NCBI RefSeq assembly: GCF_000337515.1
Contig: NZ_AOIQ01000018.1
Coordinates: 1 to 38,953 of the forward strand
Direction: 5' to 3'
Origin: Halovivax asiaticus JCM 14624
GTDB lineage: Archaea; Halobacteriota; Halobacteria; Halobacteriales; Natrialbaceae
DNA: 38,953 bases
Part shown: positions 1 to 38,953 of the stretch, one piece after another
How positions within the stretch are numbered: the first letter of the stretch is position 1
Layout: each line of letters starts with the position of its first letter
Program-made: the position numbers and the translations under genes
The notes under the pieces: model-generated
Databases searched by the model: none
Told to the model about the DNA's origin: nothing
Seen by the model: only the letters and a program-made list of their open reading frames with translations

Positions 1-25
1 GCTCAGAGATGTGTATAAGAGACAG
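1..25 (+). other. Nextera transposon adapter remnant
   Basis: Bases 7-25 read AGATGTGTATAAGAGACAG, the 19-base Tn5 mosaic end used in Illumina Nextera libraries. The six bases before it resemble the rest of the adapter with one difference. This is library sequence left at the contig edge. Translated on the plus strand it gives the familiar artefact start MCIRDR; on the minus strand it adds a false SYTHL tail to the neighbouring protein. Confidence 0.97.
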
Positions 26-1550
26 GGACCGAACCGGTCATCCGCTCGGGAACCGGTCGGTCGAGCAGCGCCATCGCGATCGGGGCGACGTCGGTGATCG
101 ACAGGCGCTCCGGCCCGGTCCCGGCCTCGCGCGCCCGGCTCGCTGGGACGTCGGGTCCCGCGGCGACGAACGCGCCCGCGAGTTTGTGGTCGTAGACGTC
201 GGTTCGGGCCGTTTCGATGCCGTACATGCTCGTCTTGACCGTATTGTTCATCTCCCGCGGGCGGAAGAGCACGTCCGGCGCCTGTTCTATGTGAGGGCCG
301 TCGTAGCGTTCCTCGCGCCGGCAGACGACGTCGAACGCCGGCTTCCCGTCCGGCGTCTCGAGGGCCGAGAGGACCGCGATGACCTCGTCGCGGACGGTCT
401 CGTACGCCGATTGCGGGACGACACCCTCGGGTTCTCGACCCTCGAGGTTGATCCGGACTCCCATTCGCGTCGCACTGGCACAGTAGGCGTGCGACCGGCG
501 CCAGTCGACAGCCTCGCCGGTGTCCTGGACGACCGAATCGGGCACGAGGTCGAGGAGGACCCCGTCGAGACTGACCCGCTCGGCCGCGCCGTACACCGTC
601 GCGGGCGCGAGACCGACCCGTTCCGCGACGCGTCGGGTGGCCGCGAACGCCCGTTCGAGCGAGGTGGCCTCGTTCGATCCGTCGCCGTCGGCTGCCGTCG
701 CGAGCTTCGGTTTGGCCGACGAGAGCGACGGGCTGCTGCCGGCGTTCTCGTCGGCGACCGTGACGAAGCCGTGCCGGCGGAGCACCTCGTTGACGTAGAT
801 CACGTGGCCGGTGACGGGGCCGATCCCGTGGTCCGAACAGCAGAGCACGTTGACGTCGTCGCCGACGGCCTCCCGGACGTCCCCGACCAGTCGGTCGGCC
901 GCCTCGTACACCTCTCGGAAGCGATTCTCCTCGTCGAAGTTGTGAAACACCGCGTCGGTTTTCTGGACCTGAATCCACGCCAGGTCCCACTCCTCGCGTT
1001 CGAGCAGCGCGAGGGCGGCCCGCCGGCGCAGGTCGAGCAACTCGAGGTAGCCCGCGAACTTCTCCTCGGGGTCGTCGCTGAGTTCGCCCCGCGAGTAGAT
1101 TCGATAGGGTTCGCCGAGCTCCGCCTCGAGTTCGTCCCTGATCCCCTTCGGGTGGCCGGGATCGTCCTCGGAAGCGAGGTAGCCCGGGAGCAGGACGCCC
1201 TCGATCGGGTCGGCGGGGTGGGTGACGGGGACGTTCGTCACCACCGAGGGGACGCCGTCGCGCGAGAGATAGTCCCAGATCGCGGGCCGCGCTACGTCCG
1301 CCCGCGAGACGACGGTCCCCTCGTCGGGGTAGCCGTCGATGTCGAAGAAGCCGTAGACGCCGTGGTGGCTCGGGTCGCAGCCGGTGTACAGCGACGGCCA
1401 GGCGCTGCCGGTCCAGGGCGGGTGGGTCGACTCGAGCGGCGCCTCGACGCCTTCCTCGCGCATGGCGGTGAGGTTCGGCAGGGAGTCCGCGAATCGGTCG
1501 AGGTACCGGAAGTCGAGCGCGTCGAACCCGAGCACGACCGTCTTCGTCAT
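26..1550 (-). CDS. alkaline phosphatase superfamily phosphodiesterase, C-terminus cut by contig edge
   Basis: A type I phosphodiesterase/nucleotide pyrophosphatase-like enzyme expected to hydrolyse phosphate mono- or diesters with two metal ions; the substrate is unknown. The ATG is at 1550. The superfamily ligand pattern is visible: Asp10 in GFDALDF, likely nucleophile Thr47 in PPWTGSAW, Asp200 and His204 in QKTDAVFH, and Asp241-His242 in CCSDHGIGP. About 508 genuine residues are present and end in ERMTGSVP; what follows is adapter. The missing tail is probably short, because the usual C-terminal segment with GPHIEQAPDVLF is present. No signal peptide is seen, so it is likely cytoplasmic. 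It is the first gene on this contig end, so its downstream neighbour is unknown. Confidence 0.88.
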
Positions 1551-1757
1551 GACGCCCTCTGTGTGGATGCGTCGGTCGAACGGCGCGCAATCGCCGGGAA
1601 AAGCCCTCCGTCCGACTCTCTCGAACGTCTCATACCCCTGAAAAAGTCCGCTTCACCCCTTTGTTATCGAGCAGATTCGGGAGGTCGGGCCGCGGCAACG
1701 TTCACGTATTCGGACCGGTGGTGACTGTCCGGTGATCGGCCGGGCACGATGCCGGGA

Positions 1758-2987
1758 CTAGCTATCCGACGCGGGCACGTCGCCGATCGCTCCGACCCCG
1801 TCGAACGTGTTGGCTGTAAAGTACACCGCCCCGTCGACTAGCACCGGTGGAGACGTCACCTGATTGTGGAACCCTGGATCGAACCCGTGGTACCAGCGCA
1901 TCTCTCCCGATTCGCGATCGAACGCGCTGATCGTGATCTGATCGGGAGCGAATTCCGGATTTTTGACCTGGAAGACGACCGTTTCGCTCCCGACGCACAT
2001 GTCCGTCTCGTACAGTGATTCGTCGTAGTGCCATCGTTCCGTTCCGGTTTCGCTGTCCAGTGCGACGGCGCCCCCGTCGCTGGTAAGGAAGACTGACCCG
2101 TCGTCGACGGCAATCGACCCGATGTCGTACGTGCCCCCGTCGGAGGAGAACGTGTACAGCTCGCGAAGCCGGTCGCCCGTTTCCCTGTCGTGAACGACGA
2201 GCGTTCCGTCGTCGGCGACGAACACGCCCGCAGCGGTCGCGACGGGGGCGGCGGACTCGGGCGTCGCCGCGAGTTCACGCTGCCAGTGGACCGAGCCATC
2301 GTCGAGCGAGAGGGCGACGAGAGACGGGGCTCCGTCCATCGTCCCGACGGCGAACACGCGCCCGTCGAAGACGGCGGGCGCGCCGTCGAGGAGATTGACG
2401 GTCTCGGTTTCCCAGCGTTTTGTCCCGTCTGTCGCGCCGAACGCCTGGATACCGAATCGGGACGCGAGTAGCACGGTCCCGGTCTCCGCGTCCGCGCCGA
2501 GCTGGTCCGGGACTCTGAACCCCTTCGTCGATTGTGTCCAGAGCCGATCGCCCGTCTGTGCGTCGAGCGCGACGAGGTCCCTGCCGTAGGCCACGATAAC
2601 GCGACCGTCGACGACGACAGTCCCGTGGCGGTCGTCAGTGTCGAGGGTCGTTCGCCACTGCTCGGTGCCGTCCTGTGCGTCGAGGGCGATCACACTCCCG
2701 TCGGTGCTCGGGTCGAAGTTCGTCGTGTACACCATTCCGTCGGCGATTACGGGTTGCCAGCGCGTGAACGACTCCGACGTCCACGCCAGGTTCCATCGCT
2801 GTGGTTCCTTTGCGTTCGGGGTGAACGAATTCGCCCCGTCCGCTCCGTACTGCGTCCACGATCCCGTTGGAGTCTCTGGCAGGGGCCTGTCCGGCCAGTC
2901 CGAGCCGAAAAACGGGAGCATCGACAGACAGCCCGAGAGTGCGGCCGTGCCGGCGACTGCCGTCGACAGGTACGTCCGTCGTTTCAC
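1758..2987 (-). CDS. PQQ-binding-like beta-propeller lipoprotein
   Basis: A 409-residue secreted beta-propeller. It begins MKRRTYLSTAVAG with a twin-arginine motif and has a lipobox LSGC at Cys20, so Tat export and lipid anchoring on the outer face are expected. At least six blades carry the PQQ-repeat signature of Ala-x-Asp, a Gly turn, then Trp: ALDAQDGTEQW, ALDAQTGDRLW, AFGATDGTKRW, ALSLDDGSVHW, ALDSETGTERW and AFDRESGEMRW. Such proteins may be propeller scaffolds or dehydrogenase-like; no quinoprotein catalytic set is evident, so I give no reaction. The start is GTG at 2987, with a TATA-like box about 24 bases upstream, consistent with a leaderless message. A paralogous architecture lies at 20017-21372. 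Confidence 0.88.
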   Translation of the reverse strand: MKRRTYLSTAVAGTAALSGCLSMLPFFGSDWPDRPLPETPTGSWTQYGADGANSFTPNAKEPQRWNLAWTSESFTRWQPVIADGMVYTTNFDPSTDGSVIALDAQDGTEQWRTTLDTDDRHGTVVVDGRVIVAYGRDLVALDAQTGDRLWTQSTKGFRVPDQLGADAETGTVLLASRFGIQAFGATDGTKRWETETVNLLDGAPAVFDGRVFAVGTMDGAPSLVALSLDDGSVHWQRELAATPESAAPVATAAGVFVADDGTLVVHDRETGDRLRELYTFSSDGGTYDIGSIAVDDGSVFLTSDGGAVALDSETGTERWHYDESLYETDMCVGSETVVFQVKNPEFAPDQITISAFDRESGEMRWYHGFDPGFHNQVTSPPVLVDGAVYFTANTFDGVGAIGDVPASDS

Positions 2988-3005
2988 AACTGGTTGTTGT
3001 GTATG

Positions 3006-3016
3006 TAAATTATAAG
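3006..3016 (-). promoter_or_regulatory. TATA box for the beta-propeller lipoprotein
   Basis: On the minus strand this reads GCTTATAATTT, a good archaeal TATA element centred about 24 bases before the GTG start at 2987. The short distance implies a leaderless or nearly leaderless transcript. Confidence 0.6.
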
Positions 3017-3160
3017 CTTTCTCCTCGCTGTCGGGTTGTCACGCGATCGGCGGTGGCCATCGGCCAGCCGCTCTAATTCGTGGTCCGTCACGGTGGACTA
3101 CACGGGGTGTCGGCCCAAGATCGACCACGTCACTCGCCGCGGGCGACCGGACAACGCAAT

Positions 3161-3167
3161 AATTATA
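3161..3167 (+). promoter_or_regulatory. TATA box for tRNA-Pro
   Basis: AATTATA lies about 30 bases before the first tRNA base, the normal archaeal distance between TATA box and start site plus a very short 5' trailer. Confidence 0.6.
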
Positions 3168-3193
3168 CGCGGCCGTCGTCAGGTTTCACCTGC

Positions 3194-3266
3194 GGGCCGG
3201 TGGGGTAGCTTGGTATCCTTCGGCCTTCGGGTGGCCGTAACCGCGATTCGAATTCGCGCCGGCCCA
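3194..3266 (+). tRNA. tRNA-Pro (anticodon CGG)
   Basis: A full cloverleaf can be drawn. The acceptor arm GGGCCGG pairs with CCGGCCC, with discriminator A. The D-arm carries G18G19 and A21. The anticodon stem CGGCC/GGCCG encloses loop TTCGGGT with anticodon CGG, reading CCG proline codons. The T arm CGCGA/TCGCG has loop TTCGAAT. The variable loop is short. CCA is not encoded and no intron is seen. An accessory, AT-richer region begins shortly downstream, so this gene is a plausible integration site, although no second copy of its 3' end was found in the window. Confidence 0.95.
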
Positions 3267-3349
3267 CTTCTCCCGCAACCTGTTTTGGAGTCGCACCGAG
3301 GACGTTCGGCCTCAATAAAGCCGAACATGTGGACGCTCAGGATCTGATA

Positions 3350-3412
3350 GACGGCCTTGTTGAAACCCTCACGCGGTGATAGGTTTCAGAGGCTGTGCTG
3401 AATACAGGGCGC
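3350..3412 (+). repeat. insertion-sequence end debris
   Basis: The segment opens with ACGGCCTTGTTGAAACCCT and ends with GTGCTGAATACAGGGCGC. The first motif recurs, diverged and inverted, at 31144-31164. The second recurs at 4101-4118 with one mismatch. It sits between tRNA-Pro and the first island gene. I read it as remains of an IS5-type element end; no transposase is attached at this site. Confidence 0.5.
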
Positions 3413-3456
3413 ATATCTTGCACGAAGACGCAATTCTCCGACAAGATCTTCTTCGA

Positions 3457-3960
3457 TTAGTCGAAGTCTCTTCCGAATATCTGTGTCTCAATCTCAACAT
3501 TCTCAGGTAGATCCTCGATAGAGACGTTAATCACAACCGGAAAAACGTGGTTTGGTGCCTGGGAAATGGCTCGAGCGACATCCAATTGGTTGCGCTCTAA
3601 TGTTGCATATTCACCAGTCTTCACTTCTACTGGGAACACCGCTTCCATATCGGGATAAAACACTTCCTCCTCAGTTTCCTCCTGCTTTTGTGCCGATACC
3701 CAACTGAGTGTGATTCGTGCATCGGCCTTCCAACTAATTTCCTTTCCCTCCTGAGTCGTGGCGTTGAAATACACACTCCGTCGAACGTCTGTCATTGGGT
3801 TGGGGTTGTCCCCAATTTCGTAGAAGTTCGAAAGAAACTCAAGTAATTCGTCAACGATTGGTTGGGGGAGAGGTGGATTACCAAGAATCGACGCTTCGCC
3901 GATTTGACCCTTGATATTGCTGGAAATCGGAATTTGAGCCATAACTAGACCATCACTCAC
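3457..3960 (-). CDS. hypothetical protein with PD-(D/E)XK nuclease-like motif
   Basis: A 167-residue soluble protein I cannot assign to a named family. The segment around residues 109-130 reads FPVEVKTGEYATLERNQ, matching the core of PD-(D/E)XK nucleases: E112-x-K114 on a hydrophobic strand, then a helix beginning near Gln125. Asp80 in KADARITLSW could be the upstream acidic ligand. Nuclease fold is therefore an inference from a short motif. The start used is GTG 3960, about 22 bases from an AT-rich box at 3976-3984; an ATG at 3942 (MAQIPISSN) is an alternative. The gene is AT-richer than the flanking core genes and sits between two patches of IS debris, so it looks acquired. Confidence 0.7.
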   Translation of the reverse strand: MSDGLVMAQIPISSNIKGQIGEASILGNPPLPQPIVDELLEFLSNFYEIGDNPNPMTDVRRSVYFNATTQEGKEISWKADARITLSWVSAQKQEETEEEVFYPDMEAVFPVEVKTGEYATLERNQLDVARAISQAPNHVFPVVINVSIEDLPENVEIETQIFGRDFD

Positions 3961-4034
3961 TCCTGATACCGAACGTTCGAATAAATATCAACCGGGTGGC
4001 TATGGTGAACCGCTCAGATTGAGATAGGACCGGC

Positions 4035-4118
4035 GTGCTGTACTCATGCTCTGTACGCAGCAGCCTCGAACTGACAGAGCCACGATAGTCTGCCGATCTG
4101 GTGCTGAATACAGGGTGC
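4035..4118 (+). repeat. insertion-sequence end debris, second patch
   Basis: Positions 4035-4064 match 25 of 30 bases with 5996-6025, which lies directly beyond the stop of the transposase fragment at 6041-6301. Positions 4101-4118 repeat GTGCTGAATACAGGG seen at 3395-3412. Both matches suggest a decayed copy of the same IS family. No coding remnant is left here. Confidence 0.5.
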
Positions 4119-4223
4119 GATTGTGGCACAAGGGAGGGGTGAATCGTGGAGGGTTCAGATCGGCCGGTACGGATTTTCTAGCGAACACTGATTATTCAGG
4201 AGCCACACCCCTCGGACGAACAG

Positions 4224-5045
4224 GTGACAGAGAGCAAGAACGAGGGGTTGGTTGGGGCGAACGCAGTTGCCGTCGAATCGTTAGTATTAGCGCTCCTATC
4301 GCCTATTGTGTGGGGAACCTCTACTTTCTGGGAGTACGACTTAGTGTTCCTGATTGCAGCGGCATTCGTGATTATACTCATGGTGATTCGAGTGATGGCT
4401 GGAAAGGCTGAGAATCCCGATATTGGATTTATTAGGCAGTCTCTTGGGTGGAGTTCAAGGTTATTAGACTTGCTTCTGATTGGCTCGCTCGCCGCAATCA
4501 GTATCCGAATTAGTAGCTTAGTAGAGTTCTTTTCACCTGTTGCTGTATTTGCGGGACTCGCTATCGTATCTACTATTGGATTTGTCCTTCTTGAACAGAA
4601 AGTATTGGGTGGGTATGCAGAGACATGGAAGGGCGTTATTGATACAGAGACCGAAAATAACCCGATAGGACGGTTACTCCGTGAGGCGGGCGATTTTGGA
4701 GAGAGCCAGCTATCAGCAATCGGGAGTGATGAATCACCGGACCCGCCTGAGAAGGGGGCCCGAGGTGCAGTTCTCGCTGTCCTGTTGCTCCTCTTATTAC
4801 TCGTGGTGAGTGCACCGATATGGTTGGTGCTCTCGATATTCTTCGATAACTGGAAGGCAGCCGTTTTGATATTGTTCTCGCTATTCTTCCTTCGAGATAC
4901 GACTCGATACATGTATCTCGGTTATGGAGCTGCTTCCAACTTCTCTGACCTTCGCTGGCCATTGAAGTGGGAGTTCATATGGTCTGCCGTGAAAGGGATA
5001 ATAATCGCTTTCACGCTGGGATACGAACTGTCACCGATACTTTGA
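4224..5045 (+). CDS. polytopic membrane protein of unknown function
   Basis: A 273-residue protein with about seven hydrophobic segments: roughly residues 16-30, 40-58, 83-97, 102-123, 182-208, 212-225 and 250-270. A hydrophilic loop of about 50 residues (near 130-180) follows the fourth segment. There is no signal peptide or recognised catalytic motif, and I do not recognise the family. The start used is GTG 4224. Base composition and codon use are AT-rich relative to the core genes, matching its two island neighbours. It is divergent from the nuclease-like gene at 3457-3960, with IS debris between them, so a shared function cannot be claimed. Confidence 0.7.
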   Translation: MTESKNEGLVGANAVAVESLVLALLSPIVWGTSTFWEYDLVFLIAAAFVIILMVIRVMAGKAENPDIGFIRQSLGWSSRLLDLLLIGSLAAISIRISSLVEFFSPVAVFAGLAIVSTIGFVLLEQKVLGGYAETWKGVIDTETENNPIGRLLREAGDFGESQLSAIGSDESPDPPEKGARGAVLAVLLLLLLLVVSAPIWLVLSIFFDNWKAAVLILFSLFFLRDTTRYMYLGYGAASNFSDLRWPLKWEFIWSAVKGIIIAFTLGYELSPIL

Positions 5046-5323
5046 TTTCGACAGGGGACGGCTATAACCGAGTATTCGTAGATGATCAGTGGTCCTTTTG
5101 CACGTTTATCGACCGAGTGATCAGTCAATCACGGGGAATGACTCCAGTCTCCGTGCTACACTTATCTTCTATATCGGTCACACCGAAACTGACAGAAGTT
5201 GAGTAGTTAGTGAAAGCGCTGCTGCTTACAGAGCGCGAAAACAGCAAAGATTGGCAGTCTATGAACCGACGCAATGCTGAGACCGGCCGGTCAGGGTACC
5301 TGAGACGAATGCGAGCTGAGCGA

Positions 5324-5803
5324 TTAGAAAACCTGGCCGACCTTCTTCCCCAGCCTGTACCAGATCGACTCTCGTCCGCCCCCCATCTCCCGCTCTTGCT
5401 CTGCGGACCGGGCCATGTTGATAGATAGGTTTAACGGGGCCATCTGGTTCTCGTCAAGCCTCTCGATTTCGGGGAGGTTCACGCCCATGAATTTCTCTGG
5501 GATGTCCAGCACCTCCAGGCCCCGGAGCTCCCCGTCGTCGGCCTCCTCAAGCCACGGTTCGCCGACAAGCCGGCAGCGGATGACCTGGTGGAAGTTGCCG
5601 TCCGCGACCGAAACGGCATCCCCTCGCTCCACCAATAGCATCACGGCCTCCTCGTCAAAGTACCCCGCCTCGGTACACTGGATGAGCTCGACCCCCTCGC
5701 CGTCGATGCTCGGCCCGAACGCGATCTGATGTTCGTCAAGGGACTTCCCTCGTGGGTTTTCGTCCACGAAGTAAAACTTCCTGACCTTAGCCCTCTCTGA
5801 CAT
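5324..5803 (-). CDS. hypothetical acidic protein in the island
   Basis: A 159-residue protein beginning MSERAKVRKFYFVDENPRG. It has no membrane segment, signal peptide or motif I recognise. The N-terminal half is rich in beta-strand patterns (VELIQCTEAGYFDEEAVMLL) and the tail is basic (WYRLGKKVGQVF). ATG 5803 was chosen because an AT-rich box (5824-5837) lies about 27 bases upstream, fitting a leaderless message; the in-frame TTG at 5812 is less likely. Unlike the other island genes its composition is GC-rich, so it may have a different origin. It converges with the membrane protein gene. Confidence 0.65.
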   Translation of the reverse strand: MSERAKVRKFYFVDENPRGKSLDEHQIAFGPSIDGEGVELIQCTEAGYFDEEAVMLLVERGDAVSVADGNFHQVIRCRLVGEPWLEEADDGELRGLEVLDIPEKFMGVNLPEIERLDENQMAPLNLSINMARSAEQEREMGGGRESIWYRLGKKVGQVF

Positions 5804-5823
5804 GGCACACAAGTGTTGGGGCC

Positions 5824-5837
5824 GATTAATAAAATTT
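5824..5837 (-). promoter_or_regulatory. AT-rich promoter box
   Basis: On the minus strand this reads AAATTTTATTAATC, centred about 27 bases before ATG 5803, the expected place for a TATA element of a leaderless gene. Confidence 0.5.
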
Positions 5838-5995
5838 CTTCAGACGGAACGGTTCTCACCCAATCCCGGTTTTGAAAAGGAACTTGCTAGGAAAAATATG
5901 ACGCGAAGTGGGGGCAGTCCCCCTCTGCCACTACTGAATAACTCTCTGAGTTGGTCACATCACACCTGAATGAAATTGAGTAGTCCGAACAATCC

Positions 5996-6301
5996 GTGCT
6001 GAACTCATCCTCTATATTCAGCAGCCCGTTCCTCTCGGAATCACTGATATCTGCCCTCCTCGGATGCAATAGCGAGCCCTCGTTCGAGGTTGTTAACGAT
6101 ACACTTGATGACGAGTTCCCGGAACTGCTTCCACCAGAGGTGTGACCGCACGAATGCACCGAATTTCTGTTTGATCGCCGCGTTGACTGTCTCGTTCATG
6201 TTCCGCCGATGGTAGAGATCGCTGCCCAGCCGTGTATTCCACGCTTTGTGGAGTGGGGTAAACTCCCGGTGTTTGATTCCATTGAGATCTGAAGGGGCCA
6301 A
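5996..6301 (-). pseudogene. transposase C-terminal fragment with IS end, IS4/IS5 superfamily
   Basis: The reading frame 6041-6301 gives only the last part of a DDE transposase. It contains the Y-(2)-R-(3)-E-(6)-K signature at Y30, R33, E37 and K44 of the readable frame (DLYHRRNMNETVNAAIK), then the conserved-looking WWKQFRELVIKCIVNNLERGLA. The N-terminal catalytic Asp residues are absent, and the zinc-ribbon gene lies just upstream, so the element is 5'-truncated and inactive. Positions 5996-6025 beyond the stop resemble 4035-4064 and probably mark the element's right end. The apparent ATG at 6301 is simply where the frame opens. Confidence 0.8.
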
Positions 6302-6330
6302 CCCCCATGATTTGAAGAACAGCTACTGCA

Positions 6331-6573
6331 TTACTCCTCCAGCAACCCCGCCTCCTTCTTCCACCGTTCCGTAAACTCCAGCATCCCCATCGCGGCGATA
6401 CAGTCCGGACAGCAGTACCGAACCGAGTGGGCGTAGTCCGCCGAGAAAATCTCCGGCGGGTCGACGTCCACCCGAAAGAGCCGCGGCGGTGCCACGTCCC
6501 GATCACACCGATAACACTCCCGATCTGGAGACACATCGCCAGCTCCGCCGCGCTCTCGCTCGACGGATTTCAT
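6331..6573 (-). CDS. small zinc-ribbon-like protein, copy 1
   Basis: An 80-residue protein with Cys20-x2-Cys23 (ECYRCDRDVAP) and Cys55-x2-Cys58 within RYCCPDC, a pattern suggesting one zinc site. Small CPxCG-type zinc proteins are common in haloarchaea; this may be a DUF7576-like family, which I am not certain of. Its role is unknown. ATG 6573 is chosen because the paralogue at 30172-30426 starts at the equivalent place (MTSVER against MKSVER) and both are preceded by an SD-like sequence. Here GAGG ends seven bases before the ATG. The gene has a conserved leader of about 245 bases, unusual for the lineage. The transposase remnant abuts its 3' side. Confidence 0.8.
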   Translation of the reverse strand: MKSVERERGGAGDVSPDRECYRCDRDVAPPRLFRVDVDPPEIFSADYAHSVRYCCPDCIAAMGMLEFTERWKKEAGLLEE

Positions 6574-6820
6574 CCGAGCACCTCGCAGTTCTGCCGCTCG
6601 AACTGATCGAAGATACCCGGCCCCCAATCCCCGAAAACGAAGCTCGGCGACGGATAGCGATACGACTCCCTAGACAACGGGCGTGCGAGACCTTTTTGTC
6701 TCGATGGTGTCTTTCGGAACATGGCTGCCAGGCTATCTGGAAGCCACGCGTCTCGGGTGCCTCACCACCCGGGACATTTCTGAGCGCTGTCCCCTGCGAC
6801 GAATGGAGACGCTGGCTTCC
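6574..6820 (-). promoter_or_regulatory. conserved structured 5' leader, copy 1
   Basis: Hairpins visible in minus-strand order: 6809-6815/6819-6825 (7 bp, possibly at the start site); 6771-6776/6788-6793; 6754-6759/6766-6771; 6721-6726/6742-6747 with inner 6728-6731/6737-6740; 6686-6691/6698-6703; and 6574-6580/6614-6620 with inner 6586-6591/6600-6605. The last hairpin ends directly at the ATG and leaves GAGG (6581-6584) between its inner and outer helices. Positions 6651-6724 match the second leader (30021-30094) at 68 of 74 bases without gaps. The upstream end is inferred from the TATA box at 6841-6850. Role as a regulatory RNA is inference. Confidence 0.62.
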
Positions 6821-6840
6821 AGCGTGGGCTACGGGCTACT

Positions 6841-6850
6841 GTATATTATA
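6841..6850 (-). promoter_or_regulatory. TATA box upstream of leader copy 1
   Basis: The minus strand reads TATAATATAC, a strong TATA element. It is about 272 bases before ATG 6573. The second copy has its TATA box about 267 bases before its ATG, so the distance is conserved. Confidence 0.6.
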
Positions 6851-7003
6851 CCTACTGGATGGGTCGGGAATTTAGATATTGGTCTGGACGACGCGTTTCA
6901 TTTGGGGAATTGCTGTACCGTCCCTGCCGAACCTCAGTTCGTTCGATGGAGTATAGGAGAGAGATTGGATTGTTGAACTGAGCCGTGCTGAACCGCGGTG
7001 TTC

Positions 7004-7324
7004 CTATTCGGGCGGGTCGGCAGCCGCACCGAAGCCGCTGCCGTACCGATCGCGGACTTCCGTGACGGTGACCTCGTAGGCGTCGTACCACTCGGTCCAG
7101 CGGTGCTTCGCCCGTTCGTGAGTGTCGTCCGCGCTGAAGGCGTCGAGGGCGTCCAGCGACTCCCAGTAGTAAACGACCAGCACCTCGTCGCTCTCGGGGT
7201 CGTGCCACGTGCGCTTGCCGCGATAGGCATCCATGTCCTCGGCGACGGCCTGTATCGCGTCGTTCAACTCGTGGAACTCTGCGTCGTACTCCCCCGGATC
7301 GATCCGGAACGTCACGAGATACAT
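7004..7324 (-). CDS. antibiotic biosynthesis monooxygenase (ABM) domain protein
   Basis: A 106-residue single-domain protein beginning MYLVTFRIDPGEYDAEFHEL. The pattern fits the ferredoxin-like ABM/DIMERIC alpha-beta barrel fold: a first beta strand, a helix with HELNDAIQAVAE, then WHDPESDEVLVVYYWESLDALDAF, where a strand is followed by the typical W/ESxxA-x-F helix. Members include small monooxygenases, heme-degrading proteins and stress proteins; the substrate here cannot be read from sequence. ATG 7324 is preferred over the in-frame GTG at 7327. It is separated from RNase J by a large inverted repeat and appears to be a single-gene unit. Confidence 0.7.
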   Translation of the reverse strand: MYLVTFRIDPGEYDAEFHELNDAIQAVAEDMDAYRGKRTWHDPESDEVLVVYYWESLDALDAFSADDTHERAKHRWTEWYDAYEVTVTEVRDRYGSGFGAAADPPE

Positions 7325-7454
7325 CACTACTCGATTCTCGTACCCTCGGGTGAAAAGGGGTCTCCTCTACGAGGTGGATTGTGTCTTCTCTACAGCGACA
7401 GCAGTGTTTAGATACTACTGCAAGCGCTCAATAGTGGTGTTCTGATGGACGAAG

Positions 7455-7804
7455 GTGGCCGGCACAAGAGACCACGGGTGGGACTAAAAGGGGCTGGTGC
7501 TCTCGACGAACCCCGGCGACGCAAGGACCGCAGGGAACGAACGAAGTGAGTGACTGAGGACCGCAGCGAGTCGTGGGAGTCGAGAGTGCCAGGGGCTTTT
7601 AAAGCAAATGCTACGATTTGATAGCTTGCAGTATTATCTGAGTAGTCCCGTACTCAACTTATCGACCGCATAAAAAGCCCCGGCGCTCTCGAGGACTGCG
7701 ACTCGCTGCGATCCTCGGACTTCGTCCTGCGGTTCTTGCGTCGTCTCGAACCTCGAGAGCGCCGCCCCTTTGAGCCCCACCCGGGTGGTTTGTGCCGGCT
7801 ACCT
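7455..7804. repeat. large imperfect inverted repeat downstream of RNase J
   Basis: The left arm, about 7455-7602, and the right arm, about 7671-7804, are reverse complements at clearly high but imperfect identity. The ends are GGTGGCCGGCACAA and, inverted, GGTAGCCGGCACAA. The inner ends are GGGGCTTTT on the left and AAAAGCCCC on the right. Each arm is itself palindromic (for example GGCGCTCTCGAGG with CCTCGAGAGCGCC). The 68-base core contains GAGTA/TACTC. No gene is seen in 7328-7871. It could be a MITE-like element, a bidirectional terminator or an RNA element. Confidence 0.75.
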
Positions 7805-7871
7805 TCGCGTCTCTGGATGGGGCCACGGCTCCGAACCTGGGGGAAAATAAAAAGCGTGTGTCTCTTCTACC

Positions 7872-9224
7872 CTATTCGACGAGCTGGATGAGGTTCCCGT
7901 TCGAGGTCACGTGGAGATCTCGACCGAGTGTGTAGCCCTCGTCCTGACAGAGGTTGACGTAGCCGGAGAAGCCGCTCATGTTCTGGTGGGCCGGGATGAT
8001 GTGCTGGGGCTGGAGCGCCTGCAGCATCTCGTAGTGGCCCTCCTGGTTGAGGTGGCCGGAGACGTGGATGTCCGAATAGACGCGTGCGCCCTGCATCCCG
8101 AGGAGCTTCTCGGCCTGGTAGCGCTGGCCCTCGTTGGTGGGTTCCGGGATGACGCGGGCGGAGAAGATGACCTTGTCGCCCTCGTCAAGGGTGTAGTTCG
8201 TCTCGCCGCGGGCCATCCGGGTGAGCATCGCGCGGGGCTCGCCCTGGTGGCCGGTGACGACGGGGAGGAAGTTCTCCTTGCCGTCTTCCATGATCCGTTC
8301 TAAGGACTGGTCGATCGAGCGTCGGTAGCCGAACATCCCGAGGTCGTCGGGGAAGTCGACGAAGCCGAGGCGCTCGGCGGCGCCGGAGTACTTCTCCATC
8401 GAGCGCCCGAGGAGCACCGGCTGGCGGCCGATGTCCTTGGCGAACTCGACGAGCGAGGTGACGCGGGCGATGTGGCTCGAGAACGTCGTCGCGACGATCC
8501 CGCCGTCGTAGTCCTCGAGACTGTACATCACGTCTTTCAGGTGCTCGCGCGCGACGCTCTCGGAGGGCGTCCGACCCTGCTTGTTCGCGTTCGTACAGTC
8601 CTCGATGTAACAGAGGACACCCTCGCCCTCGCGACCGATCTCGCGGAAGCGCTCCATGTCGATCGGGTCGCCGATGACCGGCGTGTGGTCCATCCGTTTG
8701 TCCAGCCCGTAGACGACCGCACCCTCGGGGGTGTGCAGCACCGGGTTGATCGCGCCGATGATGGAGTGGGTGACGTTGACGAATTCGAGTTCGACCTGGC
8801 CGGTGTCGCCGATCGACATCGACTCGCCAGGGTCCATCGTGACCAGCTCGTTGGCGTCGCCGAACTTCTCCTCGTCGTCGAACTCCTCTTCGACCAGCGC
8901 GCTGGTAAACGGCGTCGAGACGACGGGCGCGTCGTATCGGTGGGCCAGTTTCGAGATCGCGCCGATGTGGTCTAAGTGGCCGTGGGTCGGGACGATCGCC
9001 TGCACGTCACCTTCGAGGTCGGCCATGACCCGATCGTCCGGGATCGCTCCCATGTCGATCAGATCGAGGCTGTGCATCCCCTCGGTCTGGACGTTGTCGT
9101 GGATCAGCACCTTCGACAGGTTCAGCCCCATGTCGAAGATGACGATGTCGGTACCTGCGCGGACGGCAGTCATCTGCCGGCCGACTTCCTCGTAGCCGCC
9201 GATTGTTGCAATTTCGATTTCCAT
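7872..9224 (-). CDS. archaeal ribonuclease J, metallo-beta-lactamase/beta-CASP exonuclease
   Basis: A 450-residue beta-CASP family ribonuclease expected to degrade RNA 5' to 3' in the cytoplasm. It starts [21 protein letters not shown], typical of the archaeal RNase J group. The metal site is visible as HGHLDH at residues 81-86, with further motifs [29 protein letters not shown] and [14 protein letters not shown], and [11 protein letters not shown] near the end. Length is normal for archaeal RNase J, and it lacks the KH domains of archaeal CPSF. ATG is at 9224. The neighbours are unrelated single genes, and a large inverted repeat follows the stop. Intact and apparently functional. Confidence 0.93.
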
Positions 9225-9912
9225 GTGTCGATCCGATCAGAGCGGTCAAACGCATGGTATCGCCCAAAGGGGCACGCAGAACGAGGCCTCCCAGCCGACG
9301 AACGCCGCGCGTGCGAGTTCGCCTCCGCAGATCCGCGTCGCAAGATCGTTCGCTACCACGTCGTGGACAGCGCGTATTTCGGTTGCCTGCAAAGACTTGT
9401 CCTGCTCGTAAATAGTCACTGGTCCGGGCCGAGGCGATCGACGGGGGTGCTACGAGACGCCAACCTGTTGGACTACGAGGATGTTTCGACGGTCGTGATG
9501 AGGCGAGCCACCTTCCGGTTCGTCGCAGTCTGCCTCGCGTGGCGAAACGTATTTGTGAGTTCGACGGAACTATCTATGGACGAAGCCCGTCCCGTCTTTC
9601 TCTCGCTGCCACGGGGTTGCGCGGCCGTGCGCCACCCCAACCATCGTGTGAAACGCCCGCCACTGTTCGTGTCGGGCACTCCATACGGGCCGAGACACCG
9701 ACTGTGTCCGACTGACGGACGACCCACACCGGGTGTCGTCCGTGACGACACCATCGGTGGGCAGCTAAGCAGGGACGATCGCCGATCTGTGTGCAGCGAC
9801 CGGGACCGACCGAGACTGCTGCGCTCCACGGGGTGTTCGGGACGACACAAACCCCGTTCGAAGTGTATACTCACTGAGAGAGGAACCCATCCCGACTCGA
9901 ACCAGATACGCC
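9225..9912. other. intergenic region with no supported gene
   Basis: About 690 bases between divergent RNase J and the DUF7504-like gene. Open frames exist on both strands, but their residue composition (Arg/Ser/Pro-rich, non-acidic) is unlike real haloarchaeal proteins and they show no family motif. A TATA-like GTATAC near 9864-9869 may serve the gene starting at 9913. Nothing else is evident. Confidence 0.5.
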
Positions 9913-10590
9913 ATGAACGAATCACTCACCACGTCGACGGACGCCGATTCGGTATCGATTCCACCGTTTCCGGACGCGGTAACCGGAGGATCGACCGTGC
10001 TCGTCGCGGGGACGATGGACCCCTCGAGGTATTCACTCGGATTGCGAACGCTGTGTCGGTACGGCCGGCCGGACGACGCCGCACTCGCCGTAACCAGCAC
10101 CGAAAGCGCGGACCAGACGACCGCGAGCTACGACTCGATCTGTGACGGGGACGGCCCGTCGCTCGGACTCGTCGATACGCAGTCGGAACGGCAGTATCTG
10201 TCGTCACTGTACGGGCCGACACCGACGGTGTTCACCCCGTCGACGGCCGATCTCGAACGCGTCGTCATCGCCCTCTCCGAACTCACCCAGACGGCGATTC
10301 CAGCCACCGACTCCCGTCACCTCGTCGTTCGCTCCGTCACGCCGTTTCTCGAACACGCGGCCACCGACCGGGTCTGTAACGTGCTCCAGCGGATCGAGGG
10401 TGTCCGGACCGGGGACGGAATCGGCTACGTCGGGATCCAGTACACGGAACACGACGAGGAGACGGTCGCGTCGCTCGCGAAGCTGGTCGATGGCATCCTG
10501 TGGGTGACTCACGGTTCGGCGGACGAACTCGTGTTCGAGTACCAGTCGGCGCGGCGGTTTTCGGGCTCGATTCCGGCGGGGAAGCCTTGA
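9913..10590 (+). CDS. DUF7504-like (degenerate RecA/KaiC-fold) protein
   Basis: A 225-residue haloarchaeal protein. The order of elements resembles the RecA-superfamily fold: STVLVAGTMD where a P-loop would be, then VVIALSEL, then RHLVVRSVTPFLEHA, and a final IGYVGIQYTEHDEETVASLAKLVDGILWV strand-helix pair. There is no GxxxxGK[S/T] Walker A, so ATP binding is unlikely. Proteins of this type are often found with signalling and chemotaxis genes in haloarchaea, but no such neighbours occur here. ATG at 9913. I assign the family by pattern only; a different KaiC-like DUF is possible. Confidence 0.6.
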   Translation: MNESLTTSTDADSVSIPPFPDAVTGGSTVLVAGTMDPSRYSLGLRTLCRYGRPDDAALAVTSTESADQTTASYDSICDGDGPSLGLVDTQSERQYLSSLYGPTPTVFTPSTADLERVVIALSELTQTAIPATDSRHLVVRSVTPFLEHAATDRVCNVLQRIEGVRTGDGIGYVGIQYTEHDEETVASLAKLVDGILWVTHGSADELVFEYQSARRFSGSIPAGKP

Positions 10591-10699
10591 CGCCCGGCTG
10601 ACGACGGGGCCGACCGATCTGACGACCGTGTGTGGGACGTCGATCCACAGTGCGTGCAGAACCGGTGCAGCTAAATGAGCGGTCTCCGTGGTCTGTTGC

Positions 10700-10882
10700 A
10701 TGGGTTTTGGTAGCTACGACGAGTCCGAGCAGCAGCAACCGGAGATGAACGACGAAGACGAAGATGCGGCCGTCTCCGTCCACGAACACGATCACGACGG
10801 GGAGATGACGGTCGAGACCGGCGCCTCGACCGACGATCTCATCGGTCAGCTACAGGATATGAAAGAGACGGACGAAGAATAA
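10700..10882 (+). CDS. DUF5786-family small acidic protein
   Basis: A 60-residue, strongly acidic protein beginning MGFGSYDESEQQQPEMNDED, a start I associate with the haloarchaeal DUF5786 family. A mid-section is His/Asp-rich (VHEHDHDGEM) and the C-terminus forms a short predicted helix (STDDLIGQLQDMKETDEE). The function is unknown. The ATG at 10700 fits the family start better than the upstream in-frame GTG at 10688, and an AT-rich stretch about 27 bases upstream (CTAAATG) is consistent with a leaderless message. Confidence 0.75.
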   Translation: MGFGSYDESEQQQPEMNDEDEDAAVSVHEHDHDGEMTVETGASTDDLIGQLQDMKETDEE

Positions 10883-10996
10883 GGCCCGATCGTCTCGTCG
10901 AACGGTCGTTCGTCCGCTGGCGCTTGATCGACCGGGTGGACGCTTTGTGTTTGGGACGAAGCTTACAGGTGTCTACGTCTGCCGACCGCGTCCGAT

Positions 10997-11398
10997 CTAC
11001 GCTCCCGAGTACCTGACCTGGTCTGGCCGAATCCGCATGATGACGCGTTCGGTCTGGATCGGGCTGGGATATTCTGCGGTGCCGGTGTAGCGCCCGGCGA
11101 GTTCGTCGGCGTGCTCGCGGGCGCCGTCGGTCGTGAGTTCGTCTACTTCGCCGGTCACCGAGAGCATCCGATAGGGGTCGTCCGGATCGGTCATGCTCAC
11201 CGATACGCGCGGGTCGGCGCGGACGTTCTTGTCCTTCCGGCGGTCGCGTTCGGTGTTGACCAGGATTCGGTTCGCGTCCACGTCGTAATCGATCCACACC
11301 GGCGTCGTGTGCGGGGCGCCGTCCGGCAGGAGCGTCGAGACGTGGGCGAACGTCTGCTTCGTGAACAGGTCGGTCGCGTCGGTGGGGATCTCGGCCAT
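10997..11398 (-). CDS. PPOX-class F420/FMN-dependent oxidoreductase
   Basis: A 133-residue split-barrel flavin/F420-binding protein of the pyridoxamine 5'-phosphate oxidase-like superfamily. The sequence TFAHVSTLLPDGAPHTTPVW is the typical first hairpin of PPOX F420-dependent enzymes, followed by NRILVNTERDRRKDKNVRADPRVSVSM, where the RRKxxNxxxDPRV stretch normally contacts the cofactor phosphate. Cofactor choice (F420 or FMN) and substrate are not decidable here. ATG 11398 is chosen because upstream in-frame sequence is Arg-rich and non-conserved. It is a single-domain protein of normal length, probably cytoplasmic, and convergent with the DUF5786 gene. Confidence 0.8.
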   Translation of the reverse strand: MAEIPTDATDLFTKQTFAHVSTLLPDGAPHTTPVWIDYDVDANRILVNTERDRRKDKNVRADPRVSVSMTDPDDPYRMLSVTGEVDELTTDGAREHADELAGRYTGTAEYPSPIQTERVIMRIRPDQVRYSGA

Positions 11399-11679
11399 AG
11401 CCTCCGTTCGTCCCGGGGGGACAAAATTGCGCCCCTCGAACCCGGTCCGGCTCGCGGTCCGGACTGGCGTTCTAACGAGAGGATACACCCACCGCGCTCT
11501 CACCAGACCTGGCTTCCAGTGCGAGCTGCGCCGGCGGCGGCGCCGAATCGGCGCGCGCGTCGACCCGAGCGGACGGCCCACTGTACTCTCTCGTTGCCGG
11601 TGGTGTACGGCTCCCCCACGCCGGAACCAGTGCCTGCATAACAAACCGGTCGCTGGAGGCACCCTCGGTAGGGTCACAC

Positions 11680-12918
11680 ATGAAGCGACGAACGTATCTG
11701 ACGACGGCAACGGCAACGACGGCGCTCGCGGTGGCGGGTTGTACGAGCGGCGGTGACGACGATCCCGACAACGATTCCGACGACGAGTTCGGTGAGTTCG
11801 ACGACGACGAGCCGTCGGAGGCGCCGCCGGACCTCGCGGGCACCTGGGATGACTTCGAATCGCTCGAGGAGTGGACGGCGACCAAGGGGTCCATGGAGGC
11901 CGACACCGATCGCTCTGTCACCGGCTCGCAGTCGGTGCGCCTCTCCGCTGGTTCGGACGCCAGAGGGCGGATCGTCAAGTCCCTCTCGTCGCCGCTCGAT
12001 TGCTCCGAGGTCGTCCCCGGCCTCGCCATGGCCTCCGAATCGAGCAACGCCCCCGCGATACAGCTGTGGGACGAGAACGGCCACAAGGCCCAGTATCGCC
12101 AGCAGACGGACCCCGAGAATCCCTTCGTCCGGCGCAACTTCGGCCTCTCGAAGATGGGCGGCGAGGTCGACCTCTCCCGAATCGGCGAGATCCACATCGT
12201 TCACTGGCTCGGCGACGACCACGAGGGAGACCTGTGGGTCGACGACCTTTTCTTCGCGCCGCGAAGCGAGAACGGCCAGGTGATGGTCCAGTTCCACGGG
12301 GGCTACGAGTCGGAGTACGAGACGGCCTATCCGATCCTCGACGAACACGACATCCCGGCGACGACGTTCGTCGCGACCGACCGAATTCGCACCTCGGAAA
12401 ACGCCGAGGGGGACCGTCTGACGAGGGAGCAACTCGACGAACTCTCGAGCGACGGCTGGACGGTCGGCAGCTACGCGAATCGGGGCCTCCGTCTGCTCGA
12501 CTTCGACCCCGAGGACCGCGAGGCCGAGGTTCGCGATGCGGCCGCGTGGCTCGAAGACAACGGGTACGGGGACGGCGCCCGCTTCTTCGCGTTCCCTGGC
12601 GGCCAGTTCGACGAGGTTGCCTACGATGCCGTCGCCGACCAGCACGACCTCGCGTTCGCCGGTCGATTCCCGGCGCAGGGCTACGCCGCGAACCCGCACC
12701 TCTGTACGCGCGTGACGAATCCCGATCCGGAGACGGCAGGAAATCTGGTCGAGTGGACGGCCGAAGTGGGCGGGATCACCTCGATCGCGTTCACGCACGT
12801 CGACGACAGCGTCGCCGCCTCGATCGACTCGCTCGCGTCGTCCATCACAGAACACCAGGAGGCCGGTGATCTATCGCTGATCTCGCCGGCGCAACTGGCC
12901 GACGAGTACGTCTTCTAA
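11680..12918 (+). CDS. polysaccharide deacetylase-like lipoprotein lacking catalytic motifs
   Basis: A 412-residue exported protein. It begins MKRRTYLTTATATTALAVAGC with a twin-arginine motif and lipobox Cys21, then an acidic linker (about 25-50), a beta-sandwich-like region (about 55-195) reminiscent of carbohydrate-binding modules, and a C-terminal NodB-type domain (about 200-412). The NodB motifs are altered. The usual T-F-D-D-G is QFHGG at 204-208, the usual S/T-H-x3-H-P region reads SYANRGL at 264-270, and FPGG is kept at 305-308. The metal-binding Asp and His residues therefore appear missing. It may bind glycans rather than deacetylate them, which is inference. ATG at 11680. Confidence 0.82.
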   Translation: MKRRTYLTTATATTALAVAGCTSGGDDDPDNDSDDEFGEFDDDEPSEAPPDLAGTWDDFESLEEWTATKGSMEADTDRSVTGSQSVRLSAGSDARGRIVKSLSSPLDCSEVVPGLAMASESSNAPAIQLWDENGHKAQYRQQTDPENPFVRRNFGLSKMGGEVDLSRIGEIHIVHWLGDDHEGDLWVDDLFFAPRSENGQVMVQFHGGYESEYETAYPILDEHDIPATTFVATDRIRTSENAEGDRLTREQLDELSSDGWTVGSYANRGLRLLDFDPEDREAEVRDAAAWLEDNGYGDGARFFAFPGGQFDEVAYDAVADQHDLAFAGRFPAQGYAANPHLCTRVTNPDPETAGNLVEWTAEVGGITSIAFTHVDDSVAASIDSLASSITEHQEAGDLSLISPAQLADEYVF

Positions 12919-12962
12919 CACCGGAGACGGCAGGAAATTTGATCGAGTGCAACTCTCGTCAG

Positions 12963-13466
12963 CTACTCGGTGACGGTCACGTCGAACTCGTCGCGTGCGA
13001 CCGCCAGCCGGTAGGTCGGGACGGTTCGGTACTCGACCGCGACGACGCCGAGGCGCTTGAGCCGGGAGAGTCCGGATCTGACCTCGTCCACGTCGGGGTC
13101 AGCCTCACCCGTCTCGCGGACGGCTTGGAGCACGGACACGACGCTCGCCGACCGTTCGTCGGGGCCGGGGACGATCGAGAGGATCGTCTCCTGGAGCGGC
13201 GTCACGCTCACCTTCGACGGCGCGGCGTCGTCGTCCGGATCGCTCTCGATACCCGGCTCGACGTCGACGAGGTCGGCCGCCTCGGGCGTGGCCCTGATGA
13301 GGCTGTTGTCGTCGCGGTAGTAGTACTCCGAGAGTTCGGTTTCTAGATACTGGTGGACCTCACTGCCGCTCTCCAGCTCCCACCGATCCTGTAGCTCGCT
13401 GTTCTTGGTCGGCTGGAACTGGACCACGTCGGCGAGGCGTTCGCGTGCCTCCTCGGAGAGACTCAT
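12963..13466 (-). CDS. DUF5797-family winged-helix-like protein
   Basis: A 167-residue haloarchaeal protein. The N-terminus MSLSEEARERLADVVQFQPTKNSELQDRW, with SGSEVHQYLETELSEYYYRDDNSLIRAT, matches my memory of DUF5797. The first part looks like a helix-turn-helix plus wing, ending in RDDNSLIRAT. A second helical domain (VTPLQETILSIVP to VEYRTVPTYRLAV) resembles another winged helix. A DNA-binding or regulatory role is inferred. ATG at 13466. It is convergent with the deacetylase-like gene (45-base gap) and follows the MFS gene region without an obvious operon link. Confidence 0.75.
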   Translation of the reverse strand: MSLSEEARERLADVVQFQPTKNSELQDRWELESGSEVHQYLETELSEYYYRDDNSLIRATPEAADLVDVEPGIESDPDDDAAPSKVSVTPLQETILSIVPGPDERSASVVSVLQAVRETGEADPDVDEVRSGLSRLKRLGVVAVEYRTVPTYRLAVARDEFDVTVTE

Positions 13467-13558
13467 TACGCGATGTTACGGGGATTCGGTACTTTTGCGT
13501 TGCGACCCTTTTCTGTCCCAGGCGTGCGCGCCCCGTCGACGCCGCCGCGATCGTCTCG

Positions 13559-14857
13559 TCACTCGGCTGCGGACGGTGTCGACACGTCTTCTTCGAGGGT
13601 TTCCTCGACTTGCGTCGCGACGAGCACGGCACCGACGAGGGCGAGCCCGGCGGCGAAGACGAACGGGATTGCGAAGTCGATGCCGACCAGAAAGCCCGAG
13701 ATGAGCGGCCCGAGGGCGATCCCGAACCCGAACGCCATCGTCAGCACGGAGAGGGTCGTCCCCGACTCGCCTTCGGGGGCCAGGTCGCCCGCCAGTGCGA
13801 GCGAGGGGGCGAACACCATCGCACCGGCGACCCCTTGCCCGAGGCGGGCGGCGAACATCGCCAGCGACGTCTGCACGAACCCCTGAACCAGGGTCGTCGG
13901 GAGCAAGATGACCATCCCCCAGAGGATGAACGGCCGGCGGCCGAACCGGTCGCTTGCCCGGCCGATCGGCGTCTGGAGGAAGATCTGGGCGATGACGAAC
14001 GCCGAGAACTGCAGGCCGAACCAGGTCGAGGCCTGATCGAGCCGGGCGTTGACGGTGTTCTGCAGCGTCGCGAAGATGGAGATGGCGATCATCATGAACA
14101 GCGTGGCGATCCCGAGCGTGATCACGGGATTCAACACGTTGTCCCCTCGCGGGTCGGTGAACGGGACCGACGGCGTGCCACCGGCTCGCCGCTTCGTCCC
14201 CTCCGGATCGGTGATCATCGTCGCCACCATCGCGAGGCTGACGAGCGCCGTCAGCGTCGCGATCAGGAACGTCGCTTCGAACCCGCTGACCGACACCGTC
14301 GGGTTACCGAGCGCGAGCTCGTACGGACCCCCGGCGACCACGGCCCCGGCGGCGACCGGACCGGCGCCGAAGCCGACGAGTCGGAACGTGTTGTAGACGC
14401 CCATGTTCCCGCCGCGGTCGCCGGCCGTCGCGAGCTCGTTGACCAGCGCGACCGATGTCGGGACGATGAACGCGATACTCACTCCCTGCAACGCGCGGAG
14501 CACGACGAGCGAGAGGTACGACCCCGCGAACAGGTAGAGGAAGTTGGTCGTCGCCAGGCCGCCCAGGCCGAGCAGGATGAAGCGCTTTCGCGCCCCGCGA
14601 CTGTCGGACAATCGTCCCGTAAACGGCTGGAAAAGGCTATTGAGGAGCCCGTACAGCGAGAGGACGATCCCGATGATCATCGCCTCCTCGAGGCCGAACG
14701 TCCGCCCGCCCACGACGTCGCTCGCCACGTACAGCGGGATCACGATGATCAGAAAGGAGTTCCCGATGCCGTCCGCGAGCCGGGCGAACGCGAGCGCGAA
14801 AACCCGACGGTCCACCGTGAACGCGGCGCGGATCGACTGGAGAACCGACCGGAGCAT
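13559..14857 (-). CDS. MFS transporter
   Basis: A 432-residue major facilitator with about 12 hydrophobic segments. The N-terminal half carries the loop 2-3 signature in GRLSDSRGARKRFILLG, and the second half the equivalent GRASDRFGRRPFILWGM, as in drug/sugar-efflux type MFS proteins. The central loop (near TDPEGTKRRAGG) is short. Substrate is unknown. The start at 14857 (MLRSVLQSIRAAFTVDRRVFALAFARLADGIGNSF) puts the first helix where the family has it. An upstream ATG at 14917 would add about 20 Ser-rich residues and is less likely. Divergent from the DUF5789 gene at 14997, leaving about 140 bases for promoters. Confidence 0.9.
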   Translation of the reverse strand: MLRSVLQSIRAAFTVDRRVFALAFARLADGIGNSFLIIVIPLYVASDVVGGRTFGLEEAMIIGIVLSLYGLLNSLFQPFTGRLSDSRGARKRFILLGLGGLATTNFLYLFAGSYLSLVVLRALQGVSIAFIVPTSVALVNELATAGDRGGNMGVYNTFRLVGFGAGPVAAGAVVAGGPYELALGNPTVSVSGFEATFLIATLTALVSLAMVATMITDPEGTKRRAGGTPSVPFTDPRGDNVLNPVITLGIATLFMMIAISIFATLQNTVNARLDQASTWFGLQFSAFVIAQIFLQTPIGRASDRFGRRPFILWGMVILLPTTLVQGFVQTSLAMFAARLGQGVAGAMVFAPSLALAGDLAPEGESGTTLSVLTMAFGFGIALGPLISGFLVGIDFAIPFVFAAGLALVGAVLVATQVEETLEEDVSTPSAAE

Positions 14858-14996
14858 TCGTGTCCCCTTCGGTGGCGACGTCAATGATGATTCCGAACTA
14901 GAAACCGATCGTCCCATCATCGCTACCTGCCCGATACGGTGACCTTCCGCCCGACGGCGACATCCGTTCAAGACCCTCCTCGCTGAATCGGTCTGT

Positions 14997-15251
14997 ATGG
15001 GCGCAATCACACTGAACGAACTCACTGACCGTCTCGCCACACTTTCGTACCCGGTCTCACTGGAGACCGTCGACCGTGAACTCGGCGACACGACGCTCCA
15101 GCTCGCGGACGGCGAAACGACGATCGGCGAGACGCTGGAACTCGTCGGCACGGATCGATTCGACAGCGAGAACGAACTCGAATCCGAACTCTTCGGTGCG
15201 CTCCCGCGAAACGCCGTCGGCGAACCGTATCAGTCGGAAGGCGAGGGCTAG
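14997..15251 (+). CDS. DUF5789-family small protein
   Basis: An 84-residue acidic protein beginning MGAITLNELTDRLATLSYPVS. The pattern of an L-x3-LxYPVS start, then GETTIGETLELVG, then FDSENELESELFGALP, matches a haloarchaeal DUF5789-like domain that I recall as a small alpha/beta protein often expressed from monocistronic genes. The function is unknown. No signal or membrane segment is seen. ATG at 14997. Its upstream gene on the other strand is the MFS transporter, and TFS follows after 225 bases, so it is probably transcribed alone. Confidence 0.7.
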   Translation: MGAITLNELTDRLATLSYPVSLETVDRELGDTTLQLADGETTIGETLELVGTDRFDSENELESELFGALPRNAVGEPYQSEGEG

Positions 15252-15476
15252 CACTATTGACGCGTTACACGAATTCACCCATGGACTGCTGCGCGGAAGC
15301 GACTCTTCGCCGGCTCTGGTGGCGTCTGTCTCGGACGCTCCTCCCACGGCCGCCGCCAGGGTCGAAAACCGCGTGAAACCGTCCAATTCCGCCAGCTGAA
15401 CGGGTGTGCTGCGCGCGGGAACCGACAGCCCAAACACGTCGCTTAAGTCCCTCGACGCGCCAGTTTCAGGACACCA

Positions 15477-15785
15477 ATGGAGTTCTGCGACGAGTGCGGC
15501 TCGATGATGAAAGCCGACGACGGCCTGTGGGTCTGTGGGAGTTGCGACTACTCGAAACCGAAAGGCGATACCGACGAGTACGTCGTCACGGACGATCAGG
15601 AGGCCAGCGAGATTATCGAATCGTCCGAGGAAACGTCGCTCCCCGAAACCGACGCCCTGTGTCCCGAGTGTGGGAACGACCGCGCCTACTGGTACCTTCA
15701 GCAAACCCGCTCGGCCGACGAATCCGAGACTCGCTTCTTCATCTGTAGCGAGTGCGAGCACAAGTGGCGCGAAGACGATCACTAA
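15477..15785 (+). CDS. tfs: transcription factor S (TFIIS-like RNA cleavage factor)
   Basis: A 102-residue archaeal TFS. This factor inserts into the RNA polymerase secondary channel and stimulates cleavage of backtracked transcripts. The N-terminal zinc ribbon has Cys4, Cys7, Cys20 and Cys23 (MEFCDECGSM, WVCGSC). The C-terminal ribbon has Cys62, Cys65, Cys90 and Cys93 (CPECGNDRAYWY, FFICSEC). The catalytic acidic tip is Asp81-Glu82 in QTRSADESETRF, so it is an active-type TFS, unlike inhibitory paralogues that lose these residues. ATG 15477 follows an AT-rich CTTAAG box by about 30 bases. A clear stem-loop follows the stop. Confidence 0.95.
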   Translation: MEFCDECGSMMKADDGLWVCGSCDYSKPKGDTDEYVVTDDQEASEIIESSEETSLPETDALCPECGNDRAYWYLQQTRSADESETRFFICSECEHKWREDDH

Positions 15786-15793
15786 CAACGAAC

Positions 15794-15841
15794 TTTTTGC
15801 GCGAACGGGATCGCGCTCCGCGCGACTCCGTTCGCGAAAAA
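15794..15841 (+). terminator. stem-loop after TFS
   Basis: The outer helix CGCGAACGG (15800-15808) pairs with CCGTTCGCG (15828-15836) and is flanked by T15794-98 facing A15837-41. The inner helix TCGCGC (15811-15816) pairs with GCGCGA (15820-15825). It starts 9 bases after the TFS stop, so it is a likely 3' end or termination/processing signal. Archaeal terminators usually need a U-tract, and the run here is on the 5' side, so the exact role is uncertain. Confidence 0.6.
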
Positions 15842-15993
15842 CTTCGATGAAAAAGGCCGGTGGCGAAGCCGTCGGGCAACCGCGTTCGCTTCGTTCGGGC
15901 GGAGATTTGCGACCGTCCACGACCTCGGGGGTACTGCTAGGTCGACGGTGTGCTTATTTTCTCTGGCGTGCTAGGTGCTAGCGGTGATCGTGT

Positions 15994-16224
15994 ATGGAAA
16001 AGAACGTGGGCGGAACCGATCGCACGATGCGACTTGTCGTCGGGTCGATCCTGGCGCTCGTCGGCGTCGCCATCCTCGCTGGCTGGCTCGGCGTCGGCGG
16101 CACGCTCGGAACCGGCCTCGGCGTACTCGCACTGCTCGCTGGCTTGGTACTGCTGTTCACCGGTGTCACGCAACTGTGCGTGGTGAACCGTCTGCTCGGC
16201 ATCGATACCTCCCGCGGTCGGTGA
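15994..16224 (+). CDS. DUF2892 / YgaP-like small membrane protein
   Basis: A 76-residue protein beginning MEKNVGGTDRTMRLVVGS, matching the YgaP-type transmembrane domain (DUF2892): N-terminal (K/R)NxGxxDRxxRxxxG, two membrane helices (about residues 13-33 and 38-60), then LCVVNRLLGIDT, close to the usual C-P-V/L-x-x-L-G-I/x-T ending. In other species the domain is often fused to a rhodanese; here it stands alone. The function is unknown, possibly sulfur or membrane related by family association. ATG at 15994, preceded by an AT-rich TTATTTTC stretch. Convergent with the TrmI-like gene. Confidence 0.85.
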   Translation: MEKNVGGTDRTMRLVVGSILALVGVAILAGWLGVGGTLGTGLGVLALLAGLVLLFTGVTQLCVVNRLLGIDTSRGR

Positions 16225-16276
16225 CGCGAGCGCTATAGAATCGAACTGGAGGATCGCCCTCGAACTCGCGGCCCCG

Positions 16277-17023
16277 TTACTCGTTTCTCGCGATGGTCAG
16301 GTAGCCCGTGTGCCCGACGGGCGCGGTCGAGGGCCGCGAGCCGCGGTCGTCGAAGTCCATCTCGCGCTGGATGGTCTCTCGGGTCCGGACGTCGGTGAGC
16401 CCGGCCTCGGTCGCGGCCATCACGACCTCGCGGGTGTCCTCGACGAACGGGCTGTAGACCGCCACGAAGCCGCCCTCGACGAGCAGGTCCGGTGCGTGTT
16501 CGACGACTGCTGGTGCGTCACCCGTATCGAGCGTGAGGACGTCGTACGGACGAACCGATTCGTCCCCATCAGCCAGCAGGGTGTCGATCTCGTCGGTCAG
16601 ATCGCCCGTTCTGACCTCGACTGTGTCGGCGACGTCGGCGAGAGCCATGTTCTCGCGAGCGACGTCGGCGAATTCGGGATCGCGTTCGTAGGTGACGACC
16701 GACGCGCCAGCTCTGGCCACGAGCGCGGCGAGGACGCCAGTCCCGGTGCCGGCGTCGAGGACGCGGTCACCCGTCTGGATGCCCGTCTCCCCGATGACCA
16801 GCCCGATATCGCGCGGCACCATCGGCGCGCCCGTCCGCTCTAGGTGATGAAAGAGATCGGGACCGCGCAGCCGACGGACGCGAAACTCGGTGCCGAGATG
16901 CGTCTCGATCGTCTGTCCCGGTTCGACGTCGGTCGGGATCTCGAGGACGCCGAGGTCCGTTCCGAACTCCTCGCCTGGCTCGACGAGGTACTCGCGGTCC
17001 TCGTAGACGACGAGGACCGTCAC
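16277..17023 (-). CDS. trmI: TrmI-like tRNA (adenine-N1) methyltransferase
   Basis: A 248-residue SAM-dependent methyltransferase expected to make m1A at positions 57/58 of the tRNA T-loop. An N-terminal beta domain (about 1-70: LVEPGEEFGTDLGVLEIP) is followed by the Rossmann fold with motif I VLDAGTGTGVLAALVARAG and a following acidic residue in VVTYERDPEF. Motif IV is VLTLDTGDAPAVVEHAPDLL. The start is GTG 17023, only eight bases after the NAC stop, so the two are surely cotranscribed. NAC-TrmI is an arrangement I recognise from haloarchaea. A protein-isoaspartate methyltransferase-like annotation is the main alternative and is less likely given the N-domain. Confidence 0.85.
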   Translation of the reverse strand: MTVLVVYEDREYLVEPGEEFGTDLGVLEIPTDVEPGQTIETHLGTEFRVRRLRGPDLFHHLERTGAPMVPRDIGLVIGETGIQTGDRVLDAGTGTGVLAALVARAGASVVTYERDPEFADVARENMALADVADTVEVRTGDLTDEIDTLLADGDESVRPYDVLTLDTGDAPAVVEHAPDLLVEGGFVAVYSPFVEDTREVVMAATEAGLTDVRTRETIQREMDFDDRGSRPSTAPVGHTGYLTIARNE

Positions 17024-17030
17024 GTGAGGG

Positions 17031-17402
17031 TCACTCCAGCTGGGCGACGGCAGCCGCCAGATCGCCGTCGTTCGCTTCGAGGGCGTCGCGGGCCGCTTCC
17101 TCACTGGCGCCCGTCCGACTGGCGACGAGTTCGACGTCACCCTGATCGACCGACCCACCGGTCGCGTCCGATGTCTCATCGTCGCCGGCACCACGCGCTC
17201 GCTCTTCCGGTGTCCCGATGATCTGGTAGGTCTCTTGGCCCTGGGCGTCCATCTTCGTGACGTCAGGCGAACTGAAGACGAGTTCGTGCTCGTCCGTCCG
17301 GATGATCACTTCCTCGGCATCGAGCTCGTCCATGTCGATGCCCATCTGGTTCATCATCTGTTCCATCTTCCGCGGGTCAAGTCCGCCGCCTCCCCCGAAC
17401 AT
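17031..17402 (-). CDS. nac: nascent polypeptide-associated complex protein (NAC alpha-type)
   Basis: A 123-residue archaeal NAC homodimer subunit that sits at the ribosome exit and contacts emerging chains. It begins [21 protein letters not shown], followed by the NAC domain (about 30-66) with [32 protein letters not shown]. An acidic linker leads to a C-terminal UBA domain (about 84-123: [34 protein letters not shown]). ATG 17402 is the family start; upstream in-frame sequence is not conserved-looking. A PUA protein gene lies 95 bases upstream and trmI eight bases downstream, giving a translation-linked cluster. Confidence 0.95.
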
Positions 17403-17497
17403 ACCCGGACCCTTGCTACGAGCGGGCAAAAGGCTGACGACCGGCGGCGAGTGTCGGTTGTGTACGCGCCGACCCACACGTCCCACCGACCGTCGAC

Positions 17498-17974
17498 TCA
17501 CTCAGCGGCGCCGACGCTCTCTCGAACCTTCACGGCCATCCCCGTCTCGAAGTCACGGATTCCCTCGGCCGACAGTTCCGCGCGGCCGACGGCCAGGAGG
17601 TCGCCGCGTTCGTGGGTGACGAGTACCTCGTCTCCGGGGCGAACCGCACCCCCGACGTCGCAGACGAACTTCGCGAAGACGTTCTTGCCGTCCCTGACGA
17701 ACGGTTCGCTCTCGTCGTCGACGACGACCCGTCCGGCTGGCGAATCGAACGCGTCGGCGAGCCGTCGGCCACCTTCGATACCGAGCGTGTAGCGGCCGTC
17801 GGTGCCGAACGAGACCAGTCGCTCGTCGTCGACGTGAATCTGCTGGGGACGGCCGCCGCTCGTCCGCGTGATCGTCCGCGATTCGCCGGCGGGGAACAGC
17901 GCCTCGCCAGCACCCGCGCCGAACTGGTACGCGGCGATCTGTCTGAGCGTCGCCCGATCGACCGTGTCAGTCAT
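17498..17974 (-). CDS. PUA domain RNA-binding protein
   Basis: A 158-residue protein with an N-terminal region (about 1-70: [24 protein letters not shown]) and a C-terminal PUA domain (about 73-150). The PUA signature is visible as [41 protein letters not shown], where the RPGDEV turn and AVGRAxL strand are typical of the RNA-binding PUA fold also found in archaeosine TGT proteins. No catalytic domain is attached. It probably binds structured RNA such as tRNA or rRNA, which would fit the neighbouring NAC and TrmI genes. ATG 17974 is chosen because the upstream in-frame extension has no acidic bias. Confidence 0.85.
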
Positions 17975-18146
17975 CGGTGGAAGTTCTCGACGAAGCGTCG
18001 AAAACGTATCGACACGCCACACCGAAACCCGTTCCACCGTCATCGACGGCCGACCAATTTTCGATTCTCGGAACAACACCTGGGAATTATTTACCTATTC
18101 AAAATCAGTAGTGTTTTTACTGGGGTATGAACAAGTGCAGGCACGA

Positions 18147-18323
18147 ATGGACGTCACGCAGGTCGCGCTCGGCACGATTCTCCTCGTCGCCGCCGGGCTC
18201 ATCACCGTCGGACAATCGGTCGCCGGTTCGACGCCGGCACTCCACGCGATCGCCCTCCTCGGCGTCTGCCTGACCCTCGGTGCGGGGATCGTCGGCGAGA
18301 TTCGGAACGAGCAACGCGAATGA
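18147..18323 (+). CDS. small two-helix membrane protein
   Basis: A 58-residue protein with two membrane helices, about residues 6-24 (VALGTILLVAAGLITVG) and 32-51 (LHAIALLGVCLTLGAGIVG). The remaining tail is short and charged (EIRNEQRE). The family is not recognised. ATG 18147 is chosen because an AT-rich TTTTTA box ends about 30 bases upstream, supporting a leaderless message, and the upstream in-frame sequence is not membrane-like. It stands alone between the PUA gene (divergent) and the NYN gene (convergent). Confidence 0.6.
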   Translation: MDVTQVALGTILLVAAGLITVGQSVAGSTPALHAIALLGVCLTLGAGIVGEIRNEQRE

Positions 18324-18455
18324 GAATCTCGGAACGAGGACCGGTGAGCGAAGCGGACCGTGTGTGGGTGATTCGGAACCGCCAGTCGCGCTCGGTCTGA
18401 GCCGCGTCGATTCTGCGGTTTTTCTGCTGTCGTCAGCCACCGCTGCCGGCGCCGA

Positions 18456-18953
18456 TCAGAGGAGGAATCGGTCGGTGTCGCCGTCTAGGTCGACGAACGA
18501 GTCGGTCGCCTCGATCAACTCTTCGGCGGTCGAGGACTCGAACGCCATCACTTCAGGGCGGACGCCCTCGTGTCTGAGATGTGAACACAGTCGCGAGAAG
18601 TCGCCGTCGCCGGTACAGAGGACGATGGTGTCGACGTGATTGGCCAGCGTGACGGCGTCGAGGCTCATCCCCACGTCCCAGTCGGCCTTCTTCGATCCGT
18701 CGGGAAACCGTTTGATGTCCTTGATCTTGGTTTCGAAGCCGATGTCCTCGAGTGCCTCGAAAAAGCTCTCTTCGTCGGGAGCGTCGGCGCGGATGACGTA
18801 GGAGATCGCCCGGGTGAGTTGGCGATCGTTCACCGCCGCGTCGAGCAGTTCGCCGTAGTCGATGTTGCGGCTGTGGAGACTCTGTGCGGAGTGGTAGAGG
18901 TTCTGCGCGTCGACGAGTACTGCCACCCGTTGTCCGGGGTGAACGTCAGTCAT
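18456..18953 (-). CDS. NYN domain (LabA/DUF88-type) ribonuclease-like protein
   Basis: A 165-residue PIN-like nuclease of the NYN family. Conserved acidic positions are visible: Asp15 in VAVLVDAQNLY, Asp91 and Asp93 in KADWDVGMSLDAV, and Asp116/Asp118 in VLCTGDGDFSRL. These form the metal site of NYN/LabA proteins. Its substrate is likely RNA, as in the family, but the target is unknown. The central region (residues 45-90) contains ISYVIRADAPDEESFFEALEDIGFETKIKDIK, typical of LabA-like proteins. ATG 18953 (MTDVHPGQ) is preferred over 18980. It appears monocistronic. Confidence 0.88.
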   Translation of the reverse strand: MTDVHPGQRVAVLVDAQNLYHSAQSLHSRNIDYGELLDAAVNDRQLTRAISYVIRADAPDEESFFEALEDIGFETKIKDIKRFPDGSKKADWDVGMSLDAVTLANHVDTIVLCTGDGDFSRLCSHLRHEGVRPEVMAFESSTAEELIEATDSFVDLDGDTDRFLL

Positions 18954-19028
18954 ACTCGAAGGGTAACGGTTGGCGGTCAAATGGCTTGCGACGCGATTTG
19001 TGTGGTTCGGCCGTCGACTTCTCCTGAT

Positions 19029-20003
19029 CTAACCGTTCGATGTCCCGATTCGCTGTCGGAACACGACGAACACCGCGACGGTGTAGACCGTCCCGACCAC
19101 ACTCGTGCTGAGGATCGTTCCGAGCACGATGCCGAGGTCTGGATCCGGTACGACGGTCGCCACCCCGGTCAGGACGTAGCCGGCGTACCCGAGCAGAAGG
19201 ACGACGGCGACGATCGACGGGAGTCGGTCGGTCACCAGCGCCACGCTCTCACGCCCGGCCTGGATCGGGCCGTTCCCCACCAACACGATGTACGCGGGTG
19301 TCGTGAACAGGCCGATCGCGAACGGAACATCGAGGAACAACACGAGTAGTGCCGTGGTATCCCCGCCACCGACGCCGGCCCAGGGTGCGTACGCCGCCAC
19401 GAGTAGTGATCCCTGAACGACGAGGACGTAGCTCACGAGTCGACCCACCCGACGCACGGGCGGGACGATCCCGTTCGTTCCATCGGCGATCGTCCAGAGT
19501 GCGATCGCTAAAGCGACCGCGGTTACGAGGGCGACTGCCAGGTCGAGCGCGACGAGGAATGCCAGAAACTGGGGCTTTAACCCCAGGAGCGCACCGGTCC
19601 CGTACTCGATTCCGGTCTGTCCGCTCGGCACGACCGAGACGGGGAGGTGGAGGTAGCCTCGCACGGGAAATGGCGATGGCGCGACCGCGATCGGACTTTC
19701 GAGCTTGGCGAGGGCGGTCCAGCCGCCGAGGAGGCCGATCGCCAGAAACGGAACGAACACGCGCGGCCGAGCACGCACCACGGCCAGGGTCGCGTGAACG
19801 AGCGATGCGTCGACGACGGAACCCATCCGACGATCGGTCGACGCACCTTCGTCAGTCGAACCGCCGTCGCGGTTCGACCCGCTCATCTGTCCTGATAAAT
19901 CGTCGCCATGGTCCGCTCCGTTCGCCTGCCCGGCGGGATCGCCGTTGGTGGCCACTCCGCCGGTCGACCTCGTGTCGTCGTCGATCGCATCGTTTGGGGA
20001 CAT
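19029..20003 (-). CDS. hypothetical polytopic membrane protein
   Basis: A 324-residue protein. Residues 1-60 are hydrophilic and low complexity (Gly/Asp/Ser-rich). Hydrophobic segments follow at about 80-97, 137-170, 188-207, 218-244, 262-284 and 289-313, suggesting about six or seven membrane helices. The segment HATLAVVRARPRVFVPFLAIG looks like the start of a DUF4013/DUF7544-type membrane domain in haloarchaea, but I am not sure of the family. ATG at 20003 lies only 13 bases past the stop of the beta-propeller gene upstream, so the two are probably one operon and may act together at the cell surface. Confidence 0.75.
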   Translation of the reverse strand: MSPNDAIDDDTRSTGGVATNGDPAGQANGADHGDDLSGQMSGSNRDGGSTDEGASTDRRMGSVVDASLVHATLAVVRARPRVFVPFLAIGLLGGWTALAKLESPIAVAPSPFPVRGYLHLPVSVVPSGQTGIEYGTGALLGLKPQFLAFLVALDLAVALVTAVALAIALWTIADGTNGIVPPVRRVGRLVSYVLVVQGSLLVAAYAPWAGVGGGDTTALLVLFLDVPFAIGLFTTPAYIVLVGNGPIQAGRESVALVTDRLPSIVAVVLLLGYAGYVLTGVATVVPDPDLGIVLGTILSTSVVGTVYTVAVFVVFRQRIGTSNG

Positions 20004-20016
20004 AGTCGTGATTCGA

Positions 20017-21372
20017 TCACTCGAGCCCGTACAGTCCGACCGTCATCCCGAGGACGATCTGATCGTCGGTGACGACGGCCGGCGTCGAGGCGACCCGTTC
20101 GGTCTCACTACCGCCGGCCGTGTCGACCAGTTCGGTGAACGTCCACAGGTGCTCGCCGTTCGTTCGATCTAGCGCGTGGAGTCCGCCCCCGCCGGGAATC
20201 AGGAGACAGTCGCCGGCGATCGTCGGCGGCTGGACGGTCATCCCGAAGTCGAATCCAGGTGCGTCATCGAGTCGTTCTTCCCACCGTACCTCGCCGTCGT
20301 CGCGGCCGATGGCCGCGGCGGCGAACGCGTCCGTACTCGAGGAGTCGTCGACCGTCCCGAGGTGGTAGACGGTTTCGCCGTCGACGGCCACACCGTTGTG
20401 GAGGTGTCGCTCGAACGAACACGTCCAACCGGTGTCGCCCGTTTCGGCGTCGAACTCGAGCAACTGAGCCGCCTTCCCGTCGTCGGTCCTGGCGACGGCG
20501 TAGACGCTGCCGTCGCTGGCCGCGAGCGCGTTCCGTTCCGCCGGACGAGGATCGTCGCCGTCGTACTCGTGAGTCCACTTCGAGATTCCCTCCCGGACGT
20601 CGATACCGACGTGCAAGAGGTCGGCGACGTCGCGAACTGCGACCACGACCGTCTCGGTCGACTCGTCGACGACCAGCCCGAGGGGTTCGGAGACGTTCTC
20701 GACCGCGTTCCGGAGGTCGAACTGCCACCGGACACTGCCGTCGTTCGCGTCCACGGCCCAGGCAGTGTTCGAGAACGCGTTGACCCCGATCACGTTGTCA
20801 CCGGAGACGACTGGCGCGGCTCCCCACGCGACTTCGCCGGAGCCGCCGCCGACCGGGCGCGCACCGGTCTCTGTTCCGTCGGTCCACCAGCGAGCGCGCC
20901 GCTCCCCGAGGCCGGAGACCTCGTCAGGCCAGCGTGCGGGGGCGACCGCGTACCCGCCCACGGTATCGCCGTAGGGAACGACCAGGACGCCGTCGTCGTA
21001 CGCCTTCGTCGACCCGAACGCCATCGGGCCGCCGCGGCCGAAGCCGCCGTACGTCCCGACGTGGGGCCCGTCTCCAGTTACCGGATCGATGACGAAGAGC
21101 CCGTTCGCGTTCTGGCAGTAGGCAACCCCGTTCGCCACGATCGGCGGCAGCCAGTTCGAAGCACTGACCTGTCGATCCCAGGCGACCTCGACGCCGTCCC
21201 GCGGCAGCCGAGCGTCCGGAACGTGACGCGTCCGGCCCGCGCCGCGGCCGTACATCCGCCAGTCGGAGTCCCTTGGCGTTGGGGTCGCCTGGACGTCGAG
21301 GCAGCCGGCAGCCAGAATGGCGCCTGCTCCGGCGAGTACCGTCCGTCGACTCGGCGTCGGTCCGCGATCCAT
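20017..21372 (-). CDS. PQQ-binding-like beta-propeller lipoprotein, second copy
   Basis: A 451-residue exported protein starting MDRGPTPSRRTVLAGAG, with a twin-arginine motif and lipobox AAGC at Cys24. The mature part has repeated PQQ-type blades: VIDPVTGDG, AVDANDGSVRW, EFDAETGDTGW, AIGRDDGEVRW and ALDRTNGEHLW. It shares architecture with the lipoprotein at 1758-2987 but sequence similarity outside the repeats is low by eye. No haem or calcium-quinone catalytic set is seen, so a scaffold or binding role is as likely as an enzyme. It is the first gene of a two-gene operon with the membrane protein at 19029-20003. Confidence 0.88.
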   Translation of the reverse strand: MDRGPTPSRRTVLAGAGAILAAGCLDVQATPTPRDSDWRMYGRGAGRTRHVPDARLPRDGVEVAWDRQVSASNWLPPIVANGVAYCQNANGLFVIDPVTGDGPHVGTYGGFGRGGPMAFGSTKAYDDGVLVVPYGDTVGGYAVAPARWPDEVSGLGERRARWWTDGTETGARPVGGGSGEVAWGAAPVVSGDNVIGVNAFSNTAWAVDANDGSVRWQFDLRNAVENVSEPLGLVVDESTETVVVAVRDVADLLHVGIDVREGISKWTHEYDGDDPRPAERNALAASDGSVYAVARTDDGKAAQLLEFDAETGDTGWTCSFERHLHNGVAVDGETVYHLGTVDDSSSTDAFAAAAIGRDDGEVRWEERLDDAPGFDFGMTVQPPTIAGDCLLIPGGGGLHALDRTNGEHLWTFTELVDTAGGSETERVASTPAVVTDDQIVLGMTVGLYGLE

Positions 21373-21522
21373 CGCAGTTACGACGCCATCAGGTCCGTCC
21401 GATAATAATGTGATTGGTTCGAAGTAACGTGGAGCGAGCCGTGCAAAGAAATCGCGTCGTCACGCCGAACCCGCTCGGCGAATTATCGCCGATCGTCGAC
21501 ACCCGAAGTCCCCTGGCCCCGT

Positions 21523-22347
21523 TTAGCTCCGCAGCTTCTCGATTCGCTTCTCCGTCGGCGGGTGCGTCGAGAACAATTGCTGGAGCAGGCTCCGGTCGGC
21601 GTTGAAGATACACAGCGCGGCGACGGTGTCGTTGGTCTGCTGTTCGCGACCCTCGGCGCCCGCCGAAATCTTCTGGAGCGCGCGAGCGAGCGGGGCACCG
21701 CTGCCGATCGCCTCCTTCGCGTCCTCGTCGGCCGCGTACTCTCGGTAGCGCGAGATGGCCATGACGAAGATCATCACGAGCATGTTGGCGATCTGTGAGG
21801 CGACCATCGCCAGGATCCAGCTTCCCATGTTCCGCTCGCCGCCGAAGAGCACGGCGAAGTACGCGACGTAGCCGACGAGCATCCCGATCGACTGGCCGAC
21901 GACCATCGTGATGACGTCGCGATTCTTGATGTGGGCGAGCTCGTGGGCGATGACGCCTTCGAGTTCGTCGTCATCGAGGATCGCCATCAGTTCCTCCGAG
22001 ACGACCACGACGCCGGCACCCTTGCGGCCGACGGCGAAGGCGTTGGGAACCCCCATCTGCTGTTTCATCAGCCGCACGTTCGAGAGACCCATGTCCTGTG
22101 CGAGCGAGTCCGTCATGTGGTGGACGTGCTGGTAACGGCCGTTCTCCGGCATGTCCTCGGCACCCCGTAGTGCCATCCACTTGCCGAGTTTATACTGGAT
22201 TCCTGGAACGATCAGCAATCCGGCGCCCAGGATGAGCCACAGGTTGAACCCGGTCATCGCGGCGATGAACGTCGCGGACACCAGGTAGAACCCGAACAGG
22301 ATGGCGCCGACGACCACCATCCGTACCTTCAATCCGAAGTCTGTCAT
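21523..22347 (-). CDS. htpX: HtpX-like M48 membrane metalloprotease
   Basis: A 274-residue membrane protease expected to help degrade damaged membrane proteins. Two N-terminal helices (about 10-30 and 35-50) are followed by the zinc site HELAH at 135-139 (GVIAHELAHIKNRDVITM). The third ligand is probably Glu203 in YREYAADEDA. Two further helices lie at about 145-170 and 176-198. The C-terminal STHPPTEKRIEKL ending is a hallmark of HtpX. ATG 22347 is chosen as the family start (MTDFGLKVRM); longer starts at 22374 or 22404 are possible. Intact, with no missing key residue. Confidence 0.95.
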   Translation of the reverse strand: MTDFGLKVRMVVVGAILFGFYLVSATFIAAMTGFNLWLILGAGLLIVPGIQYKLGKWMALRGAEDMPENGRYQHVHHMTDSLAQDMGLSNVRLMKQQMGVPNAFAVGRKGAGVVVVSEELMAILDDDELEGVIAHELAHIKNRDVITMVVGQSIGMLVGYVAYFAVLFGGERNMGSWILAMVASQIANMLVMIFVMAISRYREYAADEDAKEAIGSGAPLARALQKISAGAEGREQQTNDTVAALCIFNADRSLLQQLFSTHPPTEKRIEKLRS

Positions 22348-22516
22348 GGGGATGGATTGGTCAGCCGGAGTCATAAGTTCAGCGGTATTGCGTGTGAAGA
22401 ACACCCAGAGGAAACGCGGCCGATCGTGGACGGTTTGCCCGGACGATTCAGCGCCGTTCGTATCGGTGACCCTCGATACGTCGGTTGATTACACGTTCGA
22501 ACAAGAAGGTTTTTGC

Positions 22517-22912
22517 GTGGGGTTGTGGACACCGAACGTAGCTGTGGGGAACGAAGAGCAGTTGGCGACCGACGACGAGGCAACGTCGACGCAGGACTCT
22601 GCTGACGAATCGAGGCCCGCCGACGAAGAGTGGTCGGTGCGATACCAGCGGCGGCTCAACGAACTCTATCGATCTGACCGCTTTCACGAACAGGTCGTCG
22701 GATTCTGGGCGAAGTTCGTCTACGAGTTCGCCGTCAAATCTGTCCCGGTCGGACTGGCCGTGCTCGCCGGCCTCCTGGCTCGCTGGCTGGGGCTCATCGG
22801 CTACGGCTACGCGAGTATTCTCTCGTGGGGCTGTGGCATCGCCGTCTCGATCACGTTCGTCGGCTGGTGTATGAGCGAGGGAAACCGATCGAAGCCACCG
22901 GAGCACTCCTAG
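22517..22912 (+). CDS. hypothetical protein with C-terminal membrane helices
   Basis: About 131 residues with an acidic, low-complexity first third (EEQLATDDEATSTQDSADESRPADEEW), an amphipathic middle (RYQRRLNELYRSDRFHEQVVGFW) and two hydrophobic segments near the C-terminus (about 75-93 and 99-117). The family is not recognised. Start is uncertain: GTG 22517 has a TATA-like ATTACA stretch about 28 bases upstream, and GTG 22544 is the alternative. No ATG is well placed. Its stop TAG at 22910-22912 shares the palindrome CTAG with the stop of the convergent gene at 22909-23493. Confidence 0.6.
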   Translation: MGLWTPNVAVGNEEQLATDDEATSTQDSADESRPADEEWSVRYQRRLNELYRSDRFHEQVVGFWAKFVYEFAVKSVPVGLAVLAGLLARWLGLIGYGYASILSWGCGIAVSITFVGWCMSEGNRSKPPEHS

Positions 22913-23493
22913 AGGTGTGGCCGACGTCGGTTCCCGATCACGGGCATCGACTCGAACACCGTCCGCCTGACGTCGAGTGCCGACGCGAGCACGGTGACGA
23001 CCCCGGCGAGGAGGATCGAACCGGGCGTCCAGTGGCCACGACGCAGGCCGACCAGGTCGAACACCGGGTAGTACGTCGCCGCGACCGCCGCGGCGTACGG
23101 AATGTCGCCGATCGCGTATGCCACGGCGAGGCCGGCCACCGTTCCGAGCACGACGAACACGGCCGCGAAGGCCACCGCGATCAAGAGGAGTGCAAAGAGG
23201 CTCCGCGAGGAGGCCACCTGTGTCTGGTCGGGATTGTACTCGCCCGCCCACACGTCACGGACGTAGAGGACGGCCATGTGAAAACTCAAACTCACGACGG
23301 TGATCCCGACGAGCGGCGTGGCCCGCGGATACACCCAGTTCAGCCCGAGAACGATCGCCGACCCGGTGAGGACGAAGAGCACGGCTGCCGAGACGAAGAC
23401 CGTCGCGTAGGCTTTCCAGTACGCTCGCGCCGTCCCACCGAGTCCGCGATACGACGTGGGCATTCCGTCGGTTTGTGGTTTCGAGGCTGTCAT
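22909..23493 (-). CDS. hypothetical four-helix membrane protein
   Basis: A 194-residue protein with about four to five hydrophobic segments: roughly 33-50, 60-78, 98-125, 131-148 and 156-172. A short charged loop (VRDVWAGEYNPDQTQVASS) lies between the second and third. I do not recognise the family; no catalytic residue is evident. ATG at 23493, with an in-frame ATG ten codons later as alternative. Its stop overlaps the convergent gene's stop in CTAG, so there is no room for a terminator between them. Upstream lies an inverted repeat at 23580-23608 that could be an operator. Confidence 0.65.
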   Translation of the reverse strand: MTASKPQTDGMPTSYRGLGGTARAYWKAYATVFVSAAVLFVLTGSAIVLGLNWVYPRATPLVGITVVSLSFHMAVLYVRDVWAGEYNPDQTQVASSRSLFALLLIAVAFAAVFVVLGTVAGLAVAYAIGDIPYAAAVAATYYPVFDLVGLRRGHWTPGSILLAGVVTVLASALDVRRTVFESMPVIGNRRRPHL

Positions 23494-23836
23494 CCTAACG
23501 TTTGTCCTGCTGGTAGACGCGCTCGTCGGGTCCCCCCGAACCGTCTCCCGTCGTCCGCGAGAATCACGAATACAGTGATAAATCTACCGATCACTCACGT
23601 GTAGATTTGTGGGAGAGAGACTGTCTCTGCCGTTTTTCGTTACTGATGGTTACTTGCCTTGGTTGGGCGGTGGCGCCCGTCGCCCACTGACACGTCAGGA
23701 GACGCTTCGGCCCGTTCAGAGACGCTTCGACCCGTTCGGCTCGGTGCGGGTGAACGTCGCCAGAGACGTACGTACTCTTCTCTCTCCCAGACTCTCACAC
23801 CCACTCATCGCACAGTGACGCTCCGATAGAGCGGAC
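23494..23836. other. intergenic region with short repeats
   Basis: No gene is seen between the membrane protein and pspA. It holds three small structures: an inverted repeat AAATCTAC (23580-23587) with GTAGATTT (23601-23608); a 13-base palindrome AGAGACTGTCTCT (23616-23628) followed by a T run; and a 20-base tandem repeat at 23701-23740 with a few mismatches in the second unit. The palindrome could be a 3' end signal and the first repeat an operator for the downstream gene; neither is proven. Confidence 0.5.
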
Positions 23837-24637
23837 CTACCCCTCTTCTTCCTGAATCTCGGACAGTTCTGCCTCCACGTCGGCGTCGACCTCCTCGGTC
23901 GTGGCGTCTGCCTCCGACGTCGATTCGTCGGCGGTCGACTCGCCACCGACATCCGACTTGAGCGTCTCCAGTTCGGCCTCGACACCGCTGTCGGTCGACA
24001 GCTGATCGAGTTCGCGATCGATCTGATCCTTGTCCGTCAGCACCTCGTCGAACGCGCCCGTCTCGCGGAGTTCGTCCATCGCCGCCGAGCGCGCCTCCAT
24101 GTCCTGGGTCTGTTCCTCGGCGCGTTCGATCGCGCGACCGACGTCTTCGAACTCCTCGCCCGTCGCCGTCATTGCCTCGTTGACGGTCGAACTCGCCTCG
24201 GCGGCCGAGTAGCGGGCCTTCATCGTCTCTTTCTTCGTGCGGAACTCCTCGATGCGCGTCTGGAGGGTGTCCTTCTGCTCGACGAGCTGGTCCTGCTGGT
24301 TCTGCAGGTTCGAAATCTGGCGCTCGAGCTCCTCGATCTGGTTCATCTTGGCCTTCTTCTTCTCTAAGGCCTTGCGTGCCAGATCCTCGCGGTCCTGTTC
24401 GACCGCCGTGCGCGCCTGCTGGTTGTGCTTGTCGACGTTCTCCTCGAGCCGGCGCTTTTGCATCTCGAGGCGCTTTTTCTGCGTCGTCAGATCCGCGATC
24501 CCCCGCTTTACCTGCTGGAGTTGATCACGCATCTGCTCGTAGGAGTAATCGAGCGTATCGGTCGGATCCTCGGCCCGGTTGAGGATCGAGTTCACCTTCG
24601 ATTTGATGATGTAGGATGTCCGAGAGAGGATGCCCAT
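23837..24637 (-). CDS. pspA: PspA/IM30 (Vipp1-like) family membrane-stress protein
   Basis: A 266-residue coiled-coil protein of the PspA/IM30 family, which binds membrane lipids and supports membrane integrity under stress (ESCRT-III fold). It starts MGILSRTSYIIKSKVNSILNRAEDPTDTLDYSYEQM, the diagnostic N-terminal amphipathic helix and DP turn. Residues 30-190 form a long coiled coil with QQVKRGIADLTTQKKRLE and KKKAKMNQIEELERQISNLQNQQ. The C-terminal 60 residues are acidic and low complexity, longer than in bacterial PspA and typical of haloarchaeal versions. ATG 24637. No PspF-like regulator is nearby. Confidence 0.93.
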   Translation of the reverse strand: MGILSRTSYIIKSKVNSILNRAEDPTDTLDYSYEQMRDQLQQVKRGIADLTTQKKRLEMQKRRLEENVDKHNQQARTAVEQDREDLARKALEKKKAKMNQIEELERQISNLQNQQDQLVEQKDTLQTRIEEFRTKKETMKARYSAAEASSTVNEAMTATGEEFEDVGRAIERAEEQTQDMEARSAAMDELRETGAFDEVLTDKDQIDRELDQLSTDSGVEAELETLKSDVGGESTADESTSEADATTEEVDADVEAELSEIQEEEG

Positions 24638-24772
24638 ACTGGTATCTGTTGTTCCCGTTACTTAAAAACATCACACACGTTGTCCCGGCAAGCTGGCAGT
24701 TCTCGTGCGACTGCCGACTCCTTCGCCGCAGGATCGAACGGGTTCAAGGGCACCCGGCGACGACCGACGCGT

Positions 24773-25396
24773 ATGGACGAGACTGACACCGGCGCGGAGA
24801 CGGACGTCCTGATCCCCGGCGCGCGGGACGTTCGCGGCACGCTCGACGGCCCGGCCGATCCGGACGTTCTCGTCGTCGCGTGTCCGCCGCATCCACAGCA
24901 TGGCGGTTCCCGAACGGACCGGCGACTGCGGGCCGTCGCCGACGCGCTGGCGGATCGCGACGTCGGTTGCCTCCGTATCGATTACGGCGACTGGGACGAG
25001 GGCTACGGTGAGCGCGAGGACGTGCGAAACGCCCTCCGCTGGGCGAGCGGCCGGGCAGAGACGGTCGCCTGTTTCGGCTTCAGTTTCGGCGCTTCGCAGG
25101 CGATCCTGGCGAGTGCATCCGTCGAGACGCCCGTCGCCTGCGTCTCCGCGCTGGCACCGGCCGCGACCATCGCCCCGGAACTCGACGTGCCGGACGCCGT
25201 TCGATCGCTCGACGAGCGGATCCCGCTGCAGGTCGTCTACGGCACTCGTGACGAGACCGCTGACTGGCAACCCGTTCGTGACGCCGCGGCTGACCGAGGT
25301 GCCGACCTCGTCGAGTGGTCGGCCGACCACTTCTTCGTCGGACAGGCGGCGGCCGTCGCGACCGACATCGCCGACTTCATCGACGCGAATACGTAG
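24773..25396 (+). CDS. alpha/beta hydrolase
   Basis: A 207-residue alpha/beta hydrolase. The nucleophile Ser104 sits in GFSFGAS, and the likely triad partners are Asp160 (VVYGTRDETADW) and His186 (WSADHFFVG). The oxyanion strand has ACPPHPQHGG near residue 40. These features place it near the small dienelactone-hydrolase-like serine hydrolases; the substrate is unknown. No signal peptide is seen, so it is cytoplasmic. ATG 24773 is chosen since it gives the normal family length and the upstream in-frame extension has no hydrolase motif. Divergent from pspA (135-base gap), convergent with the DUF5787 gene. Confidence 0.88.
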   Translation: MDETDTGAETDVLIPGARDVRGTLDGPADPDVLVVACPPHPQHGGSRTDRRLRAVADALADRDVGCLRIDYGDWDEGYGEREDVRNALRWASGRAETVACFGFSFGASQAILASASVETPVACVSALAPAATIAPELDVPDAVRSLDERIPLQVVYGTRDETADWQPVRDAAADRGADLVEWSADHFFVGQAAAVATDIADFIDANT

Positions 25397-25455
25397 ACCG
25401 TCGGTCACGTACCCAAACACGTGGGGCCTGGCCACTCTCCTCGTGGTCAGGAGCG

Positions 25456-26484
25456 CTATCGCCGTCGCTCCCGTCGATCGGCCAGAATCTGTTTTATACG
25501 CGCGCCTGGACCGCCCTCGATAGGCCACCCTCTGGTTCGCCACGTCGGCGGCTCCGGTTCGTAGGCCGGACAGCTGCCGGCACACTCCCGCGCGGTCGGC
25601 TGGTGCTCCTTCGCTCGACAGTACGGGAGTAGCTGCCCGTCGGTGCGCCCCTCGAAGTGGCGACAGTCGGGTCGCATCGTGTCGACGTACGACCGCCAGC
25701 CGCGTTCGTAGGCTCGCTCGGCGATTTCGAGCCGTCTCTCTCGTTTCTCGCTCGCTTCGACGTACTCGAACTGCGCCGCGGAGGCGTCGTGTGCGCCACC
25801 GTCGGGCCGATCGAGGATTCGTGTCCCCGGTCGATCGACCGCCAGCGTGCGCGGGTACCACGCAACGTCGGCGGTGAGCGCGGTCGAATCGACCTCGACG
25901 ATCCCGGCTTCGACGGGGATGTCCTCGAAGAGTGCCGCCGAGACGCGGTCGTCGTCGGTTTCGATCGCGATCCAGACCTCGTCCGCGAGCCCCATCGCCA
26001 CGTCCCGCTCTAGCTGGTCGGACAGCGCTCGGGCCGCGCTGGCGTCCAGATCCGGTTTGTTCTCGATGGCGACGATGCGTTCGACCCAGTCGGGGTACGA
26101 GAAGCGCCGGCGAATCTCGATTCGGTTGCCACGCCGGCGCGTCTCGAGAATCCCCCGGTCGTCGGCTCGATGGATCGATTCCCGGACGTACCGCCACGGA
26201 TAGCCGGGGTCCGGCAGCGCCTCCCGGTAGTAGGCCCACTCGGCCGGCGCGTACCGCACGACGTCGAGGAGGTCGCCGTCCAGTCGCTCCGGGCCGAATG
26301 CTGCTCGCTCGCTGAGTTCGTCCGGATCGCACTCGATCACGATCGTATCCCAGCGCCTGCCGGCGGCCCCGAGCTGTCGGGCGACGATGACGGGGCCTGC
26401 TCGCTCACCGTCGGGTGGCCAGTGGCGCTCGGCCCATCGACAGACGCGCAACTCGAAGGCAAACTCGTTCGACGGCGTGCTCAC
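25456..26484 (-). CDS. DUF5787-family protein, putative PD-(D/E)XK nuclease
   Basis: A 342-residue haloarchaeal protein resembling DUF5787. The core SYPDWVERIVAIENKPDLD reads as the classical nuclease signature: Pro131-Asp132, eight residues, then Glu141-x-Lys143 on a hydrophobic strand. The helix ARALSDQLERDVAMGLADEVWIAIE follows, as in RecB/Cas4-like nucleases. Cysteines occur at 15 near the N-terminus and at 274, 289, 301 and 305, an arrangement reminiscent of the Fe-S cluster of Cas4/AddB. Function is therefore inferred to be DNA processing. The start is GTG 26484; upstream in-frame residues are Arg-rich. It lies 61 bases downstream of the DUF4013-like gene, and they are probably cotranscribed. 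Confidence 0.8.
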   Translation of the reverse strand: MSTPSNEFAFELRVCRWAERHWPPDGERAGPVIVARQLGAAGRRWDTIVIECDPDELSERAAFGPERLDGDLLDVVRYAPAEWAYYREALPDPGYPWRYVRESIHRADDRGILETRRRGNRIEIRRRFSYPDWVERIVAIENKPDLDASAARALSDQLERDVAMGLADEVWIAIETDDDRVSAALFEDIPVEAGIVEVDSTALTADVAWYPRTLAVDRPGTRILDRPDGGAHDASAAQFEYVEASEKRERRLEIAERAYERGWRSYVDTMRPDCRHFEGRTDGQLLPYCRAKEHQPTARECAGSCPAYEPEPPTWRTRGWPIEGGPGARIKQILADRRERRR

Positions 26485-26545
26485 ACACGACGTTCGAACC
26501 GCACGGCGAAAGCCTTGCGGCTCGGCAGGCGGTCGGGTCGACCGG

Positions 26546-27283
26546 TTACAGCCACGAAACCGTCCGGTCTTCGAGCTCGTCGACGGCACGCGGATCGAGC
26601 ACTCGATCCACCGCGTAGCCGTACCGCCGTGCGGAGACGGCGACTGCCAGGTAGACGACCGCCGGCAGGACGGCCAGGCCGAAGACGGTCACGATCAACA
26701 TCAGCGTGGCCGCGCCGATGGCGAAGAGGGCGAGAATCGCTTGCAGCGTCGCGACGGCGTAATCGCGACTCGAGACGATCGCGACGAGTGCGCCGGTGCG
26801 AGACACACGTCGATCACCGGCCGGTGAGTCAGCGACTCTCAGGCGGCGCCCGCTCACGGCCAGGACCGCTGGTGTGAGGTACGCCCCGGTGAGGAAGACG
26901 ACCGCGACGACCGTGGCGGCGGTCAACTCAGTAACCGCCGTGGCGATCGGGCTCACGTCGGCCCAGAGTGCGAGGGCGGCGAGTCCCGTCGGAACACCGA
27001 CGAGTCCGATCACGACGGCGCCGCCGACCAGTACCGATGTCGCGAGTCCGCCGATATCGCCAACGGCCGGCAGCTCCGGGTCGACGACGGAGCCGAGGAC
27101 GACGTGTCGCCCGTAGCCGATCAACAGGAGGAGACCGACCGTGCCGATCGGGACCGATAGCTGGTGATCGAAGATTGCCCAGATACCGATGGCCGCGACG
27201 AAGGGGAGGGCGAGAAACCAGCCGACTGTCGTCCGGTCGGCCCAGTCCTCGTCTAGCACGTCGGACACGGCGGCCTCTAGCAT
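26546..27283 (-). CDS. DUF4013-like membrane protein
   Basis: A 245-residue membrane protein beginning MLEAAVSDVLDEDWADRTTVGWFLALPF. About five to six hydrophobic segments are seen (about 21-38, 44-60, 80-104, 118-143, 176-205 and 208-218), which fits the DUF4013 type pattern in which repeated GLLLLIGYGRHV-like amphipathic and membrane helices occur. The function is unknown. ATG at 27283. A putative nuclease gene follows 61 bases after the stop, possibly in the same transcript. The upstream region to 27554 contains nothing clear. Confidence 0.65.
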   Translation of the reverse strand: MLEAAVSDVLDEDWADRTTVGWFLALPFVAAIGIWAIFDHQLSVPIGTVGLLLLIGYGRHVVLGSVVDPELPAVGDIGGLATSVLVGGAVVIGLVGVPTGLAALALWADVSPIATAVTELTAATVVAVVFLTGAYLTPAVLAVSGRRLRVADSPAGDRRVSRTGALVAIVSSRDYAVATLQAILALFAIGAATLMLIVTVFGLAVLPAVVYLAVAVSARRYGYAVDRVLDPRAVDELEDRTVSWL

Positions 27284-27554
27284 TCACGTCCGAAGAGGGA
27301 CAACGGAAGTAAAGTCCTTACGAGGATGGCCGGCAGCCGTGGCGCTCGCCCGACGGCACGAGCCCAACTGTCGGTCGATGGTCGCACCAGGTACTCGCTC
27401 GATGGTTCGAACCGGGTAGTCACTCGGCAGCCGTCGCTCCGGATGGCGGGTCGAACGGGATCGCAGTTCGGCGTTCGCCGTCTGGGTGCCACGTGGGTCC
27501 GCTTTGCTGGGGGGTGGCGTTCTCCGTTGCGGGGTTTCGCTCTCCTTCGCGGGG

Positions 27555-27995
27555 TTACTGTTGCTGTTGGTCTTCCTCCAGCGTGTCGATGTGTTCGTGT
27601 GCTCGCTCCAGGATCTCGCGCGGCCCGTCCTGTGTGACGGTGTTGATCGCCTGCTCGTAATCGCGCCACTGGAGGTCGCGGTGTTCGTTCGACAGCTCGG
27701 CACTCGCCTCGAACGAGCGAGCGATGAACAGGTGGACCGTCTTGTGGATGGTGTTCCCGTTCGCCTCGAAGACGTAGCTGTAGTCCTCGCGGAAGCCGTC
27801 GAGTAGTCGAAAGTCTGCTATCCCTGCCTCTTCTTTAACTTCGCGGATCGCCGTCTGCTGTAGTTCTTCGTCTCCCTCGACGCCGCCCTTCGGAAACTCC
27901 CAGTCACCCGGGCGACTCTTGAGCAGAAGATACTCGCGCCGGCCCCGCGTGTCGCGGAAGAGGATCGCGCCTGCGCTCGTAGCTTCGACTGCCAT
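27555..27995 (-). CDS. Nudix hydrolase, Ap4A hydrolase-like
   Basis: A 146-residue Nudix hydrolase. The Nudix box is complete: Gly37, Glu43 and the R51-E-x-x-E-E-x-G59 segment in GGVEGDEELQQTAIREVKEE, matching Gx5Ex7REUxEExGU. The start MAVEATSAGAILFR and EYLLLKSRPGDWEFPKG are typical of bis(5'-nucleosyl)-tetraphosphatase-type members, so likely substrates are dinucleoside polyphosphates. The exact substrate is unproven. ATG at 27995. The C-terminal tail DTLEEDQQQQ is a short acidic/Gln extension. It is divergent from the S10-like gene, with about 95 bases between starts. Confidence 0.9.
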   Translation of the reverse strand: MAVEATSAGAILFRDTRGRREYLLLKSRPGDWEFPKGGVEGDEELQQTAIREVKEEAGIADFRLLDGFREDYSYVFEANGNTIHKTVHLFIARSFEASAELSNEHRDLQWRDYEQAINTVTQDGPREILERAHEHIDTLEEDQQQQ

Positions 27996-28091
27996 TGCAG
28001 GCTGTACCGGCCGAGCCGTAATGAGAATATCGGACTGACGATCCCATCTCGGGAGGTTTTTAGGCTCCCCGCACGGACTAGGGCAGTATCT

Positions 28092-28415
28092 ATGACCTTC
28101 GTTACGTGCCTCACGCTTCAGAGCGGCGACCGGGCCGCTCTCGACGGCGTGGTCGACGACATCAAACGCACAGCCGAGCGGAAAGGCGCCGCGCTGAAAG
28201 GACCACACACCCACCCACCGGATCACTTCTCGGTCCCACAGCATCAGCGTCTCCACGCCGACGACGACCGTCAGTCGACGCCCTGGTCCTACACCGTCTT
28301 CACTCGCGAACTCGAGATCCACGGCTACCAAGGGTTCGCCCGCGACGTTGCGGGCCGCTCGTTCCCCGATTCGGTCCACGTCGAGGTCGAGGTCGAACAG
28401 GTCCAGGGCGTCTGA
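28092..28415 (+). CDS. uS10-like (S10/mL48 family) small protein
   Basis: A 107-residue haloarchaeal protein with the ribosomal S10-like fold. The start MTFVTCLTLQSGDRAALDGVVDDIKRTAERKG contains the S10 first strand and helix. The centre KGPHTHPPDHFSVPQ resembles the proline-rich GP-x-PLPT loop, and the end SYTVFTRELEIHGYQGFARDVAGRSFPDSVHVEVEVEQV the last strands. It is not the canonical S10, which is shorter and more basic. I recall this as a second S10-like protein of haloarchaea; its function is unknown. ATG at 28092, with a short AT-rich region upstream. Apparently monocistronic. Confidence 0.78.
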   Translation: MTFVTCLTLQSGDRAALDGVVDDIKRTAERKGAALKGPHTHPPDHFSVPQHQRLHADDDRQSTPWSYTVFTRELEIHGYQGFARDVAGRSFPDSVHVEVEVEQVQGV

Positions 28416-28553
28416 GGAACCTGATTCCCTGCGGAACCTGACCACACGACCCGATCGCGCCGTTCGGCTGTCGATCGAACGTGCCGCCCTCGTTCACCAC
28501 GCCCGTTCGCCGGAGCCGGCACGATTTTACGTCTCACCACCGACCACTCCAGT

Positions 28554-29828
28554 ATGTCTTCGATCGATCCCGTGACCCTTCGTCGCGAGCTCCATCGCCA
28601 TCCCGAACCCGCCTGGCGCGAGTTCGAGACGACGGCGCGCATCGTCGACCGACTCCAGCAACTCGACCTCGACGCCCTCTACGTCGGCCCCGACGCGATC
28701 GACGGCGAGAATCGCCTCGCCGTCCCGGACGACGCGGAGCTCGAACGATGGTACGACCGCGCCCGCGACGCCGGTGCCGATCCCGACGTCCTCGCCCAGC
28801 TCGAAGGCGGCTACACGGGTGCCGTCGCGGTGATCGAACGCGGCGAAGGGCCGACGATCGGCCTTCGCGTCGACATCGACGGGCTCCCGCGTGAGGAGTC
28901 CGCCGCCGACGATCACCTGCCCGCCGCGGAGGGCTTCCGCTCGGAGACCGGCGAGTCGATGCACGCCTGCGGCCACGACGCCCACGCCGCGATCGGAATC
29001 GGCGCCCTCGAAGCCGTGGCAGACGACGCGGACTTCCAGGGCACGCTCAAGGTCTTCTTCCAGCCCGCAGAGGAGGTCATCGGCGGCGGCAAGTCGATGG
29101 CCAAGAGCGAGCACATCCGGGACGTCGACTACCTCCTCGCGACGCACGTCGGGCTCGACCACCCCACTGGCACCGTCGTCGCCGGCATCGAGGACTTTCT
29201 CGCCGTGCGCCACCTCGAAGCGACGTTCACCGGCGAGCCCGCCCACGCCGGTGCCGAACCGGAAGCGGGCCGCAACGCCATGCAGGCGCTCGGCACCGCG
29301 ATTCAGAACGCCTACGCGATCCCGCGCAACTCCGACGGGCCGACGCGGGTCAACATCGGCGTCGTCGAGGGCGGAACCGCCGCCAACATCGTCGCCGAGG
29401 AGATCAGCATCGTCGCCGAAGTCCGGGGCCAGACGACCGACCTCATGCGATACATGAGCGACAGCGTGGAGCGCGTCTTCGAGTCGGCCGCCGAGATGCA
29501 CGACTGCGAGGTCGAGATCGAGATCGGCGCGGAGGCGCCGAGCGCCGCGAGTGACGACGAACTCCGCGAGATCGTCGGATCGGTCGCGGAAGGGGTCGAC
29601 GGCGTCGACACGGTCGTCGACGCGGCCGGCCTCGGCGGCAGCGAGGACGCCACCTTCCTGATGAAGGAAGTCCAGGACAACGGCGGCCTCGCGGCCTACG
29701 TCGGTGTCGGCACCGACCACCCCGGCGGCCACCACACTGCCACCTTCGACGTGGACGAGCCGACGATCCAGCACGGCATCGACACGCTGGCGGGGGCGAT
29801 CGTCGAGATTGCCGAAACCCAGCCGTAG
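28554..29828 (+). CDS. M20 family amidohydrolase/aminoacylase
   Basis: A 424-residue M20D-type metallohydrolase, expected to cleave N-acyl amino acids or similar amides in the cytoplasm. Metal and catalytic motifs are present: RVDIDGLP (Asp107/109 region), Cys139-Gly-His141 in MHACGHDAHAAIG, Glu173-Glu174 in FFQPAEEVIGGGK, His198 in LLATHVGLDH, and a C-terminal HPGGHH near the end. The lid domain lies around 215-330. The start MSSIDPVTLRRELHRHPEPAWREFET is the usual family beginning. ATG at 28554, with GATTTTACG about 28 bases upstream, consistent with a leaderless message. Full length; substrate not decidable. Confidence 0.93.
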   Translation: MSSIDPVTLRRELHRHPEPAWREFETTARIVDRLQQLDLDALYVGPDAIDGENRLAVPDDAELERWYDRARDAGADPDVLAQLEGGYTGAVAVIERGEGPTIGLRVDIDGLPREESAADDHLPAAEGFRSETGESMHACGHDAHAAIGIGALEAVADDADFQGTLKVFFQPAEEVIGGGKSMAKSEHIRDVDYLLATHVGLDHPTGTVVAGIEDFLAVRHLEATFTGEPAHAGAEPEAGRNAMQALGTAIQNAYAIPRNSDGPTRVNIGVVEGGTAANIVAEEISIVAEVRGQTTDLMRYMSDSVERVFESAAEMHDCEVEIEIGAEAPSAASDDELREIVGSVAEGVDGVDTVVDAAGLGGSEDATFLMKEVQDNGGLAAYVGVGTDHPGGHHTATFDVDEPTIQHGIDTLAGAIVEIAETQP

Positions 29829-29900
29829 CGGCCTAAGGGAAGCGTCACGCGGCGTTTGTTAGCTGGAGTTCTCTATTGTTTCCACAAATCAACCAGTAAC

Positions 29901-29910
29901 TATATTATTC
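29901..29910 (+). promoter_or_regulatory. TATA box upstream of leader copy 2
   Basis: TATATTATTC is a strong TATA element within an AT-rich stretch (29870-29925). It lies about 267 bases before ATG 30172, so the transcript should begin near 29928-29932 and carry a long leader. Confidence 0.6.
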
Positions 29911-29929
29911 ATTACGTCAATCATCCAGA

Positions 29930-30171
29930 CGGAAGTCCCGTCCGTACGGGTACGAAAGTGCCCCGGGTGCTGAGACACCCGAGACGTGGCTTCCAAATCC
30001 TGTAGCAGGGATTTTGTCAGCCATGTTCCGAAAGACACTATCGAGACAAAAAGGTCTCGCACGCCCATTAGCTAGAGAGTCGTACCGCTATCCGTCGCAG
30101 AGTTTCGGTTTCGGGGATGGGGGGCCGAGTATCTTCGATGGGTCCGAGTCATCGGATCGGGAGGTACTCGG
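29930..30171 (+). promoter_or_regulatory. conserved structured 5' leader, copy 2
   Basis: Hairpins in order: 29937-29941/29946-29950; 29948-29953/29958-29963 with GAAA loop, mutually exclusive with the first; 29964-29969/29976-29981; 29986-29991/30019-30024 with inner 29995-30000/30009-30014; 30042-30047/30054-30059; and 30125-30131/30165-30171 with inner 30136-30139/30156-30159 and 30144-30147/30152-30155. The last hairpin ends at the ATG and places GGAGG (30160-30164) between its helices. Copy 1 keeps the order, and the inner helices of hairpins 4 and 6 pair with different bases. A regulatory RNA is inferred. Confidence 0.62.
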
Positions 30172-30426
30172 ATGACATCCGTCGAGCGAACGAGCGACGG
30201 AACCGGCGAGTCGGCTCACGACCGGGAGTGCTACCGGTGTGATCGGGACGTGGCACCGGCGCGGCTCTTTCGGCTCGTCTCTGAGCCGCCGGCCGCGCTT
30301 TCGCACGACTACCAGACCGGGGAGCGGTTTTGCTGTCCGGATTGTGCGGCCGCGATGAACCTCTCGGAGTTCTCGGAGCGATTGAAAGCACGGGCTCGGC
30401 GAGGTGCTAACTCGTCAGATGGGTGA
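30172..30426 (+). CDS. small zinc-ribbon-like protein, copy 2
   Basis: An 84-residue protein with the same cysteine layout as the product of 6331-6573: Cys20-x2-Cys23 (ECYRCDRDVAP) and Cys55-x2-Cys58 in RFCCPDC. The central stretch RECYRCDRDVAP and the CCPDC-xAAM motif are shared, whereas both ends diverge, including a Ser/Gly tail here. A metal-binding, possibly regulatory, role is inferred; the family may be DUF7576-like. ATG 30172 follows GGAGG with seven bases spacing, an unusually good ribosome binding site for this lineage, and a long conserved leader. Confidence 0.82.
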   Translation: MTSVERTSDGTGESAHDRECYRCDRDVAPARLFRLVSEPPAALSHDYQTGERFCCPDCAAAMNLSEFSERLKARARRGANSSDG

Positions 30427-30601
30427 CTGCATTCGGTTGGGTACATTCGTTCGCTCACGGCACTGGTGGGAACCGTTCCGTGCACTCGTTGTCGGCCGTC
30501 TCACTCACGATATCGACATGGCACTCTGAACGTAAGATATAGGGACGCACTTACCACCATTCCGCCAGTGAAGATAGGCAATAGCGCGAGAAATAATGTG
30601 G

Positions 30602-31033
30602 TTAGAGATCGCCACTACAGGTCGATTGTTGAAATTCAACGTATGTATGCTCTCTATCGTGGGTTTCACGTATTTCAGCGAAGAAGACGTCTGGAGTTTC
30701 GTCACTTTCATTGCACGTCACTCGGAATCCCCACTCCTCTGGTTCTCCGTCAGAGAGTGCCACGACAATATCAAAGGTTTCTCCGTTGGTGGCCTCTGTA
30801 AATTCTTCTTCTTGAATTGCCCGTGTCCCATCCCGCCGTTCCTCAATTTTGTAGGTCTCTTCTAGTACGCTATTCCCATCCTCATCGGTGATGGTGACGT
30901 CTACCTGATGAGTGTCTTCGGTAAAATTCAGTAGTTCAAAATCGATAGGGCCAGCTTCCTCAACTGAAAGGCACCCTGCACCCCACATCGCTGCCCCGGC
31001 ACTAATCATTTTCAGAGCGGTTCGCCGGTCCAT
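30602..31033 (-). CDS. hypothetical Tat lipoprotein in an AT-rich patch
   Basis: A 143-residue protein with an N-terminal signal MDRRTALKMISAGAAMWGAGC: a twin-arginine-like pair (Arg3-Arg4) and lipobox Cys21. The mature part (about 25-143) reads as a single beta-sandwich-like domain with IDFELLNFTEDTHQVDVTITDEDGNSVLEETY and a late Cys pair (VTCNES, STCSGDL). I do not recognise the family. ATG 31033 is preferred over 31048; a strong AT-rich box ATTTATTTAAAT at 31052-31063 lies about 25 bases upstream. The gene is AT-rich and lies beside IS debris at 31144-31164, so it was probably acquired. Confidence 0.72.
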   Translation of the reverse strand: MDRRTALKMISAGAAMWGAGCLSVEEAGPIDFELLNFTEDTHQVDVTITDEDGNSVLEETYKIEERRDGTRAIQEEEFTEATNGETFDIVVALSDGEPEEWGFRVTCNESDETPDVFFAEIRETHDREHTYVEFQQSTCSGDL

Positions 31034-31143
31034 GTTAGGTTTTATCAAATATTTATTTAAATATCTTTCTCATGAACCATCAACTGTACTCAGTCGCACA
31101 TCTACCTAACGGCTGTCCCACTACAGTTCATATCTAACTAATA

Positions 31144-31164
31144 AGGCTTCAACAGGGCCGTATA
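31144..31164 (-). repeat. IS end-like motif
   Basis: On the minus strand it reads TATACGGCCCTGTTGAAGCC, close to ACGGCCTTGTTGAAACCC at 3351-3368. The shared core is ACGGCC-x-TGTTGAA-x-CC. It borders the AT-rich lipoprotein gene, as the other copy borders the tRNA-adjacent island, and is probably a remnant of the same IS family. Confidence 0.45.
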
Positions 31165-31189
31165 GTTGGAACTCACTCGGGATTGTCAC

Positions 31190-32002
31190 TCACCGATTCG
31201 CTTCGAACCACTCGACCGCGAAGTCGACGAGGGTCGGTTGCGAGAGTAGCTTCGCGTCGCCGACACCGACGGTCCCGGACTCGAACGCCTCCGGGTGCTC
31301 GCGTTCGAACGCGTCGCCACACTCGGGGAAGTCCTCGTCCGTGAAGTCGATGTCGTCCCACTCGACCCACTCGCGCTCGCCGTCGACGAGGATTGCGGAT
31401 TGCTGCGGCGCCGTCCCGAGATCGAGGTCGGCGCGGTACTCGGCGAGGTGGAGCGAGGTGTTCGTCGCGTGAGTCGTTCCGAGGAAGCAGACGTCGCCGT
31501 CGAGCTCGTAGACTCTGGCCAGCGGCGAGTTCTCGCCGAGTGATCGCTTCAGCGAGTGGCCGTCGGTCACGTACTCGGCGTCGGCACCCCACGCGGCGAA
31601 AGAGTGCTGTGGGTGGTCGCTTCGCACCACGCCGGGGTAGTTCCGGAAACACTCGGCGATGGCGCCCATGCCCTGCGTCGGCGTCGATTCGGGTCGGTAG
31701 GGCGGCATCGTCTCGCGGACCGTGTCGTACCACGACTCGGGCACCGGCGGATTTCCCATGTCGGCCGGGTTCATGTTTCCCGGCGAGTGCGTCGGCATCA
31801 CGATCGTGCCGTCCGCGCCGACGACGCGCTGGAGGGCGTCGACGACGGCCTGCGGGCCGCCACAGACCCAGCCGAGTTTCGAGAGCGACCCGTGGACGAG
31901 TATCGTTTGGCCTGCCTGGACTCCCAGCTCTCGGAGGTCCGCCGCCATCGACTCGACCGTGATCGGCTCCGGCGAGCGATCTTCGGGGAGCGTCTCGTTC
32001 AT
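31190..32002 (-). CDS. AAC(3)-family N-acetyltransferase
   Basis: A 270-residue protein of the aminoglycoside 3-N-acetyltransferase (antibiotic_NAT) family. Characteristic segments are ILVHGSLSKLGWVCGGPQAVVDAL (about 35-58), GTIVMPTHSPGNMNP, then RSDHPQHSFAAWGADAEYVTDGH (about 127-150) with the conserved H-P-x-x-S-F-x-A-x-G, and VCFLGTTHATNTSLHLAEY (about 171-189), all typical of the fold. Family members include FrbF/YokD-like acetyltransferases, and a true resistance role is not implied in archaea. The ATG at 32002 gives a normal length. The AT-rich patch and IS motif are directly downstream, but this gene's own composition is normal. Confidence 0.88.
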   Translation of the reverse strand: MNETLPEDRSPEPITVESMAADLRELGVQAGQTILVHGSLSKLGWVCGGPQAVVDALQRVVGADGTIVMPTHSPGNMNPADMGNPPVPESWYDTVRETMPPYRPESTPTQGMGAIAECFRNYPGVVRSDHPQHSFAAWGADAEYVTDGHSLKRSLGENSPLARVYELDGDVCFLGTTHATNTSLHLAEYRADLDLGTAPQQSAILVDGEREWVEWDDIDFTDEDFPECGDAFEREHPEAFESGTVGVGDAKLLSQPTLVDFAVEWFEANR

Positions 32003-32190
32003 GCGGTCGGCTCCCCCAGATCGGTGATAAGTTTGTTGGAACGAAACGATTGCGAATCGCGGGATGAGGACTACTGCGAGCGCCAGTAGAGCGTGGTGCT
32101 ACGCGCCGCGGACGGCGAACGGCGTGGGGGAATGCGATGCACTCACCGCGAGCAGCCGCAGGCTGTGAGCGGGCCGACGACTGACCCGAA

Positions 32191-32209
32191 AGCGACGCGA
32201 AGCGTCGCT
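32191..32209. repeat. perfect 8-bp hairpin
   Basis: AGCGACGC (32191-32198), loop GAA, then GCGTCGCT (32202-32209). It lies in the 309-base gap between the reductase gene stop and the acetyltransferase start. The rest of that gap holds the larger stem-loop at 32236-32307 and no gene. Confidence 0.7.
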
Positions 32210-32235
32210 GTAGGGAAAGGGGGAGTGCTTTTGAT

Positions 32236-32307
32236 CGACCTTTTGCCGAGGGACATCGCGCTCTGCGGCGAAGCCGCGAGCGCGACAGACCGCAGCGCAA
32301 AAGGTCG
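32236..32307 (-). terminator. large stem-loop after geranylgeranyl reductase
   Basis: CGACCTTTTGC (32236-32246) pairs perfectly with GCAAAAGGTCG (32297-32307). Inside, TCGCGCTC (32256-32263) pairs with GAGCGCGA (32278-32285) and GCGGC (32265-32269) with GCCGC (32273-32277), with loop GAA. It begins four bases beyond the reductase stop codon on the minus strand, so a 3' end, processing or stability role is likely. Confidence 0.65.
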
Positions 32308-32311
32308 GTGC

Positions 32312-33721
32312 TTAATATTTCGGATCCGCGCCGGTCGTCTCGTAGACCGACTCCATCAGGCGGTCGCGTTCGGCCTGCCAGGTGTCGAAGCCGGCGGGTG
32401 AGCTGGGGTAGTCCTCGTAGTGGGAGAGCAGTTCGTCGGCGCGCTGTTTGGTCTTGTAGAGGTTCCAGACGGTGCCGTAGTGGCCGCGAGCTTTGAGGAG
32501 GGCCTTGATCTTCAGACCCCAGCCGAGGTTCGCGCTGCCGGAGTAGAGCGCCTCGGCGATCTGTTCGCCGGGCATGGCCGCGAGCAGGCCCATGAGTTCG
32601 TCGATGTCGACGGCGGTCGAGAGGATGTTGTAGACGTCGAGGGCGGCGTAGCGTGCACCGAAGTGGTCCATGACGCGCTCGTTGTACCGCCAGAGGACGT
32701 CCTCGTCGACGGTTCCCTGCTCCATCGCCTCGATCGCCTGCTCGGCAGCGTAGGTACCGGCGTAGGCGGCGCCGGCGATGCCGCCGCCGGTCGTCGGGTT
32801 GACGTGGCCTGCGGCGTCGCCGACGGCGACGAACCCGGGGTGGACCGCGGAGTCGTAGGGCCGACGGGTGGGGATCGCGGCGCCGAGTTTGTCTTCGACG
32901 CGAGCGCCCTGGAACTCGGCGCGGTTCCGGAGATCGCGTTTGAGGTCGTCGACGAGGTGCATCGGCTCCTCGGTCATCTGGAAGCCGAGGCCGGCGTTGA
33001 TCTCGGTCTCGGTGCGCGGGAAGTACCAGAGGTAGCCCGCGGCGCGCTCGGTCGGTTTGAAGACGAGGGCGTCGGACCACTCGACGGGTTCGTCGACGTG
33101 GACGATCTCGCGGTAGGCCGAGCAGAACTGCGAGTAGGTGACGTTGGTGTCGAACGTCGAGTCGGCGAGGTCGGCCTTGTCCTGGAGGATCGACAGCGCG
33201 CCGGCGCCGTCGACGACGATCTCGGCGTCGTAGGTCCGGGGCGTCCCCTTCCGGATCGCGTCGACGCCCGTGACCGTGCCGTCGTCGGTCTGGCGGACGT
33301 CCTGCACGACGGTGTCGTAGTGGAAGGTTGCGCCGGCGTCGGCCGCGCCCTCGATGACCTTCCGGCCGTACGTCCAGCGATCGACGACGGCGAGCTCACC
33401 GGGGACGGGGATCTCGAGGACCGTGTCTTCCTGCGGGATCTCGAACCGGCCGTGGTCGACGCCGGTGTTCGTGAACGCCGGCTCGAGCTGCGATTTAGGA
33501 ATTGCGTCGGGGAAGGTGTCGGCACCCTTCAGCGCGTCGCCGCAGGCGATGTGGCCCGCCTCTTCGGGCGACTTGCGTTCGATGATGACCACGTCATAGC
33601 CCGCGTCCGCGATCGTCGCCGCGGCGTAACAGCCGGCCGTGCCGGCGCCCACGACCACCGCGTCCCAGCTGTCCCGCCCGAGGTCGCCTGCGCCGACCCC
33701 GACGGCCTCCTGTGTACTCAT
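32312..33721 (-). CDS. geranylgeranyl reductase family protein (lipid saturation)
   Basis: A 469-residue FAD-dependent reductase expected to saturate isoprenoid chains of archaeal membrane lipids or other prenyl compounds. The N-terminal dinucleotide motif is VVVGAGTAGCYAAATIADAG (GxGxxG at 25-30). The second FAD motif is FVAVGDAAGHVNPTTGGGI. The diagnostic substrate motif YxWxFPx8GxG is present exactly at 230-246 (YLWYFPRTETEINAGLG). A C-terminal helical region (about 400-469) is as in the family. ATG 33721 (MSTQEAVG). It could act on lipids, on quinone side chains or on other polyprenols; the sequence does not decide. It is followed by a strong stem-loop. Confidence 0.9.
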   Translation of the reverse strand: MSTQEAVGVGAGDLGRDSWDAVVVGAGTAGCYAAATIADAGYDVVIIERKSPEEAGHIACGDALKGADTFPDAIPKSQLEPAFTNTGVDHGRFEIPQEDTVLEIPVPGELAVVDRWTYGRKVIEGAADAGATFHYDTVVQDVRQTDDGTVTGVDAIRKGTPRTYDAEIVVDGAGALSILQDKADLADSTFDTNVTYSQFCSAYREIVHVDEPVEWSDALVFKPTERAAGYLWYFPRTETEINAGLGFQMTEEPMHLVDDLKRDLRNRAEFQGARVEDKLGAAIPTRRPYDSAVHPGFVAVGDAAGHVNPTTGGGIAGAAYAGTYAAEQAIEAMEQGTVDEDVLWRYNERVMDHFGARYAALDVYNILSTAVDIDELMGLLAAMPGEQIAEALYSGSANLGWGLKIKALLKARGHYGTVWNLYKTKQRADELLSHYEDYPSSPAGFDTWQAERDRLMESVYETTGADPKY

Positions 33722-33856
33722 ACCGACCAGTCGTGAGCGCTGGTAGAAAACGTTTTTCGTGCGACTCGACGGGGTGATTCGCCGGATCGTCTGAACCGCC
33801 CCTCGAACGTCCACGACAAGCGAAGTATTTTGACGGCGTCCTTCGTAGCCGCCCGT

Positions 33857-34186
33857 ATGACCGAGTACACCGTCGAGTTCGTGGGGACGGGCGAGACCAT
33901 CACCTGTTCGGACAAAGAGACGATCTTAAGCCGCTGTCTCGAGGAGGGAATCGCCCAGGAGTACTCCTGTCGCGTCGGGATGTGTCTGGCATGTACGGCC
34001 GAGATCGTCGAGGGCGAGGTCACCCAGCCCGCCGCACGCGGATTCACCGAGGAAGAGGCCGAACAGTACGCGCTGACCTGTATGGCACGGCCGCAGTCAG
34101 ACCTCAAACTGGAACGGGGCAAGTACCCGCCGAGTATCGAGGGCGACGCGACGAGCGGGGCCGGCGAGGCCTTCGGCGACGATTGA
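33857..34186 (+). CDS. [2Fe-2S] ferredoxin, plant type
   Basis: A 109-residue soluble electron carrier. The cluster ligands are Cys38, Cys43, Cys46 and Cys75 (YSCRVGMCLACTAE, LTCMARP), the C-x4-C-x2-C-xn-C pattern of plant/halophile ferredoxins. It lacks the long acidic N-terminal domain of classical halobacterial ferredoxin, so it is a smaller second type. Two more cysteines (17 and 27) precede the cluster. The acidic C-terminal tail is typical of halophiles. ATG 33857 is chosen as it gives MTEYTVEFVG; the upstream extension is not acidic. Divergent from the reductase gene, but no evidence of shared function. Confidence 0.93.
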   Translation: MTEYTVEFVGTGETITCSDKETILSRCLEEGIAQEYSCRVGMCLACTAEIVEGEVTQPAARGFTEEEAEQYALTCMARPQSDLKLERGKYPPSIEGDATSGAGEAFGDD

Positions 34187-34408
34187 ACCCGGTTCTGCCT
34201 GCAGTCGACGTCCGTTCTGGCGCTCCGCTCTCTGGACACCGGCTGGTGCCCAGTCAGTCGCCATTTCTTCGCCCAGTCTCGTCGTCATTCCTGCTCAACT
34301 CCGTCGATACCTCTCACCGAGCGGTCGCACAAACCGAGCAACACCGAACGGAGAAGAGACGAGAATCGTCAGGAGACGACGCAGATAGCGTTTGGATCGT
34401 CGACCGAG

Positions 34409-35665
34409 TTAGCCGACGAAGTCGATATCGTCGTCATCTTCGGCGTCGACGCCAGGCTGACCGCCGGCGTTCTGCCCGCCGGGGGTGCCCTGCCCACCCG
34501 CTGGTGGCTGGCCGCCGGCCTGTCCGCCGACGCCCTGGGGCTGGACGGCCTCGCCCTCCGGCCGACCATAGATCTGGGGCGACTGCACGCCGGTGACGAC
34601 GATCATAGTGCGCATGCTGCCTTCCAGGGTCTCGTCGATCGAGGTCCCCCAGATGATGCGGGCATCGGGGTCGATGCGGTCGTAAATCTCCTCGACGACG
34701 CCTTCGGCTTCCTCGATGGACATGTCGTTGCCGCCGGTGACGTTGACCAGCGCGGAACTCGCACCGGAGATGTCGACGTCGAGCAGCGGCGAGCGGAGGG
34801 CGGTCTTGACGGAGTCCTCGGCCTTCGCCTCGGAGTCGGACTCGCCGAGGCCGATCATCGCGACGCCACCTTTCTCCATGACGGTGCGGACGTCGGCGAA
34901 GTCCAGGTTGACGAGGCCGGGCTTGGTGATGAGTTCCGTGATGCCCTTCACGGAGCGCATCAGGACTTCGTCGCTCACCTTGAACGCCTGGCGGACGGGG
35001 AGCTTGCCGACCGAATCGAGCAGGCGGTCGTTCGGCACGACGATGACGGTGTCGGAGACGTCGCGGAGACGCTCGAGGCCGGCCTCGGCGTTCGTCCGGC
35101 GAACTTCTCCTTCCGCGGTAAAGGGCGTCGTGACGATCGAGATCGTCAGTGCGCCAGATTCGCGGGCTGCCTTCGCGACGACCGGCGCGGAGCCGGTGCC
35201 CGTCCCGCCACCGAGTCCGGCGGTGACGAAGACCATGTCCGAGCCCTCGATCGCGTCGTAGATGTCCTCCTGGCTCTCCAGGGCAGCCTCCTCGCCGACC
35301 TGCGGAAGCGAGCCGGCGCCGCGGCCGGAGGTCTTCTGCTCACCCATGAGGATCTTGGTGTCGGCCTCGATCTCGACCAAGTGCTGGACGTCCGTGTTCG
35401 CGGCGACCAGTTTCGCGCCGTGGATCCCCTCTTCGTCCATCCGGTCGACTGTGTTGCCACCGGCCCCGCCACAGCCGACGACCGTGATGTCCGTCTGGAG
35501 GTCCTGCAGGACGTCCTTTAGCTCCTCGTCGGTCATCGTCCCCGACGCGTTCGACGACCCGGACGAGTTCGACGGCTGAGCGGGCTCGTCCGAGACGGGG
35601 TCGGCCCGCGCCTCGGGGTCACCCGATTCGGCCTCGTCGATGGCGTCTTCGACAATTGAATCCAT
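34409..35665 (-). CDS. ftsZ1: cell division protein FtsZ1
   Basis: A 418-residue tubulin-like GTPase that assembles the division ring at midcell. The nucleotide motifs are [13 protein letters not shown] (about 64-76), the tubulin signature GGGTGTG at 152-158, and the T7 loop [11 protein letters not shown] (253-263) with the catalytic Asp. The N-terminal extension ([13 protein letters not shown], about 45 residues) resembles that of haloarchaeal FtsZ1 (HVO_0717) rather than FtsZ2, which I use to assign the paralogue. The C-terminal Gly/Gln-rich linker ends in an acidic peptide [12 protein letters not shown] 35665. DtdA is encoded about 220 bases upstream. Confidence 0.93.
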
Positions 35666-35886
35666 TCTTGAAACGCCATTACGACCCCACCGTTATGATC
35701 GTTTCCCCACATCGTCATGCGGGCGTCAGACATCTGGTCATATCGAACTGGCAGTAGATTTTACGGCGGTCTCGGCAAACAGTTCCGGAAGTTTCGCGAT
35801 GAGGCTCCCGTCCGATGACGGTCTCCGTCGGTTGGCAACCGGGGTCGACCGATCGACGACAGTGATCGACGGTCGGACGACGGTTC

Positions 35887-37251
35887 TCAACAGGGGAACT
35901 GCGTCGTTCTGCGTTCGTGAACCGCCTCGGGCTCGATCTGGTGACCGTCGACGGTCACGGACTCGCCCGACGCCAGCTTGCCGAACAGCGGCCCGTCGGG
36001 GACGCCGAGCTCGCGTGCCAGCGCCGGTTCGAAGGCGGTCTCGACGACTTCGACACCCGCATCGGTGACCGAGACGCGGTCGAATTCGGGGCGGATGACC
36101 TCGGCCACCACGTCGACGAGAGGCCGGGGGAGTCCACTGGCGGTCCGGTCGCCGTCGGTGTCGTTCGGTATCGCGGCCCGGTCCCCGAGCCGGCTGCCGC
36201 CGTTCGACGTTTCGACCGCAACTGCGTGGGCCGTGACGGTGTCCCACGTTCGATCAGGATCGACGCTTTCCGCCGTCGTGACGAGGTCGGTCGGCAGGGA
36301 GACGACCTCGAACGCCTCGGTCTCCCGGTCGCCGAACCGAACGCCGTCAGCGATCGGCCCCAGCGCACGTTCGACCGCGTCGACGAGCGACAGCGGCCGG
36401 TCGGCGACCTCGCGCACCCAGGCTTCGCTTTCGACACGATGGCCGAGTTCCTCGATCACGTCCCGGAGCTCGGGTTTGGTCCCCTCGACGACGGCGACGT
36501 CGGCATTGGTCGCCGCGAACGCACGCCGGACCACGGTTTCGACCGCGTTCCGGTCGTCGAGTTCGTCCAGCCCCCAGTCGGCCGCAATGTGGCCGACGGC
36601 CCACGGCGTCTCGCGGACGATGCGCTCGAATCGCGGGACGTAGTGGCCCCCGCCGAAGCCGACGAGCTGGCGCGGCCGCCCGGTCTCGGGGTCGGTCCGG
36701 TGCGGAGCAACGTTCCGAAGGTCGAGGATGGCACGTGCCACGGCTTCGGCGCCCTCGGGGTCGTCCCACTGCTCGTCGTCGCTGCCGAGTTCGGCGAAGA
36801 GCGAGGGACAGCCGACGGCGGTGGGGCCGTGGTGGGTACACTCCATCCCGACCTCGTAGCGATCCGGCGCGTACTGATCGGAGGCGTCGAGCAGTTCGGC
36901 GAGGGCGTTCGGTGCGGCGTCGGCGAACGCGTTCGGTTCGCCGCCGAACTCCGCGGGACCGACGTTACCCGTGAAGTGGGCCGTCAGGAGCGGTCCCGTC
37001 TCGCCGGAGTGGCGCGAGGCGAAGACGAGGAGGTCGGGGTCCTCGCTGAACGCCGCGGCCGGGTCGACGAGATCGAGGTGGAGCGCCTCGAACGAGCGCA
37101 GTTCGAACCCGTCCGTTCGATAGTACGTCCCGCCACCGTCGGCGTCGGGACGCGTTTCGTCCTCGCGAGCCTCCCACGCGACGAGGTCTCGCAGCTGGTC
37201 GCAGATGTGCACCGACGCACGGTCCGCGCGGCTCTCGACGATCGCGATCAC
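35887..37251 (-). CDS. dtdA: D-aminoacyl-tRNA deacylase DtdA (GEK1 type)
   Basis: A 454-residue Zn-dependent D-aminoacyl-tRNA deacylase, which removes wrongly attached D-amino acids from tRNA. Family segments are LVFASRHSGETGPLLTAHFTGN, YEVGMECTHHGPTAVGCPSLF, FGGGHYVPRFERIV and AVGHIAADWGLDEL. His residues in these segments include the predicted metal ligands. A C-terminal extension of about 170 residues beyond the core (from about 280) is common in haloarchaeal forms. Start is uncertain between GTG 37257 and GTG 37251; the latter gives MIAIVESRAD, as in relatives. About 220 bases separate its stop from ftsZ1's start. Confidence 0.9.
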   Translation of the reverse strand: MIAIVESRADRASVHICDQLRDLVAWEAREDETRPDADGGGTYYRTDGFELRSFEALHLDLVDPAAAFSEDPDLLVFASRHSGETGPLLTAHFTGNVGPAEFGGEPNAFADAAPNALAELLDASDQYAPDRYEVGMECTHHGPTAVGCPSLFAELGSDDEQWDDPEGAEAVARAILDLRNVAPHRTDPETGRPRQLVGFGGGHYVPRFERIVRETPWAVGHIAADWGLDELDDRNAVETVVRRAFAATNADVAVVEGTKPELRDVIEELGHRVESEAWVREVADRPLSLVDAVERALGPIADGVRFGDRETEAFEVVSLPTDLVTTAESVDPDRTWDTVTAHAVAVETSNGGSRLGDRAAIPNDTDGDRTASGLPRPLVDVVAEVIRPEFDRVSVTDAGVEVVETAFEPALARELGVPDGPLFGKLASGESVTVDGHQIEPEAVHERRTTQFPC

Positions 37252-37500
37252 GGGCACAGATGAGACCGCACGCGCCGAATACTCGTCGGTTCACCGGCGC
37301 GATTCGCGGTAGTGGTGGTCTGCGTCGGACGGCGCGGTCGTGATTCCGCGCGGAGCGACCGGGATGGACTTCTCCAATCCGACCTGTCCCGTGCGTCAGT
37401 GCTGATGGGGATGTCCGCAAACACGTCCAATTCCGCCTCCGACGGGCCCGACGCCTGTCGACACCGACCGTGTTAACTGCGACCCGGCCCCAGGCGTCGT

Positions 37501-38376
37501 ATGGACGTCTACGGCCTGCTGGGAAACCCCGTCGGCCACTCGCTCTCGCCACCGATGCACGAGGCGGCGTACGAGGCCTGCGAGATGGACGCGACCTACG
37601 TCACGTTCGAACCCGACCGCGACGCGCTCGGCGACGCGATCCGGGGCGCTGGCTCCCTCGGAATTGCTGGGTTGAACGTCACGATTCCGTTCAAGGAGGG
37701 GGCGATCGATCACGTCGAGCCGGACGAGCTGGCGGCCCGTATCGGGGCTGTCAACACGATCGCGTTTCCCGAGCCCGACGCGGCGGGAGCTGACGACCGA
37801 GACGCGGTCGCCCGGCCGACCGGACACAACACCGACGCGGCCGGCGCCGTTCGGGCGCTTCGGGAGCGAGGGTTCGCAGATCGTGACGACTCGCTCGACG
37901 GTGCGACCGCGGTCGTCGTGGGAGCAGGCGGGGCCGGCCGGGCGATCGCCTTCGGCCTGGCGGAGGCGGGCGCCACCGTCCGCGTCGTGAATCGGACCGT
38001 CGAGCGAGCGACGTCGCTCGCGAGCGAGGTGCCCGACGCGTCGGGTCACGGCCTCGACGGTCTCCCAACGCTCCTCGCTGGCGCGACGGTCCTCGTCAAC
38101 GCCACCAGCGTCGGGATGGAGTCGGACGAATCGATCGTCCCGACCGAGGCGCTTCACGAGGACCTCGTCGTGATGGACGCGGTCTACCGGCCGCGCGAGA
38201 CGCGGTTGCTCCGCGACGCCACGGCCGCAGGAGCGACCGCCGTCGACGGTACCTGGATGCTCCTCTATCAGGGGGCGGCGGCGTTCGAACGCTGGACCGG
38301 CCGCGACGCACCGGTCGCGGCGATGGGGCAGGCACTGCGGTCCAGTTTCGAGGGAAACAGCGATCAGGAACGGTGA
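37501..38376 (+). CDS. aroE: shikimate 5-dehydrogenase
   Basis: A 291-residue NADP-dependent shikimate dehydrogenase that reduces 3-dehydroshikimate in aromatic amino acid synthesis. The shikimate pocket has SLSPPMHEAAY and NVTIPFKEG with catalytic Lys65, GAVNTI with Asn85, and GHNTDAAG with Asp112. The nucleotide-binding motif is VVVGAGGAGRAIAFGLAEAG (141-146 GAGGAG). The NADP side has VNRTVERA, and the C-terminal YQGAAAFERWTGRDAP is conserved. ATG at 37501 (MDVYGLLGNPVGHSLSP) is the family start. The following acidic gene begins 70 bases after the stop; no operon evidence. Confidence 0.96.
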   Translation: MDVYGLLGNPVGHSLSPPMHEAAYEACEMDATYVTFEPDRDALGDAIRGAGSLGIAGLNVTIPFKEGAIDHVEPDELAARIGAVNTIAFPEPDAAGADDRDAVARPTGHNTDAAGAVRALRERGFADRDDSLDGATAVVVGAGGAGRAIAFGLAEAGATVRVVNRTVERATSLASEVPDASGHGLDGLPTLLAGATVLVNATSVGMESDESIVPTEALHEDLVVMDAVYRPRETRLLRDATAAGATAVDGTWMLLYQGAAAFERWTGRDAPVAAMGQALRSSFEGNSDQER

Positions 38377-38446
38377 TTCGTCGGGACGGGGCCGTCCGCT
38401 GCCGTAATCGAACGATTTTAGCGGGCGAACCGTTTATCGATTCCAT

Positions 38447-38953
38447 ATGGCACTCCTGGAGAAGCTAAAATCCCTGCTGGGTGTGGGGGAAAGCGGGTCG
38501 AAGCGTCGCGACCGCGACGGCGGCGTCACGGTCGACACTGGCTCGACCGACTCGCCGGCCCGATCCGGCCGCGAGGCACCGCCACCGATGAGCAGCCGCG
38601 ATCGTGACGAACCGACCGATACGGGCACCGACGACGGTACTGCCGTCGACGCTACCGAGGACGCCGAATCCCCGGGCGACGATATCGCTGATACGTCCGA
38701 CGGCGAAGCGGAGTCGGCTGCTGACGACACCGATACTGCATCGGACACCGAAGACGACGCTGCGCCCGAGGCGGACGACACGCCGTCCGACGACGAAGGC
38801 GACACTGACGCCGAGACGGACGAGACAGAATCGGTCGCCGCAACGATCGAAGAGGCTGAACCCGAAGCGGCCGACGACTCGTCGGACGAATCGGATGCGG
38901 TCGCCGCGACGGATGGAGACGTCGTCCTCGAACGAGACGAGGTTGTAGCCACA
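38447..38953 (+). CDS. acidic helix-hairpin-helix-type protein, 3' truncated by window end
   Basis: At least 169 residues, open at the window end. It begins MALLEKLKSLLGVGESGSK, then a long acidic low-complexity region (Asp/Glu/Thr/Ser/Ala-rich, about residues 25-160). I recall haloarchaeal proteins with this start, an acidic linker and C-terminal helix-hairpin-helix repeats found near aroE, so that assignment is contextual and needs the missing 3' part. ATG 38447 is supported by GATTTTA about 30 bases upstream. No stop occurs in frame before 38953. Confidence 0.6.
   Translation, partial: MALLEKLKSLLGVGESGSKRRDRDGGVTVDTGSTDSPARSGREAPPPMSSRDRDEPTDTGTDDGTAVDATEDAESPGDDIADTSDGEAESAADDTDTASDTEDDAAPEADDTPSDDEGDTDAETDETESVAATIEEAEPEAADDSSDESDAVAATDGDVVLERDEVVAT

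Follow-up and report, generated by a model that had tools for sequence, protein, structure and literature searches.

What controls the small zinc-type protein gene that begins at position 30172 of the Halovivax asiaticus DNA analysed here (the window, 38,953 nucleotides)? A preliminary description drew attention to about 240 bases ahead of its ATG and took them to be wholly non-coding: a structured regulatory RNA placed before a small zinc protein. Such an RNA is strongly supported, because the element recurs in hundreds of copies, covaries, keeps a fixed distance from a TATA box, and offers mutually exclusive pairings around a start codon. However, the structured interval comprises two things: a 92-nucleotide leader before ATG 30023, and a 50-codon open reading frame (ORF) that fills the second half and contains the hairpins P5 and P7. 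The RNA would act first on AUG 30023, rather than on ATG 30172. The interpretation favored here, with a probability of roughly two in three, is a bistable translational leader RNA that either hides or exposes the start codon of a leader ORF, this ORF in turn being coupled to the zinc-protein gene.

The elements follow one another on the plus strand from position 29901: TATA box, leader, ATG, leader ORF, and the ORF for the 84-residue zinc-type protein (Table 1). Within the leader, P1 (GGAAGCCACG/CGUGGCUUCC) closes a three-way junction with two further hairpins: P2, which is GGGGUA-GAAA-UGCCCC or one of its many variants; and P3, CGGGUG/CACCCG or a variant of it, with family arms that include GACGUG, CGAUG, CAGGUG, GGCGUG, and GGGCG. 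Most copies keep GAA(A) at the 3' end of the P2 loop. The window leader folds beyond chance (z -3.8 against dinucleotide shuffles). Much of the preliminary description stands at this level: the upstream TATA box; hairpins in a fixed order, repeated in a second copy (there placed at 6574-6820, minus strand); the alternative inner helices AAATCC/GGATTT and CCAG/CTGG; and both the GGAGG and the last hairpin, which abuts ATG 30172.

In the second copy (copy 1; minus strand, 6331-6850), the order of elements is identical to that of copy 2. A short ORF downstream of copy 1 (window 6041-6301, minus strand) resembles, by eye only, the C-terminal end of an insertion-sequence transposase.

Table 1. Positions in the window of the leader RNA, leader ORF, and zinc-type protein features, for both copies.
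Feature	Position	Strand	Basis or remark
TATA box TATATTAT, copy 2	29901..29908	+	exactly 30 nt upstream of first G of P1
P1 5' strand GGAAGTCCCG; probable transcript 5' end	29931..29940	+	partner 29985-29994; P1 covaries
P2 hairpin GGGTAC-GAAA-GTGCCC	29948..29963	+	48 distinct arm pairs across family
P3 hairpin CGGGTG-N6-CACCCG	29964..29981	+	both sides change across family
Switch strand GAGACGTGGCTTCC	29981..29994	+	P1 3' strand or, exclusively, P4x 5' strand
P4 inner hairpin AAATCC...GGATTT (29995-30000/30009-30014)	29995..30014	+	hypervariable, pairing ability kept
P4x 3' strand AGCCATGTT	30019..30027	+	contains leader-ORF start codon; pairs with switch strand in alternative fold
Leader ORF, 50 codons (MFRKTLSRQKGLARPLARESYRYPS...)	30023..30175	+	stop overlaps zinc ORF start as ATGA (30172-30175)
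P5 hairpin CGAGAC-AAAAAG-GTCTCG, within leader ORF	30042..30059	+	stem CGAGAC/GUCUCG becomes CGGGAU/GUCCCG in relatives
P7 hairpin CCGAGTA/TACTCGG at zinc ORF start	30125..30171 (arms 30125-30131/30165-30171)	+	abuts ATG 30172
Shine-Dalgarno-like GGAGG for zinc ORF	30160..30164	+	direct sequence
Small zinc-type protein, 84 aa, CYRCDR...CCPDCAAAMNLSEF	30172..30426	+	ORF translation
Leader RNA, copy 1, P1 to P5	6683..6823	-	covariance model match, 83.8 bits
Leader ORF, copy 1, 50 codons	6570..6722	-	ends in ATGA overlap as in copy 2
Zinc-type protein, copy 1, 80 aa	6331..6573	-	ORF translation

How widely is the element distributed? A search with the peptide recovered 14 convincing copies from the window genome, 8-14 from each related species (three in all), and none from any other genus (4/292 genomes positive), which pointed first to a genus-restricted element. 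Covariance models overturned that reading. Model R1, built from 14 copies, matched 81/391 Halobacteria genomes; R2, built on 69 R1 matches, raised the count in the window genome to 28 copies; and the broad model R3, comprising P1-P2-P3 alone, matched 176/391 Halobacteria genomes and 67/86 genera. The near self-complementarity of the element put about ten model matches outside the family on the antisense strand, and these were reverse-complemented before use. Comparison of the DNA with plasmids (blastn) gave matches limited to the leader half, at unannotated places in Natrinema, Halomontanus, and Natribaculum, and these located the copy-rich family among the Natrialbaceae. In a phylum-wide sample of 148 genomes, 12 had matches, all in one order and none outside the class. 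A pattern scan of genome contigs returned only two bacterial matches, judged to be chance; the same kind of search found no match in viral contigs and a phage collection, and a viral origin was rejected.

The preliminary description recognized no known riboswitch, and Rfam agrees: neither the window nor near and far relatives gave a match at or above the gathering score, and a search that admitted E-values up to 5 gave none either. No description of the leader RNA was found among open-licence papers. By these sequence comparisons, the leader RNA is a real, uncatalogued, and widespread cis-regulatory family, built in the manner of a translational switch.

Selection on RNA, which the preliminary description had read from two leaders, is borne out in the larger alignment. 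Across 26 diverse copies, the covariation score was 0.208; shuffles gave 0.106 +/- 0.012, and slid pairings never exceeded 0.095. Two-sided changes occupied 30 cells versus 12.6, and G-U pairs are present as well. The P1-P2-P3 domain has a mean fold z of -5.3 over 146 copies, and the minimum-energy fold consists of P1 plus two or more hairpins in 105 of these, versus 15/146 shuffles. The conserved secondary structure is thus supported by covariation, as in riboswitches. Among 107 copies, P4 takes 102 different sequences, and it still folds better than its shuffles do (mean z -1.8 and -2.0). One copy (L070; G043:C1:70800-73800) has an insert of roughly 50 nucleotides within the P2 loop that forms two further hairpins, in keeping with an RNA.

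These results bear on recent duplication, by which the two window copies would be alike through descent and the leader functionless. The leader-ORF halves of the two copies are indeed very similar (76% identical peptides), but the spread over genera, the covariation, the copy-specific pairing described below, and the P4 hairpins that differ almost from copy to copy and still pair together refute this reading, which retains next to no weight.

Two exclusive folds meet at the start codon. The P1 3' strand (GAGACGUGGCUUCC) is complementary also to the AUG and the bases that precede it (in Natrinema, AAGCCAUGUUUC). This second complementarity survives sequence change: GGUUUCC faces GAAACC-AUG; GGUCUUCC, GAAGACC-AUG; and GGGGUUCUC, GAACCC-AUG. 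When strands were re-paired among 19 distant copies, the native combinations proved stronger both for P1 (z -10.6) and for the AUG strand (z -7.8); with 66 distinct strands, the values were -14.9 and -12.4. Each permutation test gave p of at most 2e-4, with shared ancestry incompletely removed. (A few copies with a mis-parsed switch strand are in the permutation test, and out of the 146-copy fold and 112-copy energy sets.) Judged from sequence, three strands covary, the P1 pairing and the AUG-side pairing both being copy-specific. By pairing potential, therefore, P1 and P4x are mutually exclusive helices on the start codon, again as in riboswitches.

In the alternative fold, the AUG is fully paired in 79/112 copies. 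The median energy gap between the two folds is about 4-5 kcal/mol; for the window copy it is 0.6. Counting against the bistable reading, the window copy reaches its energy minimum with the AUG masked, whereas most copies favor P1, as calculated for 1 M NaCl, not molar KCl. Folds near in energy, and a masking helix that contains the start codon, would also suit an RNA thermometer or ionic sensor, in which temperature or intracellular salt moves the P1/P4x balance directly and no specific ligand takes part. Such a sensor is improbable: neither a covarying three-way junction nor the conserved unpaired GAA(A) of the P2 loop would be expected of it, and P1 is conserved, not the masking helix alone.

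The position of the promoter is likewise constrained. The TATA octamer starts 30 nucleotides before P1 in 44/47 copies from the genus and in 54/68 from the family. This is the usual archaeal spacing between TATA box and start, and from it transcription probably starts at the first base of P1. Many genus copies share a motif like TTGATTCCAC about 20 nucleotides upstream of the TATA box (window about 29874-29884), perhaps a common activator site. Strong palindromes (such as CATAAGACACGTGTCTTATG) lie upstream of P1 in the distant leaders L213, L218, L217, L209, and L239, and look like transcription-factor operators.

What, then, does the AUG at 30023 begin? Between the switched AUG and the start of the zinc ORF, frame 0 is open in 46/48 genus copies, versus 28 and 5 for the other frames, and in 55/61 family copies, versus 9 and 4. 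The leader ORF is mostly 30-60 codons long in both genus and wider family. An overlap of its stop with the zinc start at -1 (ATGA or similar) occurs in 42/48 genus and 36/68 family copies, and in most of the rest the overlap is a few bases longer. A stop overlap and a kept open frame are the marks of a translationally coupled leader ORF. Two genus copies have a premature stop; in a few others the leader ORF is frame-shifted, and in two of these it is joined in frame to the zinc protein.

Conservation of the leader peptide is weak, with pN/pS of 0.60 in the genus (0.43 over the first 14 codons) and 0.96 in the wider family. These values give no clear sign of an arrest peptide that acts through its sequence. 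In the genus, a block of 12 bases around AAAAAGGTCTCG does not vary at any codon position. Two simple accounts thereby fall. The purely non-coding leader is ruled out by the conserved open frame with its ATGA overlap, which makes up the second half; a purely coding cause of conservation is ruled out by pN/pS of 0.6-0.96 together with the invariant block.

Of the parts described earlier, the last hairpin (P7) generalizes least. It finds support in the genus (mean z -1.04 over 48 copies, versus 0.03 in a control stretch), and none in the wider family (z -0.01). Individual copies show changes in its pairing, among them CCGAGATC/GATCTCGG. On this pairing evidence, the structure at the start of the zinc gene is genuine, though modest, and restricted to the genus.

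Nearly every examined copy precedes a small Cys-pair (zinc-type) protein, drawn from several unrelated families. In the genus, the downstream proteins are of the CYRCDR...CCxDC type; other copies in the window genome precede MGRYDFDEP...CVDC relatives and CPxCG...CGC proteins; and in the wider family CPxCG...CGC predominates. Further genera have other Cys-pair proteins, and a few targets lack a Cys pair. In Haladaptatus plasmids, SWIM zinc finger genes follow the leader, at up to 30 similar places per plasmid, and in the case examined the annotated start lies directly after the RNA. (Plasmid NZ_CP085339.1, locus L240, is an example of a large SWIM expansion.) None of the small proteins except SWIM reached the curated cut-offs of Pfam or NCBIfam, and solved relatives of the zinc protein included none that was convincing. 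PADLOC gave no match for the window zinc protein and only weak matches for relatives; a link to defence systems was rejected. At two loci, L105 (NZ_CP082248.1) and L109, both the coupled ORF and the small zinc protein are missing from the plasmid gene table. Units of leader ORF and zinc protein may be systematically missed in annotation.

The type of P5 loop tracks the downstream protein without exception, within one genome too: AAAAAG goes with CxxC...CxxCxAxxxLxE, and UAAAC with CPxCG...CGC. (Most AAAAAG copies left unclassified in this comparison belong to the same family, with D replacing E.) Such a match could point to the leader as a protein-binding site that includes P5, perhaps for the encoded zinc protein, which would repress or activate its own message in the way known from ribosomal protein leaders; zinc ribbons often bind nucleic acids. 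However, co-inheritance of leader and gene explains the match as well as co-evolution does. Moreover, the P1-P3 domain is common to at least three unrelated protein families, SWIM included, so one protein is not easily the common ligand of the switch. Autoregulation of this sort is considered unlikely, if still worth weighing.

Direct sensing by the junction, as in a riboswitch, is judged slightly more probable than control by a bound protein. A tentative proposal, held at rather less than even odds, is a new haloarchaeal riboswitch class, reaching about 30 copies per genome, that controls zinc-type and SWIM proteins through masking of the coupled leader-ORF start. Its signal is perhaps zinc, thiol/redox state, or another signal shared by the targets. 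Counting against a riboswitch, up to 28 copies of one class per genome, all ahead of small proteins with no assigned role, is unusual for metabolite riboswitches.

Could the hairpins instead be incidental, as inverted repeats of a mobile cassette or DNA repeat that serve DNA binding or transposition? Copies are many per genome, often plasmid-borne, and sometimes in tandem (two each in L158, L155, and L150, about 0.5 kb apart), which fits such an element. Nevertheless, orientation and position between TATA box and start codon are constant; pairing includes G-U pairs, two-sided changes, and three covarying strands; and copies stand ahead of unrelated genes in distant genera. A mobile repeat is thus highly improbable. 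The second tandem copy in L150 is decayed, and has no ATG.

The bistable leader would work as follows. Transcription would begin at P1, and the RNA would adopt one of two folds. In the first, presumably the ON state, P1 closes the three-way junction, leaving the AUG of the next ORF accessible. In the second, the 3' strand of P1 would release its 5' partner and pair around the AUG instead, forming the helix P4x, extended by the hypervariable P4 hairpin, and hiding the start. If such switching takes place in cells, ribosomes that complete the leader ORF would re-initiate on the zinc gene via the stop/start overlap. In more distant haloarchaea, the RNA lies immediately at the start codon of genes for SWIM-type or other Cys-pair proteins.

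Haloarchaea commonly have leaderless messages, and almost no natural riboswitches are known from archaea (PMC8241225), so a covarying RNA with the potential to mask a start codon is surprising. Nearly half of the sampled haloarchaeal genomes carry this one, absent as it is from Rfam. Moreover, a single control element unites large, mostly unannotated expansions of small zinc proteins (28 units in the window genome), and the common leader offers a handle on the signals that those proteins answer.

Translational riboswitches are one close parallel: they too have a structured 5' domain before an ORF, and a strand common to the closing stem and an AUG-masking helix. The leader RNA differs in its lack of an Rfam class, its very many copies per genome, and its haloarchaeal occurrence. 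According to a 2021 paper, only one natural riboswitch had been determined experimentally in archaea, the fluoride riboswitch of Thermococcus kodakarensis (PMC8241225). Coupled leader-ORF control shares the short ORF, the stop that overlaps the start of the regulated gene (ATGA), and the kept open frame; here, in contrast, the start of the leader ORF would itself be under the RNA switch. Ribosomal protein leaders also have covarying 5' structures that may overlap the translation start, whereas the copies examined here lie upstream of small zinc-type and SWIM proteins of unrelated families, and not of ribosomal protein genes. Finally, the regulated genes encode proteins of the same general kind as the set of small haloarchaeal C(P)XCG zinc-finger proteins in Haloferax volcanii (PMC11241148), but the families described here expand to many paralogues that share a leader.
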